64,000 nucleotides of DNA from an archaeon (GTDB lineage Archaea > Nanobdellota > Nanobdellia > Pacearchaeales > GW2011-AR1): the NCBI GenBank assembly GCA_018657525.1, contig JABHWZ010000005.1, forward strand, positions 1 through 64,000. Reading direction: 5' to 3'. The notes beneath the pieces are model-generated. The model was not told the DNA's origin. It ran no database searches and saw only the letters and a list, made by a program, of their open reading frames with translations. This document shows, one piece after another, positions 1-64,000 of the stretch. Numbering within the stretch: the first letter of the stretch is position 1; every line of letters begins with the position of its first letter. The translations under genes were made by a program, and so were the position numbers.

Positions 1-280
1 ATTTACATTTAGATTTCATAGCTTGTATTTCTTCTTTTTCTCTTTTCTCATTATCCTTTTGACACACATGGCTCATACCTAAATAAAGAGGGGTTGCTAT
101 TATTCCTAAGCTAGGAGAAAACTCAAATGCTCCCGTGCCCTCAAAAACAGGCGCCACACCCAACATCCTATTTGCCAACTGCCTCTTAGTAATCCCAAAA
201 GTCCAATTCGCACTTTTCACCGCAGCATTAGCTACATTCATTAATCTATCATCCACAAACTGATATGCTTTTCCTAACAT
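1..280 (-). CDS. hypothetical protein, truncated by window edge
   Basis: Minus-strand ORF from ATG at 280 (MLGKAYQFVDDRLMNVANAAVKSANWTFGITKRQ...), open to position 1; not in the supplied ORF list. Confidence 0.6.
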   Translation of the reverse strand, partial: MLGKAYQFVDDRLMNVANAAVKSANWTFGITKRQLANRMLGVAPVFEGTGAFEFSPSLGIIATPLYLGMSHVCQKDNEKREKEEIQAMKSKCK

Positions 281-341
281 AAAATTTCAAGAAAAAACTA
301 ATTTAAAAAACTTCCTATTTGTATTAACTTATGAATAATAA

Positions 342-689
342 CTATTCCTTTCCAGAAGCCATCTCATTTAATCTTCTTCTTAATTCACCCACTTCACTTT
401 CCATCACATCAATATATTCTTTAGCAAGCTCTGGATGATCTTGAAAAAGTCTTTGAGTAATATTAGAATGAGGATTCATTTCGTGAAGAGTATTCCCTTG
501 ATGTAAATAAATAGTGGTATCATCTGCATCCCTACTCTTTTGGACTTTAATATCCCATGGAGAAACAATCTCACAATTCCCCGATCTCATTACTGCAGAA
601 TACAATTCATCTACTAGTTGTACTTTTTCCTTATCAGAAAGCTTTCTAAAACGATCATGATCAATAGTAAATGTAGTTGAATATCCCAT
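342..689 (-). CDS. hypothetical protein
   Basis: Complete 115-aa ORF in an otherwise empty interval. Confidence 0.6.
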   Translation of the reverse strand: MGYSTTFTIDHDRFRKLSDKEKVQLVDELYSAVMRSGNCEIVSPWDIKVQKSRDADDTTIYLHQGNTLHEMNPHSNITQRLFQDHPELAKEYIDVMESEVGELRRRLNEMASGKE

Positions 690-733
690 ATTAAATTAAC
701 AGGATAATTATTTTTAAAGATTTATATTCAAAA

Positions 734-3247
734 CTATTCTTTATCTTCAGAGATAGTTTCTTCTTTTTCTGGAACTTTGACAAGATCAGTAACACTATCT
801 CCAATCTGAAGTTTTACAATACGAACTCCCTGCGCCGCTCGACCCATTACTCGAATATTTTTCAAACCAGTTCGAATAACCATTCCCTTTGCTGTTGTAA
901 TTATAATATTATCATCATCATTTACAGACACAGTATTTACCACAACTCCAGTTTTAGCTGAAACTTTCAAATTGATAACTCCTTTTCCTGCCCTAGCTGT
1001 CTTCCTATAATCTGCAACAGCTGTTCGCTTTCCATAACCATTCTTAGTAATTGTTACAATCGCGGCCGTCCTCAAAATATCCAAAGATACAACCTCATCA
1101 TTAGATTTCATTTTAATTCCAGTAACTCCATAACTAGCCCGACCCATCGACCGCACATCCCCTGAATTAAATCTAATGGCTTGCCCATTCTTAGTTGAAA
1201 GTAAAATTTCTTCTTTATCCTTAACAATCTCAACACCAATTAAATCATCCGAATTATCAAAAGGCAAATTAATTGCTTTAATTCCTGAAGCACGCGGTTT
1301 TGAAAAATGCTTCAAAGATATTTTCTTAACCATTCCTTTTTTAGTGGCCATAAATAAATCATCCTCAAACTCTTTAACTGAAATTACATTTGTAACTCTC
1401 TCATCTTTAAGACTCAACAAATTAACAATTGCCTTACCTTTACTATACCTTTCAACCGAAGGCAAATCATAAGCTTTCAACCAAAGTACTCTCCCCCTTG
1501 AAGTAAAGAACATCAAATAATCATGAGTAGAACAACTTAACATTTGCTTCACAAAATCTCCTGTTGCCAATCCAGAACCAATAACTCCCTTCCCTCCACG
1601 TCGCTGCTGCTTGTAAGTATTAACATCCATTCTTTTACAATAACCTTTATCTGTAATAGTAATCACAACTTCCTTTTTCTGAACCAAATCTTTTTCAGAA
1701 ATTTCTTTAATATTCTTCAAAATAGTTGTCCTTCTAGAATCTCCATAATTCTTTTTCAATTCATTAACTTCTTTAACAATAATTTTCAAAACTTCTTTAA
1801 TATCTCCAAGAATCTTATCTAACTCAGCAATTCTTTCTTTTAACTCCTTATCTTCTTTTTCTAATTTTTCAGCTTCCATAGAAGTCAATTGTTGTAACTT
1901 AGTTTCTAAAACCGCCTTCGCCTGTTTATTTGTTAAACTAAATCTCTTCATCAAACCTTCAAAAGCCTCAGTTGTTCCACGAGATTTTTTAATTAAATTA
2001 ATGATCTCATCAATATTTTTCAAAGCAATTAACAAACCTTCAACAATTTCTAATCTTTCCTTTGCTTTTTTTAACTGAAATTTAGAACGCTTTGTGATAA
2101 TCAATTTTCTGTGTTTTACATATTGAATCATCACATCTCGCAAAGTTAATATCTTTGGTTTTCCTCCAACCAACGCCAAAAAATTAACATTAAATGAATC
2201 TTGTAACCGAGTATGTTTGAAAAGAGCATTTGTAATAAATTTTGGATTTGCACCTTTTTTCAATTCTAAAACAACTCTAATTTTGCCTTTAGAACTTTCA
2301 TCTCTTAAATCAGAAATATCCTTAATTTTTTTATCCCGAACCATGTTAGCAATCTGAGTCATTAAGGTTGACTTATTAACCATATAGGGAATCTCAGAAA
2401 TAATCACTGCGTCTTTTTTCTTAATTGTTTCTGTAGTTGTCCGTCCTCGCATAATTAATCTTCCCTTACCTGTTTTATACAACTCAACCATATCCCCTGA
2501 AACAGCACCGCCTGTAGGGAAATCAGGACCTTGAACAATTTGAACAAGTTCTTCAATTGTAATTTCTGGCTTTTTGATGTAAGCAACAATAGCATCACAA
2601 ACCTCAGTCAAATTGTGCGAAGGAATATTAGTAGCCATACCAACAGCGATACCAGTAGCCCCATTTAACATTAAAGTGGGAAGTTTACCTGGAAGTAACT
2701 CTGGCTCTTTAAGAGAATTATCAAAATTAGGCAGAAAATTAACAGTCTCTTTATCAATATCTTCAATTAATTCTGAAGAAATCTTTTTTAGTTTTGCTTC
2801 AGTATAACGATAAGCCGCAGGAGGATCCCCATCAATTGAACCAAAATTACCCTGTCCAAAAACTAACGGATATCTTAAAGAAAAATCCTGTGCCATCCTC
2901 ACCATAGCTTCATAAACAGCAGTATCGCCATGTGGATGGTATTTACCGATTACATCCCCCACAATACGCGCGGATTTCTTTGTCTGAGTATTTGGCTTTA
3001 ATCCCATCAATTGCATTGAATATAAAATTCTTCTCTGAACCGGTTTCATACCATCCTCAATTGCAGGAATTGCACGACTAACAATAACACTCATTGCATA
3101 ATCCAAATATGCCCTCTTAGCCTCGACAGTAATTTCAGTTTGAATAATTCCTTTTTCTTCTACATCTGGAACTTTATTAAAATTCTCATTAACTTGAATA
3201 TCTTCTGGATTTTGCTCAACTTGTGTTTTATTAATTTCTTCTACCAT
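734..3247 (-). CDS. gyrA: DNA gyrase subunit A
   Basis: [21 protein letters not shown] and [16 protein letters not shown]; GyrA box QRRGGKG in the C-terminal beta-pinwheel, favouring gyrase over ParC. Confidence 0.96.
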
Positions 3248-3270
3248 TTTATATTATTTTTTATTATTCT

Positions 3271-3300
3271 GGCATCCGACGGAGGCAATTAAAAGATGCC
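3271..3300. repeat. hairpin with 18-nt loop (family H1), copy 1
   Basis: GGCATC-CGACGGAGGCAATTAAAA-GATGCC; loop 16/18 identical to the hairpin at 34085-34118, stem different but perfectly paired. Confidence 0.7.
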
Positions 3301-3332
3301 TATTCCGATAACGCGATGCCTATGCACAATGG

Positions 3333-3647
3333 CTATGCCATTTCCTCCCCTTTTTTATCCATATATTTCATAAGCTCATCTTCTGTTAATTCTTTTTCCA
3401 CAATATCTCCTCCCTTCCATTTACACTTTCTACATTCCCACTCATCCCCTCCTCCTTGCTCTGAATCACTATTACTCAAAACCAATCCCACATCATCACT
3501 CCCACAATCTGGACACTCCCTAATTTTAAAGGTCTTACCTGCTTTCTTTTTTGAACTATCAATGCCTTGCGCTTTTTCCCAATCAGCCTTGCTGTCATAA
3601 CCTCCCAATATCCATTCTGGAGTCGATAACTTTAATTTTTTTGCCAT
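3333..3647 (-). CDS. zinc-ribbon protein
   Basis: CPDCGSDDVGLVL...WECRKCKWKGG zinc-ribbon motif. Confidence 0.7.
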   Translation of the reverse strand: MAKKLKLSTPEWILGGYDSKADWEKAQGIDSSKKKAGKTFKIRECPDCGSDDVGLVLSNSDSEQGGGDEWECRKCKWKGGDIVEKELTEDELMKYMDKKGEEMA

Positions 3648-4291
3648 TATAATTTACCCTCCCACTCTTTAATAAATCTTTCAACAAATTCCTCGATAAA
3701 TTTATATCTTTCTCTAGCAATAGTTTGTGCAACTTTTGTCTTAAATGTTTCAGGTTTAATTTTAAATATTTTTTCATAAAAATGATTTATTGCAGTTGTA
3801 GAATCCTCTCCAATATAAACTTTTTTTGGAGGCATATCTGCTCGATAAAGTGGTCTACCTTTCATCCCCCCATAACCAAAAACCCTTGCAATACAAATTG
3901 CCCCAAGAGCATCAAGCCGATCTGCATCTTGCAAAATCTCTGCTTCTTTAGATTCTGGTTCAAGACCTTTACTATATCTATGAACCTTAATTGCATCAAC
4001 AACTTTAGAAATTTTTTCTTCAGGAACATTAGCTTCTTTCAAAAGATCTTCAGCCATTTTAGAACCTTCTTCTGCATGACAAATATCTTCCCCTTCAACT
4101 TCTCTCATTCGTGCAATATCATGAAGTAAAGCTGCCATTTTAATAACCCCCAAATCAATATCTTTTTTTTCCTTAGCTAACTCAACTGCCAAATTATAAA
4201 CTCTCTGAGTATGATCAAAACCATGACTTCCATCTTCTTTAAAATAACATTGAATTTTCTCTTTCAAAATATCCAAAACTTTTTCATCCAT
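3647..4291 (-). CDS. HD-domain phosphohydrolase
   Basis: GSHGFDHTQRVYNLA...ALLHDIAR...ILQDADRLDALG; start taken at MDEKVLDILKEK. Confidence 0.85.
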   Translation of the reverse strand: MDEKVLDILKEKIQCYFKEDGSHGFDHTQRVYNLAVELAKEKKDIDLGVIKMAALLHDIARMREVEGEDICHAEEGSKMAEDLLKEANVPEEKISKVVDAIKVHRYSKGLEPESKEAEILQDADRLDALGAICIARVFGYGGMKGRPLYRADMPPKKVYIGEDSTTAINHFYEKIFKIKPETFKTKVAQTIARERYKFIEEFVERFIKEWEGKL

Positions 4292-4292
4292 T

Positions 4293-4562
4293 TTATTCTT
4301 TATCCTCCCAAACAACATCACGTGTCCTTAAAGCTTTTTGACGAAATTCTTCAAATTGTTTACTATGAAAAAATCCACATCTTTCATAATCAGAGTTACA
4401 GAATCCATCATATACCTTACAACCAGATTCATAAGGACATTCAATTTTTTCTTCTTTTACTTCACGGAAGGCCAAAAGATTTTTAGCTTTCAAAACATCC
4501 ATTCTAGAACCTTCTCCAGATTGTAAAATTCTTTCAGCTTCAACATAATTCATAATTGCCAT
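4293..4562 (-). CDS. small Cys-containing protein
   Basis: Start MAIMNYVEAER immediately after the gyrB stop; CPYESGCKVYDGFCNSDYERCGFF Cys cluster. Confidence 0.65.
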   Translation of the reverse strand: MAIMNYVEAERILQSGEGSRMDVLKAKNLLAFREVKEEKIECPYESGCKVYDGFCNSDYERCGFFHSKQFEEFRQKALRTRDVVWEDKE

Positions 4563-4563
4563 T

Positions 4564-6486
<1,923 letters not shown>

Positions 6487-6556
6487 TCAATAATATACCA
6501 AAATCAAATTGCTTTATAAAGCTTTCGTGACGTTTTACCGACGACAAACAAAAAAA

Positions 6557-6838
6557 TCAAGCAAATAAATCATAATGTTTCCAATCTTTTTTTAATCTAA
6601 CCCAATTAAAAAGACTTACCCCAAAATTAAATGAAATTTGATAGTTACATTGTCTTTCTTTACCATCTTCCTCTCCATAAACCTCAAATTGGTGCACTCT
6701 ATTTCCTGGCTGTTCAACAATCCAGCAAAGGTCACAATTTTTTCTAGTAATTAATCTAGTAATTTTATCATGTAAATCATCTTGACTTTTACACCTCAAA
6801 GATATCTCAAAACCCAAAGGATGAAAAGTATTTCTCAT
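6557..6838 (-). CDS. hypothetical protein
   Basis: 93-aa ORF directly downstream of the eL24 gene. Confidence 0.55.
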   Translation of the reverse strand: MRNTFHPLGFEISLRCKSQDDLHDKITRLITRKNCDLCWIVEQPGNRVHQFEVYGEEDGKERQCNYQISFNFGVSLFNWVRLKKDWKHYDLFA

Positions 6839-6839
6839 T

Positions 6840-7013
6840 TTACTCCCTTGGTTTTTTGTCAGATTTAAAAATCCATCTAACTTTTCTTCGCTTCATCTGC
6901 ATATTTTTTCTACACTTTCCAGAACATAAATGTTTAACAGTTCCATCTTTTAAAATTAAAGATAATCCCCGATGCAAATCATAATCTTTTTCACAATATG
7001 AGCATTTAGGCAT
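6840..7013 (-). CDS. rpl24e: 50S ribosomal protein L24e (eL24)
   Basis: MPKCSYCEKDYDLHRGLSLILKDGTVKHLCSGKCRKNM zinc motif; follows L7Ae-S28e. Confidence 0.85.
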   Translation of the reverse strand: MPKCSYCEKDYDLHRGLSLILKDGTVKHLCSGKCRKNMQMKRRKVRWIFKSDKKPRE

Positions 7014-7014
7014 T

Positions 7015-7287
7015 TTAATTTCTACCCCCACATTTATGAATTGCTACTTCATAAGTCCCATCCGAGTTTGGTGCAGAAAAAACTCTATATCCAGATCCAT
7101 AAACTTCCCCCAAATTATCCCTTTGTTTAAAACTAACATCTTGAATATTAAGAACTTCGCCCACTTTTGTATCTATCAGCCCTAAAGCAACTCGCCCAAT
7201 AATTAATTGATCTTCTTCCATCAATAAAGTATTTCCAATTCCAGACATTTTAACTATAACTTCCCTCCGAAGGTTTTTGCGAAGCAT
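7015..7287 (-). CDS. hypothetical protein within ribosomal-protein run
   Basis: Start MLRKNLRREVIVKMSG avoids overlap with S28e; intact ORF. Confidence 0.5.
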   Translation of the reverse strand: MLRKNLRREVIVKMSGIGNTLLMEEDQLIIGRVALGLIDTKVGEVLNIQDVSFKQRDNLGEVYGSGYRVFSAPNSDGTYEVAIHKCGGRN

Positions 7288-7312
7288 AATCTTCGCAGGT
7301 GTCTTACGAATC

Positions 7313-7606
7313 TCATGAGTAAGACCCTTTTGTAACATTTGATTTAATTCTACGAGCTTCAATTTCTGTTTCTCTAAGCATTAAAAAATCCCCGATTTTT
7401 ACCGGACCTTTTACATTTCGTCTCATTGCTCTTCCTTCATCTCGTCCCGCTTGCACTATACATTTAACTTGAGTAATCTCACCACGAAAACCTGTTCTAC
7501 CCAATATCTCTTCTACAAGTGCTGGCACTGCTTGCGCTGCTACAATTTTGTCGCCACCCTTAGAACCTTGAGATTTTACTTCTTTCTTATTTTGAGTCTT
7601 TGCCAT
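7313..7606 (-). CDS. rps28e: 30S ribosomal protein S28e (eS28)
   Basis: [52 protein letters not shown]. Confidence 0.92.
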
Positions 7607-7622
7607 TTTTATTAAAAATAAA

Positions 7623-7973
7623 TTATTTCAAAGCAGCAATATCTTTCTCAGCGTCCCCTGCTTCAATTACTGCAACAGAAGAACACGCAACATTAATACC
7701 TACTGCGATTCCTAATTTTTGTTTACTATCTATTTCCTGACATACAATCCCTTTTTCCTTGCAAAGCACAGGTAAGTGCTGAACGATTTCCTTGGGATCA
7801 ACATCACCAGCATAAACAACTAATTTAGCTGTTCCTCGCTCAATTGATTTAGTAACTTCGTTAGTTCCTTTTTCAACTTTTCCAGTCTTTCTTGCCCTTT
7901 CAACAATACTGTATGTGTCTACCATTTTATTAATTCTAAGAACTCTGTATATCTTCATCTGAACAGAGTCCAT
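7623..7973 (-). CDS. rpl7ae: 50S ribosomal protein L7Ae
   Basis: [42 protein letters not shown]. Confidence 0.93.
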
Positions 7974-8110
7974 CAGATATAATTTAAGACTAAAATAGGT
8001 TTATAAACATTTGCACTACTAATTTTAATCAGATTAAAATATCCAATCTTCTCTTACCACTCTCTAACCTAACTTCTCCCAAAGATTGATTATCATTATC
8101 CAAAAAAAAC

Positions 8111-8539
8111 TTGAAACTATTTAAAAAGATTATTATAATAATCAAACATATAAATTCTTTTAAACAAACAAAAGTTATAAAAATTATGGATTCATTTGAT
8201 ACACTAACTATTTTATTAGGTTACTTCCCAGAAGAATTTATTCCAGACTCTACTCCAGCAATACATAATGCACTATATGAACTATCTCAAAGAAAAGAAT
8301 ATAAAAAAACATTCCCAAAGGTAGTTTTTAAAAATAAAACTGATTATAGATATTCTCTGGAGATAGCAGCAGATTTCAGAAACATGGAGATTTGTGAATG
8401 GATAAGCTCTAACGATCAAAATTTAATGATAAGTCCTGCACTAAGAAGGAGAGCAAAAGAAAAAGAACAAACAATCTCAGAACAAAAAAGAGCAACTTTA
8501 GAAAAAATGGCCCAAGAATTCTCAGCGCTTTTAGGATAA
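8111..8539 (+). CDS. hypothetical protein
   Basis: 142-aa ORF; start possibly at the internal Met MDSFDTLTILLGYFPEEF. Confidence 0.5.
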   Translation: MKLFKKIIIIIKHINSFKQTKVIKIMDSFDTLTILLGYFPEEFIPDSTPAIHNALYELSQRKEYKKTFPKVVFKNKTDYRYSLEIAADFRNMEICEWISSNDQNLMISPALRRRAKEKEQTISEQKRATLEKMAQEFSALLG

Positions 8540-8553
8540 AGATAAATTTAAAA

Positions 8554-10359
8554 CTAATATCCTCTCAAATTAAAAAGCATTTTAAATCTCACAAGTTTAA
8601 GCTCTTCATAAGTAAACTGACTATCAAAATAAACATAAACCGGGGACAACTTTTCAACTCCAAATTTTTCAAAGGCCTTAACGATTTTTTTAAAATCTTT
8701 TTCTCCAGGCAATAAATATTCTAAATTTAATTCAATTCCTAAAGAAAGAAGTTTTCCAATATGATTTGTAATAGTCGAAACACTCACATTCTGGTTATTA
8801 GCCATATCATATAAAGAAACTTTCTTAATCACCATTTTTCTAGTCTTCGCACAATGTTTAATAGAACCCACCATTTTATTTTCATCAAAAGAATTCTTCA
8901 ACCTTAATGCCGAGTGAATTTTAATTGCATTCAAAAATAATTTTCCATAATCCTTCAACTTCTTTTCTCCAACTCCTTTAATTTTTAAAAATTCATTTTC
9001 AGTATTAGGAAACTGCAAAGCCATTTCCTTCAAAGAAACATCCCCAAAAATAACAAAAGGTGGAATTTTTTTCTCTTCAGAAATATTTTTCCTTAATGCT
9101 CTCAATTTTTCAAATAAATCTTCATCATAAATTAATTTTTTATTTTTATCACTAAACAACCCTTCATTTACTATTATATTTTTAGAAGGATCACAAATAT
9201 CACATCCTGAACACTCTCCCAAAAAATCTTCTCCAAAATGTTTCAAAATATGTTTTCTCCTACAAGAATTCATCTCGCAATATTCCATCACGCCCTTAAC
9301 ATTTTCAAACTCACTTTTTCTTTTTTCAACTGTAGATAATTTATTAATAAAATAACGATGCTTAAATAAATCTCCTCGAGAATAAAATAAAATGCAATTA
9401 CTTTCGATACCATCTCTTCCAGCCCGACCAATTTCTTGATAATATCCTTCCAAAGATTTTGGGAAAGTCTGATGAATAATTAACCTAACATCTGGTTTAT
9501 CTATCCCCATACCAAATGCAATTGTAGCGACGATAATATCAACCTTATCGTTAATAAATAACTCTTGATGTAACTTTCTTGTCTGAGAGTTTAATCCCGC
9601 ATGATATGGCAAAGCACTCAAACCATTATCATTTAGAAGCTCGCTTATAGATTCCACATCTCGCCTAGAAAAACAATAAATTATAGCGGACTTGCCTTTG
9701 TATTTTTTCAAAATATTAACAATTTTTTGAGACAATTTCTTTTTTTCAAAAACCATCAAATTAAGATTTTTTCTATCAAAACTAGAAATAAATAATTTAG
9801 CATTTCCTAAAGAAAGTTCAGATAAAATATCCTCTCGAACTTTTTCCGTCGCTGTAGCAGTTAAAGCGATTATTGGAACTCCAGGAAAAAGAGATTTCAA
9901 TTTTTTAAGATTCCTATATTCCGGACGGAAATTATGGCCCCATTGAGAAATGCAATGTGCTTCATCCACTGCAATTAAACTTACACTTAATTTTTCCAAA
10001 AATTCCAGGAATCCTTCTGAAGCCAATCTCTCGGGAGCAATATAAAGAAGTTTAATATTTTTTATATCCCCCTGAATCTCAGAAATTTCCTTCGCTGATA
10101 AAGAAGAATTAATAAATCTCGCATTAATTCCATTAGCGTTTAAACTATCCACTTGATCTTTCATAAGAGAAATTAAAGGAGAAACAACAATAGTTAATCC
10201 AGAAAGTTTCATGGAAGGAAGTTGATAACACAAAGATTTTCCTCCTCCAGTGGGCATCAAAACAAGAGAATCCTTTTTCTCAAAAACATTTTTAATGATT
10301 TCTTCTTGCATAGGCAAAAATTCATCATAACCAAAATATTGTTTTAATAATTTTCTCAT
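8554..10359 (-). CDS. recQ: RecQ-family ATP-dependent DNA helicase
   Basis: MPTGGGKSLCYQLP, DEAHCISQWGHNFRPEYR, ATIAFGMGIDKPDVR, HRDC/RQC-like C-terminus. Confidence 0.94.
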   Translation of the reverse strand: MRKLLKQYFGYDEFLPMQEEIIKNVFEKKDSLVLMPTGGGKSLCYQLPSMKLSGLTIVVSPLISLMKDQVDSLNANGINARFINSSLSAKEISEIQGDIKNIKLLYIAPERLASEGFLEFLEKLSVSLIAVDEAHCISQWGHNFRPEYRNLKKLKSLFPGVPIIALTATATEKVREDILSELSLGNAKLFISSFDRKNLNLMVFEKKKLSQKIVNILKKYKGKSAIIYCFSRRDVESISELLNDNGLSALPYHAGLNSQTRKLHQELFINDKVDIIVATIAFGMGIDKPDVRLIIHQTFPKSLEGYYQEIGRAGRDGIESNCILFYSRGDLFKHRYFINKLSTVEKRKSEFENVKGVMEYCEMNSCRRKHILKHFGEDFLGECSGCDICDPSKNIIVNEGLFSDKNKKLIYDEDLFEKLRALRKNISEEKKIPPFVIFGDVSLKEMALQFPNTENEFLKIKGVGEKKLKDYGKLFLNAIKIHSALRLKNSFDENKMVGSIKHCAKTRKMVIKKVSLYDMANNQNVSVSTITNHIGKLLSLGIELNLEYLLPGEKDFKKIVKAFEKFGVEKLSPVYVYFDSQFTYEELKLVRFKMLFNLRGY

Positions 10360-10438
10360 AGATACCCCAATAGAAAATATAATTTAAGAAGGTTTCTATT
10401 TAAGAATTTGAAAGGAAAATTGAATAACTTTAAAGATT

Positions 10439-11455
<1,017 letters not shown>

Positions 11456-11474
11456 AGATACTATATAAAATTAA

Positions 11475-11819
11475 TTAGAATCTCCGATTATCAGATTCCG
11501 AAGCTCTCTTAGAATTTATCCTTCTCGCAACTCGCTGAAGAGCATAAGTTCCTTGAGGTTTCCTTAATTTATAACCAGTATAACAATCCTCTTCTATAAC
11601 TTGATGAGAAGTTAGATAATCAATCGCTCTTTCTAAAGCTCTATCATCTAATTGAACATTTTCCTGAAGAACACCCAAAGGAACAAATCTTTCCTGATGC
11701 TCAAAAAAATAATCATAAATTAAAAATAATGACTCTGCTACTTCTGGTTTAAGAATATCATAATCTGGAATCGAAGAATATCTCATACATCTAGTTAAAC
11801 TTTTTTTTTTCTTCATCAC
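11475..11819 (-). CDS. hypothetical HTH-like protein
   Basis: Helical 114-aa protein with wHTH-like pattern (RFVPLGVLQENVQLDDRALERAIDYLTSHQVIEED). Confidence 0.45.
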   Translation of the reverse strand: MMKKKKSLTRCMRYSSIPDYDILKPEVAESLFLIYDYFFEHQERFVPLGVLQENVQLDDRALERAIDYLTSHQVIEEDCYTGYKLRKPQGTYALQRVARRINSKRASESDNRRF

Positions 11820-12070
11820 TTAAAAAAATCTCTTTAGCCATTAACAAAAATAAAAAAAAGACTTTATTAAGATTTATGTGTTAAAATTAATCAAATAAGA
11901 AAAAATAAACCCTATGCTCGGAAGTGATAAATTGGTTAGTGTTTATAAGCTTAAAAACCTTTTGTTATGTCGAGAAAGCTTTAAAAATAATTTATAAGAT
12001 ATTTAATTATGAAATTTTGTCTTGCAACAACCGCAATCGCTGATGCAGAATTAGTGAGGAGAAACCTTTA

Positions 12071-12388
12071 ATGAAATTCTGTGACAAATGCGGTAAACCA
12101 CTTCTTATTGAAAACGAGATTGCTAAATGTAGCTGTGGATATCAGGAAAAAGCAACACCCTTAAATTCAAAAGAAAAAATACAAGAGCCAATTCAAAAAG
12201 GGAAAGGAGTAGCAAAAGATTTAGAAATAGATCAAGGTTTCCCACATCTTTGTAAAAAATGCGGACATGAATTCGCAGAAGTCACAGATTTGGGAGTCTT
12301 CTGGAGCGATGAATCAAGTGTATATTTATTTAAATGTAAAAAATGCCACAATACTGAAAGAGAAGCTTACGGCTCAAGTAATATGTAA
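12071..12388 (+). CDS. transcription factor S / RPB9-like zinc-ribbon protein
   Basis: N-terminal CDKCGKPLLI...CSCGY and C-terminal CKKCGHEF...FKCKKCHNTERE zinc ribbons. Confidence 0.8.
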   Translation: MKFCDKCGKPLLIENEIAKCSCGYQEKATPLNSKEKIQEPIQKGKGVAKDLEIDQGFPHLCKKCGHEFAEVTDLGVFWSDESSVYLFKCKKCHNTEREAYGSSNM

Positions 12389-12479
12389 AATGAAAACAAA
12401 AATTTGCCAAAAATTATTCTGAATTAACAAAATACCTAAAATAAAAAAAATAAAAAAAGAGAAATCAAGAAAAAGAAAA

Positions 12480-12677
12480 CTATCTTTTCTTTTTCTTAGC
12501 GGCTTTCTTTTTCACGGCTTTCTTTTTCACTGCTTTTTTCTTTACAGCTTTCTTCTTTTTCTTCTTACCGCCTCTTGCCATTACAGCTTCGCAAACATTC
12601 CCTTTTCCATCAACGTAATAAAGATGTCCGGGTTTTCTTGTAATAGCATTTTTTAAAATTACTTTTCCCATTGTCAA
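12480..12677 (-). CDS. small protein with (KKKAV)n lysine-rich tail
   Basis: MGKVILKNAITRKPGHLYYVDGKGNVCEAVMARGG followed by KKKKKKAVKKKAVKKKAVKKKAAKKKKR. Confidence 0.7.
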   Translation of the reverse strand: MTMGKVILKNAITRKPGHLYYVDGKGNVCEAVMARGGKKKKKKAVKKKAVKKKAVKKKAAKKKKR

Positions 12678-12746
12678 CCTCCTTTTTGATTATAAGTCTG
12701 CGTCAAAAGACGCAGCGCCCTATAAATAAGTTAAAATTCTTTTTCT

Positions 12747-13091
12747 TTATAAATCTTTTGTGTCCTCGAGAAGTTTCAAAATTTTAGAATACCGACGAGA
12801 AATAGGTATTTCAATTAATTTAGTAAATTCTTTTTTAGGAGAAATAGAAAATTTCCACAAAGGAATTATCCTTTTTTCTATAACTTTATCGTCGCTATCT
12901 AACCAAATTGCTAAAAAAGGAAAAAATACAAACCAAGAAGTAAGTTTAATCTTTGTATTTTTTTTAAAATCAAAAAGTAAAGCTTTTGCTTTTTCACGAC
13001 GACAAAAAGTTAAACCAATTCCTTTTTGCCACCAATTACAATCCTTAACTTCCAAAAATTCATCTCCAATTTTTATTTTTTTAATTCTCAT
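12747..13091 (-). CDS. DUF192-like protein
   Basis: WWQKGIGLTFCRREKAKALLFDF...KVIEKRIIPLW pattern. Confidence 0.5.
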   Translation of the reverse strand: MRIKKIKIGDEFLEVKDCNWWQKGIGLTFCRREKAKALLFDFKKNTKIKLTSWFVFFPFLAIWLDSDDKVIEKRIIPLWKFSISPKKEFTKLIEIPISRRYSKILKLLEDTKDL

Positions 13092-13098
13092 TTTTTAA

Positions 13099-13491
13099 CT
13101 ACCACCAACTTTTATTTTTCTGAATACCTTTTTTAGATAAATAAGTTTCATACATTAGATTGACATTTTTCTCATTAACAACATTGTGGTGCTTAAACCC
13201 TCCCCCAAAAGTAAATGGAATATGCATAAGTTCATGAATAATTGTTTTAATCTGATCTTCTTCAGAAAGTTTATCAAATCTTTCAGATAAAAATTCCAAA
13301 GCATAAAACGCATTGACCCCCATTGCCTTTTGCATAAGTTTCCCCAAAGCATGACACCGAGCAATTGTTCTCTTCGAAGATGTTCCAAAACTTCGCAAAC
13401 ATTTAATCTTATCTATTTTAACGTGCGGAAACAAAAGTCCAGAAATCTCTTCAGCTATTGCTTGTAAATCCCCCGCAAATTCATATTTCAT
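13099..13491 (-). CDS. putative metallopeptidase
   Basis: HELMH zinc motif (IIHELMHIPFTFGGGFKHHN). Confidence 0.65.
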   Translation of the reverse strand: MKYEFAGDLQAIAEEISGLLFPHVKIDKIKCLRSFGTSSKRTIARCHALGKLMQKAMGVNAFYALEFLSERFDKLSEEDQIKTIIHELMHIPFTFGGGFKHHNVVNEKNVNLMYETYLSKKGIQKNKSWW

Positions 13492-13838
13492 TGCTTCCCA
13501 CCAAATTTCTCACCAACATACTTCTCAACATCTTCAATTGTCTTAAAAATTAATTCATCTTTATAACCTTCAAAAACACAATCCTCCTCAGAATACTCAC
13601 AACAAATTTTTGGACGTTGACTATAAATATGGCACTTATTATTTTCCATTAAATGTTCACACGGAGTCAAAAATTCAACATACCACTTACTCTCCTCCAC
13701 AAAAACATTAACATTCTTATGGCAAACATACCATTTAATATTTTCAAAATCTTCTTTCTCCTCTGGCTCATCTATCTCTACAGCCACATGCTTACAACAC
13801 TTCGCATCACATCCCTCACAATTTTTATATCTCATCAT
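13488..13838 (-). CDS. YkgJ-type Cys-cluster protein
   Basis: CEGCDAKCCKH...CEHLMENNKCHIYSQRPKICCEY. Confidence 0.75.
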   Translation of the reverse strand: MMRYKNCEGCDAKCCKHVAVEIDEPEEKEDFENIKWYVCHKNVNVFVEESKWYVEFLTPCEHLMENNKCHIYSQRPKICCEYSEEDCVFEGYKDELIFKTIEDVEKYVGEKFGGKQ

Positions 13839-14079
13839 TCATTTCTACAATTTTATTTTTACTTTTTAATCCTCCAATCAATTTTACTTCTTTTTTAAAA
13901 TATCTCTTAAAAATTTTAACCAAACCAAGATTAGCTTTCCCTTCAATTGGTTTTTCTTTAATCCATACCTCAAACTTTTCCTCAGAAATTTTCTCAACTT
14001 TCTCTTGCGAACTTCCAGGATGCAATCGAATTTTAAATCTCATAAAAACATTAATAAACTTTAGATTATAAATATTCAC
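13825..14079 (-). CDS. DUF167 / YggU-family protein
   Basis: RLHPGSSQEKVEKISEEKFEVWIKEKPIEGKANLGLVKIFKRYFKK. Confidence 0.75.
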   Translation of the reverse strand: MNIYNLKFINVFMRFKIRLHPGSSQEKVEKISEEKFEVWIKEKPIEGKANLGLVKIFKRYFKKEVKLIGGLKSKNKIVEMNDEI

Positions 14080-14397
14080 ATGCCAGAACCGATTACAATA
14101 AAAGGGATTGAAAAAATTACAGAAGAAGAAAAATCAATTATTAACAAACTTATAAATTCTAGATTTGAAAAAATTCAAAGACAAGTCAAAAACGAAACCT
14201 CAATTAAAGTTGTAGTGAAAACCCATGAAGTAGAAAGCAACAGAAAAAAATACGGCATAGAAATTACAGCCCAAATTGCGAACAATCATTTTAAATCAAG
14301 CGAATCCGACTGGAAACTTTCAGAAGCATTAAACAAAGCCCTAGACAAAATACAAACTGAAATAGAGCATAAACTTCACGTCAGCGAGCAACATTAA
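14080..14397 (+). CDS. ribosome hibernation factor (HPF/RaiA)-like protein
   Basis: RKKYGIEITAQIANNHFKSSESDWKLSEALNKALDKIQTEIEHKL resembles the HPF N-domain pattern. Confidence 0.5.
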   Translation: MPEPITIKGIEKITEEEKSIINKLINSRFEKIQRQVKNETSIKVVVKTHEVESNRKKYGIEITAQIANNHFKSSESDWKLSEALNKALDKIQTEIEHKLHVSEQH

Positions 14398-14506
14398 AAA
14401 ACCAAAAAATAAACTTAATAAAATTTACTTTTTCGCAATTAAAATTTATAGAAGATATATTTTTGATTACAATAATCTTTATAAATATAAAATTTTTGAG
14501 TAAATT

Positions 14507-14953
14507 ATGACACAAAATACTTTTCGGAAATGGGGGAAAGGAATAAAAAAAGCAGTGGGAATAGGAGGATTATCATTAATATTGGCAGGCTGCAGGGATG
14601 ATGCAGCAATTGCTTCTCACAATCTTTCCAAAGCAGCTGATAACTTTGAAGTCAATAGAAGAGTGGTGTTTTTCAATGGAATTACTGACAAATATCTACT
14701 AAGTATTGAAGGTAGATGTTCAATTAAAACTGATAAGATAGATAAACAACTAGAAGTCACTTGCAGAACAGGCCCGAATACATACAAAAAGCATTTTTTA
14801 GGTCTTTCGGATAATGTTTCTTATTTTGTTGAACAACTAAATCCTGTTGAGACTAGCACATATCATTATAGAGTAACTTTTAAACCCCAACAAATTTTGC
14901 CTGATATTGATCTTCGAGTAGATACTACTGATTTACCAAAATCACAAAATTAA
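14507..14953 (+). CDS. phage-type beta-sandwich lipoprotein-like protein
   Basis: LILAGC lipobox; NLSKAADNFEVNRRVVFFNGITDKYLLSIEGRCSIKTD...KKHFLGLSDNVSYFVEQL...YHYRVTFKPQQILPDIDLR resembles the lipoprotein family found in tailed phages and proteobacteria. Confidence 0.6.
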   Translation: MTQNTFRKWGKGIKKAVGIGGLSLILAGCRDDAAIASHNLSKAADNFEVNRRVVFFNGITDKYLLSIEGRCSIKTDKIDKQLEVTCRTGPNTYKKHFLGLSDNVSYFVEQLNPVETSTYHYRVTFKPQQILPDIDLRVDTTDLPKSQN

Positions 14954-15013
14954 TTATTTTAATTTCTATTAATTTTTTAATCAAATACAAAAAATAAAAA
15001 ACCTATTTAAAAC

Positions 15014-16210
15014 CTACCCACAAACAATTTCTAAAGCATCACAATTTTGCAACTCATAATCTTTTCCAAGAGCTCTTTTTGTACGCGCATTTATTGCACG
15101 AATAAAATTTTTACCAAAATCAGTATGCAAAAAATAAGCAAAATCTAAAGCAGTTGAACCTTTTGGAAGTAAAAAACAATCCGGCAAAATATTTCCTTTA
15201 GAATCTTCAAGCTTATTTGCCGACGCTGGGAAAATAGCAAGATAACCTAATAAATCAAAAACAGACGCATTCAAAATTTCTTGAACTCCTGTCCCATTGT
15301 ATTTATCCAAAACATTTTTCTTAATTTTATCTAAACCTTTTTTCTGACTATCATTTAAATCCCCAATTATCTTAAAATCTTTTTCACCAGGAATATACTC
15401 AATTAACCCTGCCTTAGCAGCCTGTCGCAAAGCAAGTTCTGAATCAGCCGAGCAAAGATAAATCAAATAATCTGGAAACTTTTTCCGCAGCTTTTTAATA
15501 TTTTCTTCAGCAGTAGGAAAATCACATTTATTTGCCGCAATAATCATTGGCTTAGTAACTTTTCTCAAACTCGAAGCAAACTGCATTATCTGATCTTCTT
15601 TCCAATTGCTTGGTGACCCATCCAATTTTAATTTTAATAAAACCTCTTTAACCTGATCCTCATTAACCTTCAAACCAGAAAATTGAGTCGCAACTGCATT
15701 AGCAAAACTTGGTCCCCCTTGCTGTTTACTTTCTAACTCTGCTTTCCTAGCAAAAGTTTTCCACGCTTTCATAAAAATATTATAATACCATTTATCCAAT
15801 TCTTTATCTAACATCAAAATATCTTCACAAGGATTATGTCCTTCAGTTGGTTTACCTTCGATATCAGTTGTTCCAGAAGCGTCCACAATATGCATAAACA
15901 CATCTGCTTTTCGCAAATCATCTAAAAACTGATTTCCCAATCCCTTTCCTTCAGACGCCCCTTCCACTAATCCAGCAACATCCATCAATTCAACTGGCAC
16001 GAATCTTGCGCCATTCACACAATATCCATGATTAGGATTACATTGAACTCCAAATTCTTTATCAATACAATTTACTTTAACATAACCTACTCCATGATTT
16101 GCTTTAATTGTTGTAAAAGGATACAAAGCAATATCAACCTCCGCTAGAGTCGCAGCTTTAAAAAAAGTTGATTTTCCTACAGATGGCTTTCCAACAAGTC
16201 CGAGTAACAT
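15014..16210 (-). CDS. redox-regulated ATPase / YchF-Obg-like GTPase
   Basis: GLVGKPSVGKSTFFKA, PVELMDVAGLVEGASEGKGLGNQFLDDLRKADVFMHIVD, C-terminal TGS domain. Confidence 0.93.
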   Translation of the reverse strand: MLLGLVGKPSVGKSTFFKAATLAEVDIALYPFTTIKANHGVGYVKVNCIDKEFGVQCNPNHGYCVNGARFVPVELMDVAGLVEGASEGKGLGNQFLDDLRKADVFMHIVDASGTTDIEGKPTEGHNPCEDILMLDKELDKWYYNIFMKAWKTFARKAELESKQQGGPSFANAVATQFSGLKVNEDQVKEVLLKLKLDGSPSNWKEDQIMQFASSLRKVTKPMIIAANKCDFPTAEENIKKLRKKFPDYLIYLCSADSELALRQAAKAGLIEYIPGEKDFKIIGDLNDSQKKGLDKIKKNVLDKYNGTGVQEILNASVFDLLGYLAIFPASANKLEDSKGNILPDCFLLPKGSTALDFAYFLHTDFGKNFIRAINARTKRALGKDYELQNCDALEIVCG

Positions 16211-16241
16211 ATAGATTAAATAAAATCAAGGATATAAAAAC

Positions 16242-16508
16242 TTATTTATAATTCGGAGAAAGAGAATAACCTTCCAAAGTATATTTCCAAACTCCATTTT
16301 TAACAAGATAATCAACTAAAAAAAGCGAATCAATTCCCCCTTTGGAAAGAAGGTCCCACTCTTGTTTAGATAATTTTCTTCGAATATCTTCAAAACTCAT
16401 ACCTTGCTCAATACCTGATGAAAGTTTTTTAACAATTTCAGATTCAGTAGATTCAAAGAGCAATTCATCTAGCCGAGAAATCAAACTTAATTTTTCACCC
16501 ATAATCAA
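16242..16508 (-). CDS. hypothetical protein
   Basis: 88-aa intact ORF. Confidence 0.45.
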   Translation of the reverse strand: MIMGEKLSLISRLDELLFESTESEIVKKLSSGIEQGMSFEDIRRKLSKQEWDLLSKGGIDSLFLVDYLVKNGVWKYTLEGYSLSPNYK

Positions 16509-16589
16509 AAAAATAAAAACTTCTTTTTAAAGATAATTAAGGTGAACTCTATAAAGACCTAAAAAATCATAGTTTAAGAAATTAACTAT

Positions 16590-16672
16590 GAGCCTACTCA
16601 GATTTCGTCGCTTCGCTCTCTACTCTATAGAACATTTTTTGCTATGGCAAAAAACATAAACCGAGGACCTCT
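16590..16672 (-). pseudogene. partial tRNA 3'-end duplicate interrupted in the T-loop
   Basis: AGAGGTCCTCGGTT...AAATCTGAGTAGGCTC matches the 3' end of the tRNA-Ile at 16722-16842 but carries about 52 extra nt inside the T-loop; no 5' half found. Confidence 0.6.
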
Positions 16673-16721
16673 ATGTCGAGTTTACTCGATATTCGAACTT
16701 GTTCGAAGATTCTTGGTTAAT

Positions 16722-16842
16722 GAGCCTACTCGGATTTTAACCGAGGACCTCTGCCTCTCTTAGAGATTTCTAGAGAGAAAACAACCCAAACGGATTGAAC
16801 TCATATAAGAGCAGCGCTCTGAACAGACTGAGCTATAGGCTC
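16722..16842 (-). tRNA. tRNA-Ile(UAU), 47-nt intron at 37/38 (16757-16803)
   Basis: Acceptor GAGCCTA/TAGGCTC, D-stem GCTC/GAGC, anticodon stem CTGCT/GGCAG with loop CTTATA-A, T-arm CTCGG-TTAAAAT-CCGAG. BHB: CTTA/TAAG 4-bp helix with 3-nt bulges TA|T and AG|A. Confidence 0.88.
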
Positions 16843-16901
16843 GTTTAAAATAAAAGAAATGGAGCATATTTAAAATTATTCATTCTGAAAATTCCGGCAA
16901 T

Positions 16902-17345
16902 TTATTTATAATATGGCACTTCCAAAGAAGAACTAATTTTTAACAAACCCTTTGGCCTTATTTCCCAAAACTGAAATCTATCCTCAGGCAATTCAGTAAG
17001 AGGCACCAACCCCAAAATTTCCTTATTACCCATTAAATATCCAAGAGTTTTTCTTATCCCTCCAAATCTTTGATAATCTATCGGCCCTCTAAATTCAAAA
17101 AAAACAAAATGCAAAAAATTATCCATCCCAGAAAATTTCAATCTCTCTCTAACACGTCCAGTTAAATCTTCACTAATTTTTATTGCAGTAAAATATTCCT
17201 CCGACAATGTAACAAAAACCGGACGAAAACCCTCTCCCCGAGATTCAAGAAGATTAGAAATACCTTTCGCCACCTTTGCTGTTCTTTTAAGGTGCAATTT
17301 ATAATCAGTCTGCATAGCCAACTCGTTACCCCAATCCCTTTTCAT
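16902..17345 (-). CDS. hypothetical protein
   Basis: 147-aa intact ORF. Confidence 0.55.
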   Translation of the reverse strand: MKRDWGNELAMQTDYKLHLKRTAKVAKGISNLLESRGEGFRPVFVTLSEEYFTAIKISEDLTGRVRERLKFSGMDNFLHFVFFEFRGPIDYQRFGGIRKTLGYLMGNKEILGLVPLTELPEDRFQFWEIRPKGLLKISSSLEVPYYK

Positions 17346-17446
17346 TAAAAAACAAATTCTTCAAACTTAATAAATTTTATTGATATCAAAAACCCAATCA
17401 AACCATTAAAACAAAAATCTAAAAACTATCTCTACCTAAAAATTAT

Positions 17447-18178
17447 ATGGAATATAAAGCATATAGTTTTGATTTAGACGACAACTTACTAAAACTTCCA
17501 ACAAAAGTTTTTCTAGAAGATGCAAAAGGAAATCTAAAAGAGTTCTCAACGCTAAATTTTGAAAAAATTCGCCCTCAAATGAAAAAACTTGGATTCAAAA
17601 CAAATTCAAATTCATTCAAAAGTTTTGAAGACAACAAACAATTTTTAAAAGACATAGAAAAAGCAACTCTAGCAGGAAGCTGGAAAAATATTGAAACCTG
17701 TTTAGTAAAACACGCTAGCATATTTGCGATCATCACAGCGAGAAGGCACAACCCAGAGACATTAAAACAAGGAATTAAAAGAGCTATTCTCAAAAACTTT
17801 TCTAAAGAGCAATTAGAAAAATTCTCAAAAAAATTCATAGAAAAATATTCAATAAAAAAAATAGGAAACCAAAAATTCTCTGAAAAAATCCTAGATCAAT
17901 ATTTAGAATTATGCAAGTTTTATCCAGTCAACAATCCAGAAATTAAAAAACAATTTAATTCTGAAGATACAAGTGAATTAAAATCATTCGCATTTGCAGA
18001 TTTTCAAAAATATATTAACAACCATGTAAAAGAAAATTTCGGAGCAGAAACAAAAATAAAAATAGGATTCTCAGATGATTCTATAACTCATTTAAATAAA
18101 ATGATTAATGAAATTTTAAAAGAACACGGATTATTTTTTTATCAGACAAAAAATAAAGGCAAAACATTGTTAAGTTAA
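17447..18178 (+). CDS. HAD-like hydrolase, putative
   Basis: YSFDLDDNLLKLPTKVFL (DxDxN instead of DxDxT), AIITARRHNPETLKQG, IGFSDDSITHLNKM. Confidence 0.6.
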   Translation: MEYKAYSFDLDDNLLKLPTKVFLEDAKGNLKEFSTLNFEKIRPQMKKLGFKTNSNSFKSFEDNKQFLKDIEKATLAGSWKNIETCLVKHASIFAIITARRHNPETLKQGIKRAILKNFSKEQLEKFSKKFIEKYSIKKIGNQKFSEKILDQYLELCKFYPVNNPEIKKQFNSEDTSELKSFAFADFQKYINNHVKENFGAETKIKIGFSDDSITHLNKMINEILKEHGLFFYQTKNKGKTLLS

Positions 18179-18238
18179 ATTATAATTAATAACTACAAGT
18201 AGTTACCTTTAAAAAGCAAATTGGATTCTGATATTTAT

Positions 18239-18310
18239 GCCCCTATAGTACAGAGGCCAAGTATGCTGCCCTTTCAAGGCAGTGACCCGAGTTCGAATCT
18301 CGGTGGGGGC
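18239..18310 (+). tRNA. tRNA-Glu(UUC)
   Basis: Acceptor GCCCCTA/TGGGGGC, anticodon arm CTGCC-CTTTCAA-GGCAG, T-arm CCGAG-TTCGAAT-CTCGG. Confidence 0.95.
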
Positions 18311-18404
18311 GTAAAGGGTTTTTGTGATTTCGACGGGACTCTTTTTTACTTTTATGTCATAAAGAGTCCATTCTATTTATTAAAACAAGGAGATTTTCTC
18401 GAAG

Positions 18405-18491
18405 ATGAAAATTGATCCTTACAAACATAAAGAACGTTATCTTACATGGAAGAAAAGCATCGAGAATGGGATCATAGGAATAAAAAAATAA
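18405..18491 (+). pseudogene. 28-aa ORF resembling the N-terminus of an archaeal tyrosine integrase
   Basis: MKIDPYKHKERYLTWKKSIENGIIGIKK* directly downstream of tRNA-Glu; similarity from memory only. Confidence 0.3.
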
Positions 18492-18492
18492 A

Positions 18493-19707
18493 ATGACTGA
18501 AGCTAAAAATTTATTACTTGATTTATTAAAATTTGATACTCAAAATAGCGACGAGTTTGATAATGAAAATTTATTTAGAGGGGAAACAATAGAAGCTCTA
18601 AAATTTATAGAAATACGACTAAAAAAGATTCCAAATATAAAAACAGAAATTACTCGATATGATTTGGAAAATTATGTAGGAACAATAAAAGAAACTTTTA
18701 CAAATAGGGGATTTTTAATCGCCCACGGAGATTTTAATACTTTACTTCCAAATATATTATTTCAAGGACACATAGATACAGTCCCGTTCGGAGAATTCCC
18801 AGGCAATCCCCTTGGAGAATTTGACAGCAATTTAATTAGAGGGAGAGGAGCCTGTGATATGAAAGGTTCTTTAACTGGTATGATTCTAGCTTTCGAAAAA
18901 CTAGTAAACAATTCAAATAGAAAATTTAATCCTATTTTACTCATCACATCTGACGAAGAGGCTAGGAATTTTGCAGGAATTAAAAAATTTATATCTCAAA
19001 ACACAATCCCAATAGAATTTGCAATTTGTGGAGAACCAAGCAATTTTCAAATTTTTAATAAATTTAAAGGAGTAACTTCAAGAGCAATAAAAATAAAGGG
19101 TAAAGCAGCACACGGAGCTAGGCCACAAGAAGGGATAAATGCCATAATAAAATCAAACCAAATTTTAACTCTCTTAGAAAAATATGCCAATGAACTAGGT
19201 AAAAATCCAGAACCCATATTTAAAAGTGATTCAATTCATAGTCAATATTCCACACTAAATGTAGGAAAAATATCTGGAGGAATTAAAGTGAATGCAGTTC
19301 CCTCAACATGCTTAATTGAATTCGAAATGCGTTTAGTTAAACCATTAAGCCATTATGAAAATGAACTTGAAGAACAAATCTTTTCTCAACTCAAGGAAAC
19401 AGACTATAAATTAATAGAAAATTTTTCATTTAATCCTTTACTTATATTAGAACAAAATAATCCTTTACTAAAAAATTTAAAAAAATCCATAGAAAAGGAA
19501 ATTGGAGAGGTAAGAGAAGGAGTTATGGAAGGATTTAGTGAAGCAACTCTCCTTAATTTAAATGAGATTTGTACAATTGTTTTTGGCCCAGGAGACTTAA
19601 AATATGCCCATAGTTCTGAAGAACAAATACCAATTGCAGATATTGAAAAATACATAGATATTCTAGTTGACTTCGGATTAAATACACCCTCACCAACAAA
19701 CCTATAA
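18493..19707 (+). CDS. M20-family deacylase (ArgE/DapE-like)
   Basis: LFQGHIDTVPFGE, RGRGACDMKGSLTGMI, TSDEEARNFAG, AAHGARPQEGINAI. Confidence 0.88.
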   Translation: MTEAKNLLLDLLKFDTQNSDEFDNENLFRGETIEALKFIEIRLKKIPNIKTEITRYDLENYVGTIKETFTNRGFLIAHGDFNTLLPNILFQGHIDTVPFGEFPGNPLGEFDSNLIRGRGACDMKGSLTGMILAFEKLVNNSNRKFNPILLITSDEEARNFAGIKKFISQNTIPIEFAICGEPSNFQIFNKFKGVTSRAIKIKGKAAHGARPQEGINAIIKSNQILTLLEKYANELGKNPEPIFKSDSIHSQYSTLNVGKISGGIKVNAVPSTCLIEFEMRLVKPLSHYENELEEQIFSQLKETDYKLIENFSFNPLLILEQNNPLLKNLKKSIEKEIGEVREGVMEGFSEATLLNLNEICTIVFGPGDLKYAHSSEEQIPIADIEKYIDILVDFGLNTPSPTNL

Positions 19708-19729
19708 ACTCCTCGCCCCTAATCAGCCC

Positions 19730-20557
19730 ATGAGACCAAAATACATTTTTTCATCACGACATACTCGAAGAGCAAGAAACAAATTTACAACAAGTAAATC
19801 AAAATTTCCAGAAATCCTAAAAAAAGTAATCCAAAATTCAGATATAATAATTCAAGTTCTAGACGCACGTTTTCCGGAAGACACAAGAAATCTTGAAGTA
19901 GAGAAAAAAATAGAAGCAAAAGAAAAAAAACTAATTTACGTTTTAAATAAATCAGATATGGTTTCCAAAAAACAAAAACACCAATTCAAACCATACATCT
20001 ATATATCCTCCACAAAAAGGAAAGGTTCCAAAGATTTAAGGAATCAAATAAAAATCCAAGCTAAAAAAATAAAAAAACCAGTTGAAGAAAATAAAATTTA
20101 TGTTGGAATAATCGGATATCCAAACACCGGAAAAAGCTCATTAATAAATTTGCTAATCGGGAAAACCTCTGCAGGCACAGGAGCAGAAGCAGGTTTTACA
20201 AAAGGAGTACAAAAATTAAAATTAAGTGAAAATCTTTATTTATTAGACAGCCCAGGAGTCATACCTGAAGAAGAATATTCTGCAATCAAAAAAGACGCAA
20301 TAGCCAAACATGTAAAAGTAAGCGCACGAGGTTACAGCCAAGTCAAAGAACCAGAATTAATAATCTCAGAACTAATGAAAGATTATGCAAAACAAATTGA
20401 AGCATTCTATAAAATAAAATCAAAGGGAGATGTTGAAATACTTTTAGAAGAACTAGGAAAACAAAAAAACTTTTTAAAAAAAGGCGGAGAAATTAACGAA
20501 GATCAAACCGCACGTTTAATTATAAAAGATTGGCAAGAAGGAAAGATAAAGATTTAG
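19730..20557 (+). CDS. circularly permuted GTPase (YlqF/NOG2-like)
   Basis: G4 NKSD precedes G1 GYPNTGKSSLINLL and G3 DSPGV. Confidence 0.88.
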   Translation: MRPKYIFSSRHTRRARNKFTTSKSKFPEILKKVIQNSDIIIQVLDARFPEDTRNLEVEKKIEAKEKKLIYVLNKSDMVSKKQKHQFKPYIYISSTKRKGSKDLRNQIKIQAKKIKKPVEENKIYVGIIGYPNTGKSSLINLLIGKTSAGTGAEAGFTKGVQKLKLSENLYLLDSPGVIPEEEYSAIKKDAIAKHVKVSARGYSQVKEPELIISELMKDYAKQIEAFYKIKSKGDVEILLEELGKQKNFLKKGGEINEDQTARLIIKDWQEGKIKI

Positions 20558-20562
20558 AAAAA

Positions 20563-21315
20563 TTATTTCTTAGCTATTTTCCAAAGCAATTCAAAGTACT
20601 CCCTATAACTTTTAGCTATTTTAGAGTTCTTAATCGTAAATACTAGGGGGGTTTCTTCGAAGGCTATTATCGCTACGTAATTGTTGGAGATATCTACCGC
20701 TGTTGGACTTTTGATTTCTTTGGGCAGGAATCCTATTTCTGTTATTGGAGATTTTTTTCTTTTCTTGGCCCATTTCTCTGCATCTGTTTCGTAGAGTATT
20801 TTACACTTAACTCCTTTCTTTATTCTTCTTGAATGCCAATCCTGGAGATATCCTTCTAGTTTTTCGTTTGCTTCTTTTGGAGCTCCTAAGATATAGAAAG
20901 TGTCGCCTTTTTCTAAATCATTTAGCATGGCCTCTGTTTTAGATTTGAATCCCTTCAATCCCTGTAAAAGTTCTGCCTCTTGCTTGACTTCTTGAGAGTC
21001 GAACATTCCTTTTAGTGAGGGGAGTAGAGAATCTAACTCTTCGTGTTTTTCTTTTAGGCTTTCTTCTTGTTCTTCCAAATTTTGCTTAAGTATCTCTGGA
21101 GATTTGGCTTCGAAACTTCTTTTGTTGTTTTGAGTTATGACGCCGACTAGTCCTTTTTTGTTTAGTCTATCTAAAATATCGTAGATTTTTGAGTTTGAGA
21201 CATTTGCTTCTTTGATTATGTTCCCTATTGTGGACTTTTTTATCCTTAGGAGTGCTAAGTATACCTTACTTTCCCCTTTTGTCAGTCCGAATCTTTCAAG
21301 TGTCTTTGGGTTCAT
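20563..21315 (-). CDS. TrmB-family transcriptional regulator
   Basis: LERFGLTKGESKVYLALLRIKKSTIGNIIKEANVSNSKIYDILDRLNKKGLV. Confidence 0.85.
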   Translation of the reverse strand: MNPKTLERFGLTKGESKVYLALLRIKKSTIGNIIKEANVSNSKIYDILDRLNKKGLVGVITQNNKRSFEAKSPEILKQNLEEQEESLKEKHEELDSLLPSLKGMFDSQEVKQEAELLQGLKGFKSKTEAMLNDLEKGDTFYILGAPKEANEKLEGYLQDWHSRRIKKGVKCKILYETDAEKWAKKRKKSPITEIGFLPKEIKSPTAVDISNNYVAIIAFEETPLVFTIKNSKIAKSYREYFELLWKIAKK

Positions 21316-21522
21316 ATTTATTCTAGTGTTTTTACTTATTTAATACTTTCGTTTCTCGCCCCCCTAGTGAGGAAAGAACCTTTATATGCGGATTATTATT
21401 GTAGTTATTAATGAGTAGTCATGGATTACTTAGGAAAATAAAATGGAAAATAAAAATAAGATTCGAAAAAGAACGCCAGTAGAGGGCGAGAAACCACTGC
21501 AACTGGAAGGAGGTATGAAAAT

Positions 21523-21906
21523 ATGAAAGATGAAATAAAGTATAAAATTCAGCAAGTTTCTGGAAATTGTTCCAGAGAAATGCCAGATCATGGGGCATCC
21601 ATTTTTCTTGATGCACTTGGGTTTAGATCTCCTCGAGAAGATGTATCCGAGTTTACATACTTATATCTTGGGGCAATCCCTAAAGAAGGGAAAGAGTTTT
21701 TTGTGTATTACAAAGAACCGGAAAAAGGTACACATGGAGGTTCTTTTAGATTGATCAAAAGAAGTGGCTTAGAGGAAGAAGAAATAGATGGTGGCAACGC
21801 TTCAGAGAGCCATTTTCACGGAGGACTTAAGACATTGACTTTTTATGGAAGAGGATCAAAATTAAGAAGCTGGTCCATCCATTGTAAGCCAGAGGAAATT
21901 AAGTAA
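21523..21906 (+). CDS. hypothetical protein
   Basis: 127-aa ORF preceded by GGAGGT Shine-Dalgarno. Confidence 0.65.
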   Translation: MKDEIKYKIQQVSGNCSREMPDHGASIFLDALGFRSPREDVSEFTYLYLGAIPKEGKEFFVYYKEPEKGTHGGSFRLIKRSGLEEEEIDGGNASESHFHGGLKTLTFYGRGSKLRSWSIHCKPEEIK

Positions 21907-22084
21907 AAACCAATAAAAAAGAGGTGATTTTTTTCTTTTTTTAAACCCTACTCAATAACAGAACAAGCCCCGTCAACCATTTGTAAAATCTTTTTCATAT
22001 TTACGCCTTCTCCTAAAATAAAAAATTTAATTTAAATTATTTATTAGCTATTAACCAAAAAGTTTTTTATAAATATTCCCAATT

Positions 22085-23512
22085 CTAAATTAATAACTTG
22101 CTCATAAGTTCCCCATCTTTTTTATCTAACTTGTATCCTAATTTTTTATAATACTCTCGAACTCCAACCCCACTAATCACTTTCACTTCCTCCCCTCTCT
22201 GTTCTCTAACAATCTTCTCAGCCTCTGCCATTAATCTTTTCCCAAACCCCTTATGCTGAACTCCTCCCTTACCTTTCCCTTTTTTACCCAATGCCAAAGT
22301 TTTTCCATAAACATGCAACTCCCGAATTATTGCTTTTTTGCCCTCTGAAGATGATGCCTCTCTCCCTTTAGAGGGTACACCCTTGGGTGCCACAATCCTC
22401 AACCGCAACAATCCAAACAAAATCTGATCCTTATTTATAATCTCTAAAAAATATTCATCACCTTTTCCTGCTTTGTACTTTGTAACTTTTAAATCCAAAT
22501 CCTGATTAACTTCTCCTCGCTGTAATGCAAATCCAATTTCCCGATAACGAATCTCATCCAACTGCAAATCATTCTCCCGCATCTCTCGTTCAATCTCTCG
22601 ACGCAAATCAATTCTCAAAGTTCCAGCAACTAAATACTCTGGAGGAATCTCTCTCATCACCCTCATAACCCGACAATACCTCGGAACTAATTTCATCATC
22701 TTCACCAACAATTTCTGAATTTGATTTTTTGTGTACGGTTTATACTTTCCTTTCCAATACCAATTCTCCAATTCAGAACCAGGCATAACTTGACACGGAT
22801 AAATCTTAATTTGATCTGGTTTAAATCTCTCATCTGCAAAAACTTTTTTAAACGATTCCAAATCTTTTTTGGGGGTCACACCCGGAAGCCCGGGCATTAA
22901 ATGATAACCAACTTTAAAACCAGCATTTCTCAAAGCTTTAGTCGCATCCACCACATCCTGCACTGAATGACCTCTCTGAACTTTTTTATAAATTTTATTA
23001 TCAATAATTTGAACTCCTAACTCCACCCGAGTGCAACCAAACTCCCGCATCCTCAAAATAAATTTCACGCATTTATCCGGACGAGTTTCAATACAAAGTG
23101 CAACGCAACGATGTTGCGCTTTTTCATTCTTCTTTTTAGCTAATCCTAAAGTTTTACCCTTCCTCCCATTCAGCGCATCATAAATTCCCTTAACAAAATC
23201 ATACTGAAATTTCTTCGGATACTCCAAAAAAGTCCCACCCATAATTATAATTTCAATTTTATCTGTCGGATGATTCATTGCTTCAAAAGCCTCCATCCTT
23301 CCTTTAACTTGTTTAAAAGAATCATAATTAACTGCTTTGGCTCTAAGAACAACCGGACTCTTCGGAGTATAACTTTGTGGCACATTCAAATTAGGACAAA
23401 AAACACACGCGCCATGCTTACACTTTCGCGGCGGTAACATAATCGCAACAGGAGTAATTCCTGAAATCGTCCTCGTCGGCTTTCGAACTTCGTTTTTCTT
23501 TGGGGGAATCAT
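22085..23512 (-). CDS. elp3: Elp3-type radical SAM / acetyltransferase (tRNA U34 modification)
   Basis: CKHGACVFCPNLNVPQSYT cluster motif, HRCVALCIETRPD, C-terminal GNAT (VQHKGFGKRLMAEAEKI). Confidence 0.92.
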   Translation of the reverse strand: MIPPKKNEVRKPTRTISGITPVAIMLPPRKCKHGACVFCPNLNVPQSYTPKSPVVLRAKAVNYDSFKQVKGRMEAFEAMNHPTDKIEIIIMGGTFLEYPKKFQYDFVKGIYDALNGRKGKTLGLAKKKNEKAQHRCVALCIETRPDKCVKFILRMREFGCTRVELGVQIIDNKIYKKVQRGHSVQDVVDATKALRNAGFKVGYHLMPGLPGVTPKKDLESFKKVFADERFKPDQIKIYPCQVMPGSELENWYWKGKYKPYTKNQIQKLLVKMMKLVPRYCRVMRVMREIPPEYLVAGTLRIDLRREIEREMRENDLQLDEIRYREIGFALQRGEVNQDLDLKVTKYKAGKGDEYFLEIINKDQILFGLLRLRIVAPKGVPSKGREASSSEGKKAIIRELHVYGKTLALGKKGKGKGGVQHKGFGKRLMAEAEKIVREQRGEEVKVISGVGVREYYKKLGYKLDKKDGELMSKLLI

Positions 23513-23560
23513 AAAAAAATAAGAAAAAAAGACTTTTTAAAATTATAAAACTACCTCATC

Positions 23561-23899
23561 TCATGGATAAAACCCAGAGTCTTCAAGAAATTTGTACAAC
23601 TTTGGAGATTTTTCCCGGAGAGTAATTCTTCTTAGTTTTCTTTTATCTGGAAAAGTGAAAGTATAACCTAGGCCAGGAAAATCTCCCACTGTAAACAATC
23701 TTGCTCTTAAAGGAACATCATTAGGAATCTCAAGTTCTTCCCTTAATTTTTCCTCTCCAATTAAATCAACAGCCTCCCAAACCATCTCTTGATTTTGCCA
23801 ACGTATTGAATTATTCACTGTTTTACCCACTAAATTTGCTAGTTCAAATCCAGCGATTACTGCCAAACTTACTAATCCATATTTAACTATTTTTTTCAT
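23561..23899 (-). CDS. hypothetical membrane-anchored protein
   Basis: N-terminal hydrophobic segment; 112 aa. Confidence 0.5.
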   Translation of the reverse strand: MKKIVKYGLVSLAVIAGFELANLVGKTVNNSIRWQNQEMVWEAVDLIGEEKLREELEIPNDVPLRARLFTVGDFPGLGYTFTFPDKRKLRRITLREKSPKLYKFLEDSGFYP

Positions 23900-23952
23900 A
23901 ACTTTTTCTAAGAAATTCTGCTTAATTATATTTTACCGATTTATATCGGTAT

Positions 23953-24597
23953 CTATTTTGGACAAAAAGAACTATTAATTTTCTTCTCAGCATAACTCAA
24001 ATGCTGTTGAAAAGTAGAATAAGCAACACCAATTATTTTCGCAAGTTCTTTCAAAGTAATCTTTTTTGGAAATTCATAATATCCATTCTTAACCGCAAGT
24101 TCCATTGCATTTTTCTGCTTATCTGTTAAATCGGGGCTAATTTTACTAATGGACACATCCCCAATCTTTTCTTGTTTCAAACTCAACAATTTATATGCGG
24201 GAAATTTCTCCACCAATTTTAATAATTTTTCTACATCTTTCCTCTCCCAGCTGCTAATATTAAAATGATACTTCCCTTTTTTATCAATTAAAACTGGAGA
24301 AATATAGATGAAAGAAGGACTATAGAAATATTTAAATGAATAATCTTCTTGAACTTGAATCATAAAAAATCCATTCTTCTCTTCAAGATGTTTAACATGT
24401 TTATCCTTCTTTAAATAATTTAAAAATTTATATAATTTAGACGAGTCTCCAAAAAATCTCCCAGCAGTATTTACAAATAATTTTTTTCCTTTTTCAAAAC
24501 TAGAAAGATTATAACCACTCAAAGAAATCTCAAATAATTTGGCAGCTTTGCCATAAAGAATATTACTTCCATCAAACTCGAATTTACAAACCCACAT
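23953..24597 (-). CDS. Bat-type HTH transcriptional regulator
   Basis: LTDKQKNAMELAVKNGYYEFPKKITLKELAKIIGVAYSTFQQHLSYAEKKI. Confidence 0.85.
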   Translation of the reverse strand: MWVCKFEFDGSNILYGKAAKLFEISLSGYNLSSFEKGKKLFVNTAGRFFGDSSKLYKFLNYLKKDKHVKHLEEKNGFFMIQVQEDYSFKYFYSPSFIYISPVLIDKKGKYHFNISSWERKDVEKLLKLVEKFPAYKLLSLKQEKIGDVSISKISPDLTDKQKNAMELAVKNGYYEFPKKITLKELAKIIGVAYSTFQQHLSYAEKKINSSFCPK

Positions 24598-24644
24598 TAA
24601 TACAGGTATAAAACGGTATATAAAAACATTTCTACTTTTTAAAG

Positions 24645-25370
24645 TTAAATAAATTCAGTATCATAAACTCTTCGAATATCTTCAATATTCTCAGCATACC
24701 TTTGCGCCACTCTCTGAACATTCCCCTCCGAATTATAACTTACATCCATCCCCTCAAATAATAATTGAGCCACACTTTCTATTCTTGAAACTACTAGAGA
24801 ATCTACATTAGGTTTAATCTTTTTTAAAGAAGTTCTAAGAGCAGGAACAATTTCATTAACTAAAGAATTTACGGCTAACTCCAACTTTCCAGGCCCAGTA
24901 ATTTTCCAGTCAGGAAAATAATTGATAAATTCATCCATCAACATTCCGGGAAAAGTATGCATACCACCAAAAGTTTTCTTTCCTGTAATATATGGACTAC
25001 GCACATCTGTCCTATATCCTACAATTGATTTATTATATCCAAATCTAGCCACCCCCAATTCCACATCTACTCCAGGATCAAGCGGCTCATCACAACGAGC
25101 TAAAACAGCATCACTATTCTTAATAAAAACTCCAACATCCAAAGTCCAAATAATATTTTTAACTGCCTCTAAAATATCATCTCCCTGAAGATAACTTTCT
25201 AATTCTTTTGTTAAACCTCCAAATTCAAAACCATCCCTTTGAGGAAAAAAAGTTCTAAATCCCTTCTCTTCAAGTTTATCATTTAAAAAAACATTAAAAC
25301 TCAAGTCTCCCAAATTAAACATTGGAGCCGCAAAATAAATTATTTTTTCCATTTCAACAAAAACCTCCAA
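24645..25370 (-). CDS. nucleoside 2-deoxyribosyltransferase-like protein
   Basis: KIIYFAAPMFNLGDLSFNVFLNDKLEEKGFRTFFPQRDG...DPGVDVELGVARFGYNKSIVGYRTD. Confidence 0.65.
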   Translation of the reverse strand: MEVFVEMEKIIYFAAPMFNLGDLSFNVFLNDKLEEKGFRTFFPQRDGFEFGGLTKELESYLQGDDILEAVKNIIWTLDVGVFIKNSDAVLARCDEPLDPGVDVELGVARFGYNKSIVGYRTDVRSPYITGKKTFGGMHTFPGMLMDEFINYFPDWKITGPGKLELAVNSLVNEIVPALRTSLKKIKPNVDSLVVSRIESVAQLLFEGMDVSYNSEGNVQRVAQRYAENIEDIRRVYDTEFI

Positions 25371-25402
25371 ACATTTTTAACTATTACTATCATTAAACAT
25401 AC

Positions 25403-26047
25403 ATGAAGACCTCAATAAAAGAACAAAAAAAAGTCTGGGATGCAATTGCACCAGAATGGCACGAATACAAAAAAATTCCTTCGGAATTTTCAAAAGAATT
25501 TTTAAAAAAACAAAAAGGAAATATTTTAGATTTAGGTTCGGGCTCAGGACGCCATCTGTTAAAATTTAAAGAAGAAATAGAATTAAAAACCAAATCCAAA
25601 AAACCAAAAAGAAAATATTATCTTCAAGATTTCTCTGATGAAATGATTAAACTAGCTGAAAAAAAAGCAAAACAAAAAAAGATTTCAGCAGAATTCACTG
25701 TTTCTCCCATGACAAAAATTCCTTATAAAGATAATTTCTTTGACGCAGCAATTTCAATTTCAGCAATTCATTGCACTCCAAAAAAAGATCATAAAAAAAT
25801 AATCAAAGAATTTTATCGAGTTTTAAAACCAAAAGCCAAAGCACTAATTGGAGTCTGGAATGTTAAATCAAAAAGATTCAAACGAGCAAAAGGAAAAGAA
25901 AAGAAAATTGGTTGGACAGACAAAGGAGAAAGATATTATTATTTATTCGACGAAGAAGAAATTCATAATTTATTCAAAGACGTCGGTTTCAAAATAATTT
26001 CTTCACACAACAGCGAAATGATGATTAATTTCGTGGTAACGAAATAG
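25403..26047 (+). CDS. class I SAM methyltransferase (Trm9-like)
   Basis: VWDAIAPEWHEYKKIP...ILDLGSGSGRHLLKF; ISISAIHCTPKKDHKKIIKEFYRVLKP. Confidence 0.7.
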   Translation: MKTSIKEQKKVWDAIAPEWHEYKKIPSEFSKEFLKKQKGNILDLGSGSGRHLLKFKEEIELKTKSKKPKRKYYLQDFSDEMIKLAEKKAKQKKISAEFTVSPMTKIPYKDNFFDAAISISAIHCTPKKDHKKIIKEFYRVLKPKAKALIGVWNVKSKRFKRAKGKEKKIGWTDKGERYYYLFDEEEIHNLFKDVGFKIISSHNSEMMINFVVTK

Positions 26048-26116
26048 TAATTGTCGATGCGTATGGCTAATCGCTTGATGATAAATTTTATTGTGCAGAA
26101 ATAATCATCATTAGGG

Positions 26117-26231
26117 GAATCGTTCACAGGATCGCAAGAGAAAACGATTCTAACTCACAAATCTTGTCAGAGATTTGTCAATATATTTTTTTCTACCACT
26201 GTAGGTTCTTTTTTTGAAAAAAGAACCCCAT
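26117..26231 (+). repeat. multi-hairpin element, copy A (contains H1 hairpin 26117-26150)
   Basis: GAATCGTT-18 nt-AACGATTC; ACAAATCT-AGATTTGT; CACTGTAG; GGTTCTTTTTTTGAAAAAAGAACC. Confidence 0.75.
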
Positions 26232-26262
26232 TGATGATAAATTTTATAGTTCAAAAGATTTG

Positions 26263-26341
26263 ATTTTTTAAAATTTAATTAAATTTTGAGAACAAAGTGA
26301 GCGTAACGGGTGGCTCGTGGGAGGGCAATTTTAAAAAATCA
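26263..26341. repeat. inverted-repeat-bounded element B, copy 1
   Basis: Terminal inverted repeat gattttttaaaatt/aattttaaaaaatc; interior GGGTGGCTCGTGGGAGGGC shared with 38920-38994. Confidence 0.7.
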
Positions 26342-26366
26342 AATAAATTTTATCACACAGAAATAA

Positions 26367-26885
26367 TCATTTATCCTTCTTTTTTCCACTAATCTTCAAC
26401 ATATCAAAAAAACTCTTCTTTTCAAATTCAGTAATTTTCATTTCTCCAATATCAACAACTAATTTTAAAATTCCCATTCCAGAAAGAAAAACAGTCCCTA
26501 CCAAAAAATCCTTTCCGTCTTTTGCTTGTAATGACAAAAGTATTTTCTGAATTTGATTTTTGATATTCTCCTTGCCCATTTTTTCCAAAATTAAATTCTC
26601 TATTTTTTCAAACTCAAAATCATAATTTAATTTAATTTTTTCAGGAGCCTTTTCACCAAAATTTTCAACAGGCACTTTGCTCACTCCCTCTTCTAATTGA
26701 AAACTAAACATCTTATTAATCGAAGGAACAAAATAATCCAAATGATTTTTATTATCTGGCTTTTTTAAATTCTCAAAATCAATTACAAAAAAACCCCCAC
26801 AAGGATATGCATCTGAATTCTCCTTTTGAAAATCTACAAATTCCTTTCCTTCAAATAACTTTTCCACATAAAATTGGATGTTCAT
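26367..26885 (-). CDS. hypothetical protein downstream of thrS
   Basis: 172-aa ORF overlapping the thrS stop by 4 nt. Confidence 0.6.
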   Translation of the reverse strand: MNIQFYVEKLFEGKEFVDFQKENSDAYPCGGFFVIDFENLKKPDNKNHLDYFVPSINKMFSFQLEEGVSKVPVENFGEKAPEKIKLNYDFEFEKIENLILEKMGKENIKNQIQKILLSLQAKDGKDFLVGTVFLSGMGILKLVVDIGEMKITEFEKKSFFDMLKISGKKKDK

Positions 26886-28597
26886 TTTCTTTCAACAATT
26901 TCTTCTTTCAATTTAGAAATAAATTCATCTAAATCAGTCACATTAATTTCTTTCTCATCCCTTTTCTTCACTGCAATTTTTTTATCTGTAGCTTCTTTTT
27001 CCCCCACAGTCACTAAATAATTGAATCTCTGAATTTGCGCGTCCCGCGCTTTCTTTCCAATACTCTCAGCCCTATCATCTAACTCAATTTCAAAACCTTC
27101 TTCCTTAAACTTTTCAAAAACTTCCTGAGCATAATCTTTAACTGAATCATTCAAAGTCATAACCTTAATCTGATTCGGCGAAATCCACAATGGAAACTTT
27201 CCATCCACATGTTCAGTATAAACCCCTAAAAATCTTTCCAAAGAACCATAAATAGTACGATGCAACATAACTGGCATTTTCTCTTCTCCATTCTCAGCAG
27301 TATAAGTCAATTTAAATCTTCGAGGTAAACTCATATCAAACTGAATAGTTGAACACTGCCATGTTCTTCCCAAAGAGTCCTTCAAATGATAATCAATCTT
27401 GGCTCCATAAAAAGCCCCATCCCCCTTATTAATTTTATATTTCATTTTCTTCTTTTTCAAAACTTTCTCCAAAGTTCTTTCGGCGAAATCCCATTCCTTA
27501 TCTGTTCCAATTCTTTTTTCAGGACGAGTAGACAATTCAACATGATCAATTTTTAATTTAAAAGTATCTAAAATTTTCTTAGTCAAATCAATAACCTTTG
27601 CAATTTCTTCTTCAGCTTGTTCAAGAGTACAAAATATATGGGCATCATCCTGAACAAATTGTATCACTCTAAAAAGCCCCGCCAAAACTCCTGACAATTC
27701 AATTCTATGAACCCAACCAAGTTCCCCAACTTTCAAAGGAAAATCTTTATAAGATTTTGGACTTGTATTATAAACCAACATTCCCCCAGGACAATTCATT
27801 GGCTTAACTAAAAAATCCCGATTTTCATATTCTGTTTTAAAATTATTCTCAGAATATTTTGACCAATGACCTGAAACTTCCCAAAGTTTTCTATCCATAA
27901 TTTGCGGAGTAGAAATTTCCTTATATCCTTCTTTCTTATGCATCTCTCTCCAAAACTCAATTAATTTATTTTTAATATGCAAACCCTTCGAATGCCAAAA
28001 AACCATCCCAGGAGCCACATTATTAAAACTCCACAAATCCATTTTCCTTCCAAGAATACGATGATCATTATCCCTTAATTTTGAAGTATCTAATTTTGCT
28101 TTAGAAATCTCATGCAATAATTTATTCCTCTCTTTTTCACTCAAATCAATAATTTCTTCATTCCCTCCAACTTTGCCCCCTAACTTAATCTCCCTCGACA
28201 ATTCACTCAAAGGATGCCCCTTCACTTTCATTTCAAATTCTTTATAATAACCAAACGGCGCTCGCACAACTTTATACTTTTTTTTATTCAACGCTTTTTC
28301 AGCCTCCTTTAAAACTTCCATTGCAACATCTGGCGAAGCCAAATTACTTGACAAATGAGCATAAGGATAAAGAACCATATTTTTTGCATTAACCTTCCCA
28401 GCAACATCCTCAACACTCTCAACAAACTTTTTCACAATAGCATTAACATCCTCGTCGCCCTTTTCCACAGCAATCAAAACAACTAAAGCATCCCTCACTT
28501 CTTTTTCAGATTTATCTTCAAGATCCTCTATTTTCTTCAACGCCTTCTTCAACGGCTTAAACTTAATATAATCCACATGTAAATTTAAAAGTTTCAT
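26882..28597 (-). CDS. thrS: threonyl-tRNA synthetase (archaeal type)
   Basis: Archaeal N-terminal editing domain (MKLLNLHVDYIKFKPLKKAL), class II motifs (FLVKPMNCPGGMLVY, MLHRTIYGSLERFLGV). Confidence 0.94.
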   Translation of the reverse strand: MKLLNLHVDYIKFKPLKKALKKIEDLEDKSEKEVRDALVVLIAVEKGDEDVNAIVKKFVESVEDVAGKVNAKNMVLYPYAHLSSNLASPDVAMEVLKEAEKALNKKKYKVVRAPFGYYKEFEMKVKGHPLSELSREIKLGGKVGGNEEIIDLSEKERNKLLHEISKAKLDTSKLRDNDHRILGRKMDLWSFNNVAPGMVFWHSKGLHIKNKLIEFWREMHKKEGYKEISTPQIMDRKLWEVSGHWSKYSENNFKTEYENRDFLVKPMNCPGGMLVYNTSPKSYKDFPLKVGELGWVHRIELSGVLAGLFRVIQFVQDDAHIFCTLEQAEEEIAKVIDLTKKILDTFKLKIDHVELSTRPEKRIGTDKEWDFAERTLEKVLKKKKMKYKINKGDGAFYGAKIDYHLKDSLGRTWQCSTIQFDMSLPRRFKLTYTAENGEEKMPVMLHRTIYGSLERFLGVYTEHVDGKFPLWISPNQIKVMTLNDSVKDYAQEVFEKFKEEGFEIELDDRAESIGKKARDAQIQRFNYLVTVGEKEATDKKIAVKKRDEKEINVTDLDEFISKLKEEIVERK

Positions 28598-28664
28598 ATC
28601 AACCCTAAAATAAAGATGTTTATAAAATTTTGTAAAATAAAATAATCTAAAATAAAACTAAGAG

Positions 28665-29114
28665 TTATTCCATGCAAACATTCTCTGAATTACCTAATCT
28701 CTGTTTACGCTCATCATTATAAAATACCATCCCCAGCCCGACAAGCAATAAAAGCGAACCCCCTCCAGCTCCAACTCCACGAGAAATTTGATTAGCATGT
28801 AATTCAGAAAAATACTCTTGAACTTCTGAAGAGTTCCTTAATTTCGCAGCAGTATTACTATAATGAAATATTCTTTTATTCATTGCAAAAAAAACTTCTT
28901 GACCAACTGAAAAAGACCTTAAACGATTTTTAGATCTTTCTAGAAAAGAAACCATATTTGTTGCTTGATTTAAATCTTCATAAGATTTAGGGGCTTCTGG
29001 ATCTGGGAAAAAATTAGTCAAAGCCAAAAACCCGATTCCAGCAAAGGCCATTTTAAAAAAATCTCGAATATTCCGCTTATACCTATTTCTTAATTCCTTG
29101 TCACTTTCAGTCAT
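28665..29114 (-). CDS. hypothetical two-TM protein
   Basis: Two hydrophobic segments (FFKMAFAGIGFLALTNFF; GAGGGSLLLLVGLGMVFY). Confidence 0.55.
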   Translation of the reverse strand: MTESDKELRNRYKRNIRDFFKMAFAGIGFLALTNFFPDPEAPKSYEDLNQATNMVSFLERSKNRLRSFSVGQEVFFAMNKRIFHYSNTAAKLRNSSEVQEYFSELHANQISRGVGAGGGSLLLLVGLGMVFYNDERKQRLGNSENVCME

Positions 29115-29318
29115 AGAAATTCAAGAAAATATTCATTTATAAATATTTATATGCCACGAAATTTTAATTGAACCTCCCTCTCGTCGCGATTTTGTTCACT
29201 AAGGTAGAAAGTGCAAACTAAACAAAACAAAATATCAAAAAATTAACCTCTTAAAACTTTTTAACTCTCACCAAAAATCACTTCTTCAAAAATTCCTGAA
29301 CAATCTTCTCAGCAAAAA

Positions 29319-30164
29319 TTAAAAATAAACTTTATCAAAAGTTTTCAACCTTTTTTGGAATAAAGGAAAACTTTCTTTGTTTTCATTAATAATGCAATGT
29401 GTGGGAAAAATATTTGCAATATTTTCTTTTTCAAGAATAGACGAAACTTTTCTCAAAGAATCCAAATTTAACATATGCATCCCTCCCAAAATTCCATAAA
29501 TTTTTTCATTATTAAAAAGTCCCTTGGAATAATTAATTATATTATCTATCCCAGAATGTGAGCATCCAACAATAAGCAAAATACCTTTGTCAGTCTTTAA
29601 AGCAATAGCTGAATCATCAATACAAAAATCAATAGAACCATCAGCAAGTTTGCCTGGAAAATTTTTCTCATTGAGAAGATTTTCACGAGGAATCTCCCCC
29701 AAAAAGAATACTTTATCCTTAATTATTTCATAAGGTTCTTTAGAACAAATTATCTCAAAATGATTCTCCAAATATTCTTTTGTTAATGGAAACCCAATAC
29801 TCCTTCCCTCAAAAAATTTTCCCTCCAATGCCCTGGGATGACAAATAAATTTCTTCTTCTCATTTAAAGTTAAATATTTTATCCCTTGGGTATGATCAAT
29901 ATGCCCATGACTTAAAACAAAAAAATCAATATCTTCCTCAGTTAATCCAATCTTTAATAAATTTTCCTTCACTTCCCTACCAATTCCAAAATCAAATAAA
30001 ATTTTTTTACCTTCAAAATTAATTAATAAAGAAAATCCCGAATTCTCATTATCAAACTCATTTAACTCATTGTTTATAACTTGAACATAACCTTCTTTTT
30101 CAAAGCCAGCATTAATTAAATTATCCATTTTAAATAGACAGAATGAAATTACAAGAACCACCAA
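29319..30164 (-). CDS. MBL-fold metallohydrolase
   Basis: FVLSHGHIDHTQG; LLIVGCSHSGIDNII; GILGGMHML. Confidence 0.82.
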   Translation of the reverse strand: MVVLVISFCLFKMDNLINAGFEKEGYVQVINNELNEFDNENSGFSLLINFEGKKILFDFGIGREVKENLLKIGLTEEDIDFFVLSHGHIDHTQGIKYLTLNEKKKFICHPRALEGKFFEGRSIGFPLTKEYLENHFEIICSKEPYEIIKDKVFFLGEIPRENLLNEKNFPGKLADGSIDFCIDDSAIALKTDKGILLIVGCSHSGIDNIINYSKGLFNNEKIYGILGGMHMLNLDSLRKVSSILEKENIANIFPTHCIINENKESFPLFQKRLKTFDKVYF

Positions 30165-30191
30165 AAATTAAAAATAAACATTTTACCGAAA

Positions 30192-31169
30192 CTATTTCCC
30201 CCTCTGAGTTTGGACTTCAAATAATCTTGTCACTCCAACACCCATTCCACTTTTTATTTTTTCAGGCATATAATGATTATAAGTTAAGTTTCCTCCACCC
30301 GCCAAAGCCCCAGAATAATCTCCCACACGAACATCGAATAACAATTTATCACAAGCATCCCAACTTTTAGCCATAAATGGTAATACTTGCTGATTTACAT
30401 TTGAAGGAAGAGCCCGGCTCAATCTGACCAAATCTTGAATGCCTTCCTGATAAACTTCGTTTGTAGAAATATCTTTTAATGAATCAAGAGACAAATCTGT
30501 TTTAGCCAAATCTAAAAAACTAGCAATCGCTGAAACATGTTCTCTCTCGCCATCTTGCACAGAAGTACAAAGTTCTAGAAATTTGGTAGAATCATCATCT
30601 GCATTTTCAATATTTTTACGTATTTTTTCTTGTTCAGCAATAGGAAAAGAATTAATTAATCCATAAAGCAATCGTTTATCAGTAAATCTGACAACAGCAT
30701 CAGGTAATCCAGCAGATTCCATAATACTATAAGCAGTAGTCATAACATCTACACTTGAATTTAACCAATCATATCCAAAAATCTCACAACCCGCTTGCCA
30801 GAAATTTCTAGTTTTACCCTCAGCAACCTCTCTAGGATCCTCATTACGTACAAATTGCTGACAATAAAAGATCCTTGCCTGCTCCAATTCATTTCTTTTA
30901 ATAAAATCATAAGTTCTCATTGTACCTTCAGGCAAAATAACTACCCCTTCTTCTTTTTTTAACCCAACATAAACTAAATTATCCAAAAACCTCTCTCCCA
31001 AAAAATCTAAATTTTCCTTAAAAATTCTATCTTGCCCTAAAAGACCAGGAGAAATCTGATCGAAACCCATTCCATCAAAAGTATCTTCAACCGATCGAAT
31101 CAAACCCCTAAATTTTCTAGCATCTGATCCATACAATTCCAATACCCCTGGAACAATTAAATCATCCAT
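30192..31169 (-). CDS. HisRS/HisZ-like class II aaRS paralog lacking the anticodon-binding domain
   Basis: Motif-2-like FVRNEDPREVAEGKTRNFWQAGCEIFG, motif-3-like GMGVGVTRLFEV, degenerate His motif (GGGNLTY). Confidence 0.65.
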   Translation of the reverse strand: MDDLIVPGVLELYGSDARKFRGLIRSVEDTFDGMGFDQISPGLLGQDRIFKENLDFLGERFLDNLVYVGLKKEEGVVILPEGTMRTYDFIKRNELEQARIFYCQQFVRNEDPREVAEGKTRNFWQAGCEIFGYDWLNSSVDVMTTAYSIMESAGLPDAVVRFTDKRLLYGLINSFPIAEQEKIRKNIENADDDSTKFLELCTSVQDGEREHVSAIASFLDLAKTDLSLDSLKDISTNEVYQEGIQDLVRLSRALPSNVNQQVLPFMAKSWDACDKLLFDVRVGDYSGALAGGGNLTYNHYMPEKIKSGMGVGVTRLFEVQTQRGK

Positions 31170-31249
31170 AAAATTAAGATAAAGATAACCTTTTTAAATA
31201 TATCTACCGCCCACACTTCAATAAAAAATTATCAAAAATATTTTCTACT

Positions 31250-32872
31250 TCAACTCTCTTTTTTTGATTCTCTTAAAAATTCCTGATAATTCTTTTCTAT
31301 CCACCTAATAAACTTCTGATTTGATTTTATATTTAAATACGGGCTCATAGGATACCATTTTAAACAGGAAATTGGGCATCCATTAACATTTTTTTTATAA
31401 CATCTATTAAAACCAATAAACCAAGGTAATTTATTGTAATATTTTCTCTCCAAATAAGAATAAAACTTTTTTTGTACTCTATTTTGAGAAAGTACCTCAC
31501 TATCATTTCTGTTGTGATAAATACTAGCAAAAGAATCCCCTCGATTAGTTACAGAAAAAAAAGTTGCCCAACCATTAGAATCTTTATTCAAATTAAATAA
31601 ATTATCTGTCCTTTCAATCCTACTCCTCAAATCTTCAGAAATATAAAGATAATTTGCAAGGATAGAACTAATTCCATCCACTCCCAAAGTGTTTAAAGTC
31701 GCATACGCACTCACAATACCCGTAGCTGGGCGAGAAGTTTCAAGAGAATATTGTCCGGGTTTATACCCGCCATGATTAAAATCCTGGTGAATAAATACTT
31801 TCTTATCCGGACTAATATAATTCCAATCACCAGAATTTTTTAAAACAAATGCACTTGTAGAATACGGACAGAAACATGTCTTATGAAAATCAACCCCAAA
31901 TGAATCTGCATATTTTATGTCCTTTATCTGAGAATAAATAACTTCTAATTTATTTCTCACACTTTCTGGAAAATTGAGCCTATTAATCTTAAAATTATAA
32001 TCTTTAAAAAGCAAAAAAACCCATCCTATAACTGAATCAATATGTATGTGAGGAACATAATCTAAATTATACTTTTTACTCAAGCACCTGAGCCCTAAAG
32101 AAATTTTTTTAATAGGATCAATTACTAAATTAAAATTTGTACCTCCATTTAAAATAACACAAGCAATCTTATTTCCAGCTTTAATCAAACTCTCTACTTT
32201 TTTTAATAATGCATCTGCCTCAACAGAACCAAACTTAGAAGTTTTTATACGAATACAATTTTTCTTTCTAATCCCTAACCAATTACACAAAGTAACATGG
32301 CAAGAATGCCCTTCATCATTAGAAATTACATAAACATTTCTTGGCATACCCTTCTCAGAAAAATCCTTCACACACTTATTTATACCAATTTTTAAACCAT
32401 ACATATTAGTTCCAGTTCCACCAAAAGTAAAAATACCTGATGGATTCTTATTCCAATTACATAAAGAAGCTAAATACTCAGATAAATATATCTCCAAATT
32501 AGCAAGTTTACCACAAGCCACATCCCAAATAGCATTAGGATTAAGCAAAGATGTGATGGCACCTGCAGCAATAGTGGAATGGGGAGAGGGAGGAGTTATA
32601 TTAAACTGAGCCTGATTAGATTTCCAATTAATACACCCAGATAAAAAATTATTAAAATTTTTATAAACCTCCCGAGAATTTAATGGAGTTTGAGAAACAT
32701 TAAACTTAATACTATTACTTTCCCAAAAAGGTTTTTGTAAAGAAAAATCTCCCATCTCCAAAGATAATTTTTTCATTTCTTCTAAAAAATACTCCAAATC
32801 TACAGAAAACTCATTTCCAAATTTTTTCAATACATTTTTATCAACGAGATTTTCTCTTTTCATACTAAACAT
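31250..32872 (-). CDS. PLP-dependent group II decarboxylase-like protein
   Basis: PLP lysine motif DFHKTCFCPYSTSAFVLKN; GGTGTNMYGLKIG; start taken at MFSMKRENL to avoid overlap with divergent trpS. Confidence 0.78.
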   Translation of the reverse strand: MFSMKRENLVDKNVLKKFGNEFSVDLEYFLEEMKKLSLEMGDFSLQKPFWESNSIKFNVSQTPLNSREVYKNFNNFLSGCINWKSNQAQFNITPPSPHSTIAAGAITSLLNPNAIWDVACGKLANLEIYLSEYLASLCNWNKNPSGIFTFGGTGTNMYGLKIGINKCVKDFSEKGMPRNVYVISNDEGHSCHVTLCNWLGIRKKNCIRIKTSKFGSVEADALLKKVESLIKAGNKIACVILNGGTNFNLVIDPIKKISLGLRCLSKKYNLDYVPHIHIDSVIGWVFLLFKDYNFKINRLNFPESVRNKLEVIYSQIKDIKYADSFGVDFHKTCFCPYSTSAFVLKNSGDWNYISPDKKVFIHQDFNHGGYKPGQYSLETSRPATGIVSAYATLNTLGVDGISSILANYLYISEDLRSRIERTDNLFNLNKDSNGWATFFSVTNRGDSFASIYHNRNDSEVLSQNRVQKKFYSYLERKYYNKLPWFIGFNRCYKKNVNGCPISCLKWYPMSPYLNIKSNQKFIRWIEKNYQEFLRESKKES

Positions 32873-32901
32873 ATAAAAAGACGTATTTATATTATTATTG
32901 T

Positions 32902-33963
32902 ATGGTAAGTAAATTATTAGAAGACAATGAAAAACTGGTAATAGAATTTGGAGCAAAAAGAATCCAAGAAATAAAAAAGCTTCCTAATTTTTATACATTT
33001 AACAAAAATTTAATTTATTCTCATAGAGATTTTGATGTTTTCCTAAACGCACTACAAAAAGGAGAAAAATGCGCCATAGTTTCAGGAGTTAATGCATCTG
33101 GGACCCTTCATCTAGGTCATAAAGTAGTTTTTGATACAAATCTTTTTTTCCAAAAAGAATATAACCTACCAGTTTTTATTCCAATTTCAGATGATGAAAG
33201 CTTCGTAGCAGGAAAAGTCAAAACCCAAGAAGAAGCAAAAAAGAATGCAATGCGGTTAGCAAAAGAAATGTTGGCCTATGGTTTCGATCCAAACAAAACA
33301 TTTTTCATTATAGACAATATATATACAAATATTTACAACTTTGCATTCAAAACAAGTACAAAAATAAATTATTCAGAAATAAAATCTACCTATGGTTATT
33401 CGCCAGACCAGAACATAGGATTACATTTTTATCCGGCAGTTCAAGCAGCGCATATATTACTTCCATTCGAAAAGTTAGGAATAAAAAACATCTTAGTTCC
33501 AATTGGACCTGATGAAGATGCACATTTCAGAATAGCAAGGGATATTGCGGGAAAATTAGGCATACAAAAACCCTCAACAATTCATTTAAAATTTATCCCA
33601 GGATTAGATGGACAAAAAGCATCCAAATCAAAAAATAATGCAATTTTTCTTAATGATTCTCCAGAAATTCTAAAAAAGAAATGCGGAAAAGCTCTGTCTG
33701 GAGGAAAAGAAACAATCAAAGAACACAGACAGCATGGAGGAAATCCTGAAAAAGACATCTCTTGTCAATATTTATCAAACTTTATTTATGATAAAAACCA
33801 AACAGAAAAATTATTCGATAAATATAGGAAAGGAGAACTATTGAGTGGGGAAGTAAAAGAAATATTTTTTAAAGAATTTAATAAAATATTACAAAACTTT
33901 CAAGAAGGAGTAAAAAATATTAATCTAAAAGATTTAGAAAAGATGATTTTAAGAAATGAATAA
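32902..33963 (+). CDS. trpS: tryptophanyl-tRNA synthetase
   Basis: HLGH and KASKS signatures; SGGKETIKEHRQHGGNPEKDISCQYL typical of archaeal TrpRS. Confidence 0.85.
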   Translation: MVSKLLEDNEKLVIEFGAKRIQEIKKLPNFYTFNKNLIYSHRDFDVFLNALQKGEKCAIVSGVNASGTLHLGHKVVFDTNLFFQKEYNLPVFIPISDDESFVAGKVKTQEEAKKNAMRLAKEMLAYGFDPNKTFFIIDNIYTNIYNFAFKTSTKINYSEIKSTYGYSPDQNIGLHFYPAVQAAHILLPFEKLGIKNILVPIGPDEDAHFRIARDIAGKLGIQKPSTIHLKFIPGLDGQKASKSKNNAIFLNDSPEILKKKCGKALSGGKETIKEHRQHGGNPEKDISCQYLSNFIYDKNQTEKLFDKYRKGELLSGEVKEIFFKEFNKILQNFQEGVKNINLKDLEKMILRNE

Positions 33964-33964
33964 A

Positions 33965-34460
33965 AACGATTCTAACTCATAAATCTTATTCAAGATTTGT
34001 CAATATATTTTTCTTTTGCATTGTAGATTTGCTCGAAGAGTACACCTTGCGTGCTCTTTTTGAAAAAAGAAGGGGGAGGGCCGGGAATCTTCCGTCGGAG
34101 GCCATTAAAAGAAGATTCTCACTAACAAATCTTTGATAAGATTTGTCTAACTATTTTTCTTTTGCACTGTAGATTTTCTTTTTAAAAAGAAAATCCCATT
34201 TTCTATCACTGTAGTTTCTTTTTTCCGACAAAGGAGGAAAACTCGAAGCGACTATGAAAATCCCAAAAATAAGGGAAAATTTCATTCGACAAAGTCGAGA
34301 GCGAAGCGACTCGTTCGCTACTTTTTTTGAAAAAAGAACCCCAAAGGGAATCGTTCGCAGGAGGCAAAGAGAAAACGATTCTAACTCACAAATCTCTAAT
34401 GAGATTTGTCTACATATTTTTTTCTACCACTGTAGTTTCTTTTTTTGAAAAAAGAAACCC
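33965..34460 (+). repeat. intergenic array of multi-hairpin elements (about 4 copies, some partial)
   Basis: Repeating order H1, ACAAATCT/AGATTTGT hairpin, CACTGTAG, poly-T/poly-A hairpin; complete H1 at 34085-34118 and 34348-34381. Confidence 0.72.
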
Positions 34461-34493
34461 AATATTTATAAACATAATTTCCCAAAATAAGAT

Positions 34494-36470
34494 ATGAAAA
34501 AAGTGGCCTTAATATTCACAACATTAATATTCTTAACAGCAATTATTTCCGCAGACATTATCCTCTTACAACAACCAGAATCATTATATAATTTAGGTGA
34601 AGTCGTCGAAGTTTCTCTCAAAGTAACATCATTAAAAGAAATAAATAATTTCCTAACTCTAAACTTAATCTGTAACGGAGTAGAAACCGAGGTCCACAAA
34701 GAATATCTATTATTACAAGCAGGCGAAGAACAAGAATCCGACGCAAAAATCCCCCTAATCTCAAGTTTCACAAATAGAATCGCAGGAACTTGTTTAATCA
34801 AGGCAATCATCGGGGAGGAATTTATTTTATCAGACGAATTCGAACTTTCTAACTCAATAACAATAAGTGTGACAGATCAAACAACTGAAGTCAAACCTGG
34901 AAAATCATTCTTCATTAGAGGCGAAGCAAAAAAAGCAAAAGAACAAAACGTTAACGGATTTGTAGACATTTCATTAATTCAGGGCTCCTCATCAGGATTA
35001 CAAATCACAGACACAGTAAAAAAAGGATATCTAAATATCAACAGCACAATTCCCGAAAACTTCCCAGCAGGAGAATATTTAGTCTCAATGAACGTCTACG
35101 AAAAAGATATTGAAGATTCAATAACAAATCAGGGTTCTCTATCTACAAATCTTTTAGTCTCGCAAATCCCTACAAACTTAGAAATTTCACTTGAAGAAAC
35201 AGAAATAAACCCAAATTCTGAAATGAAAATCAAAGTTATTTTACACGATCAAACCGGAGAAAAAATACCCTCAATAACAATAATCAAAATTTTGAATGAA
35301 AATGGAAAACTCATTGAAGAAAAAGAACTATCAACAGATGAAGAGTATCAATACCCAATCAAATATAATCAAGCTCCAGCCGAATGGAAAATAGAAGCTG
35401 TGGCGGGCGAATTAAACCAAGAAAACTTTTTCACCATTAAATCATTTGCTAAAGTAGATGTTGAAATAATAAATAAAACAATTTTAATAAAAAATACAGG
35501 AAACGTTCCTTACAACGACACGATTTTAGTCCAAATTGGAGAAGAATCAATGCCAATTCAAATAAATCTAGAAGTTAACCAAGAACAAAAATATGCACTC
35601 AATGCCCCTGACGGAGAATATGAAATAGAAATTTTAGGCAAAACTCAAACAGTCATGTTAACAGGTAAAGCAATCAATATTAGAAAAATTGGAAAAATTT
35701 CAATCCTAATGTTTTCACCCCTAGTCTGGTTCTTTATGATTGGAATTTTAGGATTTGTAAGTTATCTATTTTTCAAAAAAGGTTACACAAAAACATTCAT
35801 CGGTTATATAACAAGAAGAAGGAAAAGAAAAAACGCAAAACCAATAACAGAAAAATCATTAGTTAACTCAAACAATAAAGCAGAAATTTCTTTATCAATT
35901 CATGGAGCAAGACAAAATACAAACTTAATCTGTTTAAGAATTAAAAATTTAAAGAAAAATGAAAAAATAAAAGGAGACATAGAAGAAACCCTTCAACAAA
36001 TCGTAAATCTTGCCGAAGATAACAAAGCAATAACCTACCAAAATCAAAACACAATATTCTTCTTATTTGTTCCAAGTTTAACAAAGACATTCAAAAATGA
36101 AAAAGGCACAATCCAGACAGCACAAATAATTAAAAAAACAATAGATCACCACAATAAAATATTTAAAAATAAAATTGAATACGGAATTGCATTAAATCAT
36201 GGAACAATAATAGCTCAAAAAGGAGAAGACTCCATCAAATTTATGAGCATGGGAACGCTGATAAGTGAGGCAAAAAAAATATCTAACGAAGCAAAAGAAG
36301 AAATTCTAATAAGTGAAAAATTTAAAGATAAATCTGCTACTAACATTAAAACAGAAAAAGTGCATCAAGGACAAACCCCAGCATATAAAGTAAAACAACT
36401 TAAAGAAGATAATCAAGAAAACCAAAAATTTATTTCTAACTTCCTTAAAAAGCTAGAAAAGCATAAATAA
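34494..36470 (+). CDS. membrane protein: exported beta domains, TM, cytosolic class III cyclase-like domain
   Basis: Signal/TM N-terminus, Ig-like segments, TM (FSPLVWFFMIGILGFVSYLFF), C-terminal EYGIALNHGTIIAQKGEDSIKFMSMGTLISEAKKISNEAKEEILISEKF. Confidence 0.6.
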   Translation: MKKVALIFTTLIFLTAIISADIILLQQPESLYNLGEVVEVSLKVTSLKEINNFLTLNLICNGVETEVHKEYLLLQAGEEQESDAKIPLISSFTNRIAGTCLIKAIIGEEFILSDEFELSNSITISVTDQTTEVKPGKSFFIRGEAKKAKEQNVNGFVDISLIQGSSSGLQITDTVKKGYLNINSTIPENFPAGEYLVSMNVYEKDIEDSITNQGSLSTNLLVSQIPTNLEISLEETEINPNSEMKIKVILHDQTGEKIPSITIIKILNENGKLIEEKELSTDEEYQYPIKYNQAPAEWKIEAVAGELNQENFFTIKSFAKVDVEIINKTILIKNTGNVPYNDTILVQIGEESMPIQINLEVNQEQKYALNAPDGEYEIEILGKTQTVMLTGKAINIRKIGKISILMFSPLVWFFMIGILGFVSYLFFKKGYTKTFIGYITRRRKRKNAKPITEKSLVNSNNKAEISLSIHGARQNTNLICLRIKNLKKNEKIKGDIEETLQQIVNLAEDNKAITYQNQNTIFFLFVPSLTKTFKNEKGTIQTAQIIKKTIDHHNKIFKNKIEYGIALNHGTIIAQKGEDSIKFMSMGTLISEAKKISNEAKEEILISEKFKDKSATNIKTEKVHQGQTPAYKVKQLKEDNQENQKFISNFLKKLEKHK

Positions 36471-36503
36471 AATCTTTTTAAACCGAGAATTACTTTTATT
36501 TCT

Positions 36504-37370
36504 ATGAAAGAAAAATGTATTGTAATGTTGTCTGGAGGACTTGACTCAAGATTAACAGTCAAAATTATGCAAAGTAAGGGTTGGGATGTAATTGCAGTAC
36601 ACTTCAACTTACCCTTCGGCAGCGGATGTTGCGACGAGAAATGCTCTTTTAATTTTTCACAAATGCAAGGAGTTAAATTAAAAATTTTTGATTGTTCTAA
36701 AGGCAAACTACTAAAAAAATATCTCAAAATAATTAAAGAAGCTAAACACGGACGAGGAGCAGGAGTTAATCCGTGTATTGATTGTAGAATATTTATGTTA
36801 CAAGAAGCAAAAAAATTTGCAGATAAAAAAAACATTAAAATTATCGCGACAGGAGAGGTAATCGGGCAAAGACCAATGTCTCAACAAAAAAAACAAATGG
36901 CAATTATAGAAAAAGCAACAAAATTAGGCAAAAGAATTAAAAGACCATTAATGGAATATTATCACATTCAAGGCAGACGAAGAACCAAACAAATGGAACT
37001 AGCTAAAAAATTCAAAATAGATTATCCAAGTCCAGGAGGGGGTTGTTTATTGTGTGAAAAAGAATTAAAAAAAAGATTAACATATTTATTAGACAAGGGA
37101 CTAGATGAAAAAGAAATTAAACTAATCTCGGTAGGTAGACATTTTTTAATAAATAATTGTTGGATAATTATCGGAAGAGATGAAAAAGAAAACAAAATTC
37201 TAAAAGAAATACAAACAGGAAAATTAATTGAACCAAAAGAACCCGGTCCAAGTGCACTTATTATAGATGGTACAAAAGAGATTGAGACTATTAGTAAAAA
37301 ATTAATTGATGCTTATTCAAAAAATGGCAGCCTACAAGACAGAAAAAAATTTGAGAAATGGAAAATATAA
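36504..37370 (+). CDS. tRNA thiouridylase-like PP-loop ATPase
   Basis: VMLSGGLDSRLTVKIM PP-loop, CIDCRIFMLQEAKK, ATGEVIGQRPMSQ. Confidence 0.78.
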   Translation: MKEKCIVMLSGGLDSRLTVKIMQSKGWDVIAVHFNLPFGSGCCDEKCSFNFSQMQGVKLKIFDCSKGKLLKKYLKIIKEAKHGRGAGVNPCIDCRIFMLQEAKKFADKKNIKIIATGEVIGQRPMSQQKKQMAIIEKATKLGKRIKRPLMEYYHIQGRRRTKQMELAKKFKIDYPSPGGGCLLCEKELKKRLTYLLDKGLDEKEIKLISVGRHFLINNCWIIIGRDEKENKILKEIQTGKLIEPKEPGPSALIIDGTKEIETISKKLIDAYSKNGSLQDRKKFEKWKI

Positions 37371-37909
37371 TGTGTCAACTATGCGAAACAAAACCAGTCT
37401 ATGAATTTACTAACAAAAGAAAACTCTGCAAAACCTGTTTTATTAAATGGTTTCAAAAAAAAGTTCTTTATACAATAAGAAAATTCAACATGATCAAATC
37501 AGGAGAAATAATTGCTTATAAAAAAGGCAACAAAATCAATGAAGTTGTTCTAGAAAACATTTTAAAGATGTATTCAGAAAAAGGCCATGTTACAATAAAA
37601 GAAAAAACTCAAAACTCAAAACTCAAAATAGCAATTCCAACAAACGCAGATACAGAAACCCATGCCATTATAGATGAATTATTTAATTCAAAACTAAAAA
37701 ATCATAATCCTGTAAATCAAAAAATTATAAAACCACTTTATCTATTCCTCAACAAAGAAATTCTCCTGTATGCTAAATTAAAAAATTTAAAATTTAACAA
37801 AATAAAAAAAGAAAAGAACAAATTAAAAGACTTTGTAAATCAATTAGAAAAAAAACACCCTGAATTAAAACAAGCAGTGATAAAGAATTGGTTAGGATTA
37901 AAAAAATAA
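37358..37909 (+). CDS. degenerate Ncs6/TtuA-like (Ncs2-like) protein, putative
   Basis: CQLCETKPVYEFTNKRKLCKTCFIKWFQKKVLYTIRKFNMI like the Ncs6/TtuA zinc domain but no SGGKDS; C-terminal KPLYLFLNKEILLYAKLKNLKF. Confidence 0.55.
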   Translation: MENIMCQLCETKPVYEFTNKRKLCKTCFIKWFQKKVLYTIRKFNMIKSGEIIAYKKGNKINEVVLENILKMYSEKGHVTIKEKTQNSKLKIAIPTNADTETHAIIDELFNSKLKNHNPVNQKIIKPLYLFLNKEILLYAKLKNLKFNKIKKEKNKLKDFVNQLEKKHPELKQAVIKNWLGLKK

Positions 37910-37918
37910 TTATTTTTT

Positions 37919-38716
37919 CTATTTAACAATTTCTTTTTTAACTACTTTTTTCTCCCCCTTAAACTTTTCAACAAAACTATTTATCTTAAATCCCACACTA
38001 AAAAATTTCCAAATAATTCCAGCTCCCAAAACTAAAACTCCCCAAACTAAAAATTTAACAAATACAGAAAAAGCTTCATTAAACATAAAAGTAAAAAATT
38101 GTAAAAAATCTATTCTAGCAAAAATTGACACAAACCAATCTAATTTTGAAAACGGCAAACTAGCTAAAACTATTAATCCCCCGGCTAAAATAAATGCATT
38201 AGAACGAATTTCAGTTAAAATAAAAATTACTCCTAATAATAAAAACAAAACAAATGCAACAAAATAAAACTTCCCTGAAAAATAATTCTTAGAATGTTCA
38301 GAAACCAAATAAAAAGGAATTCCATTCTCAGTTTCACAATCCAAAAAATTACAGTCATACTCTTGATAATAAATTTCTTTAACTTTATCATTAATAATTT
38401 TTGAGGTAAGATTTTCAATTCCCTGCACAACATCTACACACAAAATATTTGCAGATAAATCCCCCACACTATAATTCAAAGTAGTAGTATTCTGACAAAG
38501 CACTAATAAATTAGAATAATCATTTGCTAACGAGGGTACTAAAGTTTCACTCACTACCTCTTCAACAACAGGCACAAGCTCAGATTGAATATTTTCATAC
38601 TCCAATGAATTAGCTACAGTCAAAAACGCACCGCAAACTAACAACCCTACAAAAAATATCACTCCAATAATCACTAAAGCACTACCCCTTATTATTCCCA
38701 TAAAATATTTAAACAA
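37919..38716 (-). CDS. hypothetical membrane protein
   Basis: Several hydrophobic segments with Cys-containing extracytoplasmic loop. Confidence 0.65.
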   Translation of the reverse strand: MFKYFMGIIRGSALVIIGVIFFVGLLVCGAFLTVANSLEYENIQSELVPVVEEVVSETLVPSLANDYSNLLVLCQNTTTLNYSVGDLSANILCVDVVQGIENLTSKIINDKVKEIYYQEYDCNFLDCETENGIPFYLVSEHSKNYFSGKFYFVAFVLFLLLGVIFILTEIRSNAFILAGGLIVLASLPFSKLDWFVSIFARIDFLQFFTFMFNEAFSVFVKFLVWGVLVLGAGIIWKFFSVGFKINSFVEKFKGEKKVVKKEIVK

Positions 38717-38719
38717 AAA

Positions 38720-38908
38720 ATGTTTATAAATATTAGCATGAAAACAAAAAAAAGAGGAAGAGTTTGGTTAGGTTTATTTTTTATACTATTAGGTATAATT
38801 GGAGGATTTCTTCCAATCATCCAAGGATGGGTTTTCATTTTAATTGGAATAACATTAATCTTTGGTCCAAAAACTTTTAAATTTTTAAAGAAAAAGGTTA
38901 GAAAGTAA
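38720..38908 (+). CDS. small membrane protein
   Basis: WLGLFFILLGIIGGFLPIIQGWVFILIGITLIFGPKTFKFLKKK. Confidence 0.65.
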   Translation: MFINISMKTKKRGRVWLGLFFILLGIIGGFLPIIQGWVFILIGITLIFGPKTFKFLKKKVRK

Positions 38909-38919
38909 AGGAAGGTATA

Positions 38920-38994
38920 TTTTTTGAAATTTAATTAAATTTTGCGAGCGAAGCGAGTCCAAAGGGTGGTCTGTGGGAGGGCAATTTCAAAAAA
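38920..38994. repeat. inverted-repeat-bounded element B, copy 2
   Basis: ttttttgaaatt/aatttcaaaaaa terminal stem; interior taattaaatttt...GGGTGGTCTGTGGGAGGGC as in 26263-26341. Confidence 0.68.
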
Positions 38995-39002
38995 AACAAA
39001 AA

Positions 39003-39506
39003 TTATTCTTCTTGATTTATTACTTCTACTTTGTCAATATGATAATTTGATGAACTTCTCCATGGCCAACAAAGAGCTGATTTTGTACCATGAACCCTAA
39101 CTATCGCTCTTGTATTCACAGCATCATATAATTGTTTAGCGAGTTCTGGAACATTCTCTCCATTTCTTGCTTGTTCATCAAGACTAAAAAGTCCAGTAGA
39201 ACTCCTATTCCCTCCTCCAATAGCAAATTGGCCCTCATAAGTATCCCATATAAAACCCTCTCTACCAAAACTTAGAACTTGCCCTTGATAAACTGAATCT
39301 TCCACCTGAACATCATTTAATTTACAGGCTCCAACAACTAAACTAATAGCAGCCAATCCACCAAATATCCAATTTCTTGGCTTACCAAAACAACCATTCC
39401 ACTCATTAGCATTTTGATACCAACGTTTTACACCTCTGCAAACCTTTTTCATTTTAAATCCAATTGATTTATTAGGTTTTTGTTCTTCTTGAATTTGTTC
39501 TTCCAT
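39003..39506 (-). CDS. hypothetical single-TM protein
   Basis: TM NWIFGGLAAISLVVGACKL; exported-like C-terminal domain. Confidence 0.6.
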   Translation of the reverse strand: MEEQIQEEQKPNKSIGFKMKKVCRGVKRWYQNANEWNGCFGKPRNWIFGGLAAISLVVGACKLNDVQVEDSVYQGQVLSFGREGFIWDTYEGQFAIGGGNRSSTGLFSLDEQARNGENVPELAKQLYDAVNTRAIVRVHGTKSALCWPWRSSSNYHIDKVEVINQEE

Positions 39507-39576
39507 ATTAACAATAAAATAAAATAAACCTTTATAAATATTTATATACTTTAACTATTATAAAATTACAGCAAAT

Positions 39577-40470
39577 TCACATCCTTTCTAATTTTTTAAT
39601 TCTCTCTTCTATTGGAGGATGAGTTGAAGTTAAACCCTTAAAGGGGTTTGCAAAAAACATTGGGGCAACTGCTTTTGAAACCTGTTTTTCTGGTTTAACT
39701 AAATCGTTCTTAATCTTTTTCAAAGCATTAATTAATCCATCCGGATAACGCGTAAATTTAACCGCAGTCGCATCAGAAGCATATTCTCTTTTTCTTGAAA
39801 TACTTAATTGCACTAACTTAACAACAATCGGCGCTAATATAGCAAGGACAACTCCAATTAAAATATATACTCCTTTCCCCTTGTCATCTCTATTCCTAAA
39901 CCACAAACTCCTTAAAAAAATCTCAGAAATAATTGCTACCATCCCAACCATAACCGCCACCAAAGTCATATAACGAACATCATAATTTGCAACATGACTC
40001 AATTCATGAGCCAAAACCCCTTCTAACTCCCGCCGATCAAATTTCTCTAGGGCCCCTGCAGTCACACAAACAACAGCGTGCTGTGGATCACGTCCAGAAG
40101 CAAAAGCATTAATCTGTTTCGACGGCATAACATAAAGTTCAGGCATAGGAAGACCAGACGCAATTGTCAATCCCTCAACTAATCGATAATACTCTTTATG
40201 CTCTGAGCGAGACGCCCTTTTAGCCCCAACAGACGCAATTGCAATCTTCGCTGAATTATAATAACTAATTAAAATATAACTAATAGAAAAAATAATTGCA
40301 AAAATCATAATTATAAAAAAATAACCTGGCTCAAACGCAAACGAAATTGCATAACCAAAAATTATCAAAACAATAAAAACAACAAACATCAAAAAAAAGC
40401 TCTTCCATTTATTGCTCGAAATTTCATCGCGAAAATCAACTCGTTTATATTCCATAGAAAACCAAAACAA
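39577..40470 (-). CDS. htpX: M48 protease HtpX
   Basis: HELSH zinc motif (VLAHELSHVANYDVRYMT), N-terminal TMs, STHPPIEERIKKL. Confidence 0.93.
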   Translation of the reverse strand: MFWFSMEYKRVDFRDEISSNKWKSFFLMFVVFIVLIIFGYAISFAFEPGYFFIIMIFAIIFSISYILISYYNSAKIAIASVGAKRASRSEHKEYYRLVEGLTIASGLPMPELYVMPSKQINAFASGRDPQHAVVCVTAGALEKFDRRELEGVLAHELSHVANYDVRYMTLVAVMVGMVAIISEIFLRSLWFRNRDDKGKGVYILIGVVLAILAPIVVKLVQLSISRKREYASDATAVKFTRYPDGLINALKKIKNDLVKPEKQVSKAVAPMFFANPFKGLTSTHPPIEERIKKLERM

Positions 40471-40555
40471 AAAGAGAATTTAAATGTTTATGTAGGGAAC
40501 AACAAGATTGATTTTTGAATTTGTAAAACGAAGAGATTTGAATTAGAGATTAATT

Positions 40556-41113
40556 TTAACTCAGCAGAGCTTCTCTACAACTTTCCCTTGTATGAAAAAT
40601 AGTTCCAACCACTCTATCACATAGGCCCAATTCTAAAGTTTCTTGTGAAATTTGGGTATAACAATTATCTCTATAATAAGAACGCTTCCCTGTAAATTCC
40701 ATAAAAAGTTCAGTAGACATCTTATCACATAAATCTCCATCCAAAAGATTATTTGCCACAACAAAATAACAAACATCTGCTAACTTTGTATTTTTAATTT
40801 TATCACAATTTGAACTCTCATTTGTAAACTCCCCAAGACTACGGTAGCAGTCATCTTTTCTTTTGACAATTTCTGGGTCCACATCATAAGAAGAAAATCT
40901 AGATTTGATAAAAGTACTGTCCCCAATTTCTTCACATAAACTTGAGTCTATCCTATCATAAGCCAATCTACTAATACAACTATCTTTAAGTTCCGAATCA
41001 GAGATCTTTTCGCAACTTCTTAATTCAAAATCTTCATTAAACAAAAAATATCCTATGCCAAGTAGAATTAAAATCAAAATCCCCAAAATAAAAAAAATTT
41101 TTCTTCTTTCCAT
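40556..41113 (-). CDS. hypothetical exported Cys-rich protein
   Basis: TM anchor FFILGILILILLGIGYFLF followed by Cys-repeats; start MERRKIFF. Confidence 0.6.
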   Translation of the reverse strand: MERRKIFFILGILILILLGIGYFLFNEDFELRSCEKISDSELKDSCISRLAYDRIDSSLCEEIGDSTFIKSRFSSYDVDPEIVKRKDDCYRSLGEFTNESSNCDKIKNTKLADVCYFVVANNLLDGDLCDKMSTELFMEFTGKRSYYRDNCYTQISQETLELGLCDRVVGTIFHTRESCREALLS

Positions 41114-41118
41114 TTTAA

Positions 41119-41286
41119 TCAAGCTACTCCATAACGTCTTCGATTTAAAGAACAATACACTCCTCTATTATACATACCGCGAGCATACGCTCTACCAATA
41201 TCCCGCGCTTCAGCACATTTTAAAGGATCCATTTTAAAATTTTCTAAACACCTTCTTAATCTCTCTGATTTTTCTTTTGAATCCAT
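41119..41286 (-). CDS. 55-aa small protein missed by ORF track
   Basis: MDSKEKSERLRRCLENFKMDPLKCAEARDIGRAYARGMYNRGVYCSLNRRRYGVA*; ends 5 nt before the downstream start. Confidence 0.5.
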   Translation of the reverse strand: MDSKEKSERLRRCLENFKMDPLKCAEARDIGRAYARGMYNRGVYCSLNRRRYGVA

Positions 41287-41350
41287 CCTAAAACTTCAAT
41301 TCGCTCCCAGACTTTACAATCAAAAATTTACCTTCAGAATTCCCCAAAGT

Positions 41351-41902
41351 CTAAAAGCTCACCTCTGGCACTTTCTTTTCTACTTCAGCAATTTTCAAAT
41401 ATTCACGAGCCTGCTTTCCATAAATTCTAGCGAACATTATTCCTGGGAAAGTTTTACATAAATTATTATAACTCAAAATTGAATCATTATAATATTGGCG
41501 AGCATAAGCAACTTTATCCTCTGTTGCACTTAACTCTCTCTGTAACTCTAAAAAATTCTGATTAGCTTTCAAATCAGGATAACCCTCTGCAATCGCAAAT
41601 AATCTTCCCAACGCTCCTTCTAAGTTTTTATCTGCTTTAACCTTCTTCTCTAAATCTTTAGCCCCAACCAAAGCCTTCCGCGCATCAGTAACTTCTTTAA
41701 TAACCTCTTTCTCGTGCTTTGCAAAACCTTTAACTGTCTTCAACAAATTAGGAATCAAATCTGCTCTTCGTTTTAACTGCACATTAATCTGACTCAAAGA
41801 ATTATCTATTCTATTCCCCAAAACATTAAAACGATTAAAATAAACTACTAAAGCAAAAATAACCACTACCAACAAACCAATTAATATCCATAACCATAAC
41901 AT
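41351..41902 (-). CDS. lemA: LemA-family protein
   Basis: N-terminal TM, FNRFNVLGNRIDNSLSQINVQLKRRADLIPNLLKTVKGFAKHEKE. Confidence 0.93.
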   Translation of the reverse strand: MLWLWILIGLLVVVIFALVVYFNRFNVLGNRIDNSLSQINVQLKRRADLIPNLLKTVKGFAKHEKEVIKEVTDARKALVGAKDLEKKVKADKNLEGALGRLFAIAEGYPDLKANQNFLELQRELSATEDKVAYARQYYNDSILSYNNLCKTFPGIMFARIYGKQAREYLKIAEVEKKVPEVSF

Positions 41903-41924
41903 AACTTAAATAAAAAAACGAGAT

Positions 41925-42422
41925 TTATAAATCTATCTTAAAATTTTCCAAAAAATTACCCCATCTCCCAATATTTTCTTCCATATGTTTTTTGAGTAAT
42001 TCGTAAGATTCTCTTTTAAAAGGACCTTCCCTAAAAGTTGGCCAATGTTTTTCATACCATGGTCCAAGATCTTTTGGATCTACTTTAGAGAATCCTCCAT
42101 TAGGATCTGGACATGCATAAACAAATTCATTAACTCTAGACAAAACTGCTGCACCGGCACACATCATGCAAGGTTCCCAAGTTGTATATAATCGAACTAT
42201 TCCCTTTGGCTTTTGCTTTATTTTCCAAGAAACTTTTTGTAACAAAGAGTTTTCAGCATGAGAAATCCAATCTCCATTATTATTTGAAGAATTGCCCGCA
42301 ATACCCTCGAGATTATTATCAATAGTTAAAACTGCTCCAACCGGAATGTCCCCTCGGGCATAACAATTTTCAGCTTCATTCAACGCAAGCCGCATAAAAT
42401 TTTGATCAATTTGATTAAACAT
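41925..42422 (-). CDS. nucleoside/guanine deaminase-like (CDA superfamily)
   Basis: HAENSLL...TTWEPCMMCAGAAVLSRVNEFVYA zinc deaminase motif. Confidence 0.85.
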   Translation of the reverse strand: MFNQIDQNFMRLALNEAENCYARGDIPVGAVLTIDNNLEGIAGNSSNNNGDWISHAENSLLQKVSWKIKQKPKGIVRLYTTWEPCMMCAGAAVLSRVNEFVYACPDPNGGFSKVDPKDLGPWYEKHWPTFREGPFKRESYELLKKHMEENIGRWGNFLENFKIDL

Positions 42423-42482
42423 AAAAAGTTAATAAAAAAGCAATATAAAAAGATTATTAAACTGGAAAGAATACATTCAAGG

Positions 42483-42644
42483 ATGGTAAAAATTGACAAA
42501 GAAAAATGTATTGGTTGTGGACTTTGCGCTTCGGTTTGCCCAGACGGATTTGAAATGAAAGATGGCAAAGCAGAAGTTAAAAAAGCAGAAGCATGTTCAA
42601 AAGACGCTGCAGAAGCTTGCCCTGTTGAAGCAATTAATCTTTAA
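42483..42644 (+). CDS. 4Fe-4S ferredoxin
   Basis: CIGCGLCASVCPDGFEM...ACPVEAINL. Confidence 0.85.
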   Translation: MVKIDKEKCIGCGLCASVCPDGFEMKDGKAEVKKAEACSKDAAEACPVEAINL

Positions 42645-42876
42645 AAAATATTTTTAAAATTCTTGAAAGATTCTTTTTTTAAATTTAAAATTGTCTTTAG
42701 AATATTTATTAAATTCAATTATAACAAAACATCTTTGATGTTTTGCAATTTGGGTTCGCGGTAGGGAAAATGAGCGAAAGCGAATTGGGCTAATTGAATT
42801 CTAAATCTATTCAATGATAACGAAACAACTTTCACAAAACAACAATCCTTAAAAAAAAATAAAATTAATAATTTCT

Positions 42877-43401
42877 ATGCCAAAAATAATTAGAACAAAA
42901 GACAAACAAAGTTTATACGAACTAGACTGGCAATCTGGAGAACTTCTTGCATTTGATAATTATGATTTTGAATTGCCTCTCCCATTTACATTAATAATTC
43001 CATGGGTTATAGGTTAAGGGTATGATAAAAAAACAGGTGGCATGAGATTATTGTGGCCAAAAGGAGAAACCCTCGATAGCAATGAAAACTTCACAATTTT
43101 CTCAGATTATAAAGCAATGGAATTAATGGCGCCAAAACCTGAACAAAAAGGAAAACCAAATTTTAACCTTATCAAAATTGGAAGGGAGGCAATAGATGGT
43201 TATTTAGCAGAAACTGCAATAGCAGGCAAAGAAGCAATTATAGAATATTTATAAAATGAGGACAATGGAAGATTAAAATTTTACGCAGAAGCATTAAAAG
43301 CAGGAAAACTAAAAGCCCCAGAAGGCATAATGGGAAGATTTGGGAGAAGAATAGGATTAAAAAGGTTGTTACCAAATCCAATAAGATTTAGATATTTCTA
43401 A
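42877..43401 (+). pseudogene. 175-codon reading frame with two in-frame TAA codons
   Basis: MPKIIRTKDKQSLYELDWQSGELLAFDN...VIG*GYDKKTGG...IIEYL*NEDNGRLKFY...RFRYF*; TAA at 43015 and 43252, no frameshift. Confidence 0.7.
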
Positions 43402-43443
43402 ATCTATAAAAAAATTTATATACTTAATCTGCATAAATTATTT

Positions 43444-43839
43444 ATGTTTACAAAAAAGAGATATGGATATTATAGATTCCTATATTTAATTGCAGCAATT
43501 TATGATTTCTCCCTCGGAATCTCCTTTTTATTCTTTTACAAAAACATTTACAATTTTCTAGGAATGAACATCCCACAAAATCCCTCTTACCTAACTTTCT
43601 CTGCCCTGATGATAACAATATTTGGTATCCTCCTATTTATGATTTATTTTGATTTAGAAAACGCAAAAAAACTAATTATCCTAGCGATCCTCATAAAATT
43701 ATCTTACATCGGCACAGTCGTATTTTATTACCTCCTCGTCGGAGCAGACTATGTAGACATGCCATACAGAATATTTGCATTCCTAGATTTAGCATTCGCA
43801 ATACTCTTTTTTGAATCATTGAGATACATTAAAAGATAA
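43444..43839 (+). CDS. hypothetical four-TM membrane protein
   Basis: 131-aa strongly hydrophobic ORF. Confidence 0.7.
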   Translation: MFTKKRYGYYRFLYLIAAIYDFSLGISFLFFYKNIYNFLGMNIPQNPSYLTFSALMITIFGILLFMIYFDLENAKKLIILAILIKLSYIGTVVFYYLLVGADYVDMPYRIFAFLDLAFAILFFESLRYIKR

Positions 43840-43945
43840 TTAAATATCTTACTCAAATTTATTTTTAATTAATAAACATTCCAATCATCCACCACAAAAA
43901 ACTTTATTAACCACAAACAACTAAGAATTATATTAAAGAGGAAAA

Positions 43946-46819
43946 ATGATAAATTCACTAATTGCAGATGCGCAAAAAAATCAATCAATAGTTGATGCTA
44001 ATTCTTTAATTGAAGAAACACCCACGGAAACCTCTCCCACAGAAGAGACCACTCAAAATAAAAAAATTCAAAACTTCGACGAATCATCTTTCATAAAATG
44101 GTTCTCTGAATTAAATAAAAATTCAGGGAGCGTCGCTGGAGGAAAAGGAGCAAACCTATCAGAGATTTACAATTTAAAAATCCCAGTTCCCCCTGGCTTC
44201 GTTGTCACAGCTCAAGCATATGATTACTTTTTAGAAAAAGCAGAAATTAAAGAAAAAATTTCAGAACTTTTAGACAGAATAGATTATGAGGACACAAAAC
44301 AACTAGATGAAATAACAAAACAAATACGAGCATTCATTGAAGACTCAACCTTGCCTCCTGAATTAGAAAATGAAATCATTGAAGCTTACGAATCTCTTGA
44401 CGTTACTGGAACAAACAAAAACGATAAAGATTTTGCACTTAATATCCTAAAAGCCGGAGCAGAACCAACTTTCGTAGCTGTTAGAAGTTCAGCGACGGCA
44501 GAAGATCTTGCAGGAGCAAGCTTTGCAGGTCAACAAGACACTTACCTAAACATAAAAGGCAACACATCAGTCCTAACACACGTAAAAAAATGCTTCGCAT
44601 CTTTATTCACTTCCAGAGCAACTTACTATCGAAATAAAAAAGGATTCAAACATGCAGAAACAAGTCTAGCGGTAATTGTCCAAAAAATGGTAGACTCTGA
44701 AAAATCAGGAGTAATATTCTCAAAAGACCCTTCTTACAAAAATAATAACATAATCATGGAAGCTGTTTGGGGACTTGGAGAAGGAATTGTCTCAGGAAAA
44801 ATAACTCCAGACAGATATATAATTTCAGAAGATTTAGAAATAAAAGAAAAAGAAATTGCAAATAAAAGAATTGCACTAACTAGAGATTCAGGTGGAGAAA
44901 AAACAATTGTTAAATTAAACCCAGAAATTGCAAATGCTCAAGTATTAAAAAATCATGAAATTAGAGAACTATCTGAATTCGCACTTCAGCTAGAAAAACA
45001 TTATTCAAAACCACAAGATATGGAATTTGCTATAGAAGGAGAAGAAATATATATTGTTCAAACAAGACCAATCACAACCATCGAAAACAGAGTTGAAGAA
45101 GACAAAAGAGAAGAAATAAAAGGAGAGCCAATTTTAAAGGGGCTAGCTGCTTCCCCAGGCATAGCATCTGGAAAAATAAAAATAATAGAGGAGATAGAAG
45201 ATTTAGACAAAATTAAATCAGGAGATATTTTAGTAACAAGAATGACAAATCCAGACATGGTAGTCACAATGCAAAAAGCAGCAGCAATAGTAACTGATGA
45301 AGGTGGCCTCACTGCTCATGCAGCAATTGTATCAAGAGAAATGGGTACCCCCTGTATTGTTGGAACTCAAGAAGCCACAACATTACTTAAAGAAAACGAA
45401 ATTATCACTGTGAATGGGTTTACCGGAAAAATATATCGAGGAAAAACAGCAGAAACAGTAAAGAAAGAAGTTCTACCAGTAATCGCGCAAACAAAAACTG
45501 AAATAAAAGTAATTGTTGATTTACCCAGCTTCGCAGAAAGAGCAGCAAAAACAGAACTTACCAAAGTAGGATTAACAAGAATAGAAGGTATAATTGCAGA
45601 ATCAGGAAAACACCCAAAATATTTTTTAGATCAAAATAAAATAGATGAATATGAAGAAATAATTTTCAATGGAATTGAAGGTATTGCTAAATACTTTGAA
45701 GAAATTTGGGTAAGAACATCAGACATAAGAACAGATGAATTCAAAAACCTTGAAGGCGCACCAACAGAAGACGAAGCTAATCCAATGTTAGGATTACACG
45801 GAATAAGATATTCTTTAAAATATCCTGAAGTTCTCAAAGCAGAACTAAAAGCCATGCACAGAATAGCATTACAAAGAAAAACCATTGGAATTTTAATGCC
45901 CCAATTAATCTCAGTAGAAGAATTAAAAGAAGTCAAAAAAATACTTCAAGAATTAAATATAAACAACTTAAAATTAGGAGTCATGATTGAAACCCCAGCC
46001 TCAGTTCAAATAATTAAAGACCTTTGTAAAGAAGGAATAAAATTTATTTCATTCGGTACAAATGATTTAACTCAATATCTCCTAGCAGTAGATAGAGGAA
46101 ATGAAAACGTCCAGCATTTATTTAATGAAATGGATCCAGCAGTTCTTTATCAATTAAGTTTTGTTATAAGAACATGTAAAAGAGCAGGAGTAGAAACAAG
46201 TATTTGTGGACAAGCAGGAAGTAAAAAAGAAATGGTAAAATATTTAGTTGAACAAGGCATTGATAGTATAAGTGTAAATGCCGACGCTGCAAAAGAAATT
46301 TCAGATTATGTAAAAGAATTAGAAACACAAAGAGGAGAAAGCCCAAGACAATATCAAGCAGAAAAAGAAAACGAGAATAAAGAGAAAGGAAAAGATAATT
46401 TTACAAACCATGAAAACTCCCAAAAAAACCAAAATCAAAGTACTCCAATAGAAAAAGAATTATCTCAACAACCCGAACAAAAAGAACTAATTACCGAAAA
46501 AATTGAAGAAGAAATAATTCAAGAACCAAACCCAGAAAAAACCTCTACCCCCAACTTTATAGAAAATATTGAAGAAGGAATAAAAGAAATAGGAGAAAAA
46601 ACAGCAGAATTAATTGAAGAATTCAAAGAAGAAATTGATCCTTCAAAAGAGGAAGAAATGTATCACCAAACATTTAAAGAAGAACCAAAAAATTTTACAG
46701 AAGAAGAACTTCCACAAATTAATGGAACAGAAAATTTAAAACCAATTTCAGAAGAAAAAAATTCTGAAATTGGAAAAGATAATGAAATCGAATCAGAAGA
46801 AAAATTAGATATTTTTTAA
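43946..46819 (+). CDS. ppsA: phosphoenolpyruvate synthase with disordered N- and C-terminal extensions
   Basis: VAGGKGANLSEIYNLKIPVPPGFVVT, GGLTAHAAIVSREMGTPCIVG, FGTNDLTQYLLAVDRGNENV, TSICGQAGS; about 150-residue E/K/Q/N-rich tail. Confidence 0.93.
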   Translation: MINSLIADAQKNQSIVDANSLIEETPTETSPTEETTQNKKIQNFDESSFIKWFSELNKNSGSVAGGKGANLSEIYNLKIPVPPGFVVTAQAYDYFLEKAEIKEKISELLDRIDYEDTKQLDEITKQIRAFIEDSTLPPELENEIIEAYESLDVTGTNKNDKDFALNILKAGAEPTFVAVRSSATAEDLAGASFAGQQDTYLNIKGNTSVLTHVKKCFASLFTSRATYYRNKKGFKHAETSLAVIVQKMVDSEKSGVIFSKDPSYKNNNIIMEAVWGLGEGIVSGKITPDRYIISEDLEIKEKEIANKRIALTRDSGGEKTIVKLNPEIANAQVLKNHEIRELSEFALQLEKHYSKPQDMEFAIEGEEIYIVQTRPITTIENRVEEDKREEIKGEPILKGLAASPGIASGKIKIIEEIEDLDKIKSGDILVTRMTNPDMVVTMQKAAAIVTDEGGLTAHAAIVSREMGTPCIVGTQEATTLLKENEIITVNGFTGKIYRGKTAETVKKEVLPVIAQTKTEIKVIVDLPSFAERAAKTELTKVGLTRIEGIIAESGKHPKYFLDQNKIDEYEEIIFNGIEGIAKYFEEIWVRTSDIRTDEFKNLEGAPTEDEANPMLGLHGIRYSLKYPEVLKAELKAMHRIALQRKTIGILMPQLISVEELKEVKKILQELNINNLKLGVMIETPASVQIIKDLCKEGIKFISFGTNDLTQYLLAVDRGNENVQHLFNEMDPAVLYQLSFVIRTCKRAGVETSICGQAGSKKEMVKYLVEQGIDSISVNADAAKEISDYVKELETQRGESPRQYQAEKENENKEKGKDNFTNHENSQKNQNQSTPIEKELSQQPEQKELITEKIEEEIIQEPNPEKTSTPNFIENIEEGIKEIGEKTAELIEEFKEEIDPSKEEEMYHQTFKEEPKNFTEEELPQINGTENLKPISEEKNSEIGKDNEIESEEKLDIF

Positions 46820-46902
46820 GAGATAAAGTTTTTTCTAACAAAATTGTCATCAAATAATCCTCCCACCAAAGAGTTTTTAAATTAGCTTAACTTAAATAAA
46901 AT

Positions 46903-47409
46903 ATGGCAAGAAAAAAGGCGAAAAAGAAAACTAATAAAAAAGTTTCTCCAATAAAATCTACTGCACAACAAGATAATGTTGAAAAAATTTTAGTTCAAAA
47001 TTTTGTAGACTTACAAAAAGTAATGACAATTTTATCAACAAAATTTGATAAATTAACAAATCAAATTTCAGGACTATTAGAAATTTTTGAAAAATCTGCA
47101 GAATCACTTTCAAAAAAAGATTTCAAAGCTGAACAAGAATCTGGAGAAACCCAAAAAATATTAGAAGCAATCAAAAGTATTGCAGAAGAAAATAAAATAA
47201 TTGCCAAAGGGTTAACTTTAATGAATCAACAAAATAATACTTTACAAGAAACCGTTCCAGTTCAAACTCCACAAGAACCAGAAAGAACAATTAATCCGCA
47301 AGGAATTCAAGCGCATCCTTACCCTACCCCTGCATCAAATAATGTAGACAATTATGAAGCATCAATTGCTTCTAGATTAGAAAAACTCAAACCTCTCCCA
47401 AAGAAGTAA
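46903..47409 (+). CDS. coiled-coil protein
   Basis: Lys-rich start, heptad-like central region, Pro-rich tail. Confidence 0.6.
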   Translation: MARKKAKKKTNKKVSPIKSTAQQDNVEKILVQNFVDLQKVMTILSTKFDKLTNQISGLLEIFEKSAESLSKKDFKAEQESGETQKILEAIKSIAEENKIIAKGLTLMNQQNNTLQETVPVQTPQEPERTINPQGIQAHPYPTPASNNVDNYEASIASRLEKLKPLPKK

Positions 47410-47410
47410 A

Positions 47411-47998
47411 ATGCTAAAATTAACTTCGCAAGAATTCAGAGAAATTTTTCTTACTAAATTTACACAAGAATTAATAAATACTTTTGCTCCAAAAGAAATA
47501 ATCAAACTTGAAACAGAGATTAAAGAAATTAAAAAAGATTACAACCCTCCACAAATTAAAAAACAAATAATCTCTCCTCCAAGAAAAAGATTCCAACAAT
47601 CTACTAGGCCAATAATTAATCCAATGAGAATTAAGGAAAGAAGATTACCTCAAAGATTACAATACCTTCAACCAATTCCAAGAGAAACACCAATGGATTT
47701 GGGAAAACTAAATCAAATCTTAAAAAATCCTAGAATTAAATCAATTATATGTAATGGTTTAGAACAACAAATAATAATTAATTCTCCCAACCCCAATAAA
47801 ATAAATCTTACACTTTCAAAAGAAGAAATAGAAAATATCATAAATGAATTTTCAAAAATTTCCAAAATCCCAGCTCAAGAAGGAATTTATAGAGTAGCAG
47901 CAGGGAGATTAATTTTATTAGCAGTAATATCAAAACTAACAGATACAAAATTTATCATCAAAAAAATCCTCCCACATCCATTAATGATGCACAGATAA
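47411..47998 (+). CDS. hypothetical protein
   Basis: 195-aa ORF starting 1 nt after the upstream stop; LNQILKNPRIKSIICNGLEQQIII resembles an N-domain of secretion ATPases (weak). Confidence 0.55.
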   Translation: MLKLTSQEFREIFLTKFTQELINTFAPKEIIKLETEIKEIKKDYNPPQIKKQIISPPRKRFQQSTRPIINPMRIKERRLPQRLQYLQPIPRETPMDLGKLNQILKNPRIKSIICNGLEQQIIINSPNPNKINLTLSKEEIENIINEFSKISKIPAQEGIYRVAAGRLILLAVISKLTDTKFIIKKILPHPLMMHR

Positions 47999-48000
47999 AT

Positions 48001-51000
48001 TTAATCTTTTTTAACTCTCTTCCTCATCTTTCCTTCAGATGACAAGGTCAAATCTTCTCCAGTAAATTTCTTCTCTTTAACAAAATCCTTCTCAAGTTTT
48101 TCCCTTGTTACATCTGACAACTTCGCACCTTTTGCATGGCCTATCTTCGCTGTCTCAATAACAAATCCCCCCTTAGAAGGCTCCGCCTTTTTACCTCTTA
48201 AAAACTGATTAAGTTCACGTTCTAACTCTCTCTCTTTTATTGCCCCGGCATTATACCATTCACCAATATTCCCTAAAGAAGATCTATTCTTTAAAATTAA
48301 ATTTATTAATAAAATAGTAAACAGCAACCATGAGATAAAAATAACAATTGGCAACCAATTCCAAAATCCTCCGAGAGTCAAACAATCTGGACAAGAAGGC
48401 CCTCCACAATCAACCCCTCTTTCATCATGATTTTTCTCCCCATCAAAACAGTAATCACAATACCCAGTAAAACTTGTAGAAATTAATGAAATATCTAATC
48501 TTTCCAATTCAGAAAATTCTAAAATCGGATCCCGCCTCATTCGACTCAATAATTCTCCAGTAATCTTATCAGAGACCTCCACATACTCTTCATCACACCA
48601 CTCCACTGAATCAGTACTTATTGCAGTAGTTAATTCACAATCTTTTCTTTCAGTTCTATCAAATTCACAATTCCCAAAATCAGTACAAATTCTTTCTTGA
48701 TAACCCTGCACAAAACTCGAACCTTCAACTACATCATCCAGATAATATTTAGAACTACACTCCCCCCAATCTCCACAAGTCCAAGAAGAATAACAACTAC
48801 ACTCTTCTCTTTTTGGCTTTCCAAAACTTACTCCGCAATCATTTAGATCAACGCAATCATAAGGATAAGAATAACTATCTCCGTCGATACAATCAGTCTC
48901 TTCACAATGCCAAATCGGAGCGCATTCTAAACTCGCATTTTGATTAATCTGCACATTCCATAAAATTTCCTGCAAATCTCCATCAACTCCAATCACAACT
49001 TTTACTTTTTCAGATTGATCAAAAATATAATTAATTGAATCAGAAAGTTTTCCAACTCCTAACTTATCACCACTTAAATTTTCTCCAACAAACCAATCCA
49101 ATTTAATATTTGCCTCTCCAGCCAAATCTTCTACTTCAACCCCAAAATCTAAATCCTGTCCTAATGCAATAATTATATCTAACTCTTGAGGAAAATAATC
49201 AATCTCAATTCCAGAGATACATTGTTGAATTTCATTCGGTTTAATTATTTCGGTGCCACAAATTTGCGTATCTCTACAAGATCTATTTTGTTCACCATCA
49301 ATACAAGAAGTCCAATCATCACAAACCCATTCCTCCTCACATGTAATACATTCTCCACTAGAACAAGTCTCCCCTTCCGCACAATAAGTCGCTAACCAAC
49401 TCTCCCAAGAATTACATTCACCTACAACTCCACAATTTCTACTTCTTGCAATGCTATCAGAAATACATTCAGTTTCTTGTTCTCCCACCTCGCAACTATC
49501 AGTACAACTTATTTCACACACTCCACTAGAGCAACTCTCCCCGTCGCTACAAGCACCACAAGTCCCTCCGCAACCATTATCTCCACATTCTAATCCAGTG
49601 CACTGGGGTGTACAACCTCCCCCCCCACTATCTCCCCCACCTGTATCACTTGAAGTTATTGTTAAACTTCTTGTTGAAGAATTTTCAATATTCCCTAACG
49701 AATCTGTACAACTAATATTCCAAGTGTAACTCGCAACAGACAGCGTCGCACTAATTGTATTTGTCGCTGATTGATTAACATAAGAAGAATTAGTATAATT
49801 ACTTGCACCAATAGACAAAGTACAATTGCTCACATCATTATCATCTGAAACATTATATGTAAAACTTATCGAAGTTGAAGTTGTAGACAAACTATCTGTC
49901 GGAGAAACTAAAGTAATTGCAGGACCGCTCACATCAGTAGTAGTTGCGTTCAAAAATAAAGTTGTAAAATTAGAAGAATAATTTTGAGTTGAAGCATAAG
50001 TACAAGTATAATTATAATAACCTTCGCCCACAATAGTTGTTTCATTCACAGACAAACTCCCGTAATCAGCCTCGCTGTCATTCCTTGTCAAATTCAAATT
50101 ACCTTGAGAAGTCCCAGCAATACAAGTCACATTTGAAACCGTTCCATTTGGAATTGTTTTATTATTAAAAACACTATCTATGAAAATACTTAAACTTGGA
50201 TCTATCTGATTCACATCAACTTGATAAATTGTTGAATTCAAATTATTTGAAGAATCATTTATTGTAATATTTAACAAATAAGTTGCAACTCCTAAAATTG
50301 TTCCATTCTGTAAATAACCACTTGAATTAATTGTGAACCTAGAATCATTTACAACATAAGAATCAAAGCCGACAGCGTCGATTGCATCAAAATCAACACC
50401 TAAAGAAACTAAATAATCTAAACTTGCATTTGCAGGTATGGTTGTGAAATAAGGTAAAGTTGTATCTGCTCCACCAGTTAAAGTAAAATTAGAATTGGCA
50501 GTTAAACTTGTTCCAGAAACATCTTGTAGCACAGTTCCAGAAACATCCACTGCTGAAGCAATTACTCGATAAGTTCCAGAAGATTGTCCTGAAGAATCCC
50601 ACGCAACCCCATTCCAAATTGTATCTAACCCAGTTACATTCCCTGCCTTATACTCTCGCTCATTTCCTGTTGAAGTATCATTAATAACACTAGCAATAAA
50701 CTGCCACGCCGCCCCATTCCAATATTCAATATTCATTATCCAATAAAGTGAAAGCCGCTTAATTCCCAAATTATCTAATTTAGATTGATTTGCTGCAGGA
50801 GTGGTTTTCCCACTACTAATTGTAAAATCCCATGTATCAGAAAGAATAGAATTTGAATTATTCGAAGTATCATAACATCCCACACTCCAATTATGCGCAC
50901 CGTCGGCAATCTCAGTAATTTGCTTATAATCCACATCCAGCGTTGAAACAGAAAGAGTTACATTAGCGGTGTCATCTAAATATAAAGTGCAATTTCTAGG

Positions 51001-52125
51001 ATTACTCGTTACATCTGTCACATTCCATGAGAAAAGTAAATCCCGTGGAAGCAATACAGAATCATTTGTAGGAAAAATCAAACTAACTACGGGATTATCT
51101 GTATCACTCGGAGCAAAAGAATTATTATAATAAAGATCCTCAACAGCCGATGCGTCGAGGTAACTTCCCTGATAAGAAGCAGTTTTATTCATCTGCTCAC
51201 AGAAAATCAAATAAGATAAATTAGAGGTTAAATTCCAAGTCAAATTAAATTGAGTATTAGTAAGATTTAGATTATATAATAAATTTGAACTTAAAACCTG
51301 TCCTGCATTCCAACAAGTGTTCTCTACTCCCGAGCAATTTTTTAGATAGCATGTTGCATTATCCCGCGCTGAACCATACCCCCCTGCTGGAGCCACACTG
51401 TAGTTAATTTCCACACTCCCAGTACGATTTTCATTATCTGGCCACACAGGAGTAAGAATCTTCACATTATAATTATAAACTCCTCCTCCACAAACACATT
51501 GTTCCCCTTGCCCTAAATCATAAACATATCCATTAGAACACCAATCATCCTTTACCCCATCACAATCTCCATCAAGCAATGCTCCTTCGCCACAAAAAGA
51601 CGCTCCCGGAAAAATAGCCCAGCTGTTATCATCGCAATCAGTAGTACACAAACCAGCAGACGGGTAACCATCTCCATCACAATCAGACCGGCACTCACCA
51701 GCACAGATTACAGTAGCACATAAATTTGAATCAACACCGCAAGCATCAATGACCCCATCGCAACTATTATCAATTCCATCAGTAAGATTTTCCGGTGCTC
51801 CTGGGTAAATGGCGGCGTTTGTGTCGTTGCAATCTATAAGAGTATCTAAGCAAGCAAGAGAAGAGGGAGATTGGGAGTTATAAAAAAAACTATCCCAATC
51901 AGAATCCAAATCTCTTTCTCCACTCCTAGTTAAAATACTCTCAGGGTCAGGACAAGTAGCGACCTCCCAATAAGTAGAATTGTCCTGAATACAACAAGCC
52001 TGCCAAGTAGAAGGATTACAAGAATCTCCATAATTGGTTCCATCAACACAAACAGAAAACGCTGCAGAACAAACAATATGAAGATTCATAAAAAAAACCA
52101 ATATCAACAAAAACCTCTTTAACAT
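48001..52125 (-). CDS. large surface protein, MopC-like and WxCxxW Cys-rich repeats, C-terminal TM
   Basis: Signal peptide; LIDCNDTNAAIYPGAPENLTDGIDNSCDGVIDACG; WVCDDWTSC, WTCGDWGEC; TM FWNWLPIVIFISWLLFTILLINLIL. Confidence 0.85.
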   Translation of the reverse strand: MLKRFLLILVFFMNLHIVCSAAFSVCVDGTNYGDSCNPSTWQACCIQDNSTYWEVATCPDPESILTRSGERDLDSDWDSFFYNSQSPSSLACLDTLIDCNDTNAAIYPGAPENLTDGIDNSCDGVIDACGVDSNLCATVICAGECRSDCDGDGYPSAGLCTTDCDDNSWAIFPGASFCGEGALLDGDCDGVKDDWCSNGYVYDLGQGEQCVCGGGVYNYNVKILTPVWPDNENRTGSVEINYSVAPAGGYGSARDNATCYLKNCSGVENTCWNAGQVLSSNLLYNLNLTNTQFNLTWNLTSNLSYLIFCEQMNKTASYQGSYLDASAVEDLYYNNSFAPSDTDNPVVSLIFPTNDSVLLPRDLLFSWNVTDVTSNPRNCTLYLDDTANVTLSVSTLDVDYKQITEIADGAHNWSVGCYDTSNNSNSILSDTWDFTISSGKTTPAANQSKLDNLGIKRLSLYWIMNIEYWNGAAWQFIASVINDTSTGNEREYKAGNVTGLDTIWNGVAWDSSGQSSGTYRVIASAVDVSGTVLQDVSGTSLTANSNFTLTGGADTTLPYFTTIPANASLDYLVSLGVDFDAIDAVGFDSYVVNDSRFTINSSGYLQNGTILGVATYLLNITINDSSNNLNSTIYQVDVNQIDPSLSIFIDSVFNNKTIPNGTVSNVTCIAGTSQGNLNLTRNDSEADYGSLSVNETTIVGEGYYNYTCTYASTQNYSSNFTTLFLNATTTDVSGPAITLVSPTDSLSTTSTSISFTYNVSDDNDVSNCTLSIGASNYTNSSYVNQSATNTISATLSVASYTWNISCTDSLGNIENSSTRSLTITSSDTGGGDSGGGGCTPQCTGLECGDNGCGGTCGACSDGESCSSGVCEISCTDSCEVGEQETECISDSIARSRNCGVVGECNSWESWLATYCAEGETCSSGECITCEEEWVCDDWTSCIDGEQNRSCRDTQICGTEIIKPNEIQQCISGIEIDYFPQELDIIIALGQDLDFGVEVEDLAGEANIKLDWFVGENLSGDKLGVGKLSDSINYIFDQSEKVKVVIGVDGDLQEILWNVQINQNASLECAPIWHCEETDCIDGDSYSYPYDCVDLNDCGVSFGKPKREECSCYSSWTCGDWGECSSKYYLDDVVEGSSFVQGYQERICTDFGNCEFDRTERKDCELTTAISTDSVEWCDEEYVEVSDKITGELLSRMRRDPILEFSELERLDISLISTSFTGYCDYCFDGEKNHDERGVDCGGPSCPDCLTLGGFWNWLPIVIFISWLLFTILLINLILKNRSSLGNIGEWYNAGAIKERELERELNQFLRGKKAEPSKGGFVIETAKIGHAKGAKLSDVTREKLEKDFVKEKKFTGEDLTLSSEGKMRKRVKKD

Positions 52126-52165
52126 ATACCTTATATCTTTTTATCATATATAAATATTGTGAAAC

Positions 52166-53629
52166 TTATAAATGATCCTCTACCCAAGAATTGAAAGAAA
52201 GTGAATCATCCGAATTAATTAACGACTTAGCTAAAGGAAGGAAGGAAGAAAAAAATGATTTCTGATTTGCTCCCCAAAGATCAAGAAAACCGTCAACTCC
52301 ATAATCCGACATAAATCTAAAATCAACATGAGAAGTATCAGGAACAACAATATTATCAAAAACACTCCCATACTTTTCACAAAGTAAGCTATACCCATGG
52401 CAGAATTCGGGATGATGAATCAGCGCATATCTTGAAGTATGTTGGAGTGGATAGGTCGCCCAATAAGTCATAATTCTAACAGAAATTTCCTCCACATCCC
52501 TCTCAAAGATTTGCTTAGCATTGGGGTCATCTATAAGTTCTAAAAAATGATCAGGGAAAAAGGATTTGTAAGGTTCAGCTTCTTTCCGATTAATACACCT
52601 ATTCATTAAATTTCTAACCTCAAGAGCATCTTCATAAAATCTACCAGCAATATTTGACGCCAAAGCAGGATTTCGTCCAAAATAATCATGACTTTGTTCA
52701 TGAAAAGCAAACCTATAAATATCTAATGAAGAAACTGCTGTAGGATCAGAAAGAACCACCCTTTTTTTTGAGGAGTCGTGTTCTCCGCGACTACTATCAG
52801 AAATATCAAAAAGGCCATTTAAACACGTTTTAAAAAAGGGAGGAGTTCCAGAAAAATCATCTCCAATAATAAAAATAGGAGTATCGTTTCCAGGTGGAAA
52901 GGGACGAGCCTTTAATTCTTGTTTTAATTCCACTAAGTAAGAAGGAGAAATTTGAGAGAAAAAATCATTCCCTAATTTATTTTCATGAATTGTCTTAACT
53001 AACGGAGCCCCTAAAAAGAATCCTAAAATAGAATAGGTTGCAACCCTTCTTAAGGGGCTACTTAACCCCAACCTAATTCCCGCATTTACAACATCAACCC
53101 CAATATTCTTAACCCCCACAGCAACACTCCTAACACTTTCTCCAACAATAGCAACTTCATTCCCCACATGACCAATCCCAGCCACCACACTTCTAAAAGG
53201 ATGCCTAACTACATCTTCAACAGCACCATAAATTTTTACGGCTCCAGCTTCAAAAGCCTCAGCTTTTTGTGCAGTATACTCTAATAATTGATTTCCAGCC
53301 TTGTCAATTGCTTGAAATCCTCCACCCACAAAATCAATTCCCTTCCCTACCCCCCCCAAAACTCTCCCGCCAATTTCTTTAACTTTATCTTTAATATCAT
53401 AATCCCCCACATCAATAACTCCCTCTCCAACTAAACTCCCCCCTTGCGCTAATCCTCCAACATTTCCTCCCCCTAAAACAGCTTCTCCAAATCCTCCCGG
53501 AATAACAGAACTTCCCGCAGAAACTACCTTATTAACTAAATCCTTATGTGAACGAACATACCCTCTAGCATAATCATTAAATCCCTCAAAAAACTGATTT
53601 TGATAATCCATAGGAACAGTCGAAGGCAT
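52166..53629 (-). CDS. putative HExxH metalloprotease-like protein with Gly-rich amphipathic N-terminus
   Basis: FAFHEQSHDYFGRNPALASNIAGRFYEDALE; Gly/Val periodic N-terminal region. Confidence 0.55.
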   Translation of the reverse strand: MPSTVPMDYQNQFFEGFNDYARGYVRSHKDLVNKVVSAGSSVIPGGFGEAVLGGGNVGGLAQGGSLVGEGVIDVGDYDIKDKVKEIGGRVLGGVGKGIDFVGGGFQAIDKAGNQLLEYTAQKAEAFEAGAVKIYGAVEDVVRHPFRSVVAGIGHVGNEVAIVGESVRSVAVGVKNIGVDVVNAGIRLGLSSPLRRVATYSILGFFLGAPLVKTIHENKLGNDFFSQISPSYLVELKQELKARPFPPGNDTPIFIIGDDFSGTPPFFKTCLNGLFDISDSSRGEHDSSKKRVVLSDPTAVSSLDIYRFAFHEQSHDYFGRNPALASNIAGRFYEDALEVRNLMNRCINRKEAEPYKSFFPDHFLELIDDPNAKQIFERDVEEISVRIMTYWATYPLQHTSRYALIHHPEFCHGYSLLCEKYGSVFDNIVVPDTSHVDFRFMSDYGVDGFLDLWGANQKSFFSSFLPLAKSLINSDDSLSFNSWVEDHL

Positions 53630-53892
53630 TATTCTTTACCTCCAATATGTCGCACATGATAATTATAAAATCTAAATGCCAGCCGATCTAATTTTCTCAA
53701 TTTTGCCTTATCTTCTTGTCCAACTGCAAATTTTTCCAAATCAATTCCACAATATTCAAACATACGAGATAAAAAAGGTGCTAGAATATCATAATCAACT
53801 TCAACAGCAGAATCATTTGAGTTACCAACGTCTAAAGAATTCTCGTAGTCTCCTGCAAAATCTCCATCACCCCTCTCATTAGATGATTGCAT
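53629..53892 (-). CDS. hypothetical protein
   Basis: 87-aa ORF abutting the 52166-53629 gene. Confidence 0.55.
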   Translation of the reverse strand: MQSSNERGDGDFAGDYENSLDVGNSNDSAVEVDYDILAPFLSRMFEYCGIDLEKFAVGQEDKAKLRKLDRLAFRFYNYHVRHIGGKE

Positions 53893-53984
53893 TTTATTTA
53901 TTAGTTAATTTAATTTGTAAATGTTTCTTTGATTAATCCCACGCATAGGGTTTTATTTTATCTTTATAAGTTTGCAAGATAAAT

Positions 53985-54425
53985 TTAAGCAGTTTCAAAA
54001 AGAACAACCTCCGGCAAAGGATCAGGCTCCATATAAAGTTCATCTGGGATGTCAAAAGGTTCCTCTAAAAGTTTTATCGCCTTCCGAAGTGCTTTCTGAA
54101 GGGGAGAAGGTTTATCCCTTAAATCCCTCATTTTCTTAGAAGCAGATCTAATTTTTACTTTTAATCTTTTTGCAGAATGAATCAAATCAGAATATGCGAC
54201 ATTAGAATCTCTATCAATCTCATCTAAATCTAAGGATAACTTTTTAACATCATCACGAAGAGCTTGAGTTCCTTTAGAAACAGCAGTACATTTTGTAACT
54301 AAATCACTTTGAGAACTATTCTCTGCATATTTTTCTCCTGCAAAAGAAGAATACCCTAAAACTAACATTCCCAAACCATACACACAAGATTTCAAACTTC
54401 CCATTTTACCAAACCTCCCACGCAA
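53985..54425 (-). CDS. hypothetical exported protein
   Basis: N-terminal signal-like segment VYGLGMLVLGYSSFAG. Confidence 0.55.
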   Translation of the reverse strand: MRGRFGKMGSLKSCVYGLGMLVLGYSSFAGEKYAENSSQSDLVTKCTAVSKGTQALRDDVKKLSLDLDEIDRDSNVAYSDLIHSAKRLKVKIRSASKKMRDLRDKPSPLQKALRKAIKLLEEPFDIPDELYMEPDPLPEVVLFETA

Positions 54426-54644
54426 AATTTTTTCTTTGAACTTTCCAATTATTTATCAATTTCATGGATTTCGAACGTTCGGTTTTTCCCTCAAACATTC
54501 TTACTGGCATTCCACTAACAGCTTTTATTTTCATATAATTTCTAGTCAAAAATACTTTATAAACTTTTCTATTCTGTTACCACTACATAATAAGACAAAT
54601 AACAATTTACGTTACTTGCATCTAACAAATAACAAACTATTAAA

Positions 54645-54684
54645 CCTAAAACCAATCACGAATAAAAAGCACAATTCAATTTTT
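54645..54684. repeat. 40-bp perfect direct repeat, left copy
   Basis: cctaaaaccaatcacgaataaaaagcacaattcaattttt identical to 57171-57210. Confidence 0.95.
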
Positions 54685-56094
54685 TTCAATCCAACTAAAA
54701 ATTTCTTTTTTAATATTTTCCTTTTCTGCATCTCTTAATGACAAATGCCCTCCCTCAAAACAAAGAACCTTGCCTCCACAAATGGACTTTATAATCTTAA
54801 GTTGATTTATACAATTTAAATCCTTTTTTCCATGAATCAAAAGACAATTATTATTAAATTTAGAAGTGTTGATAAATTTATCTTGGATTAATTCATTAAA
54901 CCCGCCATCATTCATTCTAATCACATTTTTAAAACCATTCTTGATAAATTTTAAAACTTTAAAATTTTCCTTAAAATTTGGATAAAATTTTTTAAAACTT
55001 AATAAGGGGGAAATTAAAATTCCTTTCATATTAAAAAAGTTTTGTAAAAGCTTAATACCAATAAAACTTCCAAAACTAGAACCTAATAAATATATATTTG
55101 CTTCCTCAAATTTTAATGAAAACTCTTTACCACCAAAAAATTCATTAAACTTCCCTCCTTCCTTAATGTATTTAACTAATTCAAAAATCGCTCTGGAAGG
55201 ATCTTCCTTGAGAAACCGTCCTTCACTTTCATAACACCCACTATATCTTGGGAACAAAACAGCATATCCCCTTCTAGAAAATTCTTTCATAAGAATTTGA
55301 CTTTTAGGAAATGAAGGAAATCCATCCAATAAAATTATTAATTTCCCCCTATTTAAAAACTTATTAGGCATACAAAATTCAAAAAAAATTTCATCATATT
55401 TACTTTTAAAAATCACTGGTTCCCTCAAAATATTTTCAAAATTAACTTTAAGATTTCTATATTCTGAATCTTCAATCAGCCTTTTCAATTTTTTTTCACC
55501 AAATTTTAAAAGAAGAAACCTTGTCAATTCTTCTTGTCTATTAAGATGCATTAAATGATTTTCTATTCTTTCTTCCTGAGGATTTAAACAATTTTTATAG
55601 TATAACAATCGAGTTATCAGTGTAGAATCAAGTCCAGCATAAAAGAATTCCATAGCCTCACCAAGAATCTGAATTTTAGCTTTAACTTTATCTTGACGAA
55701 ATAATGAATAAAAATCTTTTATATGTCCTGGACGCAAATTAATATTCCCCTTAGGTAAATCTTCTTTTTTATCTAGCATAAATTGAAACCCATAATCATC
55801 ATTTTTTTTCATCACCCATGAAAATTCGTGAAAGGTATATTTTTGAAGATATCCTTTCTTCTTAAAATCCTTCTTCAAATCACCCAACTTATCTAAAAAC
55901 TTCTTTGTCACAAAAATATCTAAATCTGTATCTTCTTTCAAAGCCTCCACCTGCCCAGTCAAAAAATATACCGCCCAACTACCTGTAATTACAACCTCCT
56001 CATTCAAATTATGTTTATTAATTACCCATAGAAAATCAGAAAAAATTTTATGACTCATCCAACTATAATCTAAATGAAGCTCTGTATTAGACAT
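54676..56094 (-). CDS. nucleotidyltransferase-like domain fused to alpha/beta hydrolase
   Basis: N-term ITGSWAVYFLTGQ...DTDLDIFVTKKFLDKL; C-term LIILLDGFPSFPKS, LLGSSFGSFIGIKLL nucleophile elbow, CLLIHGKKD, GGHLSLRD. Confidence 0.7.
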   Translation of the reverse strand: MSNTELHLDYSWMSHKIFSDFLWVINKHNLNEEVVITGSWAVYFLTGQVEALKEDTDLDIFVTKKFLDKLGDLKKDFKKKGYLQKYTFHEFSWVMKKNDDYGFQFMLDKKEDLPKGNINLRPGHIKDFYSLFRQDKVKAKIQILGEAMEFFYAGLDSTLITRLLYYKNCLNPQEERIENHLMHLNRQEELTRFLLLKFGEKKLKRLIEDSEYRNLKVNFENILREPVIFKSKYDEIFFEFCMPNKFLNRGKLIILLDGFPSFPKSQILMKEFSRRGYAVLFPRYSGCYESEGRFLKEDPSRAIFELVKYIKEGGKFNEFFGGKEFSLKFEEANIYLLGSSFGSFIGIKLLQNFFNMKGILISPLLSFKKFYPNFKENFKVLKFIKNGFKNVIRMNDGGFNELIQDKFINTSKFNNNCLLIHGKKDLNCINQLKIIKSICGGKVLCFEGGHLSLRDAEKENIKKEIFSWIEKN

Positions 56095-57073
56095 TTGCTT
56101 TCCCGACCCCCCTGTATCTTCTCAATACTTCAATGACATGTTGTGTACCTATTTTCTTTAACTCTCCACTAGTTAAAACTCCAGATTCATATTTTGAGCA
56201 AATATCTTGAAAAACCACTTCATCTTCCAAAGTATATCCTAAAATTTCTATCATAGCATCCTCCTCAAGATTGCCCCCATTTCTCCTATGTTCCTCTAAT
56301 GTCGAACCTCCCCCACTTCTAGATCGATTAATCTTCTTTTGAATAGTAACTTCATCATCACTTAAAACAATGTAACTATTTATCTTTTTTCTTGTCATCT
56401 TTCCCCCATTCATCCCCCTCATAAAACGATGATAAATTCCAGCAGGTAAATTAATTCCTTTTGCCTTTCTCAAAATATCTCTAATAAAAGAAACATTAGG
56501 ATCCTGATTTATTCCTCCCACAATTAATGCTGAAGAAGAATTTGTTTCCTGAGCATAAACTAAATCAGATAAAGTCATTAAAAAACTTTGATAATGAGAA
56601 AATTTATTTGTTCCAAAAATCCTCTCGAATTTCCTTTGATCAATTAATCTGCCAAGAGAAATTCCTCTCTTAAAATATCTACCAAGTTGATTAGACTGAT
56701 ACATGAAATCAATATTTCCAATATCTACCCCAGAAGATTCTAAATAAGGGATAAAAATTTTTTCAAAATCCTCTTTAAAATCCCCCTCACTTATCCCCTT
56801 AACACTTTGTGCCTCAATATCTGCAGCAGAAATAACTACTTTCTTGCCACACTTTTGAAAAAATTTAATTTCATCAAATAAAACCTTTGTTCCTAAATGA
56901 ACTATTGAAGGATTTAAAACTCCTGCAATAACAAAAAAATCCCTATTCAATATCTCTTCTAACCCCCTTTGAGCATAAATAATATTTCTAGTTAAAAGAT
57001 GATTCATCTTTCCAAAAATTCCTTCATCCACTATTGGCCTAACATTATTCTTTAATTCTGTTTTAAATTTCAT
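56087..57073 (-). CDS. divergent TrpRS-like class I aaRS paralog
   Basis: VHLGT (HIGH-like), GGKMTRKK (KMSKS-like, degenerate), SGGGSTLEEHRRNGGNLEEDAMIEIL shared with TrpRS. Confidence 0.72.
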   Translation of the reverse strand: MKFKTELKNNVRPIVDEGIFGKMNHLLTRNIIYAQRGLEEILNRDFFVIAGVLNPSIVHLGTKVLFDEIKFFQKCGKKVVISAADIEAQSVKGISEGDFKEDFEKIFIPYLESSGVDIGNIDFMYQSNQLGRYFKRGISLGRLIDQRKFERIFGTNKFSHYQSFLMTLSDLVYAQETNSSSALIVGGINQDPNVSFIRDILRKAKGINLPAGIYHRFMRGMNGGKMTRKKINSYIVLSDDEVTIQKKINRSRSGGGSTLEEHRRNGGNLEEDAMIEILGYTLEDEVVFQDICSKYESGVLTSGELKKIGTQHVIEVLRRYRGVGKANV

Positions 57074-57170
57074 ACCATTTACTATAAATTAGAATTTTTA
57101 AAACTTCTGTTAGTTAAATCAACTAAAAATTAACTACTGCAAAAATCCCTAACTTAATTTTTTTCAAACC

Positions 57171-57210
57171 CCTAAAACCAATCACGAATAAAAAGCACAA
57201 TTCAATTTTT
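57171..57210. repeat. 40-bp perfect direct repeat, right copy
   Basis: Identical to 54645-54684; overlaps the 3' end of the NUDIX-sulfotransferase gene. Confidence 0.95.
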
Positions 57211-58342
57211 CCATCTTTAAATTTAATTGATTAATTTCTTTTTTAGAAAGATATTCTTTATGGCCCCCAACCACTCCTCGCCTTATTTTATATGATTCTG
57301 GATTCTTACAATCCCCTGGAGCCAATCTAGGAACCGAAAATAAATTATCTTTTTCCATCCTATGCATTTCATTAAAAGAAGAATCTTTAATTGCATCCTG
57401 AATTAACTTAGAATCGATATCCTTAATATTCAAAAAATCTAAAATCCCATTAATCCATTTTTCAGGTTCAGAAAATAAATCCTCATATCTAATTAAAAAA
57501 AAGTTAGGATCATCAATATACTTCAACCAAATATTATAATAATTAATAATAGTATCGAATCCTCCTCGAGATTCTAACAAAAAATCTGAAAGACTACCCT
57601 TATATCTATGGCGCCTCTGTGATTGATGAAAATACCAAGAAACAATTACATCCCGAGGATCTCGAATTAAAAAAATTATTTTCTTCCTCAATAAATTATT
57701 TTTACATTTACTCAATTCTCCAACCTTCTTAAACTGAGGATAATCTTCATGAATTAAAGCCATACTTGGCAAATTTTTAATTGGAAAAGTTGTTTTTTCT
57801 AAACTAGTGATATAATCTAAAGGCAAATCAAATTTCTTTTGAAAAATTTTAGCAAGAATCATAGCAAGCCAAGTTCTTCCACATTTAGGAAACGATACTA
57901 AAAGCGAATTTGCAATACAAATCTTAATCCAATCATTAGCTTTCTTAAACACTTCAATATCAGTAATATTAATTAACTTATCCAAAATATCATCATACTC
58001 CCCCCAAAAAAATTCTGAATGTTCATCAGAAAGTAAAGTTGTTTTCTGTTGAACTTCTGCCAAAAAATATGTAACCGTTTTATCCTGCACAATCCCGTCT
58101 TTTTCAAAAGAATAAAAAATATCTTCTACAAAATTCTCATCCAAAACAAAATTCCTTATCCCTGTCTCTTCAATAATTTCTCGTTTAGCAGTTTCTTTTT
58201 TTTTCTCTCCTTCTTCTATTCTACCCTTAGGAAAACCCCAATGTGCCCCTGTTTTAATATGTTTAAGCAAAAGATATTGGATTACTCCATTCTTAATACA
58301 ATAAACAATTCCCCCTGCCGAATTAATTTGAATAGAATTCAT
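57182..58342 (-). CDS. NUDIX hydrolase-sulfotransferase fusion
   Basis: NUDIX box GRIEEGEKKKETAKREIIEETGI; PAPS motifs SFPKCGRTWLAMILAK and IIFLIRDPRDVIVSWYFHQ. Confidence 0.85.
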   Translation of the reverse strand: MNSIQINSAGGIVYCIKNGVIQYLLLKHIKTGAHWGFPKGRIEEGEKKKETAKREIIEETGIRNFVLDENFVEDIFYSFEKDGIVQDKTVTYFLAEVQQKTTLLSDEHSEFFWGEYDDILDKLINITDIEVFKKANDWIKICIANSLLVSFPKCGRTWLAMILAKIFQKKFDLPLDYITSLEKTTFPIKNLPSMALIHEDYPQFKKVGELSKCKNNLLRKKIIFLIRDPRDVIVSWYFHQSQRRHRYKGSLSDFLLESRGGFDTIINYYNIWLKYIDDPNFFLIRYEDLFSEPEKWINGILDFLNIKDIDSKLIQDAIKDSSFNEMHRMEKDNLFSVPRLAPGDCKNPESYKIRRGVVGGHKEYLSKKEINQLNLKMEKLNCAFYS

Positions 58343-58343
58343 C

Positions 58344-58967
58344 TTAAATCAATCCTTGGATAGTATGCATAATATATTCTGAAGTATTTTTAATGCTATC
58401 CTCTGCATTTAATCGATAAATAACCCCCGAGTCCCTTTGCTTTCTTATAGCTTCATCCATAAATCCCAAATATTTTCCAAAAATATCTGAAACAATCTCC
58501 GGAGATCTTTTTTTAATCACTTCATTCATTGTCAAAGGATTTTGAAACTCTAATAAAAAATGAGCATTCTCAATTGAAAAATATCCCCCCTCTTGATTTA
58601 ATTTATCTACAAATAAACATGATTCTTTCAATCCCTTTCCAGTCCTTTGCATGCAATGTGCTACACACGAAGAATAAATAGTTATAAATCCTCTGTCCTC
58701 CAAAACAATATCTTTATCCATCTTAAAAGTCAACTCATCTCTACGCACAGTACTTTCCAAATTAGCCAAAATTATTTCTTCCACAGGAGCATTATGATAC
58801 CAATCCACTCTTTGAGAAAAATCTTTAGGAAATCTTTCATCCAAAGGTAATCTTTTCGAAGCTACCCCCACAGCCAATCCCCTTTTTTGTAACAAAGATA
58901 AAACAGCATTTATTTGTTCAGTCTTTCCAGAAGTATCAATTCCTCCAATCTCAAATACCTTTTTCAT
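58344..58967 (-). CDS. thymidylate-kinase-like P-loop kinase
   Basis: FEIGGIDTSGKTEQINAVLSLLQKRG; DIVLEDRGFITIYSS. Confidence 0.7.
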   Translation of the reverse strand: MKKVFEIGGIDTSGKTEQINAVLSLLQKRGLAVGVASKRLPLDERFPKDFSQRVDWYHNAPVEEIILANLESTVRRDELTFKMDKDIVLEDRGFITIYSSCVAHCMQRTGKGLKESCLFVDKLNQEGGYFSIENAHFLLEFQNPLTMNEVIKKRSPEIVSDIFGKYLGFMDEAIRKQRDSGVIYRLNAEDSIKNTSEYIMHTIQGLI

Positions 58968-59572
58968 TTGCCCTTCACTAAAAGTTTTAATATTTGATTT
59001 CTAGTCTTCACAAGATCACAATTAACCACACAAGGAACATTATTTGTCTTGGCATCTTGTAATAAATAATCTTGTATGATTCTTGCTTTAGGAAATCGCT
59101 CATAAAATCTCTTGGGATTTATTCCTCCAAACTCTTTTTTTCGTCTTGCAATATTTAATAAATGATTTTTTTCAGAACACCCCACCATAATTAAATGAAA
59201 ATTCTTCTTCTTCAAATATTCTTCAAAAAAAGAAGGAATTATCTGAACACCCTCAATTATGGTATCCTTTCCTAAAACATATGCTCTCTCAATAATCCTG
59301 ATTATTGAGAGTAAAATTGATTCACAATATTTTATGAACGAACAAATAACACTCATCTCTGAATCATCGTTTACGTGTTCCCAAGCAGTTGTAGAATTAT
59401 AATATAAATATGGTTGATCATTCTTAGAACTAAACCCCCTAATCGCCTCCCTAACAACATCTACATCCACTATTTGGCTTATCTTCAATTTCTTCCCCAA
59501 TTCTAAACTAAGAGCAGATTTTCCCACATAAGAAGCCCCTCCAATCAAAATTATTTTGGGATTTTTAACCAT
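58964..59572 (-). CDS. 2-phosphoglycerate-kinase-like P-loop kinase
   Basis: IILIGGASYVGKSALSLELGKKL; VDVDVVREAIRG; TIIEGVQIIPSF. Confidence 0.65.
   Translation of the reverse strand: MVKNPKIILIGGASYVGKSALSLELGKKLKISQIVDVDVVREAIRGFSSKNDQPYLYYNSTTAWEHVNDDSEMSVICSFIKYCESILLSIIRIIERAYVLGKDTIIEGVQIIPSFFEEYLKKKNFHLIMVGCSEKNHLLNIARRKKEFGGINPKRFYERFPKARIIQDYLLQDAKTNNVPCVVNCDLVKTRNQILKLLVKGK

Positions 59573-64000: not shown

Follow-up and report, generated by a model that had tools for sequence, protein, structure and literature searches.

How two genes came to lie between perfect copies of a 40-bp sequence that also forms the 3′ end of the adjoining gene is the question raised by positions 54645-57210 of the window, the 64,000-nucleotide stretch of archaeal contig JABHWZ010000005.1 (assembly GCA_018657525.1) analyzed here. 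Small DPANN archaea are thought to exchange genes heavily, and a scarred two-gene module, together with similar scars in the same genome, offers an entry point to the uptake of gene modules without recognizable mobile elements. The assembly is a metagenome-assembled genome of 14 contigs and 828,154 bases, 84% complete. Coordinates of the features are collected in Table 1.

Table 1. Features of the module, its surroundings and the short-insert loci. Window coordinates unless a contig is named.
Feature	Coordinates	Strand	Remarks	Basis
Archaeal TATA-type promoter-like element	54552-54593	-	GTTTATAAAG on minus strand; belongs to genes downstream of left copy, promoter-like only
Left repeat copy	54645-54684	.	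Transplanted sulfotransferase 3′-end fragment; gives hydrolase its last two codons and stop	Exact match
NTase-alpha/beta hydrolase fusion, 472 aa	54676-56094	-	N-terminal NTase GSWAVYF...DTDLDIF; GSSFGS nucleophile elbow, HGKKD, GGHLSL
TrpRS-like paralogue, 328 aa	56087-57073	-	HIGH degenerate (HLGT), KMSKS-like GKMTRKK; 28% identical to canonical TrpRS
Intergenic region, 97 nt	57074-57170	-	Inside module, upstream of TrpRS-like gene; unique in sampled genome
Right (native) repeat copy	57171-57210	.	(E)KLNCAFYS codons, stop and 11 nt downstream of sulfotransferase	Exact match, homology
NUDIX-sulfotransferase fusion, 386 aa	57182-58342	-	Hosts the native repeat copy	Pfam and homologues
dTMP-kinase-like P-loop protein	58344-58967	-	Upstream in same gene string	Weak, E 0.0043
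2-Phosphoglycerate kinase / mevalonate-3-phosphate 5-kinase family kinase	58964-59572	-		E 3.8e-39, below curated cut-off
Nucleotidyltransferase-like protein, stand-alone	59565-60407	-		Weak, E 0.0077
Short-insert locus L110 (contig C5)	7274-7500		48-bp repeats
Short-insert locus L111 (contig C6)	2127-2308		39-bp repeats
Short-insert locus L107 (contig C2)	2890-3062		29-bp repeats
Short-insert locus L117 (contig C9)	7235-7460		24-bp repeats

The 40-mer, CCTAAAACCAATCACGAATAAAAAGCACAATTCAATTTTT, was located by exact match search in two direct copies, and no third copy was found in the 828,154-base assembly with up to 3 mismatches allowed. In 60 simulations of order-3 Markov versions of the window, the longest exact direct repeat was 21 bp or shorter (mean 17.8); the 40-bp perfect repeat is real and far above chance expectation. 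On the outer (promoter and TrpRS-upstream) side, flank similarity stops at the repeat edge, the coding-side flanks share a weak AT-rich likeness that is within chance, and the flanks beyond the repeat align no better than shuffled sequence. The repeat is made up of 29 bp of the sulfotransferase 3′ coding end and 11 bp downstream, and the left copy is read in a different frame from the right, GAA AAA AAT TGA forming the end and stop of the hydrolase. Unique target sequence is thus present on both sides with no further homology, the pattern of a mechanism-neutral insertion with variable target duplication. A preliminary description of the locus had reported the perfect direct repeat and its position, diverging flanks, a right copy that encodes the sulfotransferase C-terminus EKLNCAFYS and its stop, a left copy that supplies the NTase-hydrolase stop in another frame, an interval holding the NTase-hydrolase fusion and the TrpRS paralogue, and no recombinase inside it. 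All of these points were reproduced: both positions gave exact matches, the divergence is sharp on the outer side, and the interval holds two genes only, neither of them a recombinase.

Relatives of the NUDIX-sulfotransferase were used to assign the native copy. Both of its domain names are firm (Pfam sulfotransferase, 1.7e-27; NUDIX, 3e-14), and the PDC-S07 hit that PADLOC gave for the NUDIX domain is a generic one. Full-length sulfotransferase homologues were found in 3 of 211 genomes including this one, the others being two Pacearchaeota only, Candidatus Pacearchaeota PFOR01000023.1 and UBA92 DANJ01000033.1 (the same-family genomes G030 and G211 contain the same contigs), which marks the source of the window as a Pacearchaeota-type DPANN archaeon. 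The full-length G030 homologue is 43% identical and ends in EKMKKLSPYFGYS, compared with LKMEKLNCAFYS here and KKMKDLSSYFGYI in the UBA92 homologue; the homologue at locus L004 has the C-terminus KKLSPYFGYS, compared with KMEKLNCAFYS in the window protein. Because the homologues end at matching residues, which the right copy encodes, the right copy is native and the left copy extra; the sulfotransferase 3′ end was duplicated. The earlier phrase "captured sulfotransferase 3′ end" accordingly keeps its core, the duplication, for which the homologue C-termini speak, and loses the word "captured", since the sulfotransferase gene is intact.

Downstream of both Pacearchaeota sulfotransferase homologues lies a convergent SDR-type gene, with no TrpRS-like and no NTase-hydrolase gene; at 43% identity, these homologues are too distant to reveal the state of this site before an insertion. 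Scans of 85,488 species genomes and of viral contigs found no exact copy of the 40-mer elsewhere, and neither an empty site nor a single-repeat junction turned up in the genomes covered. In a computed loop-out junction a single 40-mer joins the sulfotransferase to the 54600 flank, and the promoter-like element is intact; homologous loop-out across the 40 bp is only a possibility, one that would leave the sulfotransferase intact. The promoter-like element is also 86% identical to positions 53739-53780 of contig C9; the two stretches lie upstream of different genes.

The two genes of the interval are co-directional and overlap by 8 bp. Assignment of the TrpRS-like protein to its family is firm (Pfam PF00579, 3.6e-18), the nearest solved structure by sequence is 3a04, a tryptophanyl-tRNA synthetase (3.8e-25), and the protein scores 175 bits against the curated TrpRS equivalog cut-off of 451. 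Besides it the organism encodes a canonical TrpRS (32902-33963, with HLGH) and, on contig C8, another synthetase of the TrpRS class, TyrRS-like, which makes the module gene a third, divergent paralogue. Its identification as the canonical tryptophanyl-tRNA synthetase was rejected on its HLGT and GKMTRKK motifs, its score below the cut-off and the presence of the canonical enzyme elsewhere in the genome. Pfam matched the NTase-hydrolase only weakly (E 0.017 and 0.12), and its hydrolase half has homologues that match Hydrolase_4; of the domain names first proposed, sulfotransferase, NUDIX and TrpRS family are secured by Pfam, while NTase-hydrolase comes from motifs, weak Pfam matches and the Hydrolase_4-matching homologues. 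An alignment-free structural model of the fusion reached a pLDDT of 35 and was of no use. No other NTase-hydrolase fusion turned up in the 58 genomes nearest to this one or in 384 from the class, the relatives detected being those of the hydrolase half alone. Hydrolase homologues in G026, G027 and G028 end at nearly the same position, so the repeat gives the hydrolase a stop at the natural end of its domain, and the hydrolase is not visibly truncated.

No transposase, integrase or Cas1 is among the two genes, no PADLOC defense-system match was found in the module, a repeat search detected no inverted repeats at its ends, and the sampled genome holds no other copies of note of the module sequence. 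The module and its host are alike in codon composition (GC3 0.21-0.22 in the module, 0.16-0.26 in the host), which gives no indication of a recent foreign source. Foreign composition was not seen, and a viral origin was set aside after viral contigs and phage records, scanned with the exact 40-mer and at protein level, yielded nothing.

The module adjoins a gene string of the order NTase-kinase-kinase-NUDIX/sulfotransferase, in which the small kinase at 58964-59572 sits. The hydrolase homologue is adjoined by a nucleotidyltransferase gene (Polbeta, 6.6e-8) in G441 and by an NTase-NUDIX gene in G028, so that the NTase-hydrolase fusion unites two functions encoded side by side in other genomes. 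Genes resembling class-I synthetases occur close to the hydrolase homologue in G026 (PF09334, 1.2e-6) and G028 (PF00133, 3.7e-4, below cut-off). These arrangements hint at a shared pathway, in which the synthetase paralogue might activate a substrate and the hydrolase act on the product. The neighbors in G028 and G441 are not detectably related and those in G026 and G028 only marginally so, and a conserved association of hydrolase and synthetase paralogue is only suggestive. If the module moved, the TrpRS paralogue and the NTase-hydrolase would be an exchangeable add-on to the NUDIX-sulfotransferase cluster. The G030 neighborhood echoes the theme of the cluster with P-loop kinases, an NTase and a different hydrolase. 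Hydrolase homologues (L103, 1012-2211; L105, 4907-6112 and 7236-8423; L203, 3857-5994) occur near synthetase-like paralogues (G026, G028) or nucleotidyltransferases (G028, G441, G411), possibly an unrecognized pathway.

Similar scars were sought in 570 kb of the genome as exact repeats of at least 22 bp around inserts of 15-6500 bp, with unrelated sequence outside. The scan returned 17 pairs, mostly intergenic or at gene ends, compared with 1 in 200 kb of G002, 2 in 200 kb of G193 and 10 in 200 kb of G011, where most fall within repetitive coding regions. The comparable scars of this genome measure 24, about 26, 29, 39, 40 and 48 bp. On contig C5, a 117-bp dispersed element, which has 40 BLAST matches in the genome, lies between 48-bp copies of the last codons of a gene, its stop and the few following bases. 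In a further case, on C6, 39-bp copies that take in a start codon enclose a 104-bp element; C9 carries copies of this element, and the homology to them spans the insert and excludes the flanking repeats. At 26114-26229 of the window, a dispersed element lies between 26-bp copies that are 88% identical (26075/26231), and on C9 a 178-bp insert with 24-bp flanking repeats lies beside a tRNA-like 3′ end. Because all remaining inserts of this type in the stretches sampled are small (20-576 bp) or resemble dispersed-repeat pairs, a gene-bearing insert of 2.5 kb is an extrapolation from them. A duplication abutting the 3′ end was found in 3-4 of 19 dispersed-element arrays; the scar of this element erodes or is not always made. 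The geometry at 54645-57210 belongs to a recurring class, with few gene-bearing members. In G011, a relative assembled in 4 contigs, the copies of duplicated gene ends lie 3.4-3.8 kb apart.

Several observations accompany the scan. Short inserts (104-178 bp) between perfect repeats of 48, 39, 29 and 24 bp occur at gene or tRNA ends at four loci (Table 1). The dispersed element (~117 bp, range ~100-130 bp) has four potential hairpins, is often tandem, and occurs at 26114-26229 and 33963-34472 of the window and in about 17 further arrays of the genome; its 3′ part is also present in 14 of 188 other family genomes. It had no Rfam match and may be MITE-like or a structured RNA. In UBA92, the 3′ end of a gene recurs as a 48-bp copy of 90% identity (L066, 2214-2261 and 5229-5276) across a 3-kb interval with VapBC-like and lipoprotein-like genes, and contig C1 of G011 carries a 416-bp perfect duplication of a gene 3′ end (82343-86558, L148) and one of 282 bp, 99% identical (162219-165898, L152).

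The event that we consider most likely, with confidence evenly divided for and against it, is an insertion of the two-gene module with duplication of a 40-bp target at the sulfotransferase 3′ end. A 2.49-kb fragment carrying the TrpRS-like and NTase-hydrolase genes would have landed directly after the NUDIX-sulfotransferase gene, with 40 bp of the target duplicated in the process, the upstream copy still ending the sulfotransferase and the downstream copy abutting the inserted hydrolase, whose stop codon would now lie inside the duplicated target. The simplest mechanics would start with a break or a pair of nicks in the 3′ end of the sulfotransferase gene, staggered by ~40 nt; A-rich microhomology (AAAAATTGA), common to the hydrolase and sulfotransferase ends, could guide the joining of one end, and fill-in of the staggered break would yield the second repeat copy. 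Of the readings first suggested for this locus, insertion with target duplication best fits the scars seen across the genome, and a cassette able to loop out is a possibility only; that the whole module was the mobile part we infer, as we do the staggered-break joining and the recency of the event.

In favor of insertion are the native right copy, the homologues that lack the module downstream, the 17 scars and the untruncated hydrolase; against it are the shared codon composition, the absence of integrase, transposase and terminal inverted repeats, and the small number of scarred arrays. The clearest precedents are three scars in which a dispersed element is the insert and local target sequence the flanking repeat. 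Precedent for the geometry is given by archaeal integrated elements in 3′-distal gene regions with direct repeats of similar size (PMC6563490). A broader proposal, which we put forward tentatively and regard as doubtful, is that an integrase-independent insertion process making variable target duplications of ~24-48 bp, often at gene ends, installed both the ~100-130-bp elements and, at least once, a two-gene metabolic module, which in principle could be lost again by recombination without harm to the target gene.

Known systems were compared with this arrangement. In crenarchaeal integrated elements the direct repeats measure 29-69 bp; of 68 thaumarchaeal elements, 14 lie in the 3′-distal parts of protein genes, and one of these replaced the stop codon of its target; the smallest cryptic element is 2.6 kb (PMC6563490). 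The module resembles these elements in its flanking repeats, in having the target gene's 3′ end completed by one of the copies, and in its small size; they differ in being defined by an integrase, and by verified empty sites where possible, whereas the module has neither an integrase nor a replication gene. Although its repeats bound the module and one overlaps a gene 3′ end, as att sites would, the module was not filed as an integrative element, because an integrase is the defining feature, the only tyrosine recombinase found in the genome is Xer-like and the repeat is not dif-like. Transposons and casposons likewise duplicate the target on both sides and insert near gene 3′ ends. Their duplications are of fixed, mostly shorter length and the elements have terminal inverted repeats, whereas the scars here measure 24-48 bp and the module lacks terminal repeats; both were rejected for want of terminal inverted repeats and of a transposase or Cas1, and for the varying scar length. 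Break-repair insertions (filler DNA, staggered ends, end joining) share variable target duplication, junction microhomology and arbitrary cargo, but are known mainly from eukaryotes and from bacteria with Ku/LigD. MITE/REP-like elements have a counterpart in the short structured dispersed elements that this genome carries between duplicated target, but the module is single-copy and contains two genes.

Among the alternatives to module insertion, the main rival, given a real if minor chance, is copying of the 40 bp alone. An older sulfotransferase-TrpRS-like-hydrolase string would have received a copy of the sulfotransferase end behind the hydrolase, changing its last codons, by backward template switching or ectopic repair. 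This would be a much smaller event, it fits the unchanged composition of the module (GC3 0.21-0.22), and the junctions have A-rich microhomology (GAAAAA..TTG). The 416- and 282-bp gene-end repeats of G011 enclose ordinary cellular genes, one of them RadA-like, and there fragment copying is as likely as insertion. The hydrolase homologues, moreover, lie near a nucleotidyltransferase (G441, G028) or synthetase-like genes (G026, G028), and for this reason the module genes are plausibly part of the neighboring cluster. However, without the left copy the hydrolase would gain 9 residues (WIEFNSLLFVRCK, then stop) and be longer than its homologues, and the clearest precedents in this genome are dispersed-element insertions between duplicated target, not pasted fragments.

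That the 40 bp are attL and attR of a tyrosine-recombinase element at the sulfotransferase 3′ end, non-autonomous or decayed, mobilized in trans and excised as a circle, is improbable. Geometry and size match archaeal elements (PMC6563490), and the 48-bp, 90% gene-end duplication of UBA92 bounds a 3-kb interval with VapBC-like genes, but the module has no integrase, and across the genome PF00589 matched one protein only, Xer-like, 269 aa long and encoded on contig C6. The repeat lacks a dif-like palindrome, with 6 of 11 arm matches against a random mean of 6.5, and an Xer/dif site was rejected because the repeat is not palindromic. The target gene, present in 3 of 211 genomes, is rare and a poor choice of att site, and comparable scars differ in length (24-48 bp) and in sequence.

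Decay of an ancient duplication, tandem or segmental, that covered the sulfotransferase region, with the second sulfotransferase copy deleted save 40 bp, is more improbable still: a partial copy with its 3′ end kept does lie beside a tandem paralogue pair at L066 (2214-2261), and G011 retains 80 of 90 residues of a gene at 162219-162500, but here the 40 bp are identical with nothing homologous beyond, which demands exact-edged deletions on both sides soon after the duplication. Least probable of all is an artefact of metagenome assembly, since, although the analysis was made from the assembly alone (14 contigs, 84% complete) and contig C1 ends in a ~144-bp repeat, so that assembly breaks at repeats do occur, a false 40-bp join would still require either the 40-mer at each side of the module or a circular module with the 40-mer in it, ordinary short reads are longer than the repeat, and the genes on either side have no frameshifts.

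A reverse transcriptase was rejected as agent of a target-primed insertion, since the single one found in this genome looks, judged from sequence, like that of a diversity-generating retroelement. Its locus on contig C8 (L195, 1291-2292 and 236-994) adjoins genes with a repeated lectin-like C-terminal tail, as is typical of the targets of these elements, and is probably such a retroelement. Elsewhere in the window, on the minus strand at 16721-16842, an Rfam tRNA that was missed by ARAGORN spans 122 nt and probably contains an intron.
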